A stretch of 64,000 bases of DNA from Candidatus Kuenenia hertensis (lineage in GTDB: Bacteria; Planctomycetota; Brocadiia; Brocadiales; Brocadiaceae), in contig SOET01000003.1 of assembly GCA_021646465.1 (NCBI GenBank), forward strand, positions 62,001-126,000. Direction: 5' to 3'. Below, one piece after another: positions 1-64,000 of this stretch. Position 1 is the stretch's first letter, and each line of letters starts with the position of its first letter. Both the position numbers and the translations under genes were made by a program. The notes under the pieces are model-generated. The model saw only the letters and a list, made by a program, of their open reading frames with translations, had not been told where the DNA came from and ran no database searches.

Positions 1-817
1 TCCTGGGTCTTACGAACTGAAAAAATCTTACAAAAATGTAATAGAGCAGATTATTCGCCCAACGGGGCTTGTGGATCCGATAATATATGTAAAACCGGCA
101 AAAACGCAAGTTGATGATTTAATAAAGGAAATTAAAAAGAGAACGGCTAAGAAAGAACGTGTACTTATCACAACGTTGACAAAACGACTTGCGGAGGACC
201 TGAGTGAGTATTTAAAGGAAGAGGGGATAAAGGGAATGTATCTGCATTCTGAAATTAATGCCATAGAAAGAGTCACCATTTTGAGAGATTTGAGAATGGG
301 AACGTTTGATGTATTGATTGGCGTCAATTTGTTAAGGGAAGGGTTAGACTTGCCGGAGGTTTCATTAGTTGCTATTCTCGATGCAGATAAGGAGGGTTTT
401 CTCCGTTCTGAAACTTCTCTTATACAGACCATTGGCAGGACTGCACGAAATGTTAACGCTGAAGTAATATTGTATGCGGATGAAATAACAAAGTCCATGA
501 AGCGGGCAATTGACGAAACCAACCGGCGCAGGGAAATTCAAATGGCATATAATAAAAAGCATAACATTACTCCCATCACGATACAAAAGGCAATCAAAAA
601 AGGAATAGAGTCTGATATCTCTTCACATAAGATTGTTTATGGAGCCGTTGCGGAAAGCGAAGAAGAATACATTACCCAGGAATACATGAATGAATTGGAA
701 GAAGAAATGCTGAAAGCGGCAGAAGAATTAGCGTTTGAAAGGGCAGCGGAGTTAAGAGACAAGATACAACAGTTGAAAAACGAGCGTGATAAAAAAGAAA
801 ACAGTATTTTATCGTAA
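1..817 (+). CDS. uvrB: UvrABC excinuclease subunit B, C-terminal part
   Basis: This is the 3' end of uvrB; the gene starts before the window and its reading frame is open from base 2. UvrB is the damage-verifying helicase-like subunit of nucleotide excision repair. It is loaded onto DNA by UvrA and recruits UvrC. The visible part begins at the family stretch ending [12 protein letters not shown] and covers the second RecA-like domain. Recognisable motifs are the [10 protein letters not shown] segment, [13 protein letters not shown] (motif V region) and QTIGRTARN (motif VI). The C-terminus carries the UVR coiled-coil that contacts UvrC ([16 protein letters not shown]). It ends with a TAA-like stop at 817 and is followed by repeat-bearing intergenic DNA. 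Identification is secure. Confidence 0.97.
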
Positions 818-921
818 TGAGCGGGTAAAAAGAGCCCCCTATCTCCTTAGTTACAAGAAATAAAGATTTTGTGAGATTAACCGATATATTTTTTATCCTC
901 TTAAATAATGTGAATAATCTA

Positions 922-1179
922 GTAACTATTCAGCGTAATTTATCAAACTACCTGGGACGCAGAGCGCAACTCGTTCCCAAACTCCACAGGCTGGGCCAAA
1001 TGAACCTTCTTGCCTTAAAAGTGGGGAACAACCTTTATAAATTGCCCATTTTGTCCCAAGTTTATCGCCTGATTCCCATTAAAGTGGGGTATAAAAACAT
1101 CAAAATAGGGTAAAACTGCTCATTTGACCCAGTCTGTCCAGATTGGGAACGAGCCGTGTAACATTTACGCTGAATAGAT
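922..1179. repeat. Miniature inverted-repeat element, family A copy 1
   Basis: A roughly 258-bp element whose ends are inverted repeats (CTATTCAGCGTAA on the left, TTACGCTGAATAG on the right). It is flanked on both sides by AATCTA, a likely target duplication (916-921 and 1180-1185). The right end, read backwards, matches the left end of the copy at 9335, and the left end matches that copy's right end, so the two copies lie in opposite orientation. The centre differs from the other copies. No transposase is encoded. The rest of the gap from 818 to 1285 shows no gene. Confidence 0.75.
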
Positions 1180-1285
1180 AATCTATTGAATTGTAGCTCG
1201 TTCGTAACACGTTATATTATTTTGACTTCAGTATTCCAAAGTGGTACAGTAGCCGGGTATTTTCTGTGCTACCGTATCCGTATCT

Positions 1286-4200
1286 ATGATGGAGAATTTT
1301 TGGGTGAAACATTTCTTTTTACGATATCCAATCCATAAATTTATTTTAGAAAAGAGAGTTTTGGTCCTTTTTAATGCAGTCCCATATTTTTTTTTGTTCA
1401 TCTTCCTTTCTGCACTCCATCCCGTTTTATTACATGCCCAGCTTGCCAACAGCCCATGGCCAATGTTCATGCATGATATTCAACATACTGGTCAAAACAA
1501 GGACAATAATGGGCCGGTTCAAAATGTTCTGCTGTGGAAATATCAAACGCAAGACGAATTTGTGTCTTCTCCGGTTTTGGGGGAAGATGGCGCCATTTAT
1601 ATCGGCAATATTGGAGGGGAATTTTTTTCGATTACTCCAAATGGTACAAGAAACTGGGTCTATGAATGCGGAGATATCTATTCCACAGCAACTGTGGATA
1701 TAAATGGAACTATTTATTTTGGGTCTGACGATGGATATTTTTACGCGTTGGATGAAGATGGCGGCCTTAAATGGCGCTTTCTGGCAAATCAATCTATTAG
1801 TTCCTCTCCGGTAATTAATCCTCAAAACGGTGTTTTGTATTTTGGTGATGAAGGGAATTATTTGTATGTCCTTGATACAAACGGAAATTTGTTACAACAA
1901 AAGAAGTTATCTGATGAAATATGGTCCCCCCTGGCAATTGATAGCTCAGGAAAGATTCTTTTTGTCGGAACATTGGATGGTCTCTTTTATGCAATAAATG
2001 CTGACACACTGGAAACCCTCTGGAGTTTTAATACGGATGATTTTATTTCGGGATCTCCAGTTATTGATGAGGAAAACGAGCAGGTTATTTTTGTTTCCGA
2101 AGAGGGGGTTATATTTTGCCGGGATAAAAATAATGGTTCATCCAAATGGTCGGTTGTTACCGGTAAAGATTTTGAAGAGTCTGCTTTGGCATTAGATATC
2201 CTTTCAGGGTCGAATACGATTTATGCTCTTTCAACATATGGAACGCTTTACGCACTAGCAAGAACAACAGGTGTTTTAAAGTGGACGTATGAAACGGGGA
2301 ATTTAATAACTGCTCCTGCAATTGATAGGGATGGGGTAATATATTTTGGTTCGGCGGACAAAAATGTTTATGCGATTAATAGTGACGGGACCTTGAGGTG
2401 GACGTATAAAGCCGAAGCGGAAATTTTCGGGCCTCCCTGCATTGGTGAAAACAGTGTTTTATATATTGGTGGCGCCAGGGGAAACGTTTACGCAATAGGG
2501 CTTTCTCCCGATATTCCTAAGGCTGATTTTACTGCAGAACCTACTACTGGCGAAGCCCCCCTTAACGTCAAATTTACCGATACATCGGCAGGAGAGATTT
2601 CTTCATGGCTGTGGGATTTTGGTGACGGCGTTACAGATACCACTCAAAACCCGACACATACATATAATGAAGCAGGAACATTTACCGTAAGTCTTACCGT
2701 AGTTGGTACTGAAGGTTCAAATACAAAAACAGTCGATAATTTTATATCGGTAACAGACAAATTGACGGCAGATTTTGAAGCGGTACCTGCATCGGGAGAG
2801 TGGCCGTTAGTAGTACAATTTACCGATAAATCAACCGGTGAAATTATTGACTGGTTGTGGGACTTCGGAGACGGTAATACTGATACTACACAAAATCCCA
2901 TTCATATCTATTCTGCCGTTGGTAGTTACACCGTAAGTTTAACCGTATCAGACATTGATTCCTCTGTTACTAAAACTATCGACAACTATATTTCCGTTTA
3001 TCAAAGAGAATCTGCCGTTGAAATTGACCTTTCTTCAAACGAAATTACCTTTGGAGAATCTTTATCGATTATCGGGAGGATAACACCCTCAATCCAGTCT
3101 GATGTAGTTCTCACCTTTACAAAAAGTAATGGCGAAACAGACATGGAAACGGTTACGTCTAACGGTGCGGGTGTTTTTACCCTTTCAAATTACTATCCAT
3201 CTTCGGGTGGTGCATGGACGGTTACGGCAAATTGGAATGGAAACGATAACTATAAAGGGGCGGGAAGCAATGAGTTGTCATTTACAGTGAATCAGACATC
3301 TGTTGCTTTAACGATTGAGTCTTCGTCTGCAACGGTCCAAATCGATCAGACCGTTGATATTTCCGGAATAATTACGTTAACGCCTGAGAATGAAGTTACC
3401 GGAGGAGCGTTTGTACAGCAGAATCTCAAGTTGATACGAATAAATCCGGAAAATGAATACGAAGATGTATTTGAAACGCAACCCTTTTTATCAGATGATC
3501 AACTTCGCTACAATTTTTCCGGAATAAGTTTGCCAGCCCTGGGTACATGGGAGTTGTTGACGGGATTTGATGAGACTGAAAGTTTTATTGGAACACAAAC
3601 GGCAAGTAGAGAAATAGAGGTACAGCCCGCCCCCAAAGAGGTTTCGGGATATGCCATAATTGTCGAAGGTAAGGTAAAGGGCGGTAGTGGACTGGATTCC
3701 CACAACCTCACTACAAACTACATATATAATAAACTTATTGAGAGAGGTTTTACCGATGATGGCATACAGTACTTTAACTATGATGTGAAACAGGAAGGGG
3801 TGGATAAAAAACCTTCGCATGAAGAGATAGAGAATACGATAAGAACCTGGGCTTCCGAAAAAATGAATTCAGCCCCTGCGCCATTATATATATTTCTGGT
3901 AGGCCATGGGAAAAAAGAAAAATTTCCCATATACTCCGGGGAATCTCTTACCGTATCCGATTTGTCATACGCGCTTGATAGTCTCGAATCTTCACTTGGA
4001 ACGGAAGCATTGGAAGAACCAATAGTTATAGTAATAGGCACCAATCGTTCGGGTAGTTTTATTAATAAGCTTTCAAGGACGGATTCAAAACGTATTATTA
4101 TTACAAGCTGTGATTCGGAAGAAATTGCGTATAAAGGCCCTTTGGCTCCTGATGAGACGCTGCGGCACGGAGATTTTTTTGTCGTGGAACTTATGAATGC

Positions 4201-5725
4201 TCTTTCTAATGGAAAAACCATTAAGAAGAGTCACGAAAATGCTGCCGAAAAAATAGCAGAATATACCGAAAATGAAAATGGCAACGGGTTAGATGGGGCA
4301 AGTGCGGGAAACAGACATTATTTTGACGAGTATGCCCAACACCCCCTGCTTGATGACAATGGGGATGGGATTGGAACGTATGGCATCCTTTCTTCCTCGG
4401 ACAACGAAGATGGAGGGTTGTCGGTAAACATTATAATGGGCGTAGGAACGGAAACGGACACAATAGAATTTACCGATAGTATGGATACTGTTACCATAGA
4501 ACTTGAAGATGTGGGGCCTACAGTAGTTGCTGAGGTAAAAGATATCTCTGTAGTAGATGAAGCCTGGGTAGAAATAGCAGAGCCAGGACATAAATTAAAA
4601 AATAAAGAAGATACGACAGAACAACAGGAAATAGACCTCCATAGGTTTAGCTACAATGAAGTTGATGAAGTTGAAAATGAATTTATTTGGAATGATTTCA
4701 GTAAGAATAAAGAGTTGGATAATTTCAGTGAACCGGGGGAATATGAAGTATTTTATTTTGCACGGGAAATAGGAACGGATGATGTTTCTCTTTTCATGGA
4801 ATCCGATGTAATCAGAAACAAGGCGGAAAATCAGCCGCCCACCCCATTTAATCCTGTTTTTCCAACAAATGGAACAGATACCGCAGTAGCATTAACCTTT
4901 GACTGGGAAGAGAGCACGGATCCTGATAGCGATGAGCCGGTAACTTACACTCTGACTGTTTCAACTGATGGTGGATTTGATTCCATATACTATCAGGAGA
5001 AAGGCATTGAAGATAGCTATGCTGTGGTTGATAAAAAGGCGAGTTTGAGAGATTCAACAACATATTATTGGAAGGTGCTTGCCTCTGATGTAGACGGCGG
5101 AACGACTCTCATGGGGGAAAATGGCACAAACTCTTCTTCCAGAAAAATCGCAAGCTCCTCTGAAACAGAATCTGTAAGCAGCTTTACCGCGAAATTATCG
5201 AATGGTTATCCGGGATTTATCAAAGGAATCGTCTTTGATAGCGATACAAGCGCAGAGCTTGGTGGCTCAACTGTCCAGGTAAAAGATATTGAAGGCTCGT
5301 ATACTACCACTGATAGCGGTGCTTATGTTATGGAGCTGGATTCGGGCGAGTATTCTGTTTCCGCACAGATGTCAGGATATGTAAAGAACACGGAAACGGC
5401 AAAAGTAAATGCGCTTGCTACAACGAAAAAGGATATCGGGCTTGAGGTTGACCCAAAATCATCTTCTGTTAGTGGTATGGCAACCGATAAAAAAACCGGA
5501 GATCCGTTGGAAGGTGTAACGATAACGATAAAGAAAAAGGGGTTGAAAGAAGAAATAACTTCTAACACTGAAGGCATGTATTCTTTTACCGGACTGGAAT
5601 CAGGAAAGTATAAGATGATCGCAAAGAAAAGCGGTTATAAAAAATATAGAAAAAAGAAAATTAAGTTGAAAACAAATCAGGAGGTAACACAAAACCTCAA
5701 GCTGAAAAGCAAGAAGAAAAAATGA
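1286..5725 (+). CDS. Giant secreted PQQ-propeller / PKD / C13-like peptidase protein
   Basis: A 1479-residue exported multidomain protein. An unusually long basic N-terminus precedes a hydrophobic signal segment (about residues 25-50); a shorter start inside this stretch is possible. Residues about 75-410 hold repeated blades of a PQQ-like beta-propeller, each built around a Y-FGS or IYIG strand. Two PKD domains follow (about 412-570, WLWDFGDG twice), then Ig-like segments. Residues about 785-985 look like a legumain/C13-type caspase-fold domain, with His874 in VGHG and Cys942 in ITSCDSEE as candidate catalytic dyad. The C-terminus has a fibronectin-like stretch, two carboxypeptidase-regulatory-like domains and a Lys-rich tail. 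I infer a cell-surface or extracellular role; the substrate is unknown. The gene stands alone. Confidence 0.85.
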   Translation: MMENFWVKHFFLRYPIHKFILEKRVLVLFNAVPYFFLFIFLSALHPVLLHAQLANSPWPMFMHDIQHTGQNKDNNGPVQNVLLWKYQTQDEFVSSPVLGEDGAIYIGNIGGEFFSITPNGTRNWVYECGDIYSTATVDINGTIYFGSDDGYFYALDEDGGLKWRFLANQSISSSPVINPQNGVLYFGDEGNYLYVLDTNGNLLQQKKLSDEIWSPLAIDSSGKILFVGTLDGLFYAINADTLETLWSFNTDDFISGSPVIDEENEQVIFVSEEGVIFCRDKNNGSSKWSVVTGKDFEESALALDILSGSNTIYALSTYGTLYALARTTGVLKWTYETGNLITAPAIDRDGVIYFGSADKNVYAINSDGTLRWTYKAEAEIFGPPCIGENSVLYIGGARGNVYAIGLSPDIPKADFTAEPTTGEAPLNVKFTDTSAGEISSWLWDFGDGVTDTTQNPTHTYNEAGTFTVSLTVVGTEGSNTKTVDNFISVTDKLTADFEAVPASGEWPLVVQFTDKSTGEIIDWLWDFGDGNTDTTQNPIHIYSAVGSYTVSLTVSDIDSSVTKTIDNYISVYQRESAVEIDLSSNEITFGESLSIIGRITPSIQSDVVLTFTKSNGETDMETVTSNGAGVFTLSNYYPSSGGAWTVTANWNGNDNYKGAGSNELSFTVNQTSVALTIESSSATVQIDQTVDISGIITLTPENEVTGGAFVQQNLKLIRINPENEYEDVFETQPFLSDDQLRYNFSGISLPALGTWELLTGFDETESFIGTQTASREIEVQPAPKEVSGYAIIVEGKVKGGSGLDSHNLTTNYIYNKLIERGFTDDGIQYFNYDVKQEGVDKKPSHEEIENTIRTWASEKMNSAPAPLYIFLVGHGKKEKFPIYSGESLTVSDLSYALDSLESSLGTEALEEPIVIVIGTNRSGSFINKLSRTDSKRIIITSCDSEEIAYKGPLAPDETLRHGDFFVVELMNALSNGKTIKKSHENAAEKIAEYTENENGNGLDGASAGNRHYFDEYAQHPLLDDNGDGIGTYGILSSSDNEDGGLSVNIIMGVGTETDTIEFTDSMDTVTIELEDVGPTVVAEVKDISVVDEAWVEIAEPGHKLKNKEDTTEQQEIDLHRFSYNEVDEVENEFIWNDFSKNKELDNFSEPGEYEVFYFAREIGTDDVSLFMESDVIRNKAENQPPTPFNPVFPTNGTDTAVALTFDWEESTDPDSDEPVTYTLTVSTDGGFDSIYYQEKGIEDSYAVVDKKASLRDSTTYYWKVLASDVDGGTTLMGENGTNSSSRKIASSSETESVSSFTAKLSNGYPGFIKGIVFDSDTSAELGGSTVQVKDIEGSYTTTDSGAYVMELDSGEYSVSAQMSGYVKNTETAKVNALATTKKDIGLEVDPKSSSVSGMATDKKTGDPLEGVTITIKKKGLKEEITSNTEGMYSFTGLESGKYKMIAKKSGYKKYRKKKIKLKTNQEVTQNLKLKSKKKK

Positions 5726-5827
5726 AATGAGGTCGGGCAGACGGCAGGATTACATCATGCGCTATTTTTCATTAAAAGAGAACAATAATTTTTGCCTATT
5801 TGACGTAAAATTTGTTAAAATAAACAC

Positions 5828-5856
5828 TTGACAAACACCAGAATTAAATGTATAAG
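5828..5856 (+). promoter_or_regulatory. Sigma-70-like promoter upstream of the aquaporin gene
   Basis: TTGACA at 5828-5833 and TATAAG at 5851-5856, separated by exactly 17 bases. This is a near-consensus housekeeping promoter about 245 bases upstream of the aquaporin start, so the transcript would carry a long leader. I see nothing else recognisable in the 5726-6099 gap. Confidence 0.6.
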
Positions 5857-6099
5857 CGTTACGAAATGGGGAATTTCTTCAACAGTATGTGAATAAATAT
5901 CTTAGGAAGAAATAACGTTTTTTTTGTTTTGAATTTTCCGATTCAACAGAATCGCATGGATTTTTTAGCTTAAAATGGTAAATCTTGAATTTAACGTAAC
6001 TTATGCTTCATCCTGTTAGATGTTTTTATCCTGTAGAGAGATGGGGAGGTCGTGTTTAGATTTTGGGTTTTTGAAAATTATATATAGGAGAAATCAAGG

Positions 6100-6843
6100 G
6101 TGGACTCATTCAAAAAATACATTGCAGAATTTTTAGGTACTTTTACGCTTGTTTTTATTGCCGCCGGGGCCGTTTGTACAGATTATTACCTGCAAAGAGC
6201 AGGCGGGGCTGGCATTGGTGTTCTGGGGATATCCATTGCATATGGATTGGCGATCGTTTCAATAACCTACGCATTGAGCTACATTTCAGGCGCCCATATT
6301 AATCCTGCCGTTACCATCGCATGTTGGATAACCAGAAGGATGAATCCGAATACTGCAATAAATTACATTATTGCACAGATTGCTGGCGCCGCATTAGCAG
6401 GTTTTGTTCTTAAAACTTTGTTTCCGGAAGCAATGTATACGGTCCACCTGGGTACGAGCACATTAGGAGACGAAGTTTCTGTAATGCAGGGATTGGTTAT
6501 GGAATTTATCATTAGTTTTCTTCTTGTCCTCACAATCTTTGGAACTGCGATCGATAAAAGGTCTTTTAGTAGTTTTTCGGGATTAACTATCGGGCTTGTT
6601 GTGTTGTTTGGTGTTCTTATTAGCAGTCCGATCAGCAGTGGAGCAATGAACCCTGCTCGTGCGTTTGGCCCTGCCATTGCTTCAGGACAGTTTTCTCACC
6701 ATTATATTTGGTGGATAGGGCCTGTTTTCGGTGGAATTGCCGCTGCTTTTTTCTACGATGTGGTGTTTGCTGAAAAGAGGAAAAAGGAGACGGAAGCAAG
6801 GAAAACAGCCACCCGCACTTCTCGCCAAAAGAAAAAACGATAA
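6100..6843 (+). CDS. Aquaporin / MIP-family channel
   Basis: A six-helix membrane channel of the major intrinsic protein family, 247 residues, moving water or small neutral solutes across the inner membrane. Both half-helix signatures are present: SGAHINPAV in the first half and SGAMNPARAFGP in the second. Their arrangement fits the AqpZ-like water-channel side more than GlpF, but selectivity cannot be fixed by reading. The C-terminus is a basic Lys/Arg-rich tail. The GTG start is supported by AGGAG nine bases upstream. It is transcribed from a promoter well upstream and stands alone, without glycerol-kinase genes that would suggest a glycerol facilitator. Confidence 0.95.
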   Translation: MDSFKKYIAEFLGTFTLVFIAAGAVCTDYYLQRAGGAGIGVLGISIAYGLAIVSITYALSYISGAHINPAVTIACWITRRMNPNTAINYIIAQIAGAALAGFVLKTLFPEAMYTVHLGTSTLGDEVSVMQGLVMEFIISFLLVLTIFGTAIDKRSFSSFSGLTIGLVVLFGVLISSPISSGAMNPARAFGPAIASGQFSHHYIWWIGPVFGGIAAAFFYDVVFAEKRKKETEARKTATRTSRQKKKR

Positions 6844-7048
6844 TGCAGCAACATGGAGCAATATATGACGTGAGATTTACCGTCGCATAAATTACGCTCA
6901 CCTTTATTGTTCCATAAGATAGTAAAAGCCCTCCGAATGCTTTCATTTCTTTTGATAAAGTTTAACTGTGCGAACAATACGTTCGGGAGTTTTCCTTTAA
7001 TTTCGTTTTTGGGGATTAATGTTTTTTATTCATGAGATAAGTAAGTGA

Positions 7049-8428
7049 ATGCATACTACGTTTAAAAACAAAAGAATTACCGTTATGGGTCTTGGTATTT
7101 TTGGCGGCGGTATTGGAGTAACGCAATTTCTTGTAAAGGAGGGGGCACACGTTACGGTAACGGACGTAAAGAGTGGAACAGATCTTTTTCAATCCTTACG
7201 ATATATTGAAGGTTTACCACTTACTTACCACCTTGGTGGCCATAGAGAAGAAGATTTTATCGATATGGATATGGTTATTGTTAACCCTGCCGTTCCCGGG
7301 GATTCAAAATACTTACAAATTGCGAGGGAAAACGGTATCCCAATTGATACGGAAATAAACATATTCTTTAAGCTTTGCCCTGCTTCCACGATTGGTATTA
7401 CAGGTAGCAACGGGAAATCCACTACCACCACCCTCATTGGTAAAATTTTACAACAAACATCAAAGAAAGTGTGGGTTGGAGGCAACATCGGCAGATCACT
7501 GCTTTTACAATTGGAAGAAATGAGACCATCGGATATCGTTGTGCTGGAGTTATCCAGTTTTCAACTGGAAGCGCTTTCTTCAATAAAAAGGAGTCCAGGC
7601 ATAAGTGTCGTAACAAATATTTCGCCCAATCACTTAGACAGACATAAAGATATTGGTTCCTATGTTTTGGCGAAGAAGCATATTATCTTACATCAAAAAC
7701 ACAGTGATTATGCCATTCTTAATTATGATGATCCAAAGTTGAGAACATGGGAAACAAAATGCAATAGTCGTATTCTTTGGTACAGCACAAAACACTCAGT
7801 GGAGAATGGCGCATATTTGAAGAACGGCCATATAGTAATATCTGTAAACGGGAATACTGTTTCGATACCCTGTGTATCAGAAATTAAACTTCCGGGAGAC
7901 CATAACCTTCACAATATACTTGCAGCATCTTGTGCTGCATATCTGAATGGCGCTAACAAACAAAATATCGAAGAAACAGTTACTTCTTTTCCCGGATTGG
8001 AACACCGGTTGGAATTTGTAAGAGAGGTAAAGGGTATTAAGTATTATAACGATTCGAAAGCAACTACTCCAGAATCTGCAATCGCTGCCGTTACGAGTTT
8101 TAAAGACCTTGTGCTCATTGCCGGGGGATACGATAAGGGTAGTGATTTTGGGGAATTTGCCGAAGTATGCGCGAATCATTGCAAAGCTGTTATTCTTATT
8201 GGAAAAACCGCAAACACGATAAAAGAACTTATTTCTCGAAAAAGAAGAAGTAAAGAACAACCTCATGTATTCATTGCAAATACCCTGAACGATGCATTTC
8301 AAAAAGCAAATACTCAGGCAATGCCCGGAGGAGTTTTATTGCTCTCGCCTGCCTGCGCCAGTTATGATATGTTCAATAACTATGAAGAACGTGGTAAACA
8401 ATTTAAAGATATGGTTTTTTCATTATGA
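7049..8428 (+). CDS. murD: UDP-N-acetylmuramoylalanine--D-glutamate ligase
   Basis: A cytoplasmic Mur ligase of 459 residues that adds D-glutamate to UDP-MurNAc-L-Ala in peptidoglycan precursor synthesis. The N-terminal Rossmann-like UDP-binding domain contains GLGIFGGGIG. The ATP-binding P-loop is GITGSNGKST (about residues 116-125), followed by the Mur-family stretch NISPNHLDRH, DHNLHNILAA and the C-terminal NDSKATTPESAIAAV motif. Length and motif order are normal for MurD. It lies away from other mur genes here, which is not typical of a dcw cluster. The presence of murD indicates that the host makes peptidoglycan, relevant if the host is an anammox planctomycete. Confidence 0.95.
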   Translation: MHTTFKNKRITVMGLGIFGGGIGVTQFLVKEGAHVTVTDVKSGTDLFQSLRYIEGLPLTYHLGGHREEDFIDMDMVIVNPAVPGDSKYLQIARENGIPIDTEINIFFKLCPASTIGITGSNGKSTTTTLIGKILQQTSKKVWVGGNIGRSLLLQLEEMRPSDIVVLELSSFQLEALSSIKRSPGISVVTNISPNHLDRHKDIGSYVLAKKHIILHQKHSDYAILNYDDPKLRTWETKCNSRILWYSTKHSVENGAYLKNGHIVISVNGNTVSIPCVSEIKLPGDHNLHNILAASCAAYLNGANKQNIEETVTSFPGLEHRLEFVREVKGIKYYNDSKATTPESAIAAVTSFKDLVLIAGGYDKGSDFGEFAEVCANHCKAVILIGKTANTIKELISRKRRSKEQPHVFIANTLNDAFQKANTQAMPGGVLLLSPACASYDMFNNYEERGKQFKDMVFSL

Positions 8429-8482
8429 ACTGCCGCTTTAATATAACCCAGATAATTTTCAAATACAGAAGTTTAAATATAA

Positions 8483-9328
8483 ATGACAACATATAGTGTT
8501 GAAGAAATTTTGGAGACAACGTCGAATCTTTCTTATGTTCCTTCCGTTGTCATTGAATTAAACACAGTAATTGCGAAAACAGATATAAATCTTAATGAAA
8601 TACTTTTATTGATTGAAAAAGATCAGGGAATCGTTTCCCGTGTGTTTAAGGTGGCCAATTCTTCTTTTTACGGAAGAGTGAAAAAAGCAGAAAATGTAAA
8701 GGAGGCTGTCCTGACATTAGGGTTTAGAGGATTACAATTCCTTGTTATTGATCATGCGATGAAAAATCTTATGAAGAATTTAAAAACAAAAGATGATTTT
8801 TTATGGAAACACGCAATGAAGGTTTCTGCAGCGTCCCGGATTTTGGCAAAAAATTTACAAAAGAATCTTTTTGATGATGCAGCAGTTTCGGGGGTAATCC
8901 ACGATATCGGCAAGGCATTTATTATTAATGTATATCCCGATGCTTATATACAGGTACAACAAGATGTTCAAAAAGAGCATATTCATCCTGTTGATGCAGA
9001 AAGTAATGTGTTTGGTTTTGACCATACAAAGATTGGGGAATTGATAACAAATAAGTGGAATTTTCCTCAAAGACTCATTGACGTAATACATTTTCACCAT
9101 TGTTACGATGATAATAATGGATTTCCTTTAGAGTCGCAAAAGCTAATAGAAATTGTCAAACTTGCGGATATTCTAACGAATAAATTCGACAACTACACTG
9201 TTTTAGGCGAAAAAGATATAGAGGAAAATGACTTTTCAAGAAAATTGTTTGATGGAAAAGAAGATCAAATAGTAAATGTTTTGGAAGAAATAAAACAAGA
9301 GTGGGAAAAAGACGAAACAATTATATAG
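8483..9328 (+). CDS. HDOD-domain signalling protein
   Basis: A 281-residue cytoplasmic protein made almost entirely of an HDOD domain, an HD-related fold common in bacterial signalling and often linked to nucleotide second messengers or chemotaxis-type regulation. It starts with a block typical of the family (NLSYVPSVVIELN). Other family features are DQGIVSRVFKVANSSFYGR, LGFRGLQFLV and an HDIGK segment. No GGDEF, EAL or receiver domain is fused to it. It follows murD by 54 bases and may share its transcript, without an evident functional link. A repeat element is inserted directly after its stop codon. Confidence 0.85.
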   Translation: MTTYSVEEILETTSNLSYVPSVVIELNTVIAKTDINLNEILLLIEKDQGIVSRVFKVANSSFYGRVKKAENVKEAVLTLGFRGLQFLVIDHAMKNLMKNLKTKDDFLWKHAMKVSAASRILAKNLQKNLFDDAAVSGVIHDIGKAFIINVYPDAYIQVQQDVQKEHIHPVDAESNVFGFDHTKIGELITNKWNFPQRLIDVIHFHHCYDDNNGFPLESQKLIEIVKLADILTNKFDNYTVLGEKDIEENDFSRKLFDGKEDQIVNVLEEIKQEWEKDETII

Positions 9329-9334
9329 TTTCAC

Positions 9335-9603
9335 AGTATCTATTCAGCATAAATGTTACACGGCTCGTTCCCAAACTGGAGTTTGGGAATGTACTTGTTC
9401 GAGAAACTCCGGTTTCTCACCAGTATATTGAGAGATAGGAAATAAAATTATCTGATTCAAATAATTTGCAATTTAAATAACCTGTTAAGCCAAACCCTCA
9501 CGGGAAACAGAGTTTCCAGTGCAATTGCGTTCCCAAACTGGAGTTTGGGAACGAGTTGTGCTCTGCACCCCAGATAGTTTGATAAATTACGCTGAATAGA
9601 TAC
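9335..9603. repeat. Miniature inverted-repeat element, family A copy 2
   Basis: A 269-bp element bounded by GTTTCAC on both sides (9328-9334 and 9604-9610), a clear 7-bp target duplication. Its ends are inverted repeats built on GTATCTATTCAGC. Inside are two palindromes built from CCAAACTGGAGTTTGG. It carries no gene. The left duplication includes the last base of the stop codon of the preceding HDOD gene, so the element landed exactly at that gene's end. Confidence 0.85.
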
Positions 9604-9630
9604 GTTTCACAAAAGAGTGATCGTGGTTAT

Positions 9631-10509
9631 TTAAAGATAAATTTCCATACCCTCCTGTGCGGCAAAACATTCTATATCATATTCGTCGCCTATTAACTCC
9701 CTGCAACTGTTAATATGGGAGTCGATATGTTCATCAAAACTTTCCGGATCGTGATGGAAAAGCACTAATTTTTTAACCCCTCCTTGTAAGGCCAGACTTA
9801 AGACTTCAGGAATGGAGGAATGACCCCACCCTACTTTATTTTGATATTCCTGATATGTGTACTGGGCATCATGGATAAGGAGATCCGCCCTATCGATTAA
9901 CTGCAACATTTTTTCTGCAAGATCCTGCTTGTACTCATATTGAGAAGTTTCATCCGTCCATAGAGGAATGGGAACGATCTCATTGTCAGTGAAATAACAT
10001 ATTTTCTTATTTTTATACGATATTACATAACCCATTGCACGTCCCGGATGATTAATATAAAGGGTATCAACCTTTACACCGTTGATAACATAATTTCCTT
10101 CCCAAAGTTTTTTAAATTTTATCTGTGCCTGTAACGATTGCAATCTGACAGGAAAATAGACACTCTCCATCTGGTTCGATATGATATGCTCCAGCCGTTC
10201 GCCTTGTAATCCCATCCCATAAATAATGATCTCGTTACCTTTCATATAAGCAGGTTTGAAAAAAGGCAAGCCTTGAATATGATCCCAATGAAAATGGCTT
10301 AAGAAAATGTGAGCCTTTACCTTTTTTCCTTCTGCACATAATTGATTTCCCAGCTCTCTGATGCCCGTTCCTGCATCAAATATGAACAAACAGTCAGGAA
10401 GTCGCACTTCAACGCAAGAGGTATTCCCTCCGTATTTTGTGGTTTTTACTCCCGGAATGGGGATAGACCCTCTTACTCCCCAGAATTTAACCTTAATTTC
10501 CGTATTCAC
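9631..10509 (-). CDS. Metallo-beta-lactamase-fold hydrolase
   Basis: A 292-residue cytoplasmic metallo-hydrolase of the MBL superfamily, without a signal peptide. The zinc-binding signature is LSHFHWDHIQG, with further metal ligands expected at HPGRAMGY, HDAQYTY and the late FHHDP motif. The N-terminus KVKFWGVRGSIP is typical of the subfamily often annotated as phosphoribosyl-1,2-cyclic phosphate phosphodiesterase-like or PhnP-like. No phosphonate genes lie nearby, so the substrate is unknown. I chose GTG at 10509 because GAGGAG sits five to six bases upstream; a TTG five codons earlier has no such support. Confidence 0.88.
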   Translation of the reverse strand: MNTEIKVKFWGVRGSIPIPGVKTTKYGGNTSCVEVRLPDCLFIFDAGTGIRELGNQLCAEGKKVKAHIFLSHFHWDHIQGLPFFKPAYMKGNEIIIYGMGLQGERLEHIISNQMESVYFPVRLQSLQAQIKFKKLWEGNYVINGVKVDTLYINHPGRAMGYVISYKNKKICYFTDNEIVPIPLWTDETSQYEYKQDLAEKMLQLIDRADLLIHDAQYTYQEYQNKVGWGHSSIPEVLSLALQGGVKKLVLFHHDPESFDEHIDSHINSCRELIGDEYDIECFAAQEGMEIYL

Positions 10510-10703
10510 TACTTCTCCTCGCAAAAATACTATTTACAAACAAATCACCTCCCGATAAAAATAATAAGGTATGAATTCTAACATTGTAAATCGTAAATAG
10601 CATTAAATATTTTCTTGAGATTATAAAAGAAAGAAGTAGTATAAAATAAAGCATCAGGAATCTCTTATCCTGAAATATCAATTGTCTATGGCAAGGTATA
10701 TTG

Positions 10704-12290
10704 ATGAAAAACAGAAAAAACAATCCTCTCTTAAAAAAGGATGATAAAATAATTGTCCGCAATGCTGTTATTGCGGATGTTCAGCGTATCAAACAACTGG
10801 TGCATACCGTGTACGAAAAGACAGGGATAAATGATTATACCGAAAGCATGTTGCGTGGGCAGATCAATAATTTTCCGGAAGGCCAGTTTGTAGTGGAATA
10901 CGGTAATCGTATTATTGGTTATTGTTCTACGTTTCAGATTTCCGGTGAGATTGCGTTAAAACCGCATACATGGAGAGAAATTACCGGTGGCGGTTTCGCT
11001 TCTCGTCATGATCCTGACGGCGATTATCTTTACGGTATGGAAGTTTGTGTCGATCCGGAATATCGCGGATTACGAATCGGGCAACGCCTTTATAATGAAC
11101 GTAAAAGACTTTGTCAGGACTGGCAGCTCAAAGGAATTATATTTGCCGGCAGATTGCCCTCATGGCATAAACGATTTAAAAAATATGACAACATTGCTTC
11201 TTACATTGAGGAGGTGCTTGGAAAACGAGTACGTGATCCGGTGTTGTCTTTCCAGTTGAATAATGGTTTTGAAATAATCGGAGTGATAGATAATTACATG
11301 CCTTCTGATAAGGAGTCTCTGGGATTTGGAGTGCACATGATTTGGCGTAATCCGAAAGTGCCGGAGGAAAAGGAAGAAAAACGCCATAAACAATACGGAG
11401 GTCGTCTGCCGGATACCGTCCGGATAGCTACCGTTCAATACATGCAGCGCCGTGTCAAATCCTTTGAAGAATTTTTATCTCTGGTACGCTATTTTGTTGA
11501 TGTGGTGGCTGACTATCGATCTGATTTTGTTTTATTCCCGGAATTGTTTTCGTTGCAACTCCTTTCGATTGAGGACCAGGAACTGACGCCCCTGGAAGCT
11601 ACCGAAGCGTTGACGCAATATACACCAAGGCTCAAGGATGCAATGAAGGAAATGGCGATACGTTATAATGTGAATATAATAGGCGGGTCGCATCCCACCA
11701 AGGTGGAAAATAGCCGGGTTGAAAACATTTCTTATATATTTTTAAGGAACGGCGAGATTTATCAACAAGCAAAGATACACCCTACCCCTAGTGAACAATA
11801 CTGGTGGAACATTGAAGGGGGCGATTCTGTTGACGTAATTGAAACAGACTGTGGCCCTATTGGAGTATTAATTTGCTATGACAGCGAATTTCCCGAACTG
11901 GCGCGGCACCTGGCGGATCAGGGTGCTTATATTATATTTGTGCCTTTTTGTACCGATGAGCGGCAAAGCTACTTGAGGGTGCGGTATTGCTGCCAGGCAC
12001 GCGCGGTAGAAAACCAGTGTTATGTTATCATGTCCGGAAACGTAGGGAACCTTCCAAATGTGGCAAACATGGATATTCAATATGCGCAAAGTTGTATACT
12101 GACCCCTTGCGATTTCCCGTTTGCACGGGATGGTATTGCAGCGGACACGACGCCAAATGTCGAGACCGTTGCTTTTGCAGACCTGCGCTTGGAGTCTTTG
12201 CGTGTAGCGCGTCAAAGCGGTACTGTACAAAACCTCAAGGCGCGCCGGCATGATTTGTACCATTTAGTATGGCATGATCAGAAAAAGTAA
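10704..12290 (+). CDS. GNAT acetyltransferase fused to carbon-nitrogen hydrolase
   Basis: A 529-codon frame encoding two enzymes in one chain. Residues about 15-215 form a GNAT N-acetyltransferase domain (acetyl-CoA binding region around DPEYRGLRIGQRLYNERK). Residues about 235-525 form a nitrilase-superfamily amidohydrolase with the expected catalytic set: Glu280 in FPELF, Lys357 in QQAKIHP and Cys391 in ICYDSEFPE. The same fusion is known in many bacteria, usually annotated as bifunctional GNAT/carbon-nitrogen hydrolase; its substrate is not established. The ATG at 10704 is preferred over an adjacent TTG. The gene is divergent from the metallo-hydrolase and convergent with the OmpA-like gene. 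Confidence 0.9.
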   Translation: MKNRKNNPLLKKDDKIIVRNAVIADVQRIKQLVHTVYEKTGINDYTESMLRGQINNFPEGQFVVEYGNRIIGYCSTFQISGEIALKPHTWREITGGGFASRHDPDGDYLYGMEVCVDPEYRGLRIGQRLYNERKRLCQDWQLKGIIFAGRLPSWHKRFKKYDNIASYIEEVLGKRVRDPVLSFQLNNGFEIIGVIDNYMPSDKESLGFGVHMIWRNPKVPEEKEEKRHKQYGGRLPDTVRIATVQYMQRRVKSFEEFLSLVRYFVDVVADYRSDFVLFPELFSLQLLSIEDQELTPLEATEALTQYTPRLKDAMKEMAIRYNVNIIGGSHPTKVENSRVENISYIFLRNGEIYQQAKIHPTPSEQYWWNIEGGDSVDVIETDCGPIGVLICYDSEFPELARHLADQGAYIIFVPFCTDERQSYLRVRYCCQARAVENQCYVIMSGNVGNLPNVANMDIQYAQSCILTPCDFPFARDGIAADTTPNVETVAFADLRLESLRVARQSGTVQNLKARRHDLYHLVWHDQKK

Positions 12291-12355
12291 AAAAAGGGAA
12301 AATCTCTCTTTTCCTGTTATTTGAATTTATAAACCGGTAAGCATCGGCATTTTTG

Positions 12356-13543
12356 TTATTTTACGGGAACAATTTCAGCCCTCCTGTTCAGAGCGCGGCC
12401 TTCTTCGGTGGTATTGGGTGCAATAGGTTTTTTAAATCCAAAACCCACTGTAGAAATACGTGATTCATTAATACCTTTCCCGACTAAATAATTTTTTACT
12501 GCCTGAGCTCTTTTTTGGGAGAGATCAATATTATATTCCAACGAACCAATATTATCCGTATGCCCCTCTATTCGTATTTGCATATCAGGATTTTTCTCCA
12601 AAATGTCAACAATGTTTCCAAGGTTTGAGTCAAATTCCTCCTTGATGTCCCATTTCTTGTACTCAAAAGTAACTCCTTTTACCACCCAACATCCTCTGGA
12701 ATCCACAATTGCCCCTTCCGGCGTGTCAGGGCATTCATCGTCTTCGTCATAAACTCCATCTCCATCGCTGTCTTGTTTTGGTATGGCGGTCAAAAACACT
12801 TCTTTTACAAAATTTGCCATATTCTCACTGGAAGCAATTTCATCGGCAGTTACAGAAAACCCGCATTTTGCCTCACGTGCGAGTTCCCTGAGCGCCGCTT
12901 TTCCTTCTGCGGTATTTCCTGCATGAATGGTGTAGAAGCATACCTTCTCTCCGTACATTTCTTTCAAATTTTTTACCTTTGCTAAAGGACTTCCGGTTAA
13001 CTCTTCACCGTCGCTTACAAAAATTATTGCCGCCTGACCGACCGTCATTAACAGTTGATTCGAAGCATCTTCAATAGCATCACCGGCTGGACTGCTGCCC
13101 TTGGGATATACCGCCCTGGTTAAAGCATTTTCTAAAAGATCTTGAGAGTGATGGGTGAGTTCATAAACAATAAATGTTTTATCTAAAGGGGTGAAAAATC
13201 CATGCCCAAATGTCACAAGGGCGCTGTTGATATCGACTTCAGGTAATGTTTTGTTCATTCGGGACAAAATATCCTTGGCTACGGTAAATTTGGAATGTCC
13301 TTGATTAACGGTACCGGTAAATGCTGTTTCCATAGATGCTGATGCATCTAATATGATAACAAAACTTTCAATCTTCGGCACATACTTCACACTGAGAGCT
13401 TTTGAATTTAAATTTTGAGGAGTAAATGATTCAAGCGGGCTGAGCGGCTTCTTTTCAGGCATGACAGACTGTAACTGTGCGCAACCCGTCAGAACAGCAA
13501 TTATCATTGCAGTAAGCGATACCAACAAACATGTTTTTCTCAT
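12356..13543 (-). CDS. Lipoprotein with vWA domain and OmpA peptidoglycan-binding domain
   Basis: A 395-residue envelope lipoprotein. The signal peptide ends in the lipobox LTGC, giving lipidated Cys21. Residues about 60-265 form a von Willebrand A domain with an intact metal-site motif DASAS at 66-70. A short calcium-binding thrombospondin-3-like stretch (DSDGDGVYDEDDECP) links it to a C-terminal OmpA domain (about 290-395). That domain has the peptidoglycan-contact motif EGHTDNIGS and the family ending NRRAEI. I infer a protein tethering an adhesion or sensor module to the cell wall. It is transcribed alone, with an AT-rich upstream region. Confidence 0.92.
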   Translation of the reverse strand: MRKTCLLVSLTAMIIAVLTGCAQLQSVMPEKKPLSPLESFTPQNLNSKALSVKYVPKIESFVIILDASASMETAFTGTVNQGHSKFTVAKDILSRMNKTLPEVDINSALVTFGHGFFTPLDKTFIVYELTHHSQDLLENALTRAVYPKGSSPAGDAIEDASNQLLMTVGQAAIIFVSDGEELTGSPLAKVKNLKEMYGEKVCFYTIHAGNTAEGKAALRELAREAKCGFSVTADEIASSENMANFVKEVFLTAIPKQDSDGDGVYDEDDECPDTPEGAIVDSRGCWVVKGVTFEYKKWDIKEEFDSNLGNIVDILEKNPDMQIRIEGHTDNIGSLEYNIDLSQKRAQAVKNYLVGKGINESRISTVGFGFKKPIAPNTTEEGRALNRRAEIVPVK

Positions 13544-13733
13544 AACTATTCCTTTTTTAAAGAAAGCGCTTTAAAGACTGCTACCAAAGGTAGCTTAAGA
13601 ATTATAGTTGTGACATTTTGATAAATTCTTTCGGCGGTGTCAAGTATAGAAATTTATGAAAATCAACAAATTTTTTTATCTTCATCTCAAATAAGTTGGA
13701 AACATTCCCAATCTTTGTAAAAATTTAAAAAAA

Positions 13734-13994
13734 TCAAAGCCATATGCCATCGCTGTCTGGCTTTGTGTTTATTTTGCGAATATTGAGTAATTTGTTATTT
13801 TTACCTATCTCTATCTCAAAAAACCCGTGTATGCCGTTATGGGTGAGATGTTTTCTTAATGCCGAGGCGGGAAATTTTATTGTTTTGCCGGATGTGGTGG
13901 TTGTGTGTATGTATTTTGCGGCGCCTGTATAGTAAGCCATGTATACGTCTGAAGAAATATCGAGTGAAAATTGAAAACGTTGTATTGCGCTCAT
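13734..13994 (-). CDS. DUF2835 family small protein
   Basis: An 86-residue protein matching, by eye, the DUF2835 family: RFQFSLDIS, a central YYTGAAKYI and FPASALRKHLTHNGIHG are its conserved blocks. Its function is unknown. The ATG at 13994 places the start directly before the domain; an upstream TTG would add twelve hydrophobic residues without support. It is a single gene between the OmpA-like lipoprotein and the amidohydrolase, both on the same strand. Confidence 0.75.
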   Translation of the reverse strand: MSAIQRFQFSLDISSDVYMAYYTGAAKYIHTTTTSGKTIKFPASALRKHLTHNGIHGFFEIEIGKNNKLLNIRKINTKPDSDGIWL

Positions 13995-14087
13995 TTTAGG
14001 TTGCAGTAAACTAAAAATTATATATGACAATACACCACGGTTTTTTATTTTTGCAAAAAAGCTAAGTTGTACTGAAACGGAGCGGGT

Positions 14088-15323
14088 TTAATCATTTGCA
14101 TTATAACAAACAGCGCCGGCTACCATGGTGAAAATATTTTTAGAAGGCGTGTCAAGTATTTGCTCATAGACGTTGCCGGTTGAGTTGTTTGTCAATCTAA
14201 TTCCGCACATGTCAGCTTCAAAACCTTCTCTTATCTGGCCGATATTCGTTTCCATACCGAGGGCCTTTGCGCCGTTTTTTGTGGCAATGGAAAATATTAC
14301 CTCTGGCGGTAACGAATAATGGGCATATAAGAATTTCATTTCTTCCAATATATCTAATGTGTCATTACTGGCTAAACTGTCGGTACCTAACCCTACGTTG
14401 ATTCCTTCCTCTAATAGCTTAGACAAAGGATGATTTTTGTGGCCAAAGAAATGGTGGCTTTTCGGACAAAAAGCCACGCTTGCGCCGGAGGAGCGTATCA
14501 TTGACATTTCTTCTTCCGTAAGATAATTACAATGAATGAGCAGCATTTTCTCGTTTAATACTCCCGCTTCATATAAATATTGTATCGGTTTGCGTTCCGG
14601 CGGTTGCCATCCGTCAGGTATTGCCTTTAACTTTTGCAACAAAACAGGCAAATTCCCGGTTCCTTTTGCAAGAAATTCAATTTCATCCTGTGTTTCTGCT
14701 ATATGGGTGCAAACTAACAGGTTTTTCTCTTTGGCAAGCCGGGAAGCAGCCTTATAAAGTTCTTTCGAAACGGAATAAGGCGCATGCGGGGAAATACCTA
14801 TGTTGTAAGAATCTGTGGTGCTGATATCCGACAAATCCAAAGAAGCTTTCGATATTATTTTTTGCGCATAGGCAGGATTCAGGCCAATAATTTCTTTATA
14901 AACAACTTTGCGAAGAGGACTTTTTTCCAATATGGGAAACGAGTGTCCGGAATGAGTAATATCTGCCACCGTAGTTGTACCGCTTTCAATGCATAATGCA
15001 ATCCCTTCTTTTATTGAAGCAGCATAGTCATCTGCCTTCCACCTTGCTTTTGCGCCAACAAGCTGAAATACCCAGTGGGTAAAATTATTGGTAGGAGCAA
15101 TACGATTTTTTAAACTGGTCAGATCAAGATGGGCATGTGTATTTATAAGCCCTGGTAATAGCGCAGTGTTTTTTAAATCAATAATTGTCGCATTGTCAGC
15201 CGGAACTTTAACCTCATCAAAAGTTCCCACCTTGCGTATTTTATTACCTTCAATAGCTACCGCGCCATTTTCAATGTAATGGGCATTGTCTTGTATGATG
15301 TATTTTGCTTTTATAACTATCAT
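14088..15323 (-). CDS. Amidohydrolase, MtaD/SsnA-like deaminase
   Basis: A 411-residue TIM-barrel metal-dependent hydrolase. Metal and catalytic motifs are in the usual order: NTHAHLDL (HxH), SPHAPYSVS, CTHIAETQDE, LIHCNYL and LGTDSLASND. These place it in the ATZ/TRZ-chlorohydrolase group that includes 5'-methylthioadenosine/S-adenosylhomocysteine deaminases. Aminodeoxyfutalosine deaminase (MqnX), of the futalosine menaquinone route, is an alternative that would suit an anaerobe; sequence reading alone does not separate these. There is no signal peptide. No other nucleoside or menaquinone gene is adjacent. Confidence 0.85.
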   Translation of the reverse strand: MIVIKAKYIIQDNAHYIENGAVAIEGNKIRKVGTFDEVKVPADNATIIDLKNTALLPGLINTHAHLDLTSLKNRIAPTNNFTHWVFQLVGAKARWKADDYAASIKEGIALCIESGTTTVADITHSGHSFPILEKSPLRKVVYKEIIGLNPAYAQKIISKASLDLSDISTTDSYNIGISPHAPYSVSKELYKAASRLAKEKNLLVCTHIAETQDEIEFLAKGTGNLPVLLQKLKAIPDGWQPPERKPIQYLYEAGVLNEKMLLIHCNYLTEEEMSMIRSSGASVAFCPKSHHFFGHKNHPLSKLLEEGINVGLGTDSLASNDTLDILEEMKFLYAHYSLPPEVIFSIATKNGAKALGMETNIGQIREGFEADMCGIRLTNNSTGNVYEQILDTPSKNIFTMVAGAVCYNAND

Positions 15324-15407
15324 GATATGTATAATAAAGAAAAACGTTACTTATACATGTGTCATTAATCAGGCACGAATCCGCGTTTTCGCGAGCACAT
15401 GTATGTC

Positions 15408-15427
15408 ATTCCCGCGAAAGCGGGAAT
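15408..15427. repeat. Short palindromic intergenic repeat
   Basis: ATTCCCGC and GCGGGAAT form a perfect 8-bp stem around GAAA. Such units are a common dispersed intergenic repeat. It lies in the 15324-15549 gap between the amidohydrolase and the integrase; I see no gene there. Confidence 0.6.
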
Positions 15428-15549
15428 CCAGAAAAACACTTGATTCATGGTCAAGCCCTGAATAACAGGCAGTTGTAAACTTATGCCGCCAAGTATAGCT
15501 GATTTATAATTAAAATTTAAAATATTTTTCACTGAACATTACAAGACAT

Positions 15550-16788
15550 TTAAGTATCCAGTGGGCTCCGCACACCTAATATATTTTTTGTGGCAACGTG
15601 GGTATAAATCATAGTGGTTTGCAGATTCCGGTGACCTAGCAACTCCTGGATTGCCCTTATGTCATAGCCGTTTTCCAGAAGATGCGTAGCAAAGCTATGC
15701 CGCAAAGCATGTACGGATGCCTGTTTCGTAATGCCTGCCTTTGCTACGGCAGTCTTAAATGCCTTCTGAAGTGACGCAGGATGCATATGATGGCGACGCA
15801 CCGTGTGTGTGTGCGGATCAACCGAAAGTGCTCTTGAAGGAAAAAGCCAGAACCACCCCCATTCCTTACCCGCATTGGGATATTTCCTTTCCAATGCGCC
15901 AGGGAGATAGACGCCATTAATGTCATTTACCCTGTCCTGGTCATATACACCCCTTATTTCCGAAATGTGCGCAATAAGGTCATCTTTAAGTGACTCGGGG
16001 AGCATAGTCCTCCGGTCCTTGTCTCCCTTGCCTGCACTCACAACAACAATGTTTTGCTCAAAATCAATATCCTTAATTCTCAAACTCAGGCATTCCTGCA
16101 GCCTGAGTCCGCATCCGTACGTGAGCATTGCCATAAGGCGGTGAATCTCTGACAAATGATCAAATATTGCCTGTACCTCCTTTACCGTAAGCACCGTAGG
16201 AAGTCGCCTCTTATATACAGCCCGCACCGCATTCAGTTCCTTATCCCCTATATCCTTTTCAAGTACATACCGGTATACAAATATAAGCGCATTCAAGGCT
16301 TGATTCTGCGTGGAAGCAGACACCTTTCGTTCAACCGCAAGGGAACTCAGAAAATCCTGGATATCGCTACCTGTCAGTTGTGATGGTGTTTTCCCATTGA
16401 TAAATTCCCGAAACGAGCGCAGCCAGGCGATATAGGTCTTTTCCGTGCTGTATGACCGGTGCCTGAGCCTGAGGGCTTCCCTTGTCCGTGTTTCAAGAAG
16501 GTTCCATACGTTTTCTGCCTCGGGTGATTTGACGGAGGCATTCTTTTGTAATGAAGCCAGATAATAGTTATAAAGCCTCAAAGCATTCGCAGCCTGTTTC
16601 ACCTGCCGGTCTTCGTGAGTTTTTCCTAAATATTTCAGGAATTGTTTCGTTTGTTTGGGGTTTAACATATCTGAATTAACCGTATTAACAAACGCATAAC
16701 AATCCGAAACCCACTTCAGGTAAAAAGGCACATATTTATCTTTTACCAGCGCTTTTTGAATGAGGTAGTCTTTAAAAGGTGAAAACAT
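15550..16788 (-). CDS. intI: Integron integrase with N-terminal extension
   Basis: A tyrosine recombinase of 412 residues. The catalytic set is complete: Arg229 (GLRLQE), His360 and Arg363 (VHALRH), His386 (LLGHRN) and nucleophile Tyr395 (MIYTHV). The integron-specific insertion is clearly present before the HxxR box (KEWGWFWLFPSRAL, then RRHHMHPASLQKA), separating IntI from ordinary XerC/D proteins. It inserts gene cassettes at the adjacent attI site and excises them. About 95 residues precede the usual IntI start near TREALRLRHRSYS, so the protein is longer than typical 320-340-residue integrases; the extra part resembles a second SAM-like core-binding domain. It is transcribed away from the cassette array, the classical integron arrangement. 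Confidence 0.93.
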   Translation of the reverse strand: MFSPFKDYLIQKALVKDKYVPFYLKWVSDCYAFVNTVNSDMLNPKQTKQFLKYLGKTHEDRQVKQAANALRLYNYYLASLQKNASVKSPEAENVWNLLETRTREALRLRHRSYSTEKTYIAWLRSFREFINGKTPSQLTGSDIQDFLSSLAVERKVSASTQNQALNALIFVYRYVLEKDIGDKELNAVRAVYKRRLPTVLTVKEVQAIFDHLSEIHRLMAMLTYGCGLRLQECLSLRIKDIDFEQNIVVVSAGKGDKDRRTMLPESLKDDLIAHISEIRGVYDQDRVNDINGVYLPGALERKYPNAGKEWGWFWLFPSRALSVDPHTHTVRRHHMHPASLQKAFKTAVAKAGITKQASVHALRHSFATHLLENGYDIRAIQELLGHRNLQTTMIYTHVATKNILGVRSPLDT

Positions 16789-16840
16789 AACAAAACCGAA
16801 TAATTATCACAATTCCGCATATTAATAATAATTGTACTAT

Positions 16841-16867
16841 ATTATAGAAATATATTCAATATTTCAA
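16841..16867 (-). promoter_or_regulatory. Candidate promoter for the integron integrase
   Basis: Read leftward, TTGAAA (16862-16867) and TATAAT (16841-16846) are separated by 15 bases, which is short. It is about 50 bases upstream of the integrase start. I saw no convincing LexA box here, unlike many integrons. The region is very AT-rich, so chance is a real possibility. Confidence 0.35.
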
Positions 16868-16888
16868 CCTTTATCTAAGGATTTTAGT

Positions 16889-16917
16889 TTGACAACTGAT
16901 ATTGCATTGCATAAAAT
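16889..16917 (+). promoter_or_regulatory. Outward cassette promoter (Pc-like)
   Basis: TTGACA at 16889-16894 and TAAAAT at 16912-16917 with a 17-base spacer. It points into the cassette array and lies between the integrase start and the attI core at 16951. Position, direction and strength match the Pc promoter that expresses promoterless cassettes in known integrons. Confidence 0.65.
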
Positions 16918-16950
16918 GCCGATATTAATAGAATAAAGATAAAAATAAAT

Positions 16951-16957
16951 GTTAGGC
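16951..16957 (+). other. attI-side core recombination site
   Basis: GTTAGGC fits the integron core consensus GTTRRRY. Recombination is expected between G and TT, so the first cassette begins at 16952 with TTAGGC. That start is the exact complement of the R'' core GCCTAAC found at the end of the same cassette (18790-18796). Confidence 0.8.
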
Positions 16958-16995
16958 GTAAACTCAAGCTAAATTGTGACTTTGGAGAAATTTAA

Positions 16996-17868
16996 ATGAA
17001 TAATATGTCACTTTGGAATAACGAAACTGAAATTCAATTTTTTACAGAAGCATTAAGAAATTTTGCTTCACCTGAACAACTGTTTTATAATCTTAATTCA
17101 GGGTATTTTGCCTATGTACCAAAGAATATTGATGGCGAAGGACAAACCTTACAATCAAGAAATTCACTAATTGGACAATTTACTGAAAAATGGACAAAAG
17201 ACCTTTTCTCACCAATTGCAAGAGAATTAGGATTTTATGCTGTAAATAGTGTTGTTTGTGAAGAGGTCGGACTTCATAAAAGGTCAAATGCAGACTTGGC
17301 CTTTTGTACAACAAATTCTGTTAACCAAAGACCTGAGAATATAAAACTCATATTTGAAATAAAAATGAGTATTGTTTCAAATTATAGGTTCACAGCCCCT
17401 AACAATCTTTCATTTATTGGTGACTATAAATCTCACACAGGAAATCCTGCACTTTTACGTTCAGATTCGATGTTAAAAGCAATAGGAAAATCTATTAACA
17501 TTAGAGTTTCTGGAATCGAATCAACCAAAATACCAGTCATAATTTTAGGAAATAGCCCAATAACTGATAGTTATATCCATAAAGTCGATTTTCTAAAAAC
17601 TGCCGGAGTAATACAAGGGTTTTGGTCATTAAATCCTAATCCTACCGATACAGAATATGTGAAACAGACTCCTATTAAAGGATTTCAAACAATCGAAAAT
17701 CATAAAGCACTTTTAGAATTGACAGGTGAACTATTAAATCAAGAAATGAATTATTTTTCTTCAATGATTTCCAAACCGAAACTTGGAGAGTTTATTCGTA
17801 TTGCAAATCAAGAAAATTCAGATGAAGCAAAAGCTGAGAAATTCTTACAACTAATCAGAGAGGGATAA
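16996..17868 (+). CDS. Cassette-borne type II restriction endonuclease (PD-(D/E)XK-like)
   Basis: A 290-residue protein that I read as the nuclease of a restriction-modification pair. The PD-(D/E)XK-like signature is the Asp of SNADLAF followed, after a spacer, by IFEIKMS. The specificity family is not recognised. Its stop overlaps the start of the next gene, a DNA methyltransferase, by one base, so the two are translationally coupled. A GGAG sits about ten bases before the ATG. The pair fills the first integron cassette and has lower G+C than the flanking housekeeping genes, consistent with horizontal acquisition. Assignment as a nuclease rests on the motif plus the methylase partner. Confidence 0.75.
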   Translation: MNNMSLWNNETEIQFFTEALRNFASPEQLFYNLNSGYFAYVPKNIDGEGQTLQSRNSLIGQFTEKWTKDLFSPIARELGFYAVNSVVCEEVGLHKRSNADLAFCTTNSVNQRPENIKLIFEIKMSIVSNYRFTAPNNLSFIGDYKSHTGNPALLRSDSMLKAIGKSINIRVSGIESTKIPVIILGNSPITDSYIHKVDFLKTAGVIQGFWSLNPNPTDTEYVKQTPIKGFQTIENHKALLELTGELLNQEMNYFSSMISKPKLGEFIRIANQENSDEAKAEKFLQLIREG

Positions 17869-18782
17869 TGAAACTCTATAATAGAGAAGGTACGAAAACC
17901 AGTTCATTTGGAACAAACGGAAGAATAAACCACGATTCTTCAAAATTCTATGATTCAAAATTGTATAAAGAACTTAATAATGGAAAAGAAATCTCAAAGA
18001 CTGTTAATGAATTTCCAAAAGAACTATTAAACACAATTGTTCATAGTTCATGTGAGCAAATGAAAGAAATTCCAGATAATTCATTGCATTTAATGATTAC
18101 TTCTCCTCCTTATAATGTTTCAAAGGATTATGATAATGATTTGTCATTGAATGAATATTTAGTTTTATTAAAAAATGCCTTTTCTGAGACATACCGAGTC
18201 TTGGTAAATGGTGGACGTGCTTGCATAAATGTCGCAAATTTAGGCAGAAAACCATACATACCACTTTCTGACTATATTTCTAAAATGATGATTGAAATTG
18301 GATTTAATATGCGAGGTGAAATCATTTGGAATAAAGCAGCCAGCGCAAGTCCTTCAACTGCTTGGGGAAGTTGGCAAAGCGCAGCAAATCCAACGTTAAG
18401 AGATATTCATGAATATATTTTAGTGTTTTCAAAAGGTGACTATAAAAGAGAACGAAAAAAAGAAGAATTAGAGAAAAGGAAAAATACAATTACCAAAGAA
18501 CAATTTATGGAATTGACCAAATCAATTTGGACAATGAATGCTGAAAGTGCCAGAAGAATAGGTCATCCAGCTCCATTTCCAGAAGAATTGCCATACAGAT
18601 TGATTCAATTATATTCTTTTACAAATGACATTATTCTTGACCCGTTCATTGGTAGCGGAACAACTGGAGTTGCTGCATTAAAAACGGACAGGTTTTATAT
18701 AGGTTATGATACCAATGCAGAATACATTAAACTTGCAGAAAAAAGATTGGAGCCGTTGAAAACACAAATAAAACTTTTTTAA
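17868..18782 (+). CDS. Cassette-borne DNA methyltransferase (beta-class)
   Basis: A 304-residue SAM-dependent DNA methyltransferase that protects host sites from the nuclease encoded just upstream. Catalytic motif IV is TSPPYNVSKDY (about residues 80-90), before motif I-type DPFIGSGTTGVAA near residue 260; this order marks the beta class. The SPPY form is more common in N4-cytosine enzymes, but N6-adenine activity is possible. Motif X-like residues close the protein. It follows the nuclease with a one-base overlap and ends seven bases before the attC R'' core, as expected for a compact cassette. Confidence 0.88.
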   Translation: MKLYNREGTKTSSFGTNGRINHDSSKFYDSKLYKELNNGKEISKTVNEFPKELLNTIVHSSCEQMKEIPDNSLHLMITSPPYNVSKDYDNDLSLNEYLVLLKNAFSETYRVLVNGGRACINVANLGRKPYIPLSDYISKMMIEIGFNMRGEIIWNKAASASPSTAWGSWQSAANPTLRDIHEYILVFSKGDYKRERKKEELEKRKNTITKEQFMELTKSIWTMNAESARRIGHPAPFPEELPYRLIQLYSFTNDIILDPFIGSGTTGVAALKTDRFYIGYDTNAEYIKLAEKRLEPLKTQIKLF

Positions 18783-18789
18783 AATAAAC

Positions 18790-18859
18790 GCCTAACAAAT
18801 CGTTGCACCTGACATTTTTCCGCTACGCTCCAAAATGCAGGTGAACTCAAGCGTTCGCA
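18790..18859 (+). other. attC site of cassette 1
   Basis: R'' core GCCTAAC (18790-18796) and R' core GTTCGCA (18853-18859) bracket a hairpin. One arm, CACCTG then an extra A then CATTTT, pairs with AAAATGCAGGTG. The single unpaired base matches the extrahelical base typical of folded attC. R'' is the perfect complement of the core at 16951, showing that 16952-18853 is one mobile unit of about 1.9 kb. Confidence 0.85.
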
Positions 18860-18880
18860 TAAAACTATGAGGAATAAAGT

Positions 18881-19141
18881 ATGCCAGAGATTTCCAGATT
18901 TTTTGGAATAATCATTAGAATGTTTTACGATGAACACAGTCCGCCTCATTTTCATGCTGAATATCAGGGGAATAAAGCAGTATTTGATCTTAATGGAAAT
19001 ATGATCAAAGGCGATTTACACTCAAAAACTGCCCGTAAGCTGGTCCGAGAATGGGTTGACCTACACTATGAGGAGATTGCTGAGGATTGGGAGCTGGCGA
19101 TGAAAGATCAGGAACTAAAGAAAATTGCTCCCTTAGATTGA
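18881..19141 (+). CDS. DUF4160 protein
   Basis: An 86-residue protein with the DUF4160 hallmarks ISRFFGIIIRMFY and HSPPHFHAEYQG. The family is of unknown function and is very often paired with a DUF2442 gene, as here. Such pairs are suspected toxin-antitoxin-like units but I cannot assign a role. GAGGAA precedes the ATG by about seven bases. It is the first gene of integron cassette 2, starting 27 bases after the cassette boundary. Confidence 0.85.
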   Translation: MPEISRFFGIIIRMFYDEHSPPHFHAEYQGNKAVFDLNGNMIKGDLHSKTARKLVREWVDLHYEEIAEDWELAMKDQELKKIAPLD

Positions 19142-19156
19142 AAGGAGGTGTCAAAC

Positions 19157-19432
19157 ATGTGGAATATGAATGATGTCAAAAAAATCAAATACAAAAATCA
19201 GTATGTTTACCAAATTGTTTTCGATGACGGAACTTCTGCTGACATCGATTTTTCTGACTACTTAAAACGAGGTCCAATATTTAGTCCCTTATCCGATTTG
19301 CAGTTTTTTAAAAAGGCAACTATTCAAGGAGGCACTATAGCTTGGCCAAATGGTTTGGATATAGCTCCAGAAACCTTATATGAAAAATGCGAACAAGTAA
19401 ATTCATGTGATGCCAAAAAACGGCGCACCTGA
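19157..19432 (+). CDS. DUF2442 protein
   Basis: A 91-residue protein of the DUF2442 family ([16 protein letters not shown], then GPIFSPL and [16 protein letters not shown]). Function is unknown; the partner DUF4160 gene ends 15 bases upstream. A perfect ribosome site AAAGGAGG lies eight bases before the ATG at 19157, so I prefer it to a GTG nine bases earlier. Its last 46 bases form part of the putative attC site of the cassette, meaning that the coding end overlaps the recombination site. Confidence 0.82.
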
Positions 19433-19446
19433 TTATGTCGTTAGCA
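19387..19446 (+). other. Putative short attC site of cassette 2
   Basis: TGCGAAC at 19387-19393 is the exact complement of GTTCGCA, the core at which this cassette begins (18853). It ends at GTTAGCA (19440-19446), the start of the next cassette. Inside, GTG-AT-GCC pairs with GGC-G-CAC around a loop of A-rich sequence. It is only about 60 bases and its R'' lacks the usual RYYYAAC form, so it is less typical than attC 1. Confidence 0.6.
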
Positions 19447-19454
19447 GAGAACTC

Positions 19455-19985
19455 ATGAACATCCGAATAGCGACAAATCAGGATAGTGGCGATATCAAAA
19501 GGGTCTATTCGTCCGCCTTCCCCAAAGGCGAGAGCGAGGTTATCTCTAAGCTTGCCATTGATCTGCTTTCCGAAAATACGACGCCACAAACAATCTCCCT
19601 GATTGCTGAAGTCGATGGCTCTGTAGTGGGTCACGTAGCTTTGAGTCCTGTTGTGATTGAGAATAATGAGAATTGTCAGGCCTATATTTTGGCGCCGCTA
19701 GCAGTGCGATCCGATTACCAGAAACGTCGCATTGGCTCGACGCTAATTGAATACGGCATGCAACAGTTGTCGGCTATGGGGATAAATGTCGTCTTTGTTT
19801 ATGGTGATCCAAAATATTACGGAAGGTTTGGCTTCAACGCTGATGCTGCCCGTAACTACACAACGCCTTACAACCTTCAATATCCTTTTGGGTGGCAAGC
19901 CATTGTTTTCAAAGAATGTGCTATAGAAAAAGCACCTGTAGCAATAACCTGTGTTACCTCTTTGTGTGACCTTAAGCTATGGTGA
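19455..19985 (+). CDS. GNAT N-acetyltransferase, YhbS-like
   Basis: A 176-residue acetyltransferase, the sole gene of integron cassette 3. The acetyl-CoA-binding motif A region reads LAPLAVRSDYQKRRIGSTLI (about residues 88-107), followed by VFVYGDPKYYGRFGF, a stretch typical of YhbS-type GNAT proteins. The substrate is unknown; small-molecule detoxification or antibiotic modification is a common cassette function but is not shown here. The ATG at 19455 starts 14 bases after the cassette boundary. An upstream in-frame start would run through the attC site of the previous cassette and is unlikely. Confidence 0.85.
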   Translation: MNIRIATNQDSGDIKRVYSSAFPKGESEVISKLAIDLLSENTTPQTISLIAEVDGSVVGHVALSPVVIENNENCQAYILAPLAVRSDYQKRRIGSTLIEYGMQQLSAMGINVVFVYGDPKYYGRFGFNADAARNYTTPYNLQYPFGWQAIVFKECAIEKAPVAITCVTSLCDLKLW

Positions 19986-19991
19986 TCAATC

Positions 19992-19998
19992 TGCTAAC
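19992..19998 (+). other. Remnant R'' core of an eroded attC (cassette 3)
   Basis: TGCTAAC lies seven bases after the GNAT stop and is the exact complement of GTTAGCA, the core where this cassette starts (19440). I could not find the matching second arm downstream, so the array seems to end in a truncated attC. The bases up to 20092 contain nothing else I recognise. Confidence 0.6.
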
Positions 19999-20092
19999 AA
20001 TCACATCCAGTCTTGAGAGAGAGACAGATAGAGAGATAAGAAGCAGCCATAAAGTATTCCGGGCAGGTTCAGTATTTCTTTTACCTGCGCCT

Positions 20093-20275
20093 TCACGATG
20101 TTTTCTTCCGGTAAACGTTCAGTCCGATCTTTTCTTCGCGATTGGGGACGGTAACGTTTCCTTCAGTTGATGCGACAATGATGTTCTTTCCTGAAGAAGA
20201 CGGGCCAAATTCCTTTGACAGGTCTATCTTTATGGTAAGGATGTTTCCCTCTACAGAAAATTCTACATTTTTCAT
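20093..20275 (-). CDS. Small conserved hypothetical protein
   Basis: A 60-residue soluble protein beginning KNVEFSVEGNILTIKIDL and containing FGPSSSGKNIIVASTEG. I recall similar short proteins in diverse anaerobes, but no function. GTGAGG precedes its ATG, and the amino-acid composition and frame are typical of a real gene. It lies alone between the end of the integron array and mfd. Confidence 0.65.
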   Translation of the reverse strand: MKNVEFSVEGNILTIKIDLSKEFGPSSSGKNIIVASTEGNVTVPNREEKIGLNVYRKKTS

Positions 20276-20454
20276 AACAAAGCCTCACTTTCTTTCAATA
20301 CGATATGAACAATTTTATCGTTCGTAAATACGAAAAACTATACAATTGATCCCTCGATTATCACAAACAGAAAGATACTTATCCTATATTTTTATTTCGA
20401 TATGTCAAGTGGTCTCTAAACTCCTGAAAATACCCGTATGTTGCCCTCCCATCC

Positions 20455-23400
20455 TCATGAATATCGGCGGGCGCCATTTCCTGTAAATGACTTCTTTAAA
20501 TAATCAATCAACTCTTCGGAGCGTATCCCATCTTTCGGCAGCCGTAAGTGCAGCGTTTCATTATTGATGATCCGTATGTTCTTCTTCAGTTTAGAGAGAC
20601 AATTTTCTGCTTTCCTCAATTCATTTACCTGAATAATGAGAATGTTGCTTACGCGTACGATCGAACGTATTTGCGAATCCCGGGCAATGACCCTTAACTC
20701 GCTCTCGGAAAGCAGGTTTTGTAGCGGGTGCGGTATACTGCCAAACCGATCGGTCATTTCTCTTGTAATATCATTTATTTCTTTCAACGTAGTGGAACGA
20801 TTCAATCTTCGGTAGATATCCATTTTTAAGCTATAATCCGGAACATATTCGTTCGGAATATAGGATTCCAGATTTAATTTCAACGAAACATCAGGAGGTT
20901 CGCTTACCGGTTCATTTCTTGCCTTTCGCACCGCAAGCTCCAACAATCTGCAATACATTTCATATCCTACCGCAGCTATGTGGCCGTGCTGTTCTACGCC
21001 CAGGATATTCCCGGCCCCCCTGATTTCGAGATCACGCATCGCTATTTTAAACCCCGCACCCAACTCTGCAAATTCCTCAATGGCTTTTACCCGTTTCTCG
21101 GCTTCCGGGGTAATCGGACGGTCGATGGGTAAGATAATGTATGCATAGGCATGATGTTTGTACCTTCCTACCCTTCCGCGCAATTGATGCAAATCCGCAA
21201 GGCCAAAGGAATCAGCGGAGTTGATAAATATGGTATTCACATTCGGGATATCCAGCCCGGACTCAATAATTGTAGTGGAAACAAGAATATCCGCCTTATG
21301 ATTAACAAAATCTTCCATTCTTTGCGCTAAAAGTTTCTCGTCCATTTGCCCATGAACGGTCAAAATCCTCGCTTCCGGCACTAAATTGGAAAGGGTGCGG
21401 GCAATGCGTTCGATATTATACACCCTGTTGTGCACGAAATATACCTGGCCGTTTCTGTTCATTTCGAGCAATATGGCCTGCCTGATGCGTTGAGGATCGT
21501 ATCTGATAATCTGCGTTCGAATGGACTGCCTTCCCATCGGCGGTGTATTTAAAGAAGATATATCCTTAATTCCCATCAGGGACATATGAAGTGTTCTTGG
21601 TATAGGCGTGGCCGTGAGTGTCAGCATGTCAACCACCTGCCGCATTTTCTTGAACCGCTCTTTGTGAGCAACACCAAACCGCTGTTCTTCATCAATGATA
21701 ACGAGTCCCAGGTCTTTAAATATTACGTCTTTCTGCAACAGCCGGTGGGTGCCAATTAGAATGTCAACTGCTCCTGCCAGTGTTTTTTCCAAAATATCTT
21801 TCTGTTCCCTATGCGACTTCAACCGGCTCAGAACTTCTACCTTAACAGGGTAATCTGCCATACGCTCCGAGAACGTAGTATAATGCTGCTGAGCCAGAAT
21901 TGTGGTAGGCACCAGAATTGCCACCTGTTTTCCTGACATTGCCGCTTTGAAAGCCGCCCGAATGGCAAGTTCAGTCTTTCCGTATCCTACGTCTCCGCAT
22001 ATAAGACGGTCCATAGGTCTCCTTGATTGCATATCGGATTTTATTGCCTCCAGTACCTGCACCTGGTCAGGCGTTTCTTCATATATGAATGCTGCTTCAA
22101 ACTCTTTTTGCCAATCCGTATCGGCAGGGTAAGAGATTCCTTCTTTTGCGTTTCTCAGCGCCTGGATATGCAATAAATCGCTCGCAACATCAGCAACGGC
22201 ATGCTCTGTGCGTTTTTTTCGTATTTCCCACGACCGGGAATTAATCTTATCAAGCTTTACTTTATAACCGGAAGCGCCAATGTACTTTTGTACAAGCTCT
22301 ATCTTTGTTGCGGGTACATATATTTTTGTTCCTTCGTCGAATTCCAGAACCAAATATTCTCTCTTGCATCCGTCGTCTTCAAGAATCTCAATCCCCAGAA
22401 AACGACCAATGCCATGAGAAATATGCACCACAAGATCTCCTTTTTTCAGATCAAGAAATGAGTCGATGGCCCTGGTTTGTACCGGTTTCTTAATTTCATG
22501 ACGCTGTTTGTATCTATGGAAGATTTCATGATGCGCTAAGATGGTGATATTAATATCGGTAAATCTGAATCCCTGGCTTATATATCCCCGCCGCAGTTCG
22601 AACTTCTCAGAGCTTTCAACGTGCAATTCACTGATTATTTCCTTGAACCGCTGTTCTTCTGCTGAATTTATACAAAAGACTATTGTTTTTTCATGATTTT
22701 CAATAATATTTTTTAATTCTGCTACAATATCCTGAATCTGCCGGGGAAATTCATCTATGGCCTTAACTGAAAAAGCATATGCCCTGCTATCTGTTGAAAA
22801 CGGCAATTTTGATAAGGTGATTTTTGTAAAAGTATTTAATTGTTTAGATAGTTCTTCCCCTGTGAATAATGCCTCTTTGCATGTGACTATTCCCAGCATC
22901 TGTTGTAATTTGTTTTCGATACTTATTGGTTCCTTCAGGATGATTGTTGTTTCTTTACAGAGGTAGTCAAGGAGAGATGTTTTTTGCTTTTTCCCCTGTA
23001 AAGAATGATTGTTGTAAATCTTATGTGCAAATAATATCCGGCAACTGTTTAACGGTAATTCTGATTGTTGGGTTTCCACATTAAAACTGCGAATTGATTC
23101 TATTTCATCCCCGAAATATTCAATGCGGTACGGGGTTTCCGAGGCAAAGGGGAAAACATCGACAATACCTCCCCGAATAGCGTATTCTCCCTGATTTTCC
23201 ACCTGGCTTGCTTCCTGAAAACGATGGGTTTGCAGCAAGATAATAAAATCTTCCCGTGAATATTCCTGTCCTTTTTGAAAAGAAATTATATTATCGCTTA
23301 TAGATTTTGGTGAAGGGACTGGCTGCAGGAGTGACTGAACCGGAGCCACCATTATCTTTATTCTTTGCGAGGCATCATTATTTTTATGATGTAATTGATT

Positions 23401-23751
23401 TAAAATGAAAAGCCGCTGTGCCAGAATGTCTTTATTTGCAGTATCATCATTATGAAAAATATCTTCAATTGCCGGGAACAGCATTACGGAAAGATTTGAA
23501 AACGTTTTCAAATCCTCCGAATCCTCCAGTGCATCTTCAACACTCGGTACAACTAAAAGGACCCTGGGAGCCAAACCTTTTGAATAAAATTTCTCACCAG
23601 CAACCGTTGCGGCAAATAAATTCGCAGACGAGCCCCAGAGACCGTTGACACAACAGTCTTTTTCCGAAGAAAGAAGGCGAATAATTTCCTTATATTGTTT
23701 ATGCTTTCGCAGCAGTTGTATATATTCTTCCATAATCGCATTGTCTGGCAC
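20455..23751 (-). CDS. mfd: Transcription-repair coupling factor
   Basis: A 1098-residue ATP-dependent DNA translocase that removes stalled RNA polymerase from damaged DNA and recruits UvrA. The N-terminal UvrB-like module is followed by the RNA-polymerase interaction domain (KGDLVVHISHGIGRFLG region, about 435-500). The helicase core has Walker A GDVGYGKT at 586-593 and DEEQ at 687-690, with TATPIPRTLH and HQLRGRVGR further on. The C-terminal TRCF domain is present. Length is within the family's normal range. The start is GTG 23751 or ATG 23733 (MEEY); neither has a clear ribosome site. With uvrB at the window edge and recN, it forms the DNA-repair content of the region. Confidence 0.96.
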   Translation of the reverse strand: MPDNAIMEEYIQLLRKHKQYKEIIRLLSSEKDCCVNGLWGSSANLFAATVAGEKFYSKGLAPRVLLVVPSVEDALEDSEDLKTFSNLSVMLFPAIEDIFHNDDTANKDILAQRLFILNQLHHKNNDASQRIKIMVAPVQSLLQPVPSPKSISDNIISFQKGQEYSREDFIILLQTHRFQEASQVENQGEYAIRGGIVDVFPFASETPYRIEYFGDEIESIRSFNVETQQSELPLNSCRILFAHKIYNNHSLQGKKQKTSLLDYLCKETTIILKEPISIENKLQQMLGIVTCKEALFTGEELSKQLNTFTKITLSKLPFSTDSRAYAFSVKAIDEFPRQIQDIVAELKNIIENHEKTIVFCINSAEEQRFKEIISELHVESSEKFELRRGYISQGFRFTDINITILAHHEIFHRYKQRHEIKKPVQTRAIDSFLDLKKGDLVVHISHGIGRFLGIEILEDDGCKREYLVLEFDEGTKIYVPATKIELVQKYIGASGYKVKLDKINSRSWEIRKKRTEHAVADVASDLLHIQALRNAKEGISYPADTDWQKEFEAAFIYEETPDQVQVLEAIKSDMQSRRPMDRLICGDVGYGKTELAIRAAFKAAMSGKQVAILVPTTILAQQHYTTFSERMADYPVKVEVLSRLKSHREQKDILEKTLAGAVDILIGTHRLLQKDVIFKDLGLVIIDEEQRFGVAHKERFKKMRQVVDMLTLTATPIPRTLHMSLMGIKDISSLNTPPMGRQSIRTQIIRYDPQRIRQAILLEMNRNGQVYFVHNRVYNIERIARTLSNLVPEARILTVHGQMDEKLLAQRMEDFVNHKADILVSTTIIESGLDIPNVNTIFINSADSFGLADLHQLRGRVGRYKHHAYAYIILPIDRPITPEAEKRVKAIEEFAELGAGFKIAMRDLEIRGAGNILGVEQHGHIAAVGYEMYCRLLELAVRKARNEPVSEPPDVSLKLNLESYIPNEYVPDYSLKMDIYRRLNRSTTLKEINDITREMTDRFGSIPHPLQNLLSESELRVIARDSQIRSIVRVSNILIIQVNELRKAENCLSKLKKNIRIINNETLHLRLPKDGIRSEELIDYLKKSFTGNGARRYS

Positions 23752-23906
23752 TTCCCGTGCATGACACGGAGTTTCCGGTTTGATTCCTTCTGCTTGTTCT
23801 TCTGTTCAGTCTGGTTATGTCCTGCAAGCACTTTATGGTTACAAGAGAAATGTATGGAAGGCAATCGTTAAAAATGTATTATAGCTGATGTTGATGGCAG
23901 TATCGT

Positions 23907-25691
23907 TCATAATGATTTGTATTCTTTCAATAATTTCCTGAACTTGTCAACCGTTACCTCATATACCCTTTTCCCTGTAAGGTCGACCCCCGCGTCTTTC
24001 AGGATTTCCAGCGGCTCTTTATGTGATCCGGCACCCAGGAATTGTATATAAGCATCAACAGCCTCTTTTTCCCCCGAAGCGACACGTTCAGACAAGGCGA
24101 TCGCGGCGGACAGGCTGGTGGCGTATTTGTAAACATAAAACGCGTGATAAAAATGGGGGATTCGCGCCCACTCGTAGTGCAACTCCTCGTCAATCACCAT
24201 TCCCTTTCCCAGATAGGCTTCAAGATTTTTCCTGTAGATGTCAGTTATGCTTTTTGCAGTCAGTACCTTTCCGGCTTCCGCCGCCTCATGAATATCCTTT
24301 TCAAAATTTGCAAACATGGTTTGTCTGAAGAAGGTTGCCTCTATTCGTTTCATATTGTGATACAGGAAGAATTTTTTTTCTTCGGCGGATTCGGCAATCT
24401 TTGACATATGATCAAACAGCAATGCCTCATTGAACGTCGAGGCGATCTCTGCCAAAAAGATCGGATTTTGATAATAAATGTACGGTTGGTTTTCAATGGA
24501 ATAATCCCGGTGCAGGCAATGGCCGAATTCATGGGCAAATGTTGCAACGTCAGAGAACTTTTCCGTGTAATTCATAAAAATAATTCCCCGGCTCATATAA
24601 CTCCCCCAAGAGAATGCCCCCGATCTCTTTCCGGGCGTTTCAAATACATCGATTGCCCGCGCATGGATGGTGGCATCGTATTTTTTGAGATATTCCCTGC
24701 CGAGGGGTTTAAGCGCGGTACGCACCAGAACAACGGCATCTTCATAGGAATAGGTTTTGTCGATCTCTTTAACCAGAGGCACATAATTATCATAGAAGTG
24801 CAATTCCTCAACGCCAAGTTTCTCCTGCTTAAGGGCATTAAATTCGCTGATCGCGTCGATGCTTTCCTTTGCGACTGCAATAAGATTGCTGAGCACGGTA
24901 GCTGGCAGGTAATCGGGAAACAAGGCCATTTCCGTCATCGATGGATAGTTGCGCACCCTTGCCAGTTTAATATTGGAGAGTACGCTTGCGGCATAGGTAT
25001 TTGCTATCACATCAATATTTTGACGGTACGGCCGGTAGTAGTGTTTAAATGTCTTTTGCCGGAGTTCACGATCGGGAGATTCCAGCAATTGGGCATACTT
25101 GGCGTGAGAAAGGCCGATTTTTTCCCCATTATGTTCAAATTCCCCAAACGAAATATTGTTATTGTTGAAGGCGGAAAAAATGTCTTCGGGTTTTCCCAGA
25201 GCTATATTCAGCTCCGCTAAAACCGTTTCCGTTTCTTCGGAAAGGATATGGGGATTGTAGCGGGCGTAATTTTTCAAAAAAAACCGATATCCCGCCAGTT
25301 GGGGATTTTCCCGAAGCATCCTTTCGATATCATCCGGCGACAGAGAGGACAATTCTTTTTTAATAAAAACCGTTTCAGCGGAAATTTTTGACGCGAGCAG
25401 TTCGATACGCCCTTTCATTTCTTCGTATACCGCATTTCTGGTGTCTTCAAAAAAGCGGGTATTGGCATAGACATAGAGATTTTCTCTGGCGACAGAAAAA
25501 TTAATATAAAACCCCATGAATTGCTCAAGCTTGCGGGGATCAGCAAGTGTGCCTTTGAAGCCAATAAGTCGGGGAAGTTCTTTCTCCGTCTTTTGAAAAT
25601 CTTCCTCCCACTTGCTGTCCGAAGCATACAAAGCCGACAGATCCCATTTGTATTTGTCTTCTATTTGATTCCGGTTTTCGTATCTGGTCAT
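23907..25691 (-). CDS. pepF: Oligoendopeptidase F (M3B peptidase)
   Basis: A 594-residue zinc metallopeptidase of the M3 thimet family that degrades short peptides in the cytoplasm. The catalytic motif is HEFGH at residues 387-391 (FAHEFGHCLH), with the third zinc ligand expected in the EIASTFNEALL helix. Overall length and the N-terminal DKYKWDLSALY match PepF. There is no signal peptide. No strong ribosome site is visible before the ATG. It lies downstream of a SLOG-type gene and 156 bases upstream of mfd on the same strand; no functional link is evident. Confidence 0.94.
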   Translation of the reverse strand: MTRYENRNQIEDKYKWDLSALYASDSKWEEDFQKTEKELPRLIGFKGTLADPRKLEQFMGFYINFSVARENLYVYANTRFFEDTRNAVYEEMKGRIELLASKISAETVFIKKELSSLSPDDIERMLRENPQLAGYRFFLKNYARYNPHILSEETETVLAELNIALGKPEDIFSAFNNNNISFGEFEHNGEKIGLSHAKYAQLLESPDRELRQKTFKHYYRPYRQNIDVIANTYAASVLSNIKLARVRNYPSMTEMALFPDYLPATVLSNLIAVAKESIDAISEFNALKQEKLGVEELHFYDNYVPLVKEIDKTYSYEDAVVLVRTALKPLGREYLKKYDATIHARAIDVFETPGKRSGAFSWGSYMSRGIIFMNYTEKFSDVATFAHEFGHCLHRDYSIENQPYIYYQNPIFLAEIASTFNEALLFDHMSKIAESAEEKKFFLYHNMKRIEATFFRQTMFANFEKDIHEAAEAGKVLTAKSITDIYRKNLEAYLGKGMVIDEELHYEWARIPHFYHAFYVYKYATSLSAAIALSERVASGEKEAVDAYIQFLGAGSHKEPLEILKDAGVDLTGKRVYEVTVDKFRKLLKEYKSL

Positions 25692-25785
25692 ATATTTATT
25701 TTAAGGAAAATACAGTAATGTCACGCAATAAGGCGGATAATTCTGAAATAATGAATACAAATTATAGTTAATATTCTTAACTTAT

Positions 25786-26238
25786 TTAAAGGATAAAATT
25801 GTTTTTCCCTGTGCGTGAAATGTCTGCAATAAGCTTTTCAATATTTCCACCTTGTGAAGCATATGCAACAAATATTTCACCAGCTAACTCTGCCATGAGA
25901 CGGTTTCTCTGGTTAGCAGTTTCTGTAGTAACCCGTTCCACCTCCCTACCAAATGGGGTTATAAGCAACAGTCTGTTTTTGTTTAAGGCCTCCTCTAATC
26001 CAGGTTCGAGTCTTTTCTTTAAACCCCTTGCCAGTGCAAGTATGACAGATTGAGTTCCTTTAAGCAAGTAGTGTAAAACATCTTTCTCAATTTTAGAATG
26101 AAAACCTGATATGACGCAATTACCTTTTTCCCTTTGCTCAATTGCCCAGTCATATGTTTTGAGAATAATATCAGACGGGCATTTACGAGAGCATAAGAAG
26201 GCGATTTTGTAGTTTTTAAGTATCTGCTTATTCCCCAT
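25786..26238 (-). CDS. SLOG/DprA-like Rossmann protein
   Basis: A 150-residue protein resembling the nucleotide-binding SLOG fold of DprA/Smf. Supporting blocks are IAFLCSRKCPSDIILK, VISGFHSKIEKDVL, and a late TANQRNRLMAELAG. It lacks the extra domains of a full DprA, so a general DNA-processing name would overstate it. SLOG proteins can sense or bind nucleotides and are recurrent in defence loci. It is the last gene on this strand after the helicase/AlbA operon, separated by about 290 bases, so linkage to that operon is uncertain. The ATG at 26238 starts directly before the fold; an upstream ATG adds ten residues. Confidence 0.65.
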   Translation of the reverse strand: MGNKQILKNYKIAFLCSRKCPSDIILKTYDWAIEQREKGNCVISGFHSKIEKDVLHYLLKGTQSVILALARGLKKRLEPGLEEALNKNRLLLITPFGREVERVTTETANQRNRLMAELAGEIFVAYASQGGNIEKLIADISRTGKNNFIL

Positions 26239-26479
26239 ATAATGTATCTTCTTTTGTGGTAGGGACAAGATATTTCCCGCAATATACTTCTTGCGTTGTT
26301 TTTTGCGAGGAAAATGATTCGCCCCTACAGGTATCTTTTTGATTATTATTTGTTGCCGCCATTATTATTTCAACCTATGCTATATTTAATAGGGGAGAGT
26401 CTTAAAAATTCGGAAACTGTAATAATTCTTATCATAACACTCTGTGTAAATGCTTGAAATTTCAAATCTAACGCAAAAA

Positions 26480-26534
26480 ACTCTTTTAAAACTCTTTTAA
26501 AACTCTTTTAAAACTCTTTTAAAACTCTTTTAAA
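26480..26534. repeat. Tandem 11-bp repeat
   Basis: Five head-to-tail copies of ACTCTTTTAAA. It overlaps the last codon and stop of the AlbA-domain gene and extends beyond it. Copy number may vary between strains. No other feature is visible in the 26239-26529 gap. Confidence 0.85.
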
Positions 26535-28188
26535 CAGGAGACCATTTAGAATACCCGTTGTTACGTATTGTCCCCTTGATTCTCAATGCAGACAGCAAGT
26601 TAGTAACTTTGTTCTTCTTTTGGGATTCAGTTAATATGTCCGGCAATTTGTCACGAAGGAACTTTTCAATGTTTTTTCTTGGTGATTCCCCGAACTTTTT
26701 TAGATATTCAACGATGAGATTTTTGTAGTGTTCATCATCAAGCCCCCTCTGCTTAATATAATGCGCCTTTAATTCATCACTGGACAGCGACGCAGTAATT
26801 TTGGCGGAGATAACGTAATTGGGTTTTCTCCCCTCTATTAAGCCAAGTCCTTTCAGATATTTGCTCTCCTCATCAGAAAGTGGTTTCCGTTTTTGTACCT
26901 TATCTAACATGATAATTTGCTCTAAAAACAAACTCGGATTTCGTGCGAGTACACGTGCAAAATCCATATCGAGCACCTTGCCGATTACCGTTACTTTTAC
27001 TTTATCTTCTGACAAGTCATATTCTGGCATTGGGAAAAATCTTTCACGCTGATAATTAAACATCTTTCTTATGCCACCTCCTGCGGTATCAACCATCTTC
27101 AAATTAAACATGGCGGTTGCGAGAAACCTGTTGCGGTAGTGTTCTTCCGGCGCATCTTCTTTAACTACTTTCTCCACGGAACCAGGAATGAAGCTGCCGA
27201 GATTAGTAAATATCAATTGATCTTCCATTTCAACAACATTAATACGACCGCCCTTTGTGTAATCCTGATGTGCAATGCAATTGTTTATAGCTTCACGGAT
27301 TACAAATGGCTCGTATTGATCAACCTCATCAGGGAATAAAGTACCGTCTTTGATATAGCGGTATTTCAAATTACGGATTTTTGCATATATCTTATCAACA
27401 GCCAGCAGTAAAGGACAACTCTCAATGTGATAATCCTTGTCATTTCCTTTGGCATCTTTCAAGAGCCAGCGTATCTTTGCCTCTGCCGGACTAATAAAGT
27501 GCTCCGATTCCGGTTTACCTAATAGAATTATTGCTGTACGGGTCATCTTCCCTTTAATGGTTACTTTGGCCTTATTCAAAAAAGTAATGTCATCCCATTG
27601 ATCAACGTCCTTTGCTTGCCCGGGAAACTTGTTCTTGTAGTTTTCACGAGCTTTTGCGATAGCCTCTGGGTCAAGGTCATTAATTGCGGCATCCGGCACA
27701 ATGGCAGCACTCCAATCATCCAAAGCAGCTTGAGCCCGAATACGTTCAATTTCTTCCAGATTCAATGGCGACAATCCTTCTCCTTCTCTTCCATAATAGT
27801 GACCATCGAAGGCAACGGGTATACCTTTCGGGGCAGCGGGAATTTGAAACATAACTATACGGCCTTCGGCTAGATGCAGTTCATATATTTCTATGAAAGA
27901 AATACGATTGGTGGTTTTATTGGCTAACTCCCCTTTAAGGCTGTCAAGTTTTTTACGGTTCTGTCGGAACTGGCTGCCAACAATTGTCCGGCCCTTATCC
28001 TTAATCCCAAAAATAAGCCATGCGTAAGGTCTATCTTTAAGATTTGCTTCATTTGAAAGAGCGGAAAAATATTTGCCAAGCTTATTAAAGTCATAATTAT
28101 TCTTGGCCTCTTTAAATTCAAAGACCTCTGTTTCAACAGGCAGCTTACGAAGTTCGTTCAATGTAATTATCAATTCTTCTTCCGTCAT
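26530..28188 (-). CDS. AlbA_2 / RecG-like ATP-binding putative DNA-binding protein
   Basis: A 552-residue protein. The N-terminal third is a Schlafen/AlbA_2-type domain (VETEVFEFKEAKNN, then a Gly/Ala-rich segment and VAFDGHYYGREGEG). The middle carries an HATPase-like RecG-C-terminal region: VIREAINNCIAHQDYTKGG (about 275-295) and later NRFLATAMFNLKMVDTAGGGI. The C-terminus is winged-helix-like. Such proteins are often annotated as transcriptional regulators but are also common in defence islands. It is the last gene of a leftward group with a small Cys/His protein, a helicase and a nuclease-like gene. I infer a role there, not proven. Confidence 0.75.
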   Translation of the reverse strand: MTEEELIITLNELRKLPVETEVFEFKEAKNNYDFNKLGKYFSALSNEANLKDRPYAWLIFGIKDKGRTIVGSQFRQNRKKLDSLKGELANKTTNRISFIEIYELHLAEGRIVMFQIPAAPKGIPVAFDGHYYGREGEGLSPLNLEEIERIRAQAALDDWSAAIVPDAAINDLDPEAIAKARENYKNKFPGQAKDVDQWDDITFLNKAKVTIKGKMTRTAIILLGKPESEHFISPAEAKIRWLLKDAKGNDKDYHIESCPLLLAVDKIYAKIRNLKYRYIKDGTLFPDEVDQYEPFVIREAINNCIAHQDYTKGGRINVVEMEDQLIFTNLGSFIPGSVEKVVKEDAPEEHYRNRFLATAMFNLKMVDTAGGGIRKMFNYQRERFFPMPEYDLSEDKVKVTVIGKVLDMDFARVLARNPSLFLEQIIMLDKVQKRKPLSDEESKYLKGLGLIEGRKPNYVISAKITASLSSDELKAHYIKQRGLDDEHYKNLIVEYLKKFGESPRKNIEKFLRDKLPDILTESQKKNKVTNLLSALRIKGTIRNNGYSKWSPV

Positions 28189-28292
28189 ACGTTATATTCC
28201 CTCTATTTTTCCTGTTACTGCTTCATTGATTATTGCCGTGCGGTATTCCTGGATTGTAGGGGCGAAGCATTTTTTGACAAAATTGTCGCCAT

Positions 28293-28523
28293 CTAGTTTT
28301 TCCCCCTAAAATTATCCTCAATCTTGTTCAGTCTTTCCCGGCACTGATTTATCATGTGTAAAACACATTCAGCACAGTAGAAAGAGTCCTTGTACAAACC
28401 ATCTTTGACCTTAAGAACGAGCAGACCCTTCTGGATAGAATGGGCATTATCGTGATAGCATTTTCTCTTTCTGCCAGCAACATCAACCGAATGAGTCTTA
28501 AGCATGCTTTTGTATTTTGCCAT
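28293..28523 (-). CDS. Small Cys/His (zinc-ribbon-like) protein
   Basis: A 76-residue basic protein with paired metal-ligand-like residues: KCYHDNAHSIQKG near residue 20 and FYCAECVLHM near residue 50. This is consistent with a small zinc-binding nucleic-acid protein. I do not recognise the family. Its ATG at 28523 lies one base after the helicase stop, which argues strongly for a real, coupled gene. A longer frame that starts inside the helicase is rejected because its extra residues are the helicase sequence read in another frame. Confidence 0.65.
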   Translation of the reverse strand: MAKYKSMLKTHSVDVAGRKRKCYHDNAHSIQKGLLVLKVKDGLYKDSFYCAECVLHMINQCRERLNKIEDNFRGKN

Positions 28524-28524
28524 T

Positions 28525-30711
28525 TCAGTTACCTTCCATTTTTTTTCTAATTTCAGACACCAGTTTATCAATAATTTCATCCATGTTGTCATGAGCATTT
28601 TTAAGCTGGTTTTCCGTAAGTATATCTCGTTCCTGTGAGCCGACATTCAAGTATTCAAGAACCGCTCTATTAATTAAAATTATTGCCGCAGGAAGATTAG
28701 CAGATGCAGTTGTTGATGGAAAATGCTTTGGGAGGTCGAATCCACCAATCTTCAACTGAAGTTCATTTAATAGTTGTTTTGCGGCAGAACGTACTCTCTC
28801 ATCAAGTCGCTGCCTTGCTGCCTTTCTTGCTTCTTGTGGGGACACCTGAACTTTACTGATGGTTCCTCTTTTTTGCGATTGTAAGGATGATTGCATGAGC
28901 TTAGTCTCTAATTCTTCACGAGACAAACCAAAAACTTCAAAATCAATCCCTCGCATTTGCATTGTTTGAATTAAATCATCGACAGCAATTTTGGCGTCTT
29001 CTGGTACGAAATGATCCTGAACAAAATGTACGATGGCTTCTTCAATTACCTCCATTTCAGGTCTGAAACGCCTGCGACTTGGCGCAGGATCATTTTCATT
29101 GCTTTTATGAAGAATGAACTCATGCTTACCACGTGCAAGTTCTTCAAAGAATGCCTCATCATCTTGGTCAAATTCCTTTAACTCATTCCACCATCGGTCA
29201 ACATTGAGGCCAACATGAGAAACGACAAAACCACGATTAGCTGGATGGCCAGGCGAGTTTTGTTTAATAACACGCATTACACGACCTACGAATTGAACAT
29301 ATGGCATTAAATGCCTGTAAGGCCTAAATATCGCAGCAACGCTTAAGTTTGGATAATCTGCTCCTTCACCAAGCATTTGGACTTGTACTATTGCATCAAT
29401 ATTTTTTGTTTGCAGCTTATTTCTAACTGTACCTTGTTCCTCCTCTGAAAGATTGCTGTGCATAATTTCTGCTCGAATGTTCCTCTCGGTATATAAAGCC
29501 CTAATTGAATTTGCATGGTCAATTGAGCATGCAACAGCTATTATTTGGTGTGCTTCCCAGCTTTCTCTCAATTCTCGCAGGCTTTGGATGGAAGCATCAA
29601 CAATACTTTCGTTACATTCACGAGACAGTGCTACGCCTTTACTAAACCAATCTTTTTGTCGTAACTTCAAGACTTCGTTTAGCCCAATTTTTCTGTTCTC
29701 GCCTTTGTAGGTAAAATAGATTTCTTGCGGCTCTAGTGTTCGCGAAGCAATGTCTTTGATATACCCATCTGTTATCGCTTGCACGATAGGAAAACGGTAG
29801 ATTCTTTCACCCTCAACCTTCTTTCCATCGGCTCTGAGTGGTGTAGCTGTAAAACTAACCTTCTTTGCATTGGGAAACTGTTCTAATACGTCTCGCCAAG
29901 TTGGGGCAACATTATGGTGTGCTTCATCTATGAGTATCATATCAAAGAAATCAGGCGCAAGCATTTTAAGCCATTTTTTTGAACTTCTAGCTGTAAGTTG
30001 CTGAATGTTAGTAACTACGATATCCGCACCGTCGCAGTCATGTATGTTGGCCTCACTGTCAAGATAGGCACAGGTAGGGCCATACCCGTTTGAGAGAACA
30101 CCAAACCTACGAAGAAAACTGCCACTTCCACTATAGTCAAAATTGTCGTGTAGATTTCTTCTAATTTCAAGATTCGGGGCTATCGCCAGAACTCGTCCAG
30201 AACTTATGTGAAATGGTAGTAGAGACATTGCACCAGTTTTGCCACACCCAACCGGAAGTTGAATTATCGCATGTCCGGAATAAGCTTCGAAATACCTCTT
30301 TGCAGCATAATATGCCTCTTTCTGAGGTATCCTAAGCTTATCGTTTTTCTCAATATTCGGTGTTAGAGATTGAAAAGGGTTAGCTCTTAATGTCACAGCA
30401 GGAATTCGTATTAGCTCTTTCTCAATCCATTGTTTGGTATCAGGTAAAGTGGACAGTGATAATGCGTACTTAAACACCTTTACTGCTTCAGAATAACGGC
30501 GAGAATCACATAGACAACTGGCCTGGCTAATTAGATTGATGACTGCATTTTCCACTTCACCTTTTGACAAATATGCTCTGGCTATGATAGCCTCAAGCAC
30601 TGCAACTTCAGAACCTAGGTGGAAGATGTCACGATTACTTTTATTGAGTTTTGCAAACTCAAGGGCAAGGAGTTTAGCATTTTTTTCTTTTTTGAGTTCA
30701 TTGAGATCCAT
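28525..30711 (-). CDS. SF2 DEAD/DEAH helicase of a defence-like operon
   Basis: A 728-residue ATP-dependent helicase or translocase. The N-terminal 110 residues look helical/TPR-like. The core follows with Walker A LPVGCGKTGAMS, DEAHH (motif II), SFTATPLR (motif III), a LGEGADYP stretch and QFVGRVMRV (motif VI). Residues after about 540 are a C-terminal extension. It resembles type I/III restriction or ResIII-type helicases found in phage-defence loci. GAGG precedes the ATG at 30711, which lies three bases after the upstream gene's stop. The preceding gene is a putative nuclease; this suggests a helicase-nuclease pair acting on DNA. Confidence 0.85.
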   Translation of the reverse strand: MDLNELKKEKNAKLLALEFAKLNKSNRDIFHLGSEVAVLEAIIARAYLSKGEVENAVINLISQASCLCDSRRYSEAVKVFKYALSLSTLPDTKQWIEKELIRIPAVTLRANPFQSLTPNIEKNDKLRIPQKEAYYAAKRYFEAYSGHAIIQLPVGCGKTGAMSLLPFHISSGRVLAIAPNLEIRRNLHDNFDYSGSGSFLRRFGVLSNGYGPTCAYLDSEANIHDCDGADIVVTNIQQLTARSSKKWLKMLAPDFFDMILIDEAHHNVAPTWRDVLEQFPNAKKVSFTATPLRADGKKVEGERIYRFPIVQAITDGYIKDIASRTLEPQEIYFTYKGENRKIGLNEVLKLRQKDWFSKGVALSRECNESIVDASIQSLRELRESWEAHQIIAVACSIDHANSIRALYTERNIRAEIMHSNLSEEEQGTVRNKLQTKNIDAIVQVQMLGEGADYPNLSVAAIFRPYRHLMPYVQFVGRVMRVIKQNSPGHPANRGFVVSHVGLNVDRWWNELKEFDQDDEAFFEELARGKHEFILHKSNENDPAPSRRRFRPEMEVIEEAIVHFVQDHFVPEDAKIAVDDLIQTMQMRGIDFEVFGLSREELETKLMQSSLQSQKRGTISKVQVSPQEARKAARQRLDERVRSAAKQLLNELQLKIGGFDLPKHFPSTTASANLPAAIILINRAVLEYLNVGSQERDILTENQLKNAHDNMDEIIDKLVSEIRKKMEGN

Positions 30712-30713
30712 TA

Positions 30714-31274
30714 TCACGCCTCACTTCTCTGGTAATACCATAGTCTTGCCTTTGAGTCTTTGTATATGGCCACACAGACATACCCCGGTTTGCGAAATGG
30801 ATTCTCAAGTAACTGCACGGATTTTCTTACACATAGTTCTTCAATATCACCATTTTGCTGACCACTTACTTCAATCATTTCTTCTCTTTCCCCGATCCAA
30901 TAGTCAGCCTTTTCTCCTCGACGAGTTACCTCAGTAATTTCTCGATTGACGTTCAAGTGTAAGAGTATACAACTTAGGCCAAGAGTCGCGAACTCAGTGA
31001 TAACTGGTTCTTGGTAGGTGTTCATACATTTATTATAGTCATCTCTAAGACCTGACCAATTTAAATTAATATCAGTCTCAGTAGCCTCTAAGGAGGATGA
31101 CCGGTAACTGTTTCGTAAGGTTCTATGTCCATCCGCATAACGTTCAGTTCCTGAGAGTCTTCTGACTAAAGGTGAGCGAAAATCCTCTGCACGAATTCTC
31201 GGATGATGGTTGTGTAATTCGGTCACATTAACTATGTTGTTATTATCAGGGTCTAAAACATTTCGTCGATTCAT
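30714..31274 (-). CDS. Putative nuclease-like first gene of the helicase operon
   Basis: A 186-residue protein of unknown family. The C-terminal half contains EKADYWIGEREEMIEVSGQQ followed by RKSVQLLENP. This has the spacing of a degenerate PD-(D/E)XK active site (Asp, then E-x-S, then a later Lys/Gln), but the second-site Lys is replaced, so catalysis is uncertain. The Arg-rich N-terminus may be disordered. GGAG precedes the ATG by five bases. It heads the leftward operon, its stop being three bases before the helicase start. I call it nuclease-like by motif and context only. Confidence 0.5.
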   Translation of the reverse strand: MNRRNVLDPDNNNIVNVTELHNHHPRIRAEDFRSPLVRRLSGTERYADGHRTLRNSYRSSSLEATETDINLNWSGLRDDYNKCMNTYQEPVITEFATLGLSCILLHLNVNREITEVTRRGEKADYWIGEREEMIEVSGQQNGDIEELCVRKSVQLLENPFRKPGYVCVAIYKDSKARLWYYQRSEA

Positions 31275-31637
31275 TTATGCTCCATTAAAGTTATCCTGAA
31301 ATTTAATACGGTTTTTATTTGCAATAATGGCATAAGGTCATTTATATCTATACTCAACTCTTTCATATTCTTTGCTCACATGAGCAGATAACCCGTTTGT
31401 ACCAGAAATACTTAGCTTTTTGTCCACTTTTGAATAATACCTGAAGTATTTCTTACATTCACATACTGGTTGAAGACTAAAAGCTCTTACCTTGACAATT
31501 TATGGCGCTTTCAATTTTCCTCCTTTCTTCCTCACTCACAACCTTATGCTGAACTTGATTCAGTATCCGTTTATGAACACAATTTCTGGTAAACCGCTTG
31601 CTTTGTCTGAAACAGAGTTTAGAACCCCAATGCGATC
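31275..31637. other. AT-rich intergenic region upstream of the helicase operon
   Basis: No gene seen. This stretch must contain the leftward promoter of the nuclease-helicase operon, but I could not pick a convincing -35/-10 pair. Sequence near 31560-31640 borders the methyltransferase remnant and is probably decayed 3' flank of that older gene. Confidence 0.4.
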
Positions 31638-31721
31638 TCAATCTTCTACGTCCAATTCTTTTCCCATGCGGTATTTGATATCGTAGTTGATGATGAAATC
31701 TAATTCCTCATTGGTGAAACC
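31638..31721 (-). pseudogene. C-terminal remnant of a DNA methyltransferase/type IIG-like gene
   Basis: Read leftward, these 27 codons plus a TGA stop encode a peptide starting GFTNEELDFIINYDIKYR and ending in Glu-Asp. From memory this is the characteristic C-terminal end of Eco57I/PglX-type adenine methylases and type IIG enzymes. The rest of the gene is missing: GA-rich repeats and a transposase begin directly upstream. I infer that a larger restriction gene once stood here and was destroyed. Confidence 0.6.
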
Positions 31722-31762
31722 GAGGGGGAAAGAGGGGGAAAGAGGGGGACAGAGGGGACAGA
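31722..31762. repeat. GA-rich tandem repeat
   Basis: Several near-identical units of about 10 bases (GAGGGGGAAA, drifting to GAGGGGACA). It abuts the left end of the REP-type transposase element and the methylase remnant. Confidence 0.7.
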
Positions 31763-32795
31763 GGGTCACACCTTGATTAGTGACTGTATAGAATCAAATC
31801 TTTTGGCAAGGCTATTCTCTTTGGATATTTTTGATTTCATGATAGTCACCCGCCTGCTTATGGATGAATACCCAAGGCCAAACAATCTGCCTATCTCCTG
31901 ATTCGTATACCACCCCGTACTCCATAAAAAGTAGATTAACAAATCACGTTCCAGTTTGTTCGAATCAGATACTCGCGGTGAATATACAAAATCCTTTGTT
32001 TCACATTGTAATATATTGGCAGCTTTACGCAATAAAATTTCGGGATTGGTTTCACGTAATACCTGCCTCTTTTGAGGAATTTCAGCGGTAGGTCTTTCTG
32101 TTAAATATCTCGACCTGATACGGTCGACAAACTTCTGTGAGCCAAGGAAAAGGCCATGTCGAAAATCTTCCCACATCCCCTTTTCTTCCCGGGAATACTC
32201 TTTCACCATTTCCCTGTACAATTGATGCTTCTTCTTACCGCTAAACTGAGATAATAAAGCGCCTGTAGATAACCACCGCGGCGAAGGCTTCCCGTATGCA
32301 TATACAAGATAACTGCTCCATTTATAATCTGCCAGACGACTTACTGTTCCCGCACGGAGTGGATTTCTGTGGATGTAGCAGGAAAGCCGCAACAAGTAGT
32401 TGTTGTTCTCTATAAGAAAATTCTTAAATCTTCCCTGAAAAAGGTGGCCGCTTCTTCTGTTTTTTACATTATATCTGCGCGTATACGTGGTTCCGAACCA
32501 CTGCATGGCTCTGGAAAGATTGGGCTTGTTTGTTTTAAGGAGTAAATGATAGTGATTGTCCATGAGAACATAGGCATAGACTTCCACCTCAAATCTGCTC
32601 GTCATTTCATCCAATACTTCGAGAAATGAAATACGGTCGATATCATCTACAAAAATATCACGCCTTTCGTTTCCCCTTGATAAAACGTGGTAATATGCTC
32701 CTTCATATTCAATTCGCCATGGCCTTGTCATAAAAGAAAAGTAGCAAATTCACAGGATGCTATCAAATAAATAATCACTGATCAAGGTGTGACCC
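31763..32795 (-). mobile_element. REP-associated transposase element with inverted ends
   Basis: The transposase gene is bracketed by an 18-bp inverted repeat: GGGTCACACCTTGATTAG at 31763-31780 and its complement, with one mismatch, at 32778-32795. The left repeat overlaps the last codons of the transposase. Both sides are broken genes: a methylase tail on the left and a truncated frame on the right. This marks an insertion into a former defence or restriction region. Confidence 0.65.
31766..32731 (-). CDS. REP-associated tyrosine transposase (Y1/IS200-like)
   Basis: A 321-residue HUH-type single-strand transposase of the REP-associated (TnpA-REP, RAYT) branch. The N-terminus MTRPWRIEYEGAYYHVLSRG is characteristic. 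The HUH motif is DNHYHLLL, and the catalytic-tyrosine helix lies in the IENNNYLLRLSCYIHRNP stretch. The C-terminus adds a helix-turn-helix of the DnaA/Fis type (TNQEIGRLFGLGYSSISRR), common in the long form of this family. It probably nicks short palindromic DNA. It is flanked by an inverted repeat and by damaged genes on both sides. Confidence 0.9.
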   Translation of the reverse strand: MTRPWRIEYEGAYYHVLSRGNERRDIFVDDIDRISFLEVLDEMTSRFEVEVYAYVLMDNHYHLLLKTNKPNLSRAMQWFGTTYTRRYNVKNRRSGHLFQGRFKNFLIENNNYLLRLSCYIHRNPLRAGTVSRLADYKWSSYLVYAYGKPSPRWLSTGALLSQFSGKKKHQLYREMVKEYSREEKGMWEDFRHGLFLGSQKFVDRIRSRYLTERPTAEIPQKRQVLRETNPEILLRKAANILQCETKDFVYSPRVSDSNKLERDLLIYFLWSTGWYTNQEIGRLFGLGYSSISRRVTIMKSKISKENSLAKRFDSIQSLIKV

Positions 32796-33001
32796 CATAT
32801 ACCATACCATATACCATATAACACCCCTTTGGATTCTAACACTTTACGAGGATGTTGATGGATAGAGCGTCTATGCAAATTAAAGAATTTATATGATATC
32901 GACTTATAATCCTCTGATTCTTCAATTTTATAGCCACCTGCTAAAATCTGTTTCAACATGTATTCTTTCCAGTCTGCTTTGAAATCAATTTTAATTTCCA
33001 T
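32750..33001 (-). pseudogene. Gene truncated by the transposase element
   Basis: The first 60 or so residues look genuine: they start MEIKIDFKADWKEYMLKQIL and continue KSISYKFFNLHRRSI. The reading frame then runs into a (CATATAC)-type repeat (LYGIWYGIW) and the transposase end. I recall full-length relatives as hypothetical proteins carried near restriction genes. Only the N-terminal part remains; the original 3' end is lost. Confidence 0.55.
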
Positions 33002-33029
33002 ATCTTATCAAAGTGATTAACGCTCGGCT

Positions 33030-34028
33030 TCAGCGGCGCGGCTTTTTGCGTCCGCAGGAAGCCGTTGTTGGGACTTCCTTTTGATTGCTAGCAACTTTGT
33101 ACTCAGCAAGCGGTTCATGCACTGATGGGTAGCTATCCATCCAAGAAAGATTTTTTCCGATAACAAGTTCCTCCATTGTCGCATGGTGCGTATTCTTCAT
33201 AGGAATGAGGCGCATCTGAAAGCCATGCTTTCTTGCCATTGCCTTAACCTCTTCTGCGTTATCGTAAGTCATTAAAAAATCGCCCTTTACTGATTGACAT
33301 AAAGTGAACAATCGCTCGTGGTCTATATTAAAATGGCGGTAAAGACGTTTGCCTGCCTTCTTCCCACCTGCTGTATAAGGCGGGTCGATGAAAAATACGA
33401 CGTCATTGCGTTGTGAATACTCCTTAATGACACCCAGACCGTCCTCTTGGCGAAAAGTAATTCTATCAGCAATGAATTTTAAGTTTTCAAATCGCTTAGC
33501 AATTGTGGTTGGGTACCATCGAGACAGAATCCCTTTTCCATTTTCCCCGTGTTTTAAGAAACCTGATCCATCAGCCAATATACCGCCGTGAAACGTTCGA
33601 TTTTTTAGAATGGTTTGAAACGCTTTCTCTTTAACACTAACGTTATTTTTCGATATTTCCTGTATAACTGCTTCCTTTGTAAGGTCAAAATCAAGGATTC
33701 TTTTCGCAAGCCATGCCGTATGTCCATCAACCACAGATTGCCACACTGCCGCAATATCTTCATCTATCTCAACCATGACGACACGCGCTACTAATTCCTC
33801 AAACAAAGCTGTGATGCTTATGATGCCTCCACCGGCAAATGGTTCGACCAAGATTTCGGGCTTAGGGTATTGATTTTTAATCCAATCTCGGAATGTCGGA
33901 ACAAACCATGTTTTCCCTCCCGGGTATCGGAATGGGCTTCTTTGCGGTACGGATGCGACGTTAACCGGTTTAGGAGCTTTGGTATCACACAATTCAGGGA
34001 ACAGTGATTGTTGTCTGAATGCTTTCAT
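33030..34028 (-). CDS. D12-class N6-adenine DNA methyltransferase
   Basis: A 332-residue Dam-like alpha-class methylase. The SAM-binding motif starts RSPFRYPGGKTWFVP, then EPFAGGGIISI; the catalytic motif is FIDPPYTAGGKK. It methylates adenine in a short site, presumably the site cut by the NotI-like enzyme encoded immediately upstream. The ATG at 34028 follows that gene's TGA by a single base. A TTG 18 bases earlier is also in frame but overlaps the nuclease gene. The C-terminus is basic. A damaged gene and the REP element lie just downstream. Confidence 0.9.
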   Translation of the reverse strand: MKAFRQQSLFPELCDTKAPKPVNVASVPQRSPFRYPGGKTWFVPTFRDWIKNQYPKPEILVEPFAGGGIISITALFEELVARVVMVEIDEDIAAVWQSVVDGHTAWLAKRILDFDLTKEAVIQEISKNNVSVKEKAFQTILKNRTFHGGILADGSGFLKHGENGKGILSRWYPTTIAKRFENLKFIADRITFRQEDGLGVIKEYSQRNDVVFFIDPPYTAGGKKAGKRLYRHFNIDHERLFTLCQSVKGDFLMTYDNAEEVKAMARKHGFQMRLIPMKNTHHATMEELVIGKNLSWMDSYPSVHEPLAEYKVASNQKEVPTTASCGRKKPRR

Positions 34029-34029
34029 A

Positions 34030-34911
34030 TCAAAATGGCTTTTCAATTATTTTGTTGTTTGGTGGCGTTTCAAGCTGCTCATCAAGCCTCTCTTGAAGCA
34101 ACCTTATAAAATCGTCTATGTTTCCTGGCGAGGAAGTAGTTATAGATATAAGTGCTGGCTCAAATTCCGTAAAAACCTCATCGGTTTTTGTTAGTGTGAG
34201 CCTTTCTTGTCCTTCTTCTTTCACCAACTGGAGATCATATATAAGCCAAGAAATATCGGCTTTCGACTTGCTGACTGTTTTCAAAGACGGAAGTGTTTCA
34301 AAGAAACTCTTATTTAGTGCAACAGATGTTTTCTTGTGCCAAGAATGAAGAATACCTCCTTTATATAGAAGTTGAGGAGCTAAACGTTTTCGAGAAGAAG
34401 ATAGGTAATCCGGTCGTGGGAAATTTGGCTGATTTGACCAGTCCATTTGTGCATGCGCCTTAGGGTTCTTCATGTAGTATTCAAAAGGGTCGCGAACATT
34501 GCCAGAGATGTAAACGGCTTGTATTTCGAGAGCGCCAAAGTCGAATATTTTCCCTTTGTCGTCGTATGCAACAAGCACAACGTCAATGTTCCCAGCAGAC
34601 TTTCCGTTAGCGTCGTTCAGACGAACCTCAGTGAGCGAACTCCATGCAGTACCATCACCAAAGAAAAAAGATGCCGCATCATCTGTGATAAGCCAATCCT
34701 CCCTAAACCGGATAGGGCAGGTTATCGCTGGTGCGCCATCGTGAAATACACTGCATACGCCGAGTGGATTTTTTGCTTTATCTTTGGTGCAATTAGGAAC
34801 TTTGTTGTTGAATGGGCATAGGCGTCCCGATCGGTATCGATTCGCTTTAGGCGATTGATCATTAACGAGATGCCCAAACACCTCGGCGAGTGGTTGTACG
34901 ATTTTCGTCAT
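34030..34911 (-). CDS. NotI-family type II restriction endonuclease
   Basis: A 293-residue restriction enzyme resembling NotI. The iron-binding Cys4 motif of this family is visible: CPFNNKVPNC, then GVCSVFHDG and ITCPIRF. The active-site block is GNIDVVLVAYDDKGKIFDFG leading to ALEIQAVYISGN, where Asp, Glu and Gln stand in for a PD-(D/E)XK core. Length is a little shorter than NotI itself. Recognition sequence unknown; NotI cuts an 8-bp GC-rich site. It is coupled to the D12 methylase downstream (stop and start one base apart). This is the second intact restriction system in the window. Confidence 0.85.
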   Translation of the reverse strand: MTKIVQPLAEVFGHLVNDQSPKANRYRSGRLCPFNNKVPNCTKDKAKNPLGVCSVFHDGAPAITCPIRFREDWLITDDAASFFFGDGTAWSSLTEVRLNDANGKSAGNIDVVLVAYDDKGKIFDFGALEIQAVYISGNVRDPFEYYMKNPKAHAQMDWSNQPNFPRPDYLSSSRKRLAPQLLYKGGILHSWHKKTSVALNKSFFETLPSLKTVSKSKADISWLIYDLQLVKEEGQERLTLTKTDEVFTEFEPALISITTSSPGNIDDFIRLLQERLDEQLETPPNNKIIEKPF

Positions 34912-35205
34912 TCGTTTTTGCCTTTTCTGTTCATCATTAGTCCCAACTTTATATTAGACTTCCCAAAATGTCGCATTATTTACAACAATTATGAAACCTA
35001 TTTTTAGTTGTACACCTTACTGCTTAGTACCGGCATCATATTAGCTTTCCCAAAAAATATAATCAAGTTTATTTTCCCGTTATATATCGTATTTGCAACA
35101 TAATACAACATCATTTCACTATAAATTTTTATCGATGATTCAATAACCATTTTTAATTTGTTTTTTATACGGAACAAACTGTGTTATAAACACAAATAAA
35201 TGCAG

Positions 35206-35234
35206 TTGACAATTTTAAATTTAATAAATATTAT
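35206..35234 (+). promoter_or_regulatory. Sigma-70-like promoter for the peroxidase pair
   Basis: TTGACA (35206-35211), 17 bases, TATTAT (35229-35234). It lies 90 bases before the first peroxidase start in an otherwise very AT-rich 412-base gap. I saw no operator-like palindrome over it. Confidence 0.6.
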
Positions 35235-35323
35235 TAAATAATAAACGTTTTTAATTAAGGCGGGTTTTTTTGTATGGTTTACTCAATGGTTATGTTTTTA
35301 TTACGCACGAAAAAGGAGGGCGC

Positions 35324-36400
35324 ATGAAGATTGTGAAGTTTACGAAGATTTGCTGTTTACTGGTGTTTGCCATTATCACTATTGCATTGCCTGTAATTGT
35401 CTCCGCGGAGGAACCGCCTCGAAATATTGGCTACGGCAGGGGAGGAAGAATGCAGGGGGGCGCGATATCTCCACGTTCAAGGGAACCCATTAAGCCGATC
35501 CCCATCAGTTTTGACGATAACAGGGCAAAGACGGATTTGGGGAAAAAATTGTTTTTTGAACCGAGATTGTCAAAGTCAGGATGGATTACGTGTAATTCCT
35601 GCCACAATCTTTCAACGGGTGGTGCGGATAATCTGCCGACCTCTATCGGACACAAATGGATGCTTGGTCCGATAAACTCACCAACCGTCCTGAATGCAAA
35701 ATTCAATCGGGCACAATTCTGGGACGGACGCGCAAAGGATTTGAAAGAACAGGCAAAGGGGCCTATAGCCAACCCTATGGAAATGGCTTCAAATCACGAT
35801 TTAGCGGTAGAGGTATTGCAATCCATACCGGAATACGTCAAGTTGTTTAAAGCGGTTTATGGCGAGGAAAAGATTACTATCGATAATGTTGCGGATGCTA
35901 TTGCGGCATTTGAAGAGACGCTGACCACGCCAAACTCACGGTTTGATTCGTGGCTGAACGGATATGACGATAAAATCACTGCGGAGGAAAAGTCAGGGTA
36001 TGAGCTTTTTAAGGAGAAAGGCTGCATAAGCTGCCACAACGGTTTTGGGGTGGGAGGAAACTCCTTTGAAAAGTTTGGCGCTGCAAAACCCTATGACAGA
36101 GATACCCAGACACTTGGTCGATACAATGTGACAAAGGATGAGAGAGACAAATACGTTTTCAAAGTGCCGCTGCTCAGAAACATTGAACTCACAGCCCCCT
36201 ATTTTCATGACGCAAGTACATGGAGCCTGAGCGAGGCAGTGAATGTAATGGCCGAATATCAGTTAGGGATGAAACTTACCAATGATGAAACAAACAAGAT
36301 AGTCGCTTTTTTAAAAACATTAACCGGAGATCAGCCCGAAGTTATTTTTCCCGTTTTGCCACCTTCAAATGCAAATACCCCGCAGCCTAATCGAAATTGA
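35324..36400 (+). CDS. Diheme cytochrome c peroxidase family protein, copy 1
   Basis: A 358-residue exported diheme protein of the CcpA/MauG superfamily. A signal peptide of about 27 residues precedes EEPPRN. Two c-type haem motifs are present: CNSCH (about residue 87) and CISCH (about residue 237). The stretch KLFFEPRLSKSGWITCNSCH is typical of bacterial cytochrome c peroxidases that reduce hydrogen peroxide in the periplasm or, in anammox planctomycetes, possibly inside the anammoxosome. The ATG at 35324 is chosen because AAAAGGAGG lies immediately upstream; a TTG 54 bases earlier is in frame but unsupported. A closely similar copy follows. Confidence 0.93.
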   Translation: MKIVKFTKICCLLVFAIITIALPVIVSAEEPPRNIGYGRGGRMQGGAISPRSREPIKPIPISFDDNRAKTDLGKKLFFEPRLSKSGWITCNSCHNLSTGGADNLPTSIGHKWMLGPINSPTVLNAKFNRAQFWDGRAKDLKEQAKGPIANPMEMASNHDLAVEVLQSIPEYVKLFKAVYGEEKITIDNVADAIAAFEETLTTPNSRFDSWLNGYDDKITAEEKSGYELFKEKGCISCHNGFGVGGNSFEKFGAAKPYDRDTQTLGRYNVTKDERDKYVFKVPLLRNIELTAPYFHDASTWSLSEAVNVMAEYQLGMKLTNDETNKIVAFLKTLTGDQPEVIFPVLPPSNANTPQPNRN

Positions 36401-36511
36401 GAGCGCAGCGGCAGGAACTGGAATACCCTTGCGATTGAACATGTTTTATGGGATAGTGCCTCTATCAGTAAACTAAGATGGAAAACAAAAAAGATAAAAA
36501 AAGGAGGACGC

Positions 36512-37558
36512 ATGAAGAAAAATAAATTAATTGCAATGACTTGTCTGGTTCTTGGTATCCTTAATGCAATACTATCATTTACTTTCGCCGGGGGTTTGAT
36601 TGATATGGCGTATGGGAGAGATATAAAATCAGACCGGTCAAATGAACCCATCCAGCCTATTCCTTTCCATTATGATGATAACAGGGCAAAAACCGAATTA
36701 GGGAAAAAATTGTTTTTTGAACCAAGATTGTCCAAATCCGGATGGATTACGTGCAATTCCTGCCATAACCTTTCTACAGGCGGGGCGGATAATCTGCCGA
36801 CTTCTATCGGACACAAGTGGATGCTTGGCCCGATAAACTCACCAACCGTCCTGAACTCAAAATTCAATCTGGCGCAATTCTGGGATGGCCGGGCAAAGGA
36901 TTTAAAGGAACAGGCAAAGGGTCCCATAGCCAATCCTATGGAAATGGCTTCAAATCATGATTTAGCGGTAGAGGTATTGCAATCCATTCCGGAATACGTG
37001 CAATGGTTTAAAAAGGTCTACGGGGAGGAAAAGATCACCATTGATAACGTTGCCGATGCTATTGCGGCATTTGAAGAGACGCTGGTTACTCCCAATTCGC
37101 GGTTTGATTTGTGGTTAAGGGGGTATGATAGAATTTCCGAAGTAGAGGAAGAAGGATACATTCTTTTCAAAGGAAAAGGCTGCATAGGCTGCCATAACGG
37201 GTTTGGAGTAGGGGGAAATGCCTTTCGAAAATTCGGCATTGCAAAACCCTATGACAAAGATACCCAGACGCTTGGGCGATACAATGTTACAAAAGAAGAG
37301 AAGGATAAATACGTTTTCAAGGTACCGTTGCTTAGAAACATTGAGCTTACGGCGCCCTATTTTCATGATGCAAGTACATGGAACCTGAGCGAAGCGGTAA
37401 ATGTGATGGCGGAATATCAACTGGGAACCAAACTTACCGAAGATGAAACGAACAAGATTGTTGCATTTCTAAAAACCCTTACAGGGGATCAACCCGAAAT
37501 TATTTTTCCCGTATTGCCGCCTTCAAATGCAAGCACCCCGAAGCCAAACCGGAACTGA
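36512..37558 (+). CDS. Diheme cytochrome c peroxidase family protein, copy 2
   Basis: A 348-residue close paralogue of the preceding gene, with haem motifs CNSCH and CIGCH and long identical runs such as IGHKWMLGPINSPTVLN. Residues before about 40 (signal and linker) differ more, without the Gly/Arg-rich insert of copy 1. It starts at an ATG directly after AAAAAAGGAGGACGC. About 110 bases separate the copies, and the second probably uses the same promoter. The tandem arrangement suggests recent duplication and dosage or partner specialisation. Confidence 0.93.
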   Translation: MKKNKLIAMTCLVLGILNAILSFTFAGGLIDMAYGRDIKSDRSNEPIQPIPFHYDDNRAKTELGKKLFFEPRLSKSGWITCNSCHNLSTGGADNLPTSIGHKWMLGPINSPTVLNSKFNLAQFWDGRAKDLKEQAKGPIANPMEMASNHDLAVEVLQSIPEYVQWFKKVYGEEKITIDNVADAIAAFEETLVTPNSRFDLWLRGYDRISEVEEEGYILFKGKGCIGCHNGFGVGGNAFRKFGIAKPYDKDTQTLGRYNVTKEEKDKYVFKVPLLRNIELTAPYFHDASTWNLSEAVNVMAEYQLGTKLTEDETNKIVAFLKTLTGDQPEIIFPVLPPSNASTPKPNRN

Positions 37559-37607
37559 CCTTGTTTTTTAATGAGGCTTTCGGCGTCTTTCAATTAATGT
37601 TGTAGTA

Positions 37608-37623
37608 GCAAGGCGCGCCTTGC
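37608..37623. repeat. 16-bp perfect palindrome
   Basis: GCAAGGCGCGCCTTGC reads the same on both strands, about 50 bases after the second peroxidase gene. It could be a dispersed repeat or part of a weak terminator; no T-run follows on either side. Confidence 0.6.
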
Positions 37624-37754
37624 CACTAACATGAACGGTTCGAATTTCCCAAACGTTTAATAAGGCTTTGGCGATCTATAGTACATATTTTTCAAAATAT
37701 GCAGCTCTATTTGAAAAAGAAGCAGATGTAATATTTTAGAAATGACCGAATTTT

Positions 37755-39029
37755 TTATACTTTATCGCCAAGTTTAAATACGCAATACTCGGCACACATA
37801 GAACACACTTCTTCGTTTTTTGGCCTTCCTTTTTCACGGATACTTTTTGCGATAAGGGGATCAATACAGGTTTTAAATTGACCTTCCCAATCTCTGTTTT
37901 TTCTATAGTGCGACATTTTTTTATCCCACTCCCATGCTGATTTAACGCCTTTCACTATGTCTGCCGCATGGGCCGCTATTCGTGCAACCATTACACCACT
38001 TCTGACATCTTCCGGGCCGGGAAGACTTAAATGTTCCGTTGGTGTTACGTAACATAAAAAATCGGCGCCGGCGGAAGCAGCGATAGAACCGCCAATTGCT
38101 GAAGTAATATGGTCATACCCCGGAGCAACATCGGTAACAATGGGGCCAAGCACGTAAAATGGCACTCCCTTGCAAAGTTCTTTCTGTAATTGAACGTGTG
38201 CAGTTATTTGATTGAGAGGTACATGTCCGGGGCCTTCAACGATAACCTGCACATCTGCTTCCAGAGTTTTCTGTGCGAGTTCCGCGAGAACGTTCAACTC
38301 ATACACCTGCGCACGGTCAAAAGCATCTGCCAATGCGCCGGGCCTCATAGCGTCTCCCAAACTTATGGTTACATCATATTCTTTTGCGATAGCCAATATT
38401 TCATCATATTGTTCATAGAGTGGATTTTCCTTTTCGTTGTGTACCATCCATTCCACCAGGAATGACCCTCCCCGGCTTACAACGCCGCAAATACGCTTAT
38501 TTTCACGTAAATGTTTTAACACGCCCTGTGTTGCACCGCAATGTACGGTTATAAAATCGACGCCGTCTTCACAATGCAATTTTACGGCTTCAATCATACC
38601 ATGCGGGGTCATATCGCAGATCGCCTGTTTTTTCCTCATGGCATCCACGGCAGCCTCATAGATTGGTACACTTCCAACAGAAACAGAAGCTGATTCAATA
38701 ATTGTTTTCCGGATGCATCTCAAATCGCCGCCTGTGCTGAGGTCCATTACGGCATCAGCGCCTGCTTCCTCTGCTGCGCGCAATTTTTCTATTTCCTTCG
38801 CTATGTCAGCGTAATCTGCCGAGGTTCCGATATTGGCATTTACTTTGGTTTTAAGTCCGGCGCCGATACCACAGAATTTTGAAGCTTTCCGCTTGTGGTT
38901 TAAAGGAATAACAATCTTTCCTTCGGCAATACGTTTTCTTATGTATTCAGGTTCGAGTTCCTCGTTTTTTGCCACCTGAATCATTTCTTTTGTTATATTA
39001 TTTTTTCTGGCTTGCTGTAACTGTGTCAT
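37755..39029 (-). CDS. thiC: ThiC-family radical SAM protein (HMP-P synthase)
   Basis: A 424-residue cytoplasmic enzyme of the ThiC family, which converts aminoimidazole ribotide to hydroxymethylpyrimidine phosphate for thiamine. Family blocks such as NANIGTSADYADI, STGGDLRCIR and EGPGHVPLNQI are present. The cluster-binding C-terminus is CSMCAEYC, with three residues between the second and third Cys. It belongs to the short form of ThiC. The ThiC paralogue BzaF, which makes 5-hydroxybenzimidazole for cobamides, looks similar and cannot be excluded. The ATG at 39029 overlaps the end of the upstream pseudouridine synthase by 32 bases, so the two are probably coupled. I saw no TPP riboswitch. 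Confidence 0.88.
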   Translation of the reverse strand: MTQLQQARKNNITKEMIQVAKNEELEPEYIRKRIAEGKIVIPLNHKRKASKFCGIGAGLKTKVNANIGTSADYADIAKEIEKLRAAEEAGADAVMDLSTGGDLRCIRKTIIESASVSVGSVPIYEAAVDAMRKKQAICDMTPHGMIEAVKLHCEDGVDFITVHCGATQGVLKHLRENKRICGVVSRGGSFLVEWMVHNEKENPLYEQYDEILAIAKEYDVTISLGDAMRPGALADAFDRAQVYELNVLAELAQKTLEADVQVIVEGPGHVPLNQITAHVQLQKELCKGVPFYVLGPIVTDVAPGYDHITSAIGGSIAASAGADFLCYVTPTEHLSLPGPEDVRSGVMVARIAAHAADIVKGVKSAWEWDKKMSHYRKNRDWEGQFKTCIDPLIAKSIREKGRPKNEEVCSMCAEYCVFKLGDKV

Positions 39030-39780
39030 ATTCCTGTTTCCCGCGTTTGTTCTCAATAGGATTTTTTTCTGTCATTGAATAAAGGCTTTTTATTTCCCGG
39101 TCGGTTAATTTTCTGTATTTACCCACTTTTAAACTTTGATCAGATAAGATGCCAATTTTTATCCTTTTCAGGGTTCTTACTTTGTGCCCATACTCCGCAA
39201 GCATTCTTCGTATTTCTCTATTTTTCCCTTCATAGAGTATCATCTCAAACCTGCTTTTTTTCAGGCCACGATGCATGTTTTTTATTATAACCGGCTGCGT
39301 TTTACCAAAGGAAAGCCAAACACCGGATTGTAATGCCTTCATTGTTTCATTTGATAAATGTCCGTCAATCTCAACAAAATATGTTTTACTAATCGCATAT
39401 CTTGGATGTGATAGTTTGTTAGAGAGATCCCCGTCGTTCGTGATAATAATCAGGCCTTCGCTTTGCTTATCAAGTCTTCCGATGGTATATAATCTTTGCT
39501 TTACATTCTTTATTATATCAATTGCCTTCAGACGGTTTAATTCATCGTAGTTGGTACACAAATAACCTTTCGGTTTGTTCAATAGATAATAAATTTTACA
39601 TTCAGGCTTGATTAACATCCCGTCACAATAAATCCTGTTTTTTTCTGCATCTACAATGGTACCTAAAGCAGTAACTCTTTTGCCGTCAACAGTTACCCGT
39701 CCTTCTAAAATAATATTTTCACATTCGCGGCGGGAGCCGATGCCCGCGCTTGCTAATACTTTTTGTAAGCGTTCTTGCAT
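38998..39780 (-). CDS. Pseudouridine synthase, RsuA/RluB/E/F family
   Basis: A 260-residue rRNA-modifying enzyme. An N-terminal S4 RNA-binding domain (LQKVLASAGIGSRRECE) is followed by the catalytic domain with GRLDKQSEGLIIITNDGDL, where the Asp is the nucleophile. KTYFVEIDGHL and EGKNREIRRML complete the signature. It most resembles RluB, which modifies 23S rRNA. The C-terminal 25 residues are a basic tail that overlaps the thiC start. It lies downstream of recN on the same strand by about 106 bases. Confidence 0.93.
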   Translation of the reverse strand: MQERLQKVLASAGIGSRRECENIILEGRVTVDGKRVTALGTIVDAEKNRIYCDGMLIKPECKIYYLLNKPKGYLCTNYDELNRLKAIDIIKNVKQRLYTIGRLDKQSEGLIIITNDGDLSNKLSHPRYAISKTYFVEIDGHLSNETMKALQSGVWLSFGKTQPVIIKNMHRGLKKSRFEMILYEGKNREIRRMLAEYGHKVRTLKRIKIGILSDQSLKVGKYRKLTDREIKSLYSMTEKNPIENKRGKQEYDTVTASQKK

Positions 39781-39886
39781 TTCAGTAGTTATGATAAAAT
39801 GGTTTTTGAATGATTAATCGTGGTGCGGATATTTTATGTATGTGTTAATTTTACCGCATGAACCAGAAAAAACGTATAGATAAAAA

Positions 39887-41602
39887 TTAAATTTTTGCTT
39901 TTGTTTTTTTCTTTGCGTCACGCAGCATTTCCCTTGCCTGTTTTCTGGTGATATCAGTTTTCTCAGTACCTCTGATCATATCGGCAATTTCTTCTATACG
40001 ATGTTCGCCGGTTAAATTTTCAATGGTAGAGTAGGTTTTCCCCTTTTTTACAAATTTGGTAACTTTCCAGTGTTCATCCGCATAACTTGCAATCTGGGGA
40101 AGATGTGTAATACAGATGACCTGATGTGATTTGGCAATGCTGCTTAATTTTTCTCCGATTACTTCGCCCATTCTTCCACCGATATTTGCATCAATTTCGT
40201 CAAAAACCAGAACGGGCGTTTTGTCAACTTTGGCAAGCTGATGTTTTAATGCCAGCATTACCCTTGAAATTTCTCCCCCCGACGCTATTTTTCTCAATGG
40301 TTTTAAACTTTCTCCGGGATTCGGAGAAATAAGAAAGTCTATTTGCGTGAGTCCCGAGCTGTTTGTATCTAAAACAGAAACTTCTCCGTTGTCATGCAGG
40401 AAAGGAGATTTGATTTCTACTTGAAATTCACCATGCGGAATACCCAAATCCCCCAATTCCCTGTTGATTAAAGGCGCAAGTTTTTCTGCCACAGAGAGGC
40501 GTTTTTTGTTTAATTCGCGACCCTTTTGCTTTAACAATTTTAATAAGGCTGCAAACTCTTCATCCAGGCGTTCAACGTTCGATCCTTCATCAGAAAGTTG
40601 TTTTAATTTTGTTTCTGTCTCATTCCGGTATGATAAAACATCTTCTATTGTATTTCCATATTTTGATGTTAGTTTCCTGATGGTATCCAGGCGTTCTTCT
40701 ATATATGACAGTTTTTGCGGATCATAGCTGAAGTTTTCCTTATATTTACCTAAGGAAAAAGCAATATCTTCAATTTGGTACAGGGATTGGCTGCAGGAGT
40801 CGGATATTTTGCCCAGGTCTTCATCGAATTTTGCTACCGATTGTATTTCGCGGGTAATCGATTTTAATGTATCATAAATAGCATCTGAGGCTTCGTAGAG
40901 TTGTGAATAACATGATGAGGCGACATTATAGATCTTTTCTGCGTTGTTGAGGATGCTTTTTTCCTTTTCTAGTTCTTCCTTTTCTCCTGCCCTGAGTTGT
41001 GCCTTTTCTATTTCTTCGATCTGAAAGGAATACAAATCGATTTTTTCTCTTCTCTCATGTTGGTTGTTTTTTAATTCGTCAAGTAATGCGACCTTTTCTT
41101 TTATCTGTTTATGGAGCGATGAAAACTCTTCCCGTAAGGGAGAGATACCCCCAAAATCATCCAGGATATAGAGTTGATTGATTCCCCGCAATAACGTTTC
41201 ATGCTCATGCTGGCCATGTATATTGACTAATGATTCTCCAATCTCCTTTAGGGTGGTCACTGTGATAGGAACATTATTTAAGCGGCATCTGCTCCGTCCG
41301 TTGGAATCAATGCTTCTTTGGACAAGAAGTTCTTCTTCAAGGTTTGTACTATCTAAAAGCTTCTTAAAATATTCCAGCAAAGAACCGTCTTTTACGTAAA
41401 ATTTACCAATAACCGTTGCTTCATCTTTGCCGTTTCTCACAATGTCCTGGGTAAAACGTCCGCCAAGAATGAAATTTAAAGCGCCAATTACGAGAGATTT
41501 TCCTACCCCTGTAGCACCGCTGAATACATTTAACTGTTCGCTGAGCTTAATGGTAACTTTATCTATTAATACAAAATTGGAAATATATAATTCTTGCAGC
41601 AC
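39887..41602 (-). CDS. recN: DNA repair protein RecN
   Basis: A 571-residue SMC-like ATPase used in double-strand break repair. The head domain has Walker A GATGVGKS (residues 29-36), with Ala and Val where GETGAGKS is more usual. Two long coiled-coil arms occupy about 150-370. The C-terminal half of the head contains the signature LKPLRKIASGGEISRVMLAL, Walker B VLVFDEIDANIGG and ICITHLPQIASYADEHWKV. It overlaps no neighbour and lies 36 bases downstream of the tRNA-binding protein gene. Confidence 0.96.
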   Translation of the reverse strand: MLQELYISNFVLIDKVTIKLSEQLNVFSGATGVGKSLVIGALNFILGGRFTQDIVRNGKDEATVIGKFYVKDGSLLEYFKKLLDSTNLEEELLVQRSIDSNGRSRCRLNNVPITVTTLKEIGESLVNIHGQHEHETLLRGINQLYILDDFGGISPLREEFSSLHKQIKEKVALLDELKNNQHERREKIDLYSFQIEEIEKAQLRAGEKEELEKEKSILNNAEKIYNVASSCYSQLYEASDAIYDTLKSITREIQSVAKFDEDLGKISDSCSQSLYQIEDIAFSLGKYKENFSYDPQKLSYIEERLDTIRKLTSKYGNTIEDVLSYRNETETKLKQLSDEGSNVERLDEEFAALLKLLKQKGRELNKKRLSVAEKLAPLINRELGDLGIPHGEFQVEIKSPFLHDNGEVSVLDTNSSGLTQIDFLISPNPGESLKPLRKIASGGEISRVMLALKHQLAKVDKTPVLVFDEIDANIGGRMGEVIGEKLSSIAKSHQVICITHLPQIASYADEHWKVTKFVKKGKTYSTIENLTGEHRIEEIADMIRGTEKTDITRKQAREMLRDAKKKTKAKI

Positions 41603-41638
41603 AGGACACCACTATACCATATTTCTGCAAAATAGGAT

Positions 41639-41965
41639 TTATTGGATTCTGGAACCGGGTTGGACGTTTTTTTCTGTTGTTATGATTGCTAATTTTTCTG
41701 TATCTTTTGCGGCAAGTAACATACCTTGACTTTCAATTCCCCGAATGACAGAAGGGGCAAGGTTATTCACGATGACAATTTGTTTCCCGATAAGTTCTTC
41801 TGGCGAGTAGTAGTTTTTAATCCCGGCGACAATTTGCCTTTCCTGATTTTCATCCCCAACATCAATCTTCAATATTAACAATTTGTCGGCGTTTGGATGA
41901 GGTTCAACATGTTTTATTACAGCAATCCGTAAGTCTACTCTTAAAAAATCTTCAATCGATATCAT
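41639..41965 (-). CDS. MetG C-terminal-like tRNA-binding domain protein
   Basis: A 108-residue free-standing OB-fold tRNA-binding protein. It matches the C-terminal dimerisation/tRNA-binding domain of methionyl-tRNA synthetase and the related CsaA/Arc1p/Trbp111 group: DFLRVDLRIAVIKHVEPHPNADKLLIL and GIESQGMLLAA are typical. It probably assists aminoacylation, by itself or with a truncated MetG elsewhere. AAAGGATT precedes the ATG at 41965; an in-frame start 15 bases earlier is not supported. It stands between truA and recN on the same strand. Confidence 0.85.
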   Translation of the reverse strand: MISIEDFLRVDLRIAVIKHVEPHPNADKLLILKIDVGDENQERQIVAGIKNYYSPEELIGKQIVIVNNLAPSVIRGIESQGMLLAAKDTEKLAIITTEKNVQPGSRIQ

Positions 41966-42032
41966 TATGAATCCTTTCAAAAATTTTCATGACTATAGCC
42001 CATTTTAAAATGTATGTCAACGAATTACGTGT

Positions 42033-42773
42033 TTAATATTTTACTTCTTTAAGGCATAATCCTTTGGCTGGTACAGTCGGGCCGGCAAGTTTTCTGCTTC
42101 TTATATCTAAAAGAGTTCTTATATGAGAGATGTCCATTTCACCGCGACCTATCTCTAAGAGCGTCCCAACAATCGCCCTTACCATTTTGTATAAAAACCC
42201 GTCTGCTTCAACAATAAAATAAATATATCTTCCTTCTTTTTTAATTTCCAGGCGCTTGATTGTTCGTATTCTGTTTTTATCGGTCAAAGCCTTTGTGGTG
42301 AAAGAAGTAAAATCATGGGTACCGATAAGGTGTTGTGTGGCCATGATCATTTTAGACATATCTAATGGGAAACCATACGTATAACAAAAATTACGATTCA
42401 GGGAAGTTCTTAGCCAATCATTCAGCAATGTATATTGATAAATTTTTGATTTAGCGCTGTACCTTGCATGAAAGTTGTCTTCCACGTCTTTAACTTCTTT
42501 TACTGTGATATCTTGTGGTAAGTAGAAATTTATTGCCCGCAAGAGTTGTTTTGCAGGAATGGACGAGTACGTTGTAAAATTAGCAACCTGGCCAAGGGCG
42601 TGTACTCCGGCATCGGTCCTGCCTGCGCCGTGTATTTTCACGTCTTCCTGGAGGACTTTACGTACTGCATTCGTGAGGGTTTCCTGTACCGTATTGGCAT
42701 TTTTTTGCCATTGCCAGCCTGCATAATGGGTACCTTCGTATTCGATAAGAAGGCATACATTACGCGTAATCAT
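42033..42773 (-). CDS. truA: tRNA pseudouridine(38-40) synthase
   Basis: A 246-residue cytoplasmic enzyme that isomerises uridines 38-40 in the tRNA anticodon stem. The catalytic Asp54 lies in GAGRTDAGVHALGQ. Other family blocks are EYEGTHYAGWQWQ, FHARYSAKSKIYQY and FLYKMVRAIVGTLLEIG. Length is typical. It begins a leftward series of RNA and DNA maintenance genes. It lies divergent from the RidA-family gene. Confidence 0.96.
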   Translation of the reverse strand: MITRNVCLLIEYEGTHYAGWQWQKNANTVQETLTNAVRKVLQEDVKIHGAGRTDAGVHALGQVANFTTYSSIPAKQLLRAINFYLPQDITVKEVKDVEDNFHARYSAKSKIYQYTLLNDWLRTSLNRNFCYTYGFPLDMSKMIMATQHLIGTHDFTSFTTKALTDKNRIRTIKRLEIKKEGRYIYFIVEADGFLYKMVRAIVGTLLEIGRGEMDISHIRTLLDIRSRKLAGPTVPAKGLCLKEVKY

Positions 42774-42966
42774 TGAATAAAGATTTCCTATGATTTAAAA
42801 GTAAATAAAAGATTAAAATTCGCAGGAAAAATTCTTTTGCCACTTAACTATAAAAAGATATACTTGTAAAGAACATGACCGGATTTTGGTATATGAACAA
42901 ACATTACACATACAGTAGGATTGAAGCACAAAAGACTACTGCAATCAATGAAAAAAGAGATAAAAA

Positions 42967-43350
42967 ATGGGAAAAATTGTAATTTCAACAAAAAAAGCTC
43001 CGGCAGCCATAGGTCCATATTCACAGGCGGTCAAAGCAGGTGATCTTGTATTTGTTTCCGGACAAATTCCTATAATACCCGAGACCTCGGAAATATTACA
43101 GGGTGACGCAAGCGCCCAAACAAGGCAGATTTTAGAGAATTTAAAAAATATATTGGAAGCGGCAGGCACATCTTTGGATAAGGTGGTCAAGACGACTATT
43201 TTTATGAAGGATTTGAATGATTATGCAGCGGTAAATGACGTCTATAAGGAATTTTTTCAAAATGAACCGCCGGCACGAGCGGCGGTTCAGGTATCCAGGC
43301 TGCCGAAGGATGTTGCTATAGAAATTGAAGCCATTGCAACTGCTGATTAA
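42967..43350 (+). CDS. RidA family enamine/imine deaminase
   Basis: A 127-residue protein of the RidA (YjgF/UK114) family, whose trimer hydrolyses reactive enamine/imine intermediates from PLP-dependent enzymes. The characteristic blocks are [26 protein letters not shown] and [23 protein letters not shown]. The Arg in the [13 protein letters not shown] region that binds the imine carboxylate is kept. It precedes the dynamin-like gene by about 110 bases with its own promoter in between. Confidence 0.94.
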
Positions 43351-43358
43351 AAAGAAAT

Positions 43359-43387
43359 TTGACTTGTGTTGCTAAAACTGATAACAT
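43359..43387 (+). promoter_or_regulatory. Probable promoter for the dynamin-like operon
   Basis: TTGACT (43359-43364), a 17-base spacer and TAACAT (43382-43387), about 75 bases before the dynamin-like gene. The elements are good but not perfect. Confidence 0.45.
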
Positions 43388-43463
43388 CAAGACTTGCGAT
43401 AATTATCGCAAAGATAATTTTTTATAACCATAGTTAATTTTTTTATAGTACCCGATTCAATTC

Positions 43464-45209
43464 ATGTTGAATATCACATCAAAAACACAGCGAAGAGAGA
43501 TATATCCGGAAGTAGTAAGTTTGTTGAATAATTCGAAAAGGTTCTTCGAACGAATAGGCATTACAGAAATGGAGAAACGGGTAGAAGAAATGCGTACTCA
43601 ATTGGAAGAGCCTTTTTACCTGCTGGTAGCAGGCGAATATAATTCCGGTAAATCAAGCTTTATTAATGCTATGTGTGGAGAACGTGTTTTAATAGATGGG
43701 CCGACTCCTACCACGAACAGAATTACTTTACTGAGCTATGGAGACAAAGTTGAAGTAAAAGAAGTAGGGGATCATTTATGCCGGGCAACATATCCGTTGG
43801 AAGTTTTAAAAGACGTCACTTTGGTAGATACGCCCGGAACAAATTCTATTATTTTGGAACATTCAGCGCTAACGGAAGGTTTTGTGCACAGGGCAGAACT
43901 CGTTCTTTTTGTTACTTCCGCAGATCACCCTTTTACCGAAAGCGAACGACAGTTTTTGCAATTCTTAAAGGGAAAATGGGGGCGAAAGGTTCTGTTTATA
44001 CTGAATAAAATTGATTTAAAGTCACCGAAAGAGCTGATTGACATTATAACGTTTTTAGAGAAAAATTGCTACCGCCTGCTGGGTTTTGAGCCGAAAGTTT
44101 TAGCCGTTTCAGCCAAGGAAGCATACAAGGCGCGAAGCGAAAACAATGAAGCCTTGCTGAAACAGAGCGGTATTGAAGAGGTTGAGGCCTTTATGTTTGA
44201 AAAACTCGACCTTGATACAAAAATAGATTTCAAGCTGGTAAGTCCTTTAAAATATTTATTTAATGTCTTTACGGAACTCCAGCAGCAACTCAGCGAAAAA
44301 GTTAATAAATGTAATACGGATATTAAAAGCATTGAAAGATTTGAAACGCGCCTGAAAAACAAAAAACAGGATATGCAGGAATACACGTTAAAATATAAAG
44401 ATGAAATTAAGCTGGTATTTTCACGATTAAAAGAAAAGCTTGATAATTTTTTAAACACATATGTTACTGCTAAATCAGTTGTTATGTCAAAAATAGGGAG
44501 AGAGAAACTGAATGACCGGTTTAAAAGAGAAGTGTATGGACTTTTAAACCCACAAACTGATTTAGACCGTATTATTGATGATGTTGTGGATTATGTTGCA
44601 CGAAATAACCGTTCATTGTGGGACATGGCAAGAGATCATATTGAGAAGGAAGTCGGCTATGATCGCATGGCGGGTAACTTAGTAAACGGGCATGTTGAAC
44701 GCCATTATGATGATCGCAAACATGAAATTGAAGTTGCATTGAAGACACGTTCCAAAGAGTTCAGGGAATTGGATACGGAGCGTGAATCGGAAAGGCTTAA
44801 TGGTTTGGTGCAGGCAGGTTTTATCAGTTTTTTACTTATTGAAGCATTTGCGATAGGTATCGGTGTGGGTATTACAATGATGTTTTCCTGGATTGTACCG
44901 CCTCCTGTAACGATTGGTATTTCAGTAGCATTGGCTTTTTTTGGGTTGGCTGTTTTTCCTCAAAAGCGTAAAACCTTTAGGAATGAATTTTTAAGGCGAA
45001 CAGATGTTATCTGTGAACGTTTTGTAGAGTTTATGAAATTTGAGATTAATAAGGCGATTGATCGTGTAATTGAAGATATAAGCAACAATATTTCATCTTA
45101 CCGTGACCTCCGGTGGACGGAAAGGGAAGAAACGGTAAGACAAGTTTCGGAAATAAATGCATTGTTGGAGAATGTAAAAAATCTTATGCGAAAGAGTGGT
45201 CTTAGTTAA
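43464..45209 (+). CDS. Dynamin-family GTPase
   Basis: A 581-residue bacterial dynamin-like protein. G motifs are in order: P-loop GEYNSGKSS (about 58-66), the Thr of PTPTTNR for switch I, DTPG at 122-125 and NKID. A helical stalk follows. A hydrophobic region at about 450-495 (YFISFLLIEAFAIGIG to VALAFFGLAVFP) could insert in the membrane as a paddle or pair of helices. It should remodel or repair membranes, but the target membrane is unknown. It is followed closely by ispF and a small membrane protein, forming a likely transcriptional unit. Confidence 0.88.
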   Translation: MLNITSKTQRREIYPEVVSLLNNSKRFFERIGITEMEKRVEEMRTQLEEPFYLLVAGEYNSGKSSFINAMCGERVLIDGPTPTTNRITLLSYGDKVEVKEVGDHLCRATYPLEVLKDVTLVDTPGTNSIILEHSALTEGFVHRAELVLFVTSADHPFTESERQFLQFLKGKWGRKVLFILNKIDLKSPKELIDIITFLEKNCYRLLGFEPKVLAVSAKEAYKARSENNEALLKQSGIEEVEAFMFEKLDLDTKIDFKLVSPLKYLFNVFTELQQQLSEKVNKCNTDIKSIERFETRLKNKKQDMQEYTLKYKDEIKLVFSRLKEKLDNFLNTYVTAKSVVMSKIGREKLNDRFKREVYGLLNPQTDLDRIIDDVVDYVARNNRSLWDMARDHIEKEVGYDRMAGNLVNGHVERHYDDRKHEIEVALKTRSKEFRELDTERESERLNGLVQAGFISFLLIEAFAIGIGVGITMMFSWIVPPPVTIGISVALAFFGLAVFPQKRKTFRNEFLRRTDVICERFVEFMKFEINKAIDRVIEDISNNISSYRDLRWTEREETVRQVSEINALLENVKNLMRKSGLS

Positions 45210-45245
45210 AGGAAAAGGAATCGGAGTAATTGGGAATTATTTTGT

Positions 45246-45722
45246 ATGCTCTTTGGGATTGGATATGATATTCATAGACTCGTTGAAAACCGAAAGCTTA
45301 TATTGGGAGGAATTACGTTTGATTATCACTTAGGTTTGCTTGGCCATTCAGATGCGGATGTGGTTATTCATGCCATCTGCGATGCGTTGTTAGGGGCTGC
45401 AGCACTGGGTGATATCGGAGAACATTTTCCTGATACAGATGAGAAATGGAAAGATGTTTCCAGTTCGGTTCTCCTTTTAAAAGTCGTTGATCTTTTGAAA
45501 GAAGGTAATTTTAAAATTAATAATATTGACGTTGTCATTCTTGCACAGAAACCAAAAATAGGTTTGAGAAAACACGAAATAAAAAATAATATAGCAAAAT
45601 TGTTGCATTTGGAAGTAAACAGAGTAAATATCAAAGCAACAACAATGGAAGGTGTAGGTGCGATTGGTCGCGGTGAAGCAATTGCAGTTCAGTCAATAGC
45701 GAGTTTGCACGAAAATAGTTAA
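45246..45722 (+). CDS. ispF: 2-C-methyl-D-erythritol 2,4-cyclodiphosphate synthase
   Basis: A 158-residue zinc enzyme of the non-mevalonate isoprenoid pathway. Metal ligands Asp8, His10 and His42 lie in GYDIHRL and HSDADVVIHAICDALLGA. The substrate loop GDIGEHFPDTDEKWK and the C-terminal ATTMEGVGAIGRGEAIA are as expected. Length is normal. It follows the dynamin-like gene by 36 bases; the next gene starts 23 bases after it, so all three may be co-transcribed. Confidence 0.96.
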   Translation: MLFGIGYDIHRLVENRKLILGGITFDYHLGLLGHSDADVVIHAICDALLGAAALGDIGEHFPDTDEKWKDVSSSVLLLKVVDLLKEGNFKINNIDVVILAQKPKIGLRKHEIKNNIAKLLHLEVNRVNIKATTMEGVGAIGRGEAIAVQSIASLHENS

Positions 45723-45745
45723 TTAAATTATAAGGCTACATAACT

Positions 45746-46306
45746 ATGGCGATTTGGAAGAGAAAGAAGAAAAAACCTGAAGAGGAAGCAGTTGACGATA
45801 CCGCTCAACAGGAATTAAAAACAGAAGAAATAGATAAAGAAGATGTTGCTCTTGCCCAATCTGTAATAGAAACAGAAAGTCCTGCCTTAGAGGAAAGACT
45901 AACGGAAGAAACGGGTTTTGAAGAGCCATTAGCGCCTGAAATTGAGATAACGCCGCAGGATGATTTAAGTAGCGGGGTAATTCTGCGCGGCAAAAAAATT
46001 TCAGGTAAGTTCAGGAAAGGGTTTTGGGGATTAATTTCCATCTTCGTATTGCCTCCTGTTTTAATGTTCGCGTTTGGAATTCTCGTCATTGTATTTATGT
46101 TAATCTTTCCTATACTGGCGGTAATTTTGGTTACGTCAGTACCTGTGGTTTTCGTTACTTTATCTGTCTTAATCATAGCATTTCCCGTAATATTCCCTTT
46201 ACTTGTTGTTTTTTTACTTATTACGGGGAAAGGACGGCTATTAGTTGCTTCTGAAGGGAGATGGATTGGAATCGAAATGTTCGGAAAGAGTTATTCTTTG
46301 AAATAA
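45746..46306 (+). CDS. Small membrane protein with acidic N-terminus
   Basis: A 186-residue protein of unknown function. A short basic start (MAIWKRKKKKPEEE) leads to a strongly acidic, probably disordered stretch of about 80 residues. Two or three closely packed transmembrane helices follow (about 98-170), then a short tail. No catalytic motif is visible. It is the last gene of the dynamin-ispF group, so a membrane-linked partner of the dynamin-like GTPase is conceivable, but this is only context. Confidence 0.7.
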   Translation: MAIWKRKKKKPEEEAVDDTAQQELKTEEIDKEDVALAQSVIETESPALEERLTEETGFEEPLAPEIEITPQDDLSSGVILRGKKISGKFRKGFWGLISIFVLPPVLMFAFGILVIVFMLIFPILAVILVTSVPVVFVTLSVLIIAFPVIFPLLVVFLLITGKGRLLVASEGRWIGIEMFGKSYSLK

Positions 46307-46333
46307 ATATTTCTGTAAGGAAATTCAATATGG

Positions 46334-46360
46334 GTAGGGTTGAAGATTTTCAACCCCTAC
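46334..46360. repeat. Hairpin between convergent genes
   Basis: GTAGGGTTGAA pairs with TTCAACCCCTAC around GATT, with one bulged base. Its position between two converging genes suggests transcription termination, but there is no T-run on either strand; the unit is also a common dispersed repeat type. Confidence 0.5.
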
Positions 46361-46380
46361 ATTAAAAAAATTGTGTCGTT

Positions 46381-47700
46381 TTATGATTGAGTTGCAATGA
46401 TTTCCGTTTCACCCATATACGGCTGAAGAACATCCGGAATCCGGATTGAACCGTCTTCCTGCTGGTATGTTTCAAGGATTGCTATGACGGTTCTCGGCAA
46501 TGCTAATCCCGAACCGTTTAAGGTGTGTAAAAATTGTAGCTTGCCATTTTCATCCCGAAAACGCAAATTGATACGTCTTGCCTGAAAATCTTCGAAGTTA
46601 CTGCAGGAAGAAACTTCAAGATATTTGTCTACACCGGGAGCCCAAACTTCTATATCATAACATTTAGCGGCAGCAAAGCTCATATCTCCTGTACACAATT
46701 TTACTACCCTGTATTCCAGTCCAAGTAATTGTAAGATTTTTTCCGCATTAGCAAGAAGTGATTCCAATTCATCATAAGAGGTCTCAGGCCTTACAAGTTT
46801 TACCAATTCTACCTTGTTGAACTGGTGTACCCGCATAATACCCCTCGTGTCTTTTCCATATGAACCGGCCTCCCTGCGAAAACATGGGGTGTAAGCAGTG
46901 TAATAAATGGGAAGGTTTTTACAAGAAAGGATTTCGTCCCGGTGAATATTGGTTACGGGCACTTCCGCAGTTGGTACAAGAAAGAGGTCTTCGGTAACGG
47001 CTTTCTTTTCAGATGCGTGCGCGGTGTACATCTGTAATGTTCGATACATATCATCTTCCAGTTTAGGTAATTGTCCTGTACCGGTCATAGACTTCCTGTT
47101 GACAAGAAACGGAGGAAAGATTTCTGTATATCCGTGGTCACGGGTATGTATATCCAGCATAAAATTAAAGAGCGCTCGTTCGAGTTTTGCACCAAACCCC
47201 TTTAATAGAATAAAACCGGAGCCGGTAATCTTAGCTGCCCGTTCAAGGTCGAGAATATCCAAAATCCTGCCTAACTCCCAGTGTGGTAACGGCGTAAAAT
47301 GAAATGTTTTTCGTTTTCCCCAGGTTTTTACAATTTCGTTATCGGAGGCATCTCTACCAACGGGTACGTCCGTTGCCGGTATGTTAGGGATTCCAAGCAA
47401 TAGATCGTTAAGTCGTGATTCCAGATCCCTTAATTCCGCATCAATGGACTTTATATCCTCTCCAATCTTTTTTGTTTCTTCAATTATAGCAGAAGCGTCT
47501 TGTCCTTTCTTTTTTAGTTCACTTACCGCTCTTGATTTCTCATTACGTTGATTTTTCAATTGTTCGCAGAGGTGAATCTTTTTCCTGCGTTGGGCGTCTA
47601 TTTCTAAAATAGTATCTATGTTTACGGCATTTTCGTGTTTATTGGTAATTGCCTGTTTTACCGTGTCGGTATTATTTCTTATGAAATTTATATCAAGCAT
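46381..47700 (-). CDS. serS: Serine--tRNA ligase
   Basis: A 439-residue class II aminoacyl-tRNA synthetase. The N-terminal coiled-coil arm (about 25-105) binds the long variable arm of tRNA-Ser. Class II motif 2 lies in [22 protein letters not shown], and [13 protein letters not shown] and [17 protein letters not shown] form the motif 3 region. Length is as expected. It is convergent with the small membrane protein gene. An unrelated regulator gene ends about 280 bases upstream. Confidence 0.96.
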
Positions 47701-47984
47701 ATATATTCGTATCTCCCCTGGCTAATTGCTAAATTGACAGGTGAATTATATGCAATCGTTTTGAAAAAATCTAGGAGTTTTCCGGATGGTGATTATAAAA
47801 TGCAAATTCCGGTTTTTATTATTTATTTTATTCGAAAACCTGATTTGTTTGACTATAACCATTTAATCACTTAATCAAGTTGTATCCTACATACATTGCT
47901 ATCACATTTATCGCGGTTGCGTGGGATGGTAGAAAAAACTATTGGGTTTGCGCTTACAACAGAGAGATGTTTTGCAAAGGGAAC

Positions 47985-49358
47985 TTAATTTCCATTTGCC
48001 TTTGAAGCACAGGTAATCCCCCATTCTTTCACCCGGTACTCTATCTTTCTGAGGGATATCCCCAGTATCTTTGCGGCTTCCTGTTTGTTGCCCTTAGTTA
48101 ACTGAAGGGTATTCGTAATAAGTTCTTTCTCCGCCTCTCTCCATGAAGTGCCCAAAGTTAATGTAATGGAAGGGATGTCCCCTTTTCTGGGCACAATGCT
48201 TCCTGGCAGGTGTTTTTTTAATATCTTGTTGCCGGAACATAACACCATTGCCCTTTCTATCACATTTTCCAGTTCACGGATATTCCCAGGCCAATCATAA
48301 TCCATCAAAACTTTTTCTATTTCAGGCGCAACCCTTATGACTTTTTTATGTAATTTGTCATTGTTCTTTTTAATAAAATGATTGATCAGGAGAGGGATAT
48401 CCGATTTCCTCTCCCGTAACGGCGGCATTGCTATATTTATCACATTCAGGCGATAATACAAGTCTTCACGAAATTCGTTTTTCTTCACCGATTCTAACAA
48501 GTCCTTGTTAGTGGCGGCTATAATGCGCACGTTTGCTTTCTTTGTTTCGGTACTCCCCAGGGGGATATATTCTCCTTCCTGCAGTACGCGCAATATTTTC
48601 GCCTGAACCGATTTTGAAATATCGCCCACTTCATCCATAAAGAGTGTTCCGCCGTTTGCCTTTTCAAATAATCCTATCTTATCTCTCATAGCTCCGGTGT
48701 AAGAACCCTTCACGTGCCCAAATAAGGTGCTCTCCAGAAATTCATCTGACAGAGTTGCGCAGTTTATCACCACAAATTCCTTCTCTTTTCTGCTGCTGTT
48801 CAGGTAAATCGCCTTGGCAATAAGTTCTTTCCCTGTGCCGCTTTCACCGGTGATTAATACGGTCGCATCGCTGCGCGCCGCCTTTAACGCGATATTCATC
48901 AGATTACACATTTTCCTTGAGTTGCCGACAATGCCGGTATTTCTGCTTAGCTCCTCAAGACTGGAAGGCTGCAATTGGTCGGATATAATATTTTGCTGCA
49001 ATATCATGCGGTCGACATTTTTCAGAATATCATCTACTTCAAAAGGCTTGGTGATAAAATTAAAGGCACCCAATCTCATTGCCTCAACGGCCATTTCTAT
49101 TTCGCCGAAAGCAGTGATCATTAATATTGACGGATCATATAATTCCTTCGCGTCCTTCAAAATGTCCATCCCGCTGACGTTTCCGGAAAGTCTGATGTCG
49201 GATATGATAACCGGGAATCTTTGCTGCTTGATAAGCTCCCATGCCTCTTCTCCCGATCCTGTTGACTGTACCTCAATGCCATGTTCCTTCAAAGTATTGC
49301 AGAGTATTTTTCGGCAAATATCATTATCTTCAACAATCAAAACACTTGCTTTTTTCAT
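47985..49358 (-). CDS. Sigma-54-dependent response regulator (NtrC family)
   Basis: A 457-residue transcription activator. An N-terminal receiver domain with phosphoacceptor Asp54 (IISDIRLSG) is joined to an AAA+ sigma-54 interaction domain (Walker A GESGTGKELIA, Walker B GGTLFMDEVGD). The sigma-54 contact loop reads GSYTGA rather than the common GAFTGA. The C-terminal Fis-type helix-turn-helix is KQEAAKILGISLRKIEYRVKEWG. No sensor kinase is adjacent, and I found no strong sigma-54 promoter near it, so its targets are elsewhere or undetected. Confidence 0.95.
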   Translation of the reverse strand: MKKASVLIVEDNDICRKILCNTLKEHGIEVQSTGSGEEAWELIKQQRFPVIISDIRLSGNVSGMDILKDAKELYDPSILMITAFGEIEMAVEAMRLGAFNFITKPFEVDDILKNVDRMILQQNIISDQLQPSSLEELSRNTGIVGNSRKMCNLMNIALKAARSDATVLITGESGTGKELIAKAIYLNSSRKEKEFVVINCATLSDEFLESTLFGHVKGSYTGAMRDKIGLFEKANGGTLFMDEVGDISKSVQAKILRVLQEGEYIPLGSTETKKANVRIIAATNKDLLESVKKNEFREDLYYRLNVINIAMPPLRERKSDIPLLINHFIKKNNDKLHKKVIRVAPEIEKVLMDYDWPGNIRELENVIERAMVLCSGNKILKKHLPGSIVPRKGDIPSITLTLGTSWREAEKELITNTLQLTKGNKQEAAKILGISLRKIEYRVKEWGITCASKANGN

Positions 49359-49451
49359 AGCTAGTTATTTTTCCCCTGTTATAAAACGATAAACTATTCT
49401 GTTTTGCTTCAGATGGAAATGGAAGTTTTCTTTACTTATTTCTGCAAAACG

Positions 49452-49772
49452 TCATTTTCTCATAAAAAAGGATCGTGCAAATAATCCCATGAAAATACCA
49501 GGGATTATGCCAATTAAAAGGTGATTGTTCAGGTAGGAGTAAAGCCTGATTGCTGTTGGTGTAACGAACACAAACAGGGAATCCCATTTGTGTTTAAAAT
49601 ATAACCAGTCAATGTGTTGTATTCCCATATAATCAACCAAAAGCAGAATTGATATCGGGATAGAAATGAATAAGAGGAACCTGAATAGCACATATCTCAG
49701 AAGCAAACCTAACGAAGCTCCTGCAATTATCCCCAGGCTGAATTTTGTTATTGCTTGAGTATTGAATTCCAT
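49452..49772 (-). CDS. FUN14-like small membrane protein
   Basis: A 106-residue protein with three or four hydrophobic segments. The Gly-rich first helix (LGIIAGASLGLLLRYVLFR), a middle VDYMGIQHIDW motif and a final short helix resemble the FUN14 family, known in eukaryotic mitophagy but also found in bacteria with unknown function. AGGAG lies seven bases before the ATG at 49772. Its promoter region was invaded by a 209-bp miniature element 40 bases upstream. Confident as a membrane protein, less so as FUN14. Confidence 0.6.
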   Translation of the reverse strand: MEFNTQAITKFSLGIIAGASLGLLLRYVLFRFLLFISIPISILLLVDYMGIQHIDWLYFKHKWDSLFVFVTPTAIRLYSYLNNHLLIGIIPGIFMGLFARSFFMRK

Positions 49773-49814
49773 CAATAGTTCTCCTATATAAATGAAAGCA
49801 GCATACTATGGAAA

Positions 49815-50023
49815 GGGAGCATTCCCGGTTTTTTGTAAAACTATCGTTTATTATGCTTCGACGGAGTTTATCCTGAGCGGTAAAGATGCTTCGACTCCGC
49901 TCAGCATGACATAAGCGAAGGGCTCAGCATGACGATCACAGTCACCCTGAGCGGAGTCGAAGGGTTTTTTCATCTTTTGATGGAATTAAAGATGCTTTTT
50001 TACAAAAAACCGGGAATGCTCCC
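49815..50023. repeat. Miniature element, family B copy 1 (209 bp)
   Basis: Terminal inverted repeats GGGAGCATTCCCGGTTTTTT and complement. It is bounded by a perfect 9-bp direct duplication CTATGGAAA (49806-49814, 50024-50032). It contains stem-loop units such as CTTCGACTCCGCTCAG and its complement. It is nearly the reverse complement of the copy at 60369. No coding capacity, so it must be moved by a transposase elsewhere. Confidence 0.88.
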
Positions 50024-50077
50024 CTATGGAAACTTGTGTGAGTTAGCACTCACACAAGTTTCCATAGATATGTCCGA

Positions 50078-50800
50078 TTATTTATTTATAAGACGCAACT
50101 CCCGGAGCACAGCCTGGGCCTGATTATGCCGCTTCCAGATAAGGTCTTCATATGAATCTCTATAGGGATCTTTTATTTTATTTGAAATCTGGTAGAGAGG
50201 GAGTTTGACCTTTAACAATTTCAATTCCTGCCGTAATTTCGGAATATCTTTTTCGATTCCCGCAATTTCGCCCTTTATACGATCGATCTTAGACTGATAT
50301 TCAGATTGTATCTCCCGGACATCATCAGATTGCGCATGTGTAGTTAGTGACGAAGACATTATTTCCGACAGATTCGCATATAAAAGATGCAGGTATTTTT
50401 TTGAATTTAGCAGTTCTCCTTCTTTTCGTTTTAACAAGTCTTCTTTAATTTTAATCTCCTCGTTAATTATCGGGGTTTGATCTCTTGTGGATTCAATAAA
50501 TCGTTCCAGCAATTGGGAGCCTCTGTGTGCTTTTGTATTTGCCGATAACGACTCGGAAGGATTATTCGGTTTCGCAGTTCTTTCAGGCTTTTCATTTACA
50601 TGGTTCTCAGTAGATATATTGGGTTCTTCCTTATCTTCCTGTAAGATGACTGATGCGAATTGATAATTTTTGGGCAATGCAGATTCCATGCCTTGCTGGT
50701 GTAATGACTCCGTGACAATCGGTTCGTCGGCAAAGGCCATGGTTGTAAAAGCTGTATTGCACATACATGCCAGCGCGATAATTATATTTTTAGTACTCAT
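50078..50800 (-). CDS. Secreted coiled-coil protein
   Basis: A 240-residue exported protein with a clear signal peptide (cleavage likely after MAFA at about residue 24). After a Ser/Pro/Lys-rich linker (30-90) it is one helical region with heptad-like spacing (about 100-210, IKIKEDLLKRKEGELL and IDRIKGEIAGIEKDI). No enzymatic motif. It is the last gene of the leftward cluster that starts with the ExbB/ExbD-like pair. I infer a periplasmic structural partner of that machine. Confidence 0.7.
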   Translation of the reverse strand: MSTKNIIIALACMCNTAFTTMAFADEPIVTESLHQQGMESALPKNYQFASVILQEDKEEPNISTENHVNEKPERTAKPNNPSESLSANTKAHRGSQLLERFIESTRDQTPIINEEIKIKEDLLKRKEGELLNSKKYLHLLYANLSEIMSSSLTTHAQSDDVREIQSEYQSKIDRIKGEIAGIEKDIPKLRQELKLLKVKLPLYQISNKIKDPYRDSYEDLIWKRHNQAQAVLRELRLINK

Positions 50801-50863
50801 ACTATATTCTCCTGTTACAATAAATTGTTCTTTATAGGGTTAATGAATTTACTATTTTTCAGA

Positions 50864-51622
50864 TCAACTTCTGTGAAAATCTTCCGCGGCTTCTTTAAAT
50901 CCTTTGTATTCCTCTGAATAATCCTCTATTCCAATCGACATTACTTTCTGTATGGCATTCTTCAGCATAACCTTAAATTCCTGGAGTTTTCTGACCAACC
51001 GTTGATGTTTTGCCATAATTTCCTTTGGATTACCGGAACCGGAGAAGGCAACGCCGATCTTCTGGCGAATTTTTGCAGAGTTGCTGTAAACCTCAGCAAG
51101 TGCCTGGAGATCAGACTTAAAGCCCTCCATGGTCTTCTGCACATCATCGAAGGTATTGGCAAGTTCTTCCACCTCCCTGCTCTGTTCCTCGAAAAAGGAG
51201 CTAAGTATATTGTAATTCATATTGCTTTCTTTACTTTTATATTCAAGGGCGCGGGCCTTGAGATTATGGCTGAATTCCCTCAGATCAATCGGTATGGATT
51301 TCGCCTTATTCAGGCCGTCATAGTACTCCCTAATCGTTTCAAAGGTCTCTCCTATGGCGAGGGTAGTATTGGCAACGGCATCTTCGGTAGGGTTTTTGTT
51401 CAATTCTTCAGTTGCAGCGTGAAGATTATCGATATTGTCTATTATTTTTTCCACATTGGTAATTCGGTTTATGTTCTGATTAATCTGTTTTAGTTTCTCG
51501 ATGGAAAAGTCTTCCAGATACGTTGATACCTGACGTTCATGCTCTGCTTTAACTACTTTCGGATGGGCGATCAGTACAAAAGACGAGAGAGCAAGTGCAT
51601 AATAGATAAAACGATTTCGCAT
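50864..51622 (-). CDS. Secreted helical protein
   Basis: A 252-residue exported protein with a signal peptide (ALALSSFVLIAHPKVVKA). The mature part is predicted almost wholly helical, with long amphipathic stretches (INQNINRITNVEKIIDNI; FFEEQSREVEELANTF; KHQRLVRKLQEFKVML). I do not recognise the family. It lies 63 bases upstream of the previous coiled-coil gene on the same strand and after the TPR-like gene, so it belongs to the same envelope cluster. Confidence 0.68.
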   Translation of the reverse strand: MRNRFIYYALALSSFVLIAHPKVVKAEHERQVSTYLEDFSIEKLKQINQNINRITNVEKIIDNIDNLHAATEELNKNPTEDAVANTTLAIGETFETIREYYDGLNKAKSIPIDLREFSHNLKARALEYKSKESNMNYNILSSFFEEQSREVEELANTFDDVQKTMEGFKSDLQALAEVYSNSAKIRQKIGVAFSGSGNPKEIMAKHQRLVRKLQEFKVMLKNAIQKVMSIGIEDYSEEYKGFKEAAEDFHRS

Positions 51623-51639
51623 AATATAATCTCCTTTCT

Positions 51640-52329
51640 CTAATTATTAACGAGCATTAAGCCCAAACCTTTATCCAGCAACAGTTGCTGGTTTTCAAGA
51701 CTCAGTTGCTTAAACACCTTATTTGCCATGGGGTCAAATATCGTTCTCAATGCGAGATAGGCAAATATCATATCCTCCTGAGACGGATCGTTGGCAAGTT
51801 CCAGATAATCTTTATACAGACTGGCAAGGGTATACGGATTATTGCTCTGTAATTGTTCATTGATGATTTGCGCCTTGATTTCGTCCAGTCTTACCTGTTT
51901 GTTGATTTCTCCCGAAAGACGCTGGCTTTCGAACAAGTAGTTCTTTTTGGCGGTAATTTCATAGAGAAGAGTAAGGCTCTGGATGTGGTCGATGCGGGCA
52001 GGACATGCCTTGTCTTCCGCATTGCAGTATATATTCAATGCCTCGGCGGCGCGAATGGCATTATTTGTTTGCCCCAAATTCTTGTACGCTATCGCCAGGA
52101 ACAGACTTCCCCTGTGATGAATCCCGGTCTTTTTTGTCTTTTGCACAAGGTATTCTGCATGTTTCCTGACTTCCTCCCAGTTACCAACCGCCGCTTCCGT
52201 ATGCATCTTCCTTTCTATTTTATCCAGTTTTTTCTGAGACACGGAAAACAAAGCGCCGTGAGAATCCTGCAGAGAAAAACATTGCGCCGTTAATACAAAC
52301 ATTATCAGTACTAATAAGACTTTATACAT
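51640..52329 (-). CDS. Exported TPR-like protein, paralogue of the gene at 53177
   Basis: A 229-residue protein with a signal peptide (residues about 1-28). The remainder is helix-pair rich (NWEEVRKHAEYLVQKTKK; RGSLFLAIAYKNLGQTNNAIRAAEAL), like TPR solenoids. AAAGGAG lies about eight bases before the ATG at 52329, so I prefer this to a start 27 bases upstream. The protein at 53177 shares its order of features: a paired-Cys segment CNxxxxAC, a YLxxA/SxxLxxxI helix and a final DPMANKVF/HPKAGEMY block. It ends 18 bases before the next gene of the cluster. Confidence 0.7.
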   Translation of the reverse strand: MYKVLLVLIMFVLTAQCFSLQDSHGALFSVSQKKLDKIERKMHTEAAVGNWEEVRKHAEYLVQKTKKTGIHHRGSLFLAIAYKNLGQTNNAIRAAEALNIYCNAEDKACPARIDHIQSLTLLYEITAKKNYLFESQRLSGEINKQVRLDEIKAQIINEQLQSNNPYTLASLYKDYLELANDPSQEDMIFAYLALRTIFDPMANKVFKQLSLENQQLLLDKGLGLMLVNN

Positions 52330-52378
52330 GGTGATGGCTCCTTTCTCTTTTTTCATGTATAGTTAATGAAAATAATTT

Positions 52379-52714
52379 TTAATCGTCTACCGTTTCATAT
52401 TTCTCAATAGTAGCATCTTTCCACGTCTTTAATTTCTCTTGCAAATGTTTAGCCGAGCTTGACCTGGCCTTCCATGCGTTGATTACTGCTACCAGTTCTT
52501 TTAATTCCTGCGGTAACTCACTATCCTTCTCTTTTACGACTGATTGTGCCTCTGCAATCTGTTTTGTCTCCTGTATCTTTTTATTACCCTGGCGGAGAGC
52601 AGCAAGTTTACCAATGGCAATCTGTTTTGTATGAAACAAATCAAAAAAATAGAACATTGCGAATATGCTGCAAAAACCAACGAAACCAATGATGACGAAT
52701 ACAAATTTTCTCAT
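52379..52714 (-). CDS. Membrane-anchored small coiled-coil protein
   Basis: A 111-residue protein with an N-terminal hydrophobic anchor (VFVIIGFVGFCSIFAMFYFF) and a short helical, charged exterior (about 35-100). Its single anchor with no cleavage motif suggests a bitopic protein facing the periplasm. Unknown family. It lies about 50 bases upstream of the TPR-like gene, within the ExbB/ExbD-associated cluster, and downstream of a repeat element that splits the cluster. Confidence 0.65.
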   Translation of the reverse strand: MRKFVFVIIGFVGFCSIFAMFYFFDLFHTKQIAIGKLAALRQGNKKIQETKQIAEAQSVVKEKDSELPQELKELVAVINAWKARSSSAKHLQEKLKTWKDATIEKYETVDD

Positions 52715-52762
52715 GGCGTTTTATCCTCCTTTCTTTTTTGGAAATAATCTTACTTATTTGTG

Positions 52763-53052
52763 CTACTCAACGTAATTCAGCAAACTACCGTAGCGCAAAT
52801 GCATTCCCAAACTCCTGTTTGGGAATGCATTTGTTTGAGAAACTCCGGTTTCTCACTTGTCTGACATCTACCTGACGGTAGTAAGGGCAGTCAAGGTAGT
52901 CAGGAAATAAAATCATCCGATTCAGACAGTAAGTTTGCAGACTTGATAATTTGTTACATCAAAGCCTCTCGGGAAACAGAGTTTCCGACGCCAGTGCGTT
53001 TCCAAACAGGAGTTTGGGAACGAGCCAGGGATGTGTATTACACACTGAATAG
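52763..53052. repeat. Miniature inverted-repeat element, family A copy 3
   Basis: About 290 bp resembling the family A elements at 922 and 9335: ends CTACTCAACGTAA and ACACTGAATAG, internal CCAAACTCCTGTTTGGGAATG palindromes, and a GGGAAACAGAGTTTCC unit. The ends are more diverged and I saw no clear target duplication. The 52715-53176 gap holds no other feature I recognise. Confidence 0.7.
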
Positions 53053-53176
53053 TTGCACTCATTTTCCTTCAATTCCCCCTTTATTTTGTTCAAAGAGCTA
53101 TGCCTCTTTTCTTATATAGTCTGAATTAATTTGTTTCCGGTGACGACTTCGAAGTGTTTTTTAAAAAAAGTTTAGG

Positions 53177-53812
53177 TCATCGATGGATATCAACCCTCAT
53201 ATTCCTTTTTACAAACATCTTTTGTATCTTTTCCGGCAGGCGTTGATACATTTCACCGGCCTTTGGGTGGTAAATCGTCCAGGCGCATGTATAAAATCTT
53301 ATTAACTCTTCCTGGTTTAATTCGGCATTAGTATCGTCTAAATCCTGGTACAATGTACAAAGCTCCTCCGGATTGCCCCGGAGCGTCTCCTGATGCCTTA
53401 TCATTGCCCGTATTTGTTCCGCTTTCAAACGGTCGTAGATGTTTTTCCACAGCTCATGGGCTTTTTTCAAATAGGCATGTTTTCCGGTGATAATGTATGC
53501 TATTGTGCAGATCTCAATATGTGCTAACGGGTTTGCGCACGCCAAAGATGCGGTATTACATTCAGTTTCAAACTGTTCCAACACCTTCAATGCTTCTTTA
53601 TTACGATCCAAACGAAATAACGCCTTAATTTTTAAGCGGTATGCATCATGACTATTGCCATCCTTTTTTAGTATTTCATTCGTATACGCAACTACCTCTC
53701 CTTCATGGTTATCCAGAGTTTCCGATATATATGCATCACGAATCATTTCCTTATATGAATGATCGTTGGACTGCATACAATGTATGATCAAAAGGACTAA
53801 AAATACGGTCAT
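53177..53812 (-). CDS. TPR-like exported protein, paralogue of the gene at 51640
   Basis: A 211-residue protein with a short hydrophobic N-terminus (MTVFLVLLIIHCMQ), either a weak signal or an anchor. The rest is TPR-like: EILKKDGNSHDAYRLKIKAL and later a CNTASLAC segment, matching the paralogue downstream. GGAGAT precedes the ATG by about six bases. It follows the TonB-like frames after a 143-bp miniature element, so the element now sits within this gene cluster. Confidence 0.65.
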   Translation of the reverse strand: MTVFLVLLIIHCMQSNDHSYKEMIRDAYISETLDNHEGEVVAYTNEILKKDGNSHDAYRLKIKALFRLDRNKEALKVLEQFETECNTASLACANPLAHIEICTIAYIITGKHAYLKKAHELWKNIYDRLKAEQIRAMIRHQETLRGNPEELCTLYQDLDDTNAELNQEELIRFYTCAWTIYHPKAGEMYQRLPEKIQKMFVKRNMRVDIHR

Positions 53813-53840
53813 TTTTCATCTCCGAATGAAATGTTTTATT

Positions 53841-53983
53841 GGGAGCATTTCCAAATTGTTGAAAAAATACCATGTATGGACGCAACCCTTCGACTCCGCT
53901 CAGGGTGACAAAATGGTCATGCTGAGCGGAGTCGAAGCATGAGGCACCTTATGCTACACAAGCTACAATTTGGGAATGCTCCC
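53841..53983. repeat. Miniature element, family B copy 2 (143 bp)
   Basis: TIR GGGAGCATTTCC/GGGAATGCTCCC, flanked by the perfect 9-bp duplication TGTTTTATT (53832-53840, 53984-53992). It is a shorter relative of the copies at 49815 and 60369. It landed eight bases after the stop of the frame at 54000 within a gene cluster. Confidence 0.85.
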
Positions 53984-53999
53984 TGTTTTATTGGTCGGG

Positions 54000-54536
54000 T
54001 TAGCTGACAAACCGGAATCTGGATTCGTCTTTGTCAAGATATTTCAGCTTTATATAATCCCTTTTACCGTCCCGAATAGTAATTTCCCTGATAATCAAAA
54101 CGAATCGGCCGGATACTGTCCGCTTAATGGCTCCAAAGAGTTCAAGCACATCCTGCTGTCGCAATCCGATATCCCTGACTACTTGTATCATCTTTCCCAT
54201 AAGATATTTGGTATATACGGTCTTTTCAGGGTAATATACGATCTCCAGCGGAATATCCGAAATCTCACTATACCAGGGATAACCTTTTATTCTTTTTAGA
54301 TAGTATTCCCTGTCCGAACTTAAGGCACTCAAAGCAAAACCGGTTGGCAGACTATTCCTCTTTTCCATTCCAAAACCGGTGACGGCAATATGAAAGGTAT
54401 GCCGTATGGGATCGGGTTCGAAGGTATCGGTAGAACGAGGACGGATGATTAACCTGAATCCCATTCTGAGGAGGATTCCCTTGTGCCGTGCAGGATCCGG
54501 TACATCGAGGCTTTGGCATACCGTTTTCATCTCCAT
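54000..54536 (-). CDS. TonB-cluster downstream frame, probably part of a frameshifted gene
   Basis: 178 codons that appear genuinely coding: FEPDPIRHTFHIAVTGFG, then LSSDREYYLKRIKGYPWYS and YYPEKTVYTKYLMGK. The first third overlaps, in a different frame, the tail of the TonB-like gene at 54352. In that overlap this frame looks coding and the other looks random. No ribosome site is seen before its ATG. I infer a single gene read as two frames: a real or programmed frameshift, or a sequence error. A +1 shift would join the TonB-like N-terminus to this part, which would supply the periplasmic C-terminal domain. Independent start is less likely. Confidence 0.55.
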   Translation of the reverse strand: MEMKTVCQSLDVPDPARHKGILLRMGFRLIIRPRSTDTFEPDPIRHTFHIAVTGFGMEKRNSLPTGFALSALSSDREYYLKRIKGYPWYSEISDIPLEIVYYPEKTVYTKYLMGKMIQVVRDIGLRQQDVLELFGAIKRTVSGRFVLIIREITIRDGKRDYIKLKYLDKDESRFRFVS

Positions 54537-55047
54537 TCATCGAGTATGCGTTTATATAACTTTCGTAATACTGTTGATATTCATCAGACGTGATATTGTC
54601 GTATAAGGCATGTTCACTATTTTCAAATGTCTTTTCAGCCGATTGTTCTTCTTTCGTGTCAGACACGGATGATGGAGTATTTACGTGATAAGATTCCTGC
54701 TGTTTTTCATGGGTTTTGTGCTTCTTTTCCGAACTTGCCAGAGGACTCTGTACACGCTCCTGCACATTCTTTTCACGAAACTGTTGTATTTCTTTTGTTT
54801 TCGGTTTGCTATTAATTAGTTCATTCACCGCCGCTAATTCTTGTGGAGAGGTGTATTCATCTTCCGGTATTTCTTCAATCTTTTCTTCTTCAAATTCAAC
54901 CGATTCCTCTTTGGCTTCTTCCTTCTTTACTTCTTCCTCCTGTAACTGCGGGGACTCATTGTATTTCATTGTCAGGTAATAGAATGGGATAAAATGCACT
55001 ACTATAATTATTGGCACAAAAATAGTTCTCAATGGCAATTTTCTCAT
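54352..55047 (-). CDS. TonB-like membrane-anchored protein
   Basis: A 231-codon frame. The N-terminus has one transmembrane helix (TIFVPIIIVVHFIPFYYLTM). A long, highly acidic Glu/Lys stretch (about 45-85) and a Gln/Ser-rich linker follow. This is the layout of TonB/TolA energy transducers: anchored helix, extended periplasmic linker and C-terminal domain. The C-terminal domain is missing from this frame; the last 60 residues look random and the likely continuation is the frame at 54000. The ATG at 55047 overlaps the ExbD-like stop by four bases and has AAAGGAG upstream. It is part of an ExbB-ExbD-TonB-like operon. Confidence 0.65.
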   Translation of the reverse strand: MRKLPLRTIFVPIIIVVHFIPFYYLTMKYNESPQLQEEEVKKEEAKEESVEFEEEKIEEIPEDEYTSPQELAAVNELINSKPKTKEIQQFREKNVQERVQSPLASSEKKHKTHEKQQESYHVNTPSSVSDTKEEQSAEKTFENSEHALYDNITSDEYQQYYESYINAYSMNGDENGMPKPRCTGSCTAQGNPPQNGIQVNHPSSFYRYLRTRSHTAYLSYCRHRFWNGKEE

Positions 55048-55445
55048 TTTTCGGTAATCTCCTTTCCAATTATATGAACACATTTTATGGGCAGATTGGC
55101 TATTTTAAGATCGCGCAGCAAAGGCAGTATTTTATTCCAGGGGGTGGTTTTGCTTGCAAGGAACCGGATCTGTGAGTATCCTGTTGAATATTCACCAAGC
55201 TTTGTGGCAAGCGCCTCCCCGTCTTCGAGCAACATACCCATTACATATAATTTATCTTCGTCATAATCGTACCTTACTTCCAGCACGTTATCAGTGCCGG
55301 TGGATGTCTGACTTCCATTTTCCTGCCTGATCTCCGGTATATTGATAAAACCAAATGCAGGCATAATGGCAATCACTATGGCAAATATGGCTATAATAAG
55401 AAACACCATATCGCTTTGTATCGTAGAGGTAGTATCATCATGCAT
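55044..55445 (-). CDS. ExbD/TolR-like protein
   Basis: A 133-residue protein with a short cytoplasmic start, one transmembrane helix beginning STIQSDMVFLIIAIFAIVIA and a periplasmic domain. This is the topology of ExbD/TolR, the proton-coupled stator partner of ExbB/TolQ. The helix-flanking Asp in SDMVF may be the proton-carrying residue expected of the family. GGAGG lies six to seven bases before ATG 55445, which overlaps the ExbB-like stop. Sequence similarity is low; the assignment rests on topology and on the ExbB-like partner. Confidence 0.65.
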   Translation of the reverse strand: MHDDTTSTIQSDMVFLIIAIFAIVIAIMPAFGFINIPEIRQENGSQTSTGTDNVLEVRYDYDEDKLYVMGMLLEDGEALATKLGEYSTGYSQIRFLASKTTPWNKILPLLRDLKIANLPIKCVHIIGKEITEK

Positions 55446-56172
55446 TGTCTGCCTCCATTCCGATTTCATGGAAGAAATTCTTTTCTGTTTCCGCCATTCG
55501 ATGCTTCATAATGGTCAGAATCAAAAAGTATATGATTATAAGAAAGGAAAAATAGGTTCCGGCTATGCTGGACATCAGGCTTACCCCTACACCGGAAAGG
55601 ATGTCCTGTACCGAAGGGTGCTGTGCGCCGTTTGCATTTCCCAGGGTAAGCATTGTGGTCACCACTCCTATAATGGAAAACGCAAACCCGACAATGGTGG
55701 GAATGGCCTTGCAGCTTTGCCATACCGGCAGGTCAAGGCTTATTTCCCTGCGCGATATCTTCGCTGGTTTTATACCCCTTCGTACTTTGTCAATGGCTCC
55801 CACAAGCGCGTTAGCGTATTTTTGTATCAGTTTATCATTGCTCCTGCGAATCAGAGTTTGCGCGTTTAAAAAATCGCAGGCATCGATGAACGCTGCAAGC
55901 GTGCGCCTGTCTTTATGGTGCTTTTGATAGTGCAACTCCTCAAATTTCCTTAGAAACAGGATGCTTATGTATCCGGACACCCCGTACATTGGTAACAAAT
56001 AGAGTAAAGGGGAAAGATCAAGGCGAATGTTTTTATTTTTAGAAAATAGCAGCCATGCGGCAAAAGCCGTTGCCAGGAAAATAAAGAGTAGAGACTGTAA
56101 TATTTTTTTCCTGAACGATTGATATGACTTCTTACTGTTAATGAAATGTCCGTAAAAAATATTTTTCCGCAT
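55438..56172 (-). CDS. MotA/TolQ/ExbB-family proton channel
   Basis: A 244-residue inner-membrane protein. Two hydrophobic helices lie in the N-terminal third (about 30-80), and two more follow in the C-terminal half (WQSCKAIPTIVGFAFSIIGV and a last one near 215). The region VGFAFSIIGVVTTMLTLG, then a Gly/Val-rich SGVGVSLMSSIAGTYFS, resembles the MotA/ExbB core. It should form a proton-conducting complex with the ExbD-like protein downstream. GGAGGG precedes the ATG at 56172. It is the first gene of the cluster; a promoter must lie between 56173 and the terminators at 56517. Confidence 0.75.
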   Translation of the reverse strand: MRKNIFYGHFINSKKSYQSFRKKILQSLLFIFLATAFAAWLLFSKNKNIRLDLSPLLYLLPMYGVSGYISILFLRKFEELHYQKHHKDRRTLAAFIDACDFLNAQTLIRRSNDKLIQKYANALVGAIDKVRRGIKPAKISRREISLDLPVWQSCKAIPTIVGFAFSIIGVVTTMLTLGNANGAQHPSVQDILSGVGVSLMSSIAGTYFSFLIIIYFLILTIMKHRMAETEKNFFHEIGMEADNA

Positions 56173-56267
56173 ATTACCCTCCATTTCCACCGTCCGGTAT
56201 AAAATAAAGCGCTATAAAAAAGATGAGTAAATAAATCATTCGTTGTTCCTTTCTACATTGATTCTCG

Positions 56268-56295
56268 TAGAGACAGGTTTCAAACCTGTCTCTAC
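56268..56295. repeat. Perfect hairpin repeat
   Basis: GTAGAGACAGGTTT and its complement, separated by nothing, form a 14-bp perfect palindrome. It is a type of dispersed repeat also seen in bacterial drafts. Located upstream of the ExbB-like gene. Confidence 0.6.
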
Positions 56296-56387
56296 TACCC
56301 ACATAAACTCATGGGTTCAGGTTATAAACCAATGTCATTAAGTTAAGCCTCTGTCTTTCGTAACTGCTAATAAGGTCATGATGAAAC

Positions 56388-56420
56388 AACCCTGACAGGG
56401 TTCTGAACCCTGTCAGGGTT
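56388..56420. repeat. Palindromic repeat AACCCTGACAGGGTT, copy 1
   Basis: Two 15-bp self-complementary units (AACCCTGACAGGGTT and AACCCTGTCAGGGTT) around CTG. Two further copies occur at 56755 and 60607. The region 56173-56516 between them and the ExbB-like gene otherwise shows only this and the hairpin at 56268. Confidence 0.75.
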
Positions 56421-56516
56421 AACACACTGTATATGGCAGAAATCAGAAAAAATCAGGAATGCATCCTTAGCTTAATTTCATTGGGTTGTAAGCCTGAACC
56501 CGCCTGAGGGTGGAAT

Positions 56517-56556
56517 AAAAAAGGCCGATGGGGTATATTTCAATACCCATCGACCT
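56517..56556 (-). terminator. Intrinsic terminator, leftward
   Basis: Read leftward, AGGTCGATGGGTAT pairs with ATACCCCATCGGCCT (one mismatch or bulge) around a six-base loop and is followed by six Ts. It would stop leftward transcripts from the small genes at 56853-57340 before the ExbB-like operon. Confidence 0.75.
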
Positions 56557-56610
56557 TTAGAACAATCTGACATTTATATGCAACAAATACTTTTCTTCAA
56601 GGATAGTTTA

Positions 56611-56646
56611 GAAAAAAGACCTTCCAAAAAGAAATTTGGAAGGTCT
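56611..56646 (-). terminator. Second intrinsic terminator, leftward
   Basis: A 12-bp perfect stem AGACCTTCCAAA/TTTGGAAGGTCT with a six-base loop. Leftward it is followed by TTTTTTC, and rightward by a T-rich tail, so it may work in both directions. Together with the previous terminator it insulates the ExbB-like operon. Confidence 0.75.
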
Positions 56647-56754
56647 CTTTCTTTTCACATACAGAAAACAAAATACATCAAAGTAAAATTAACTTTTTAC
56701 TTGTAATACTTCAGCTTTTTGAAGAAACATGAAGAAACTCATTTATACCACAAT

Positions 56755-56787
56755 AACCCTGTCAGGGTTTAAAACCCTGACAGGGTT
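56755..56787. repeat. Palindromic repeat AACCCTGTCAGGGTT, copy 2
   Basis: Same two-unit palindrome as at 56388, with TAA between the units and in the opposite order. No gene lies here; the gap is bounded by terminators at 56611 and the small gene at 56853. Confidence 0.75.
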
Positions 56788-56852
56788 AATTTCCCCCCCT
56801 ACACTGTTCGCTCACAGTGATATTGTTTCGAATTTTTCAGAAAACCAAATTG

Positions 56853-57038
56853 TCATTTTTTACTTTGATTCTTGGCATTATGATAACCAGCATCATATGC
56901 CTTATCGCAGTCAATATCGAAGTCACTGCGTCCAAAAATGTCGTTTATCAGTGAACCATATGGTGGATTGTACTCTCGCTTTCCATAATCTTTCTGGCCT
57001 TTGCTGTGATAATGGTCGAATGTCTTGCTATTGCCCAT
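56853..57038 (-). CDS. Small hypothetical protein
   Basis: A 61-residue hydrophilic protein with the sequence start GNSKTFDHYHSKGQKDYGKR and a C-terminus rich in Asp/Tyr. AAAGGAAA lies eight bases before the ATG at 57038. It follows the 82-residue gene by 53 bases on the same strand and precedes two strong terminators, so it is probably the last gene of that transcript. I do not recognise the family. Confidence 0.55.
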   Translation of the reverse strand: MGNSKTFDHYHSKGQKDYGKREYNPPYGSLINDIFGRSDFDIDCDKAYDAGYHNAKNQSKK

Positions 57039-57091
57039 AATTTTTTTCCTTTCTGCAAAAAACATCGTTAATAAAAATAAGATTTTCTAAA

Positions 57092-57340
57092 TCAAGATAC
57101 AACCGTGCCCTTCCTTGGATTCTGCGAGTGTTTACTTTTCTTTGCATGTGGTTTCATAACTTCTACGAGAATTTCTTTAAACTGCAAAACGATGGACGCT
57201 ACATCTTCTGTCTTAGGTTTTTTCCCGTACAAAAAAAGCTTTTTCATGCCATTTTTTGATAAACCCAGATGTGCAAGACTGCCATAGCGTGATTCAAATA
57301 CACGTTGTGCAGTTTGAAATGTTGGTGTATCTATATGCAT
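57092..57340 (-). CDS. Small basic hypothetical protein
   Basis: An 82-residue protein, soluble, with a basic Lys/His-rich C-terminus (VMKPHAKKSKHSQNPRKG). GGAGAT lies before the ATG. The upstream 57371-57580 segment is a copy of a leader sequence that also lies before the P-loop gene of the RiPP-like locus. This suggests shared regulation, so I treat it as a possible accessory of that locus. Function unknown. Confidence 0.5.
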   Translation of the reverse strand: MHIDTPTFQTAQRVFESRYGSLAHLGLSKNGMKKLFLYGKKPKTEDVASIVLQFKEILVEVMKPHAKKSKHSQNPRKGTVVS

Positions 57341-57370
57341 GATATTATCTCCAAATAAAAGGTGAATGAA

Positions 57371-57580
57371 AGGAGAGAGGGTTTTCGCGCAATATGCCTA
57401 ATAGCCCTTGAAAACAGATTTTTCTTTCGTAACAATTCACTGCCGAGGATGCGGAAAACGCAAAGATATGAAGAAACCTGCCTGTTTAAATGTATCTACA
57501 TATTAAATCGTTTAGAGAGGGATAATAGTTACATCAGATAATATTTTTTAAAAAAATATTTGTTGCACCATGATGTCGTG
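57371..57580 (-). promoter_or_regulatory. Conserved leader, copy A
   Basis: Reading leftward, TTTTTTAAAAAATATT, a spacer, AACGATTTAATATGTAGATACATTTAA..., then GGGCTATTAGGCAT and the small gene's ribosome site. The same order recurs at 59900-59990 and 61013-61190. It is probably a promoter or structured leader for a common regulator. Confidence 0.55.
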
Positions 57581-57681
57581 TAAATTTCACCTGTAATTCA
57601 CCTGCAATTATCATTTCGACCCATTCATACAAACCATTCTGCCTTTCAATATCTCTTTCAGGATAACACGTAAATCACCGG

Positions 57682-57721
57682 CTACCCAAAGCTGCATAGC
57701 GATGAGATGCAGCTTGGGTAG
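57682..57721. repeat. Long hairpin downstream of the peptide gene
   Basis: CTACCCAAAGCTGCAT and ATGCAGCTTGGGTAG pair over 15 bases with one bulge around a nine-base loop. It lies 30 bases beyond the peptide gene's stop, but no T-run follows in that direction. It may protect the peptide mRNA 3' end or be a repeat. Confidence 0.6.
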
Positions 57722-57749
57722 TCCGAGTAAATTTGCATTGTCAGGCATT

Positions 57750-57920
57750 TTAATCACATGTACAGCACACGGTTAACGATGTCAGACAAAGTTCTTGGTA
57801 TTCAAGTTCTTCAGATTTGATGCTATTGTTAGATATACCTTTTCTAAAAAAGGTGTTTACATCATCATTGATCTGAATAGCTTCTTTATCATCGTACTTT
57901 TTTGTTATTACCTGGTTCAT
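57750..57920 (-). CDS. Putative RiPP precursor peptide
   Basis: A 56-residue peptide too short for simple gene finders. It starts at an ATG with a perfect GGAGG seven bases upstream. The first 44 residues are hydrophilic and leader-like (NQVITKKYDDKEAIQINDDV region, then EELEYQE). The last 12 residues form a Cys-rich, otherwise Thr/Ser/Leu-rich core: CLTSLTVCCTCD, four Cys. It begins 42 bases after the stop of a radical SAM/SPASM maturase on the same strand. I infer a substrate for that enzyme, for instance thioether crosslinking from Cys. The mature product is unknown. Confidence 0.7.
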   Translation of the reverse strand: MNQVITKKYDDKEAIQINDDVNTFFRKGISNNSIKSEELEYQELCLTSLTVCCTCD

Positions 57921-57961
57921 GTTGACCTCCGTAAAGATTGATTAATTAATTGATTAATACG

Positions 57962-59323
57962 TTACGAAAAAAGTGAATTTTTCATTTTCCTCACCTCCTT
58001 GGTATTTTTAAAAACTAATGCACTCATTAATTTATTCATGAATAAATTAAGACGACCCGTGTCATATCCGTTCAAATCGAGCTCCTTGCTTAAGATAAAT
58101 TTTCTTTTATTAAATAAAAATGAGAACAACGAATATTCAGCTTTATTTAGTAATGCAAACCTTTCACCTCGAATTACATATAGATTATCGCCATCATTTC
58201 TCACCCTAACTCTGTCCTTAAACTCAAGCTCCTGATCCAACAAGTCATACTGAATAAAAATATTTTGTGTTAAGTTGTTGTTATGAGGCTTGTAATATCT
58301 GCATTTTCCATCAACTTTACCAGTTAGTGCTATAGCTTCCGTTTTGCATCCGCCTTTACATGACACTGCTATATTGCAATTGACGCAATCACTTGGAAGT
58401 ATCTTTTTGAGGTTACCAGCATTTGTTCCATCGTATTCACTGAGACGGGACTTAATTTGTTCAAGAGAATCAGTAAAAACATTCCCTACTACGTTTTCCC
58501 ATACCGGACATGGTTTAACGTCTCCGTCAGCATTCAAAGTCATGCTGTTTGCAAGCCCTATTGTGCAGCCTTTATAGAAATCATATTTTCGATATTTCTC
58601 GTCAAGATCGGAGGTAAAACAAAGAGGAATCGGTCTGCTCAGCGAAATTTCGATATTAAAATCTTTTTCGATGGCAATAATTTGGTCCAATAAATGAAGA
58701 GCCTCATTATTGCTTACAATATAATCATTATGCTGTGTACCGGAAGGGCTGAGCGGTGACATGCTAAATTTATGTATCTGGAATCGCTCACACAAAAACT
58801 TTGCAGTATCATATACATCATCTATATTGTTTATTGGCGATTTCATAACAACCATATTTGCCGTTGTCTTTATATTGTGTTTGGTTAAATACTCGAACCC
58901 TTTCAATGTCCTGGCGTAATTATTATTTCCGCCAGCAATTGTGTTAAATTTTTCTTCATGATGACTCATAAATGAGACAAACATACCGGCAATAGTATTT
59001 GCTTTCAAAAAGGCAGCCGTATCATTATCCATCAATGATAAGTTTGAATTAATACTGAAATCTATGTTGGTAGTATTTCTTAGATAAATGATTACATTTT
59101 TCAACACTTTTTTCTCAGCTAATGGTTCACCGCCGGTAAAAGTTATGTCAAAAACATTCCACTTAGACAGAATATCGATAATCCTCTTTAATTTTTCCCC
59201 CTTCTCTTTATAATAGAGTCCCTTCTTCTTAATAAATTCCTCTTTGTAGCAGTATGGACAATGGTGGTTGCAAACATATGTTGTTTCCAGTCTTATAACC
59301 AATGGCGTTAAAAAATCAGTCAT
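57962..59323 (-). CDS. Radical SAM/SPASM peptide maturase
   Basis: A 453-residue radical SAM enzyme. The cluster motif is CNHHCPYC (Cys18, 22, 25), followed by TGGEPL. A SPASM region carries seven Cys in the expected order (about 253, 272, 313, 316, 322, 326, 341; CPVW, CVNC, CKGGC, CRYY) for two auxiliary clusters. The last 100 residues (RVRVRNDGDNLYVIRG, ALLNKAEYSLF) resemble a PqqD-like recognition element that could hold the leader peptide. Enzymes of this type make thioether or carbon-carbon crosslinks in peptides. It overlaps the P-loop gene by four bases (ATGA), and a putative precursor follows it. Confidence 0.85.
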   Translation of the reverse strand: MTDFLTPLVIRLETTYVCNHHCPYCYKEEFIKKKGLYYKEKGEKLKRIIDILSKWNVFDITFTGGEPLAEKKVLKNVIIYLRNTTNIDFSINSNLSLMDNDTAAFLKANTIAGMFVSFMSHHEEKFNTIAGGNNNYARTLKGFEYLTKHNIKTTANMVVMKSPINNIDDVYDTAKFLCERFQIHKFSMSPLSPSGTQHNDYIVSNNEALHLLDQIIAIEKDFNIEISLSRPIPLCFTSDLDEKYRKYDFYKGCTIGLANSMTLNADGDVKPCPVWENVVGNVFTDSLEQIKSRLSEYDGTNAGNLKKILPSDCVNCNIAVSCKGGCKTEAIALTGKVDGKCRYYKPHNNNLTQNIFIQYDLLDQELEFKDRVRVRNDGDNLYVIRGERFALLNKAEYSLFSFLFNKRKFILSKELDLNGYDTGRLNLFMNKLMSALVFKNTKEVRKMKNSLFS

Positions 59324-59877
59324 GATCTCCCCTCCTTTACCTTTAATATATTTTGAATAAACTCCGCTCGCTCTTTAATAGAAGAAGAATACGGAACCAC
59401 GCAAATAGAATAACCTAACTCAGTAATTACATCCCGCGTTATAGAATGATATTTCAGAGATTCTTCATATGAAAAAAACTTACGCGGCCACCCATTTTTA
59501 TGGTTCTCGAAAGGTATTGGTTCGACCAGGAAAACTTGCTCATGTATGTTTACTCTCTTCGCCAGGTCATAAAAAACGCCAGGCACTTCGAGATGAAAGA
59601 ATTTTCGTAACACTATTGGAGCAAAAAAGACTCTATCGAAGTACATAGTGTTAGCATTTGATAGCAACGCGTCGTTAAACTGCTGATCCTTGAGCTGCAA
59701 AAACAGGTTTGTAAACTCTTCAGGATTATCCCGGGGAGAATATGTTTCCCTGCCTTTCATTTCATAAATGAGGGGCACTATGCTACAGAATACCTTTTCA
59801 TTATTTGCCTGCAATTCTTTAAGAATGGACGTCTTTCCTCCAGCCCATCCACCTTCTAAACTTATGATTTTTTTCAT
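59320..59877 (-). CDS. P-loop NTPase of the RiPP-like locus
   Basis: A 185-residue AAA_28/thymidylate-kinase-like ATPase. Walker A is EGGWAGGKTSI at residues 8-18 (preceded by KKIISL), and a likely Walker B lies in the VFLVEPIPF stretch. It may phosphorylate or energise something in the peptide pathway, or act in self-immunity; I cannot tell which. It is the first gene of a three-gene leftward unit with the maturase and the precursor. The conserved leader copy C lies upstream of its start. Confidence 0.75.
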   Translation of the reverse strand: MKKIISLEGGWAGGKTSILKELQANNEKVFCSIVPLIYEMKGRETYSPRDNPEEFTNLFLQLKDQQFNDALLSNANTMYFDRVFFAPIVLRKFFHLEVPGVFYDLAKRVNIHEQVFLVEPIPFENHKNGWPRKFFSYEESLKYHSITRDVITELGYSICVVPYSSSIKERAEFIQNILKVKEGRS

Positions 59878-59899
59878 TACATGGTTTCTCCCAATTATA

Positions 59900-59990
59900 T
59901 GTCTAACGAACCTGTCTGTGTAAATGTGTCTGCTAATATAATCGTTCTAAGATAAGAAAAGGTGACAGTACTTTTTTTAAAAAATGGTTA
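59900..59990 (-). promoter_or_regulatory. Conserved leader, copy C
   Basis: Reading leftward: CCATTTTTTAAAAAAAG, a spacer, AACGATTATATTAG..., ACATTTACACAGACAGG, then the P-loop gene. It matches copies A and B in order and spacing. I infer a shared promoter or operator for the RiPP-like unit. Confidence 0.55.
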
Positions 59991-60096
59991 TTGAGTTAAC
60001 TCCATAATAAATCCAAAGTAACTCAGGCTTCCAGCTTGAGCGTTAATAACACAAGCAGGATGCTTGTGTTACAATATGCAAATGACATATCAGAAA

Positions 60097-60330
60097 TTAC
60101 TTGTTATTAAGGTTTTTTATTAAGGTAATCCGTGCTTCATAGGGAGCAGTATTCGTTATCTCACCCTGATAGAAGGCAGGACACTCAATGAATTCTTTTA
60201 CTAACAAAAAGTACCTTTTTAACTTTTCGAATGGTGCGGAAAGTATTCTGAACAGGAACGAGAAGGTGTCAAATTTACACAGGGAAGTGTGCTGCTTTGC
60301 CAGTGTCAATCTTTGCATGACATTTTCCAT
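60097..60330 (-). CDS. Small hypothetical protein, possible accessory of the RiPP-like locus
   Basis: A 77-residue protein with a basic, aromatic middle (FSFLFRILSAPFEKLKRYFL) and a Tyr/Asn-rich end. GAGGAAA precedes the ATG by about seven bases, which argues for translation. I do not recognise the family. It lies 220 bases upstream of the P-loop gene and just downstream of a miniature element. The predicted protein could be an RiPP precursor or immunity component, or a chance frame. Confidence 0.4.
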   Translation of the reverse strand: MENVMQRLTLAKQHTSLCKFDTFSFLFRILSAPFEKLKRYFLLVKEFIECPAFYQGEITNTAPYEARITLIKNLNNK

Positions 60331-60368
60331 TTTATTTTTTCCTCATTCTATATGATGATACTTTTAAA

Positions 60369-60575
60369 GGGAGCATTCCCGGTTTTTTGTAAAAAAGCAT
60401 CCTTAATTTCATCAAAAGATGAAAACCCTTCGACTCCGCTCAGGGTGACGGTGATCGTCATGCTGATCCCTTCGCTTATGTCATGCTGAGCGGAGTCGAA
60501 GCATCTTTACCGCTAAGGATAAACTCCGTCGAAGCATAATAAACGATAGTTTTACAAAAAATCGGAAATGCTCCC
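60369..60575. repeat. Miniature element, family B copy 3 (207 bp)
   Basis: Nearly the reverse complement of the 209-bp element at 49815: TIRs GGGAGCATTCCC and GGAAATGCTCCC, with the same internal CTTCGACTCCGCTCAG units. No target duplication is visible. The long gap 60331-61683 holds this element, a palindrome, the ncRNA candidate and a leader copy. Confidence 0.85.
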
Positions 60576-60606
60576 TTTGTAACTGTTAATGGGATCTGGA
60601 CAAAAC

Positions 60607-60639
60607 AACCCTGACAGGGTTCAGAACCCTGTCAGGGTT
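60607..60639. repeat. Palindromic repeat AACCCTGACAGGGTT, copy 3
   Basis: Third copy of the 33-base double palindrome of 56388, in the same order as copy 1, with CAG between the units. Confidence 0.75.
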
Positions 60640-60779
60640 AGCGCTGCTGTAACGTTTCATTAAAACCCCGCGGAAGTTACAAAAAATAAGGAATACTCCC
60701 ACCAAAATGTATTGCTTATTTCCTATGCCTGATTCCAATCAAAAAACGTACAGGCAATGCTTAACACATGATTTTATTT

Positions 60780-60971
60780 TGAACCCTCTATGTTTGAGAG
60801 ATTGTGCACAACCCGGCAGACGGGGATACTCCGATTCTGTCAAATTTTTAACTGCCGGGTCAAAAGCAGAAAATAAAAATGAAAAAGGCGGCTGTTATGC
60901 ACTTTTTGCCAAAAGCGTGTGGTCTGATCTCCACTTATAGACACCCACCCGCCGCCTGGGTGTTTTGTTTT
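60780..60971 (+). ncRNA. Candidate structured RNA with intrinsic terminator
   Basis: A perfect 9-bp stem ACCCGGCAG/CTGCCGGGT (60811-60819 and 60852-60860) encloses smaller loops. A second stem GTGG/CCAC (60919-60934) follows, and a terminator-like hairpin ACACCCA/TGGGTGT ends in TTTTGTTTT (60941-60971). No confident protein frame fits: a 77-codon frame runs through this region but lacks a ribosome site. I read it as a possible small RNA. I could not name the family, and no promoter was confirmed. Confidence 0.4.
60941..60971 (+). terminator. Intrinsic terminator
   Basis: Seven-base perfect stem ACACCCA/TGGGTGT, loop CCCGCCGCC, then TTTTGTTTT. It points rightward. It closes the candidate RNA above. 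Confidence 0.7.
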
Positions 60972-61012
60972 AAATCGCCATTGTGAATAGTTCTAAGTGG
61001 CAATAAAAACAG

Positions 61013-61190
61013 GAGAGGGGTTTTCGCGCGTTAAGCCTAATAGCCCATTAAAAACCAGATGTTTCTTTGATATTTGTCTTCGGATAATAACCCTGTTTAT
61101 TTAAATGTGTTTATTTTATTAATCCGTCAACGAGGAGAAATGATGACATTATTTACTAATTTTTTTTAAAAAACTGTTTGATGCACCCTA
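61013..61190 (-). promoter_or_regulatory. Conserved leader, copy B
   Basis: Shows the same pattern as copies A and C (GTTTTTTAAAAAAAATT, GACGGATTAATAAAATAAACACATTTAAATA, GGGCTATTAGGCTT). No downstream small gene is evident, so its target may be lost or be the RNA candidate on the opposite strand. A shorter match to the TTTGCGCC...CCTAATAG core lies at about 61545-61600. Confidence 0.45.
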
Positions 61191-61616
61191 ACAGCGCGAT
61201 TACAAAAATAAAGCGCATGAGTAATATTTTATATATATATATTTCATTAATCCTGTCACTTTTATCAGGATTTTTACGATTGATTATAGTGAATAGTGTA
61301 AGCGTTTCCACGGAACAGATTCCTTTTACTTTTTTGAAAAACCTTGGTAATTACCGCATTCATAAGCGTGTAGATGCAATTCATGAATTGCATCTACATC
61401 CGATCTCTAAAATATTTTAAGCTACTGATGTTTTCAAAAAACTAACGTGTTACACTATAAGCAAGATGCTTGTGGTACAGTATGCAGAAATTTACAAAAA
61501 ATCGGGATGTTTCCCATAAACCTTGGACCATAAAAAAGGCGTATTAATGTTTGCGCCTTCAATCCTAATAGTCTGTTAAGCAGAAAGAAAAATGACGTCT
61601 GACAAAAAAATTATTA

Positions 61617-61644
61617 TTGACACGAAAAAAACAAAGTGTAATAT
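61617..61644 (+). promoter_or_regulatory. Promoter for the CHAT protease gene
   Basis: TTGACA (61617-61622), 16 bases, TAATAT (61639-61644), 39 bases before the ATG. A ribosome site AAAGGAGAA follows at about 61666. Confidence 0.6.
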
Positions 61645-61683
61645 CTTTCCTGTTTCCCCCTATACAAAAGGAGAACCTCTGTT

Positions 61684-64000
61684 ATGAAGGAACAGATTGT
61701 GACCAACGTCAATACCGCACCTGAAAAGGAGAATGATAAAGAAATCCTCAATGAAATTTTCCTTGCAAAATACACGCAAGGACAAAACAGAAAAAATTCC
61801 CTCCTCCAGTTTGGGCTACAGAATCCAAAACAATTGTTGGCTAATTGCACACCTACCTCCAGAGAAGAGGCAATAACAAAATTTGCAGTTCAACTCCTCC
61901 GTGATGCCCGGCAAGAGAAAATGCCCCTTGCCGGGATGAAGAAAAAGACGGATGATGCCCTGAAAATCCTTTTTGCCTTTTACAAAGAAAAACGGGGCAA
62001 TGTATCTCCGGAAACCTTGATCCTTATTGCAGAGGCGTATTATCTTGCCAGCGTTGCTATCCTCCCCAAGGGAATAACCATACCCGAAAAGAAAAAGGAG
62101 GCGTTAAGTAAAGGCATCGAATTCATCAACCGTGCGATTCGCGCGATTGATCTATTAAAGAATTCTTCGCCAGCGACGGTATCAACTGAAGAGGCGTCAT
62201 CCCAGGCAAGGTCGAATTCGTCTACCGGAGCGGAGCATCTCACACCGTCGCCCCCAGCGAAGACAAATTCGTCATCCCGAGCAGAAATAAATTCGTCATC
62301 CCGAGCGGAGTCGAGGGAAGAAGCCTTCAGAATCAAGAGCCTGCTCTCTATAGAAAAGAATCGCATTGATAGGCATAATTGTGACGATGATACACTTAAA
62401 AATATACTGAAAGAAGCAGTTGCAAATGGATGTTGTAAATATAACGAAAAGAAAGAGGACGTCCTCATTGCCGTCCGTCTTTGTGAATTAGGGGAAAATG
62501 TGGCGGTAGAGACGCATTGCCATGCGTCTCCAATTAAGTTGAATGACATAAAGGCAAACTACCTCCAAAGGACAAAGCTTTACTATTTTCTTAATAAAGA
62601 CAATGACAATACGCTGAAATATATGAATAAATGCATAAATTTACTGAAATACAGATATCTCTCACATCGCCTCTGGGACGAGACAGTGGGTTTTATCGAA
62701 AGGTTAATGCTGGATAAAAGTTCACTATGGAAGAATTTTGCGTTAGGGGCGTATGAGGCATGCAGGAAGCAGGAATCAAAGACGGGTATATTACGCCTTC
62801 GGTGGTATTGGTCACGACGAGGGGATCTGTATGATATGGCCTTTTTAGCAGCAAAAAAAAATGGTGATAAGATGAGAATGGCGGAGATAAGCGATTCGCT
62901 CAAGAGCCGCACTTCGCTGCGTCTGTCTGCATTGCAGAAAATAAAGGGGGAAGATAATAGAATCAAAGAATTCTATGACAACATTGAAAAAAATTATACG
63001 AATAGTTATGTAAAAGGTTCGACCGATGAGGCAGAACTCTCTGAAGAAATTGGGAAAAAGCCTCCGGAAAAAATTGATTATACAAACGTGCCGAAGGGCT
63101 GGGTGGTCATTCACTTTTACCTGAATCAACTGGAAGGAATGGGATATGCTATTTTGTATGACAAGGAAGCAGATACCTGGCAGTACAAGGATTTCCCTTA
63201 TAAAGAACTCTTTAATGCATTCATTACCTGGCAGACAAATTATTCTCTGTACAAAGAAGGGGCGGCCAGGTATCTTGTGGAGCTTTGCAGAACGATCGGC
63301 AGTGCCATGCCCTTCCTTTTTGAGAACGACTTTATTCCGCCTGAAAAAGATGTGCTCTTTATCCCCCACGACTTTTTGCACCGCCTGCCATTGCACGGGG
63401 CGATTAAAGAAGAGACAAATGAGGTATTCCTCCAAAAATGTGCGTGTTGTTACCTTCCGGCATGGTCATTTGCCGAAGGGAGTCGTGCTGAGCAGGAGAA
63501 TGCTGACCAGAGTTGCGCCGGGCAGAGTCTTGATGAACAGAGTAATGCTGAGCACATTCCCTCCGCTCAGTATAAACTCCGCCGAAGCATGGAGGAGTCC
63601 GCTGTACACAAGCATGTCCTTCTGAAAAATTTCGAGGAACATGATCAGAGGTATTTTAAAGACGTTGTGACAATGGACTGGGATTTAAAGAGAATAGCTG
63701 CATCTCACGAAGACCTTAAAAAAGTAAATTCACCGGAACTCCTCACCATCCTCTGTCATGGAGAGGCGGATATGGTGAATCCTTTCCGGTCAAAACTCAA
63801 ATTGGTGAACGGCGGCATAACCCATCTTGAAATTCTCAAATATGTAAATGGGGTAAAAGACACACAGATCATCCTCGGCGCATGCGAGACAGACCTTGTC
63901 CCGCCCCTTTCCGATGTGATGGACGAACATACGTCCGTTGCTACAGCATTCCTGATAAAGAAAGCAAGGGGGATATTGGGAACGATGTGGGAGGTAGATC
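61684..64000 (+). CDS. CHAT-domain protease resembling TPR-CHAT (Csx29), partial
   Basis: At least 772 codons, open to the window end; no stop seen. The N-terminal part is helical and TPR-like. The C-terminal part is a CHAT (caspase-fold) domain with candidate catalytic His692 in LLTILCHGEADM and Cys734 in LGACETDLVPP. From memory the region DSLKSRTSLRL, PHDFLHRLPLHGA, CHGEADMVNPFRS and GACETD closely resembles Csx29, the protease partner of the type III-E CRISPR effector in Scalindua. No CRISPR array or effector is in this window, so the link is unproven. Three stretches (about 162-214, 272-283 and 599-637) are in-frame pieces of dispersed repeats. Promoter and AAAGGAG support the ATG at 61684. 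Confidence 0.8.
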   Translation, partial: MKEQIVTNVNTAPEKENDKEILNEIFLAKYTQGQNRKNSLLQFGLQNPKQLLANCTPTSREEAITKFAVQLLRDARQEKMPLAGMKKKTDDALKILFAFYKEKRGNVSPETLILIAEAYYLASVAILPKGITIPEKKKEALSKGIEFINRAIRAIDLLKNSSPATVSTEEASSQARSNSSTGAEHLTPSPPAKTNSSSRAEINSSSRAESREEAFRIKSLLSIEKNRIDRHNCDDDTLKNILKEAVANGCCKYNEKKEDVLIAVRLCELGENVAVETHCHASPIKLNDIKANYLQRTKLYYFLNKDNDNTLKYMNKCINLLKYRYLSHRLWDETVGFIERLMLDKSSLWKNFALGAYEACRKQESKTGILRLRWYWSRRGDLYDMAFLAAKKNGDKMRMAEISDSLKSRTSLRLSALQKIKGEDNRIKEFYDNIEKNYTNSYVKGSTDEAELSEEIGKKPPEKIDYTNVPKGWVVIHFYLNQLEGMGYAILYDKEADTWQYKDFPYKELFNAFITWQTNYSLYKEGAARYLVELCRTIGSAMPFLFENDFIPPEKDVLFIPHDFLHRLPLHGAIKEETNEVFLQKCACCYLPAWSFAEGSRAEQENADQSCAGQSLDEQSNAEHIPSAQYKLRRSMEESAVHKHVLLKNFEEHDQRYFKDVVTMDWDLKRIAASHEDLKKVNSPELLTILCHGEADMVNPFRSKLKLVNGGITHLEILKYVNGVKDTQIILGACETDLVPPLSDVMDEHTSVATAFLIKKARGILGTMWEVD

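Follow-up and report, generated by a model that had tools for sequence, protein, structure and literature searches.

A candidate radical SAM peptide operon with a kinase-like partner in Candidatus Kuenenia hertensis

Do a radical SAM/SPASM enzyme, a kinase-like P-loop protein, and a 56-amino acid ORF in the genome of Candidatus Kuenenia hertensis make up a peptide-modifying pathway, as a first-pass annotation had proposed? The window that we analyzed is a stretch of 64,000 nucleotides, and reading its ORFs places three minus-strand genes in series: the P-loop protein (59320..59877, 185 aa), the enzyme (57962..59323, 453 aa, with a CNHHCPYC motif and seven SPASM cysteines), which we call the maturase, and the 56-aa ORF (57750..57920), a candidate RiPP precursor with the sequence MNQVITKKYDDKEAIQINDDVNTFFRKGISNNSIKSEELEYQELCLTSLTVCCTCD. 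All three run leftward, as described earlier. The stop codon of the first gene overlaps the start codon of the second as ATGA. Because the kinase gene overlaps the maturase gene, the two are probably co-translated, and the kinase probably belongs to the pathway. Pfam and neighbor checks of the neighboring genes revealed no protease or exporter. An Rfam scan gave no match, and matches to promoters and terminators occurred only at chance level.

The identity of the maturase is well defined. It scores 75 bits against the Pfam Radical_SAM model, above the cut-off, and 26.3 bits against SPASM (cut-off 21.5). The radical SAM CxxxCxxC motif is formed by C18, C22, and C25, and the seven SPASM cysteines lie at positions 253, 272, 313, 316, 322, 326, and 341, with G267 in the motif. 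This spacing matches the canonical CX9-15GX4C-gap-CX2CX5CX3C-gap-C pattern and, together with the Pfam match, bears out the original assignment of a radical SAM/SPASM enzyme with seven SPASM cysteines. Over its full length, the closest curated NCBIfam families are the peptide and cofactor maturases GeoRSP, NirJ2, ScmE, PapB, and PqqE; GeoRSP is the best match, with a score of 101 bits where the cut-off is 400.

The annotation had also given this enzyme a PqqD-like tail, an assignment that we could not reproduce. The tail (residues 347-453; 57965..58285, minus strand) matches nothing in Pfam or NCBIfam, even with the threshold relaxed to E ≤ 10. Compared by profile with 24 PqqD sequences drawn from genomes of the family, it scores no better than shuffled sequences, with no improvement after the tails of distant maturase relatives were added. 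The structural models are weak and conflicting: AlphaFold run without an alignment on the full-length protein predicts a strand-strand-strand-helix-helix arrangement (pLDDT of about 30), and the isolated tail is modeled as all-helical (pLDDT of 57). No PqqD gene adjoins the operon. The tail is only a possible leader-binding (RRE-like) domain.

Sequence features make the 56-aa ORF a plausible small gene. It begins 41 nt after the maturase stop codon and carries a GGAGGT ribosome site, read as GGAGGTCAAC-ATG (57921..57932, minus strand, ACGGAGGTCAAC), so that the ribosome site ascribed earlier to a 56-residue peptide is indeed present. The encoded peptide ends in CLTSLTVCCTCD. Across the whole window, 32 ORFs of 25-110 aa are preceded by a 5-6 nt Shine-Dalgarno sequence, and of these the 56-aa ORF alone has four Cys within the final 12 residues. 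The codon-usage score of this ORF exceeds that of 97.7% of base shuffles (2.3% reach it), which is a modest gain. Just upstream, inside the 3′ end of the maturase gene (57983..58000, minus strand), lies a perfect 10-nt Shine-Dalgarno sequence, AAGGAGGTGA, followed by an in-frame ATG that reads MKNSLFS-stop. This is the only copy in the window, where 0.15 would be expected by chance, and the predicted RNA fold around it is nothing special. Such a site may allow re-initiation or translational coupling to the precursor.

Searches for the peptide covered its own genome, plasmids, and viral contigs. No second copy was found in the genome and no match in plasmids; no NCBIfam model matches it, and comparison with solved structures gave nothing meaningful (one match, E of 0.9). 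One viral-contig match was discarded as a chance hit because it runs antisense to a longer ORF (L094). A separate candidate RiPP pair does occur elsewhere in the genome (L106:3842-5395, on G000:C42), where a peptide of 58-69 aa ending in GCNTYESRGTGIGCRC is encoded just ahead of a radical SAM/SPASM enzyme of 422 aa. Adjoining this pair, at L106:5845-8460, are a reverse transcriptase-Cas1 fusion of 778 aa and then Cas2.

The P-loop protein matches Pfam AAA_28 (PF13521) above the cut-off, with 58 bits across essentially the full profile (positions 2-164 of 164), and has the P-loop EGGWAGGKTS and the DR motif FDRVFF. AAA_28 includes small-molecule kinases such as the NadR kinase domain. The protein has no relative among 392 genomes of the phylum and no match in plasmids or phages. 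A P-loop pattern scan of genome contigs returned 20 loci; nearly all encode larger P-loop NTPases of the EGGWxxGK type, and no relative of the kinase is among them. A kinase-like NTPase had been called unusual for such a locus and appears to be so: our literature search found no paper in which AAA_28 occurs together with radical SAM enzymes, nor one that combines thymidylate kinase with both radical SAM and SPASM.

Wherever the three proteins were searched for, none yielded a close relative. For lack of such relatives, the trio with a conserved C-terminal Cys pattern that the first-pass annotation had proposed to look for did not turn up elsewhere. Among 33 family genomes, the maturase matches only itself and one protein at 27% identity, and the same two matches were recovered from the 392 phylum genomes. 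None appeared at E of 1e-25 in 395 genomes from the phylum to which a Ca. Desulfatibia record belongs. The best relatives in the Omnitrophota and Bacillota samples each share 29% identity. The phylum labels are those given in the record titles of the genomes on which the samples were centered. Genome contigs and viral contigs held no close maturase relative, the latter even after the search patterns were widened by guided alignments, and plasmids yielded only generic radical SAM matches. These genome sets are samples, and rarer relatives may therefore exist.

The distant relatives fall into two groups, glycan-type loci and peptide-bearing Bacillota cassettes. Three Bacillota maturases (L062, L096, and L097) are 25-29% identical to that of the window, and each locus contains a genuine PqqD and, beside the maturase or its PqqD, a short, Shine-Dalgarno-bearing peptide with a Cys-rich end. 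These peptides are, in turn, MKKKVFNPKIEVFDAFKKPFDDKSEKVVLKLGEKSMACSACTACTACR, a homologous one ending DACCACTACTACSACK, and one ending NWCFGCTNCNCN, with the Cys-rich C-termini CSACTACTACR, CCACTACTACSACK, and CFGCTNCNCN. Those of L062 and L096 have a common leader (PKIEVFD-FK-PF) and an ACTAC core, and no NCBIfam model matches the L062 peptide. The regions L062:3274-5810 and L096:2381-4978 are homologous cassettes, each with a peptide whose C-terminus is of the ACTACTAC type, two radical SAM/SPASM enzymes, and PqqD. A fourth Bacillota relative (L063) lies on a short contig that shows no peptide of this kind. Short Cys-rich ORFs with a Shine-Dalgarno sequence were otherwise few among the 19 loci scanned. 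The glycan-type loci comprise the best three from Omnitrophota (L058, L059, and L060) and L009/L061 of the same family, with similar or slightly higher scores. Their enzymes measure 448-474 aa, and no short Cys-rich peptide adjoins them; the NeuB-, cytidylyltransferase-, and methyltransferase-like neighbors were named by eye from sequence. The L058, L059, and L060 enzymes have an RFRKEDGFY-type tail in common. Because Cys-rich peptides stand beside distant Bacillota maturases, a precursor role for the 56-aa ORF of the window is likely, by analogy and not by homology. The RiPP reading as a whole is likely rather than certain because the other relatives sit in glycan loci that lack such a peptide.

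The history of the trio may differ from that of its surroundings. The G+C content is 0.345 for the maturase gene and 0.322 for the peptide gene, compared with 0.408 ± 0.034 for 41 ORFs of the window, and that of the kinase gene (0.385) falls within one standard deviation. The trio is absent from the other 32 family genomes. This absence and the low G+C content of the maturase and peptide genes make lateral acquisition likely. Dispersed repeats surround the region, and no clean empty site was found, as same-genus genomes gave only repeat matches. At 60362-60707 of the window, a CTTCGACTCCGCTCAG palindrome and AACCCTGACAGGGTT inverted repeats lie in a segment with matches at many sites across this and same-genus genomes.

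On balance, we favor the reading of the trio as a compact radical-SAM RiPP operon in which the 56-aa peptide is the precursor, thioethers are the most likely modification, and the kinase is accessory. SPASM maturases are established to join a Cys sulfur to a carbon of another residue by way of a 5′-deoxyadenosyl radical (PMC8326336). Here, precursor residues 1 to about 43 would form the leader and the C-terminal CLTSLTVCCTCD the core. The maturase would bind the leader, possibly through its C-terminal tail, remove hydrogen from core residues, and link the sulfur of Cys to carbon, in all likelihood as thioethers; with four Cys, one to four such crosslinks would be possible. The genes, their domains, the overlap, and the translation signals are observed directly, whereas the precursor role, the thioether chemistry, leader binding by the tail, and the function of the kinase are inferences. 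The AAA_28 protein would most likely phosphorylate a small molecule or a peptide and so tailor the product or support the pathway. A more specific version, in which this kinase and the SPASM maturase both act on the Cys/Thr/Ser C-terminus, for example by phosphorylation of core Ser or Thr either preceding or following the radical crosslinking, and leader recognition resides in an unrecognized C-terminal domain of the maturase, strikes us as improbable. The first-pass proposal of a RiPP pathway is therefore upheld in part: the SPASM enzyme, the translation signals of the short ORF, and the Cys-rich peptides beside three distant relatives speak for it. Against it stand the precursor and kinase, for which the searches detected no homologue, the glycan-type loci of relatives with similar or slightly higher scores, the undetected RRE-like tail, and the lack of a protease or exporter nearby.

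A different assignment of the locus altogether, which we judge rather unlikely, is that the enzyme and kinase make up a pathway for a small molecule (a sugar, nucleotide, or cofactor) and that the short ORF has another function or is not a substrate. The glycan-type loci, whose enzymes are of similar length and among the best-scoring relatives, would fit this assignment, as would the small-molecule kinases within AAA_28 and a maturase tail that is not demonstrable as a leader-binding domain. It accounts poorly for the full SPASM cysteine set, for an ORF that follows closely, carries strong translation signals, and has four Cys at its C-terminal end, and for the peptide-bearing cassettes of the Bacillota relatives. 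Another candidate reading is a prokaryotic-viperin-like antiviral pair, in which a radical SAM enzyme that makes a modified nucleotide works with an associated nucleotide kinase. PADLOC reports pVip at 51.8 bits for the enzyme and VakA at E of 0.002 for the kinase, and viperins are among the sequence matches in solved structures. However, pVip aligns only with residues 7-193, the radical SAM core, and twice its score is reached by the best SPASM model, which covers residues 6-338. The VakA match spans residues 1-54 only. We rejected this pair, which is very improbable, because the enzyme has a seven-Cys SPASM domain and the pVip match is not full-length.

The peptide could instead be the substrate of a chemistry other than thioether formation, such as a carbon-carbon or ether bond, epimerization, or excision to a redox cofactor in the manner of PQQ or mycofactocin, with the cysteines binding a metal or serving in redox. 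PqqE and mycofactocin maturase models do appear among the NCBIfam neighbors, and the lack of a nearby exporter or protease might suit an intracellular product. Yet four Cys within a Thr/Ser-rich C-terminus of 12 residues resemble thioether-peptide cores more than cofactor precursors, and we hold this alternative to be unlikely. Should the favored reading of a thioether-forming RiPP operon be correct, the locus would represent a minimal three-gene radical-SAM peptide pathway that is new to the lineage and missing from the sampled family members, in which a kinase-like P-loop protein is paired with a SPASM enzyme. Being small and easy to express, it would also be suited to tests of crosslink chemistry and leader recognition.

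The general layout of the operon is of a known kind; its unusual parts are the kinase partner and the orphan precursor. Like the thioether RiPPs (sactipeptides and the ranthipeptides SCIFF/CteAB and PapAB freyrasin), it has a SPASM maturase beside a short precursor with a Cys-rich end. The window maturase nevertheless scores far under the cut-offs of these families (74 bits against 340 for PapB and 54 against 425 for the SCIFF maturase) and lacks an N-terminal RRE, since its radical SAM motif starts at residue 18; the operon has an extra kinase-like gene, and the CLTSLTVCCTCD core departs from both the SCIFF and the CxxxD patterns. GeoRSP (TIGR04303) provides the best curated match across both the radical SAM and SPASM domains, but the score is well short of its cut-off and the peptide is without an NCBIfam match. 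The ACGX-type or AC-repeat cassettes of L097, L062, and L096 likewise combine a SPASM enzyme with a short Cys-rich-ended peptide and a ribosome site. In these cassettes the maturases number one or two and PqqD is a separate gene; the window operon differs in having no PqqD gene, no AC repeats, and an additional AAA_28 protein. Kinases are known from RiPP clusters: the lasso-peptide kinases PadeK and ThcoK, for which a His-Lys-Asp-Asp motif is described, phosphorylate precursors and act on the C-terminus (PMC9266682). The window protein resembles them in being a kinase-like member of a candidate RiPP cluster and differs from them as an AAA_28 P-loop protein.
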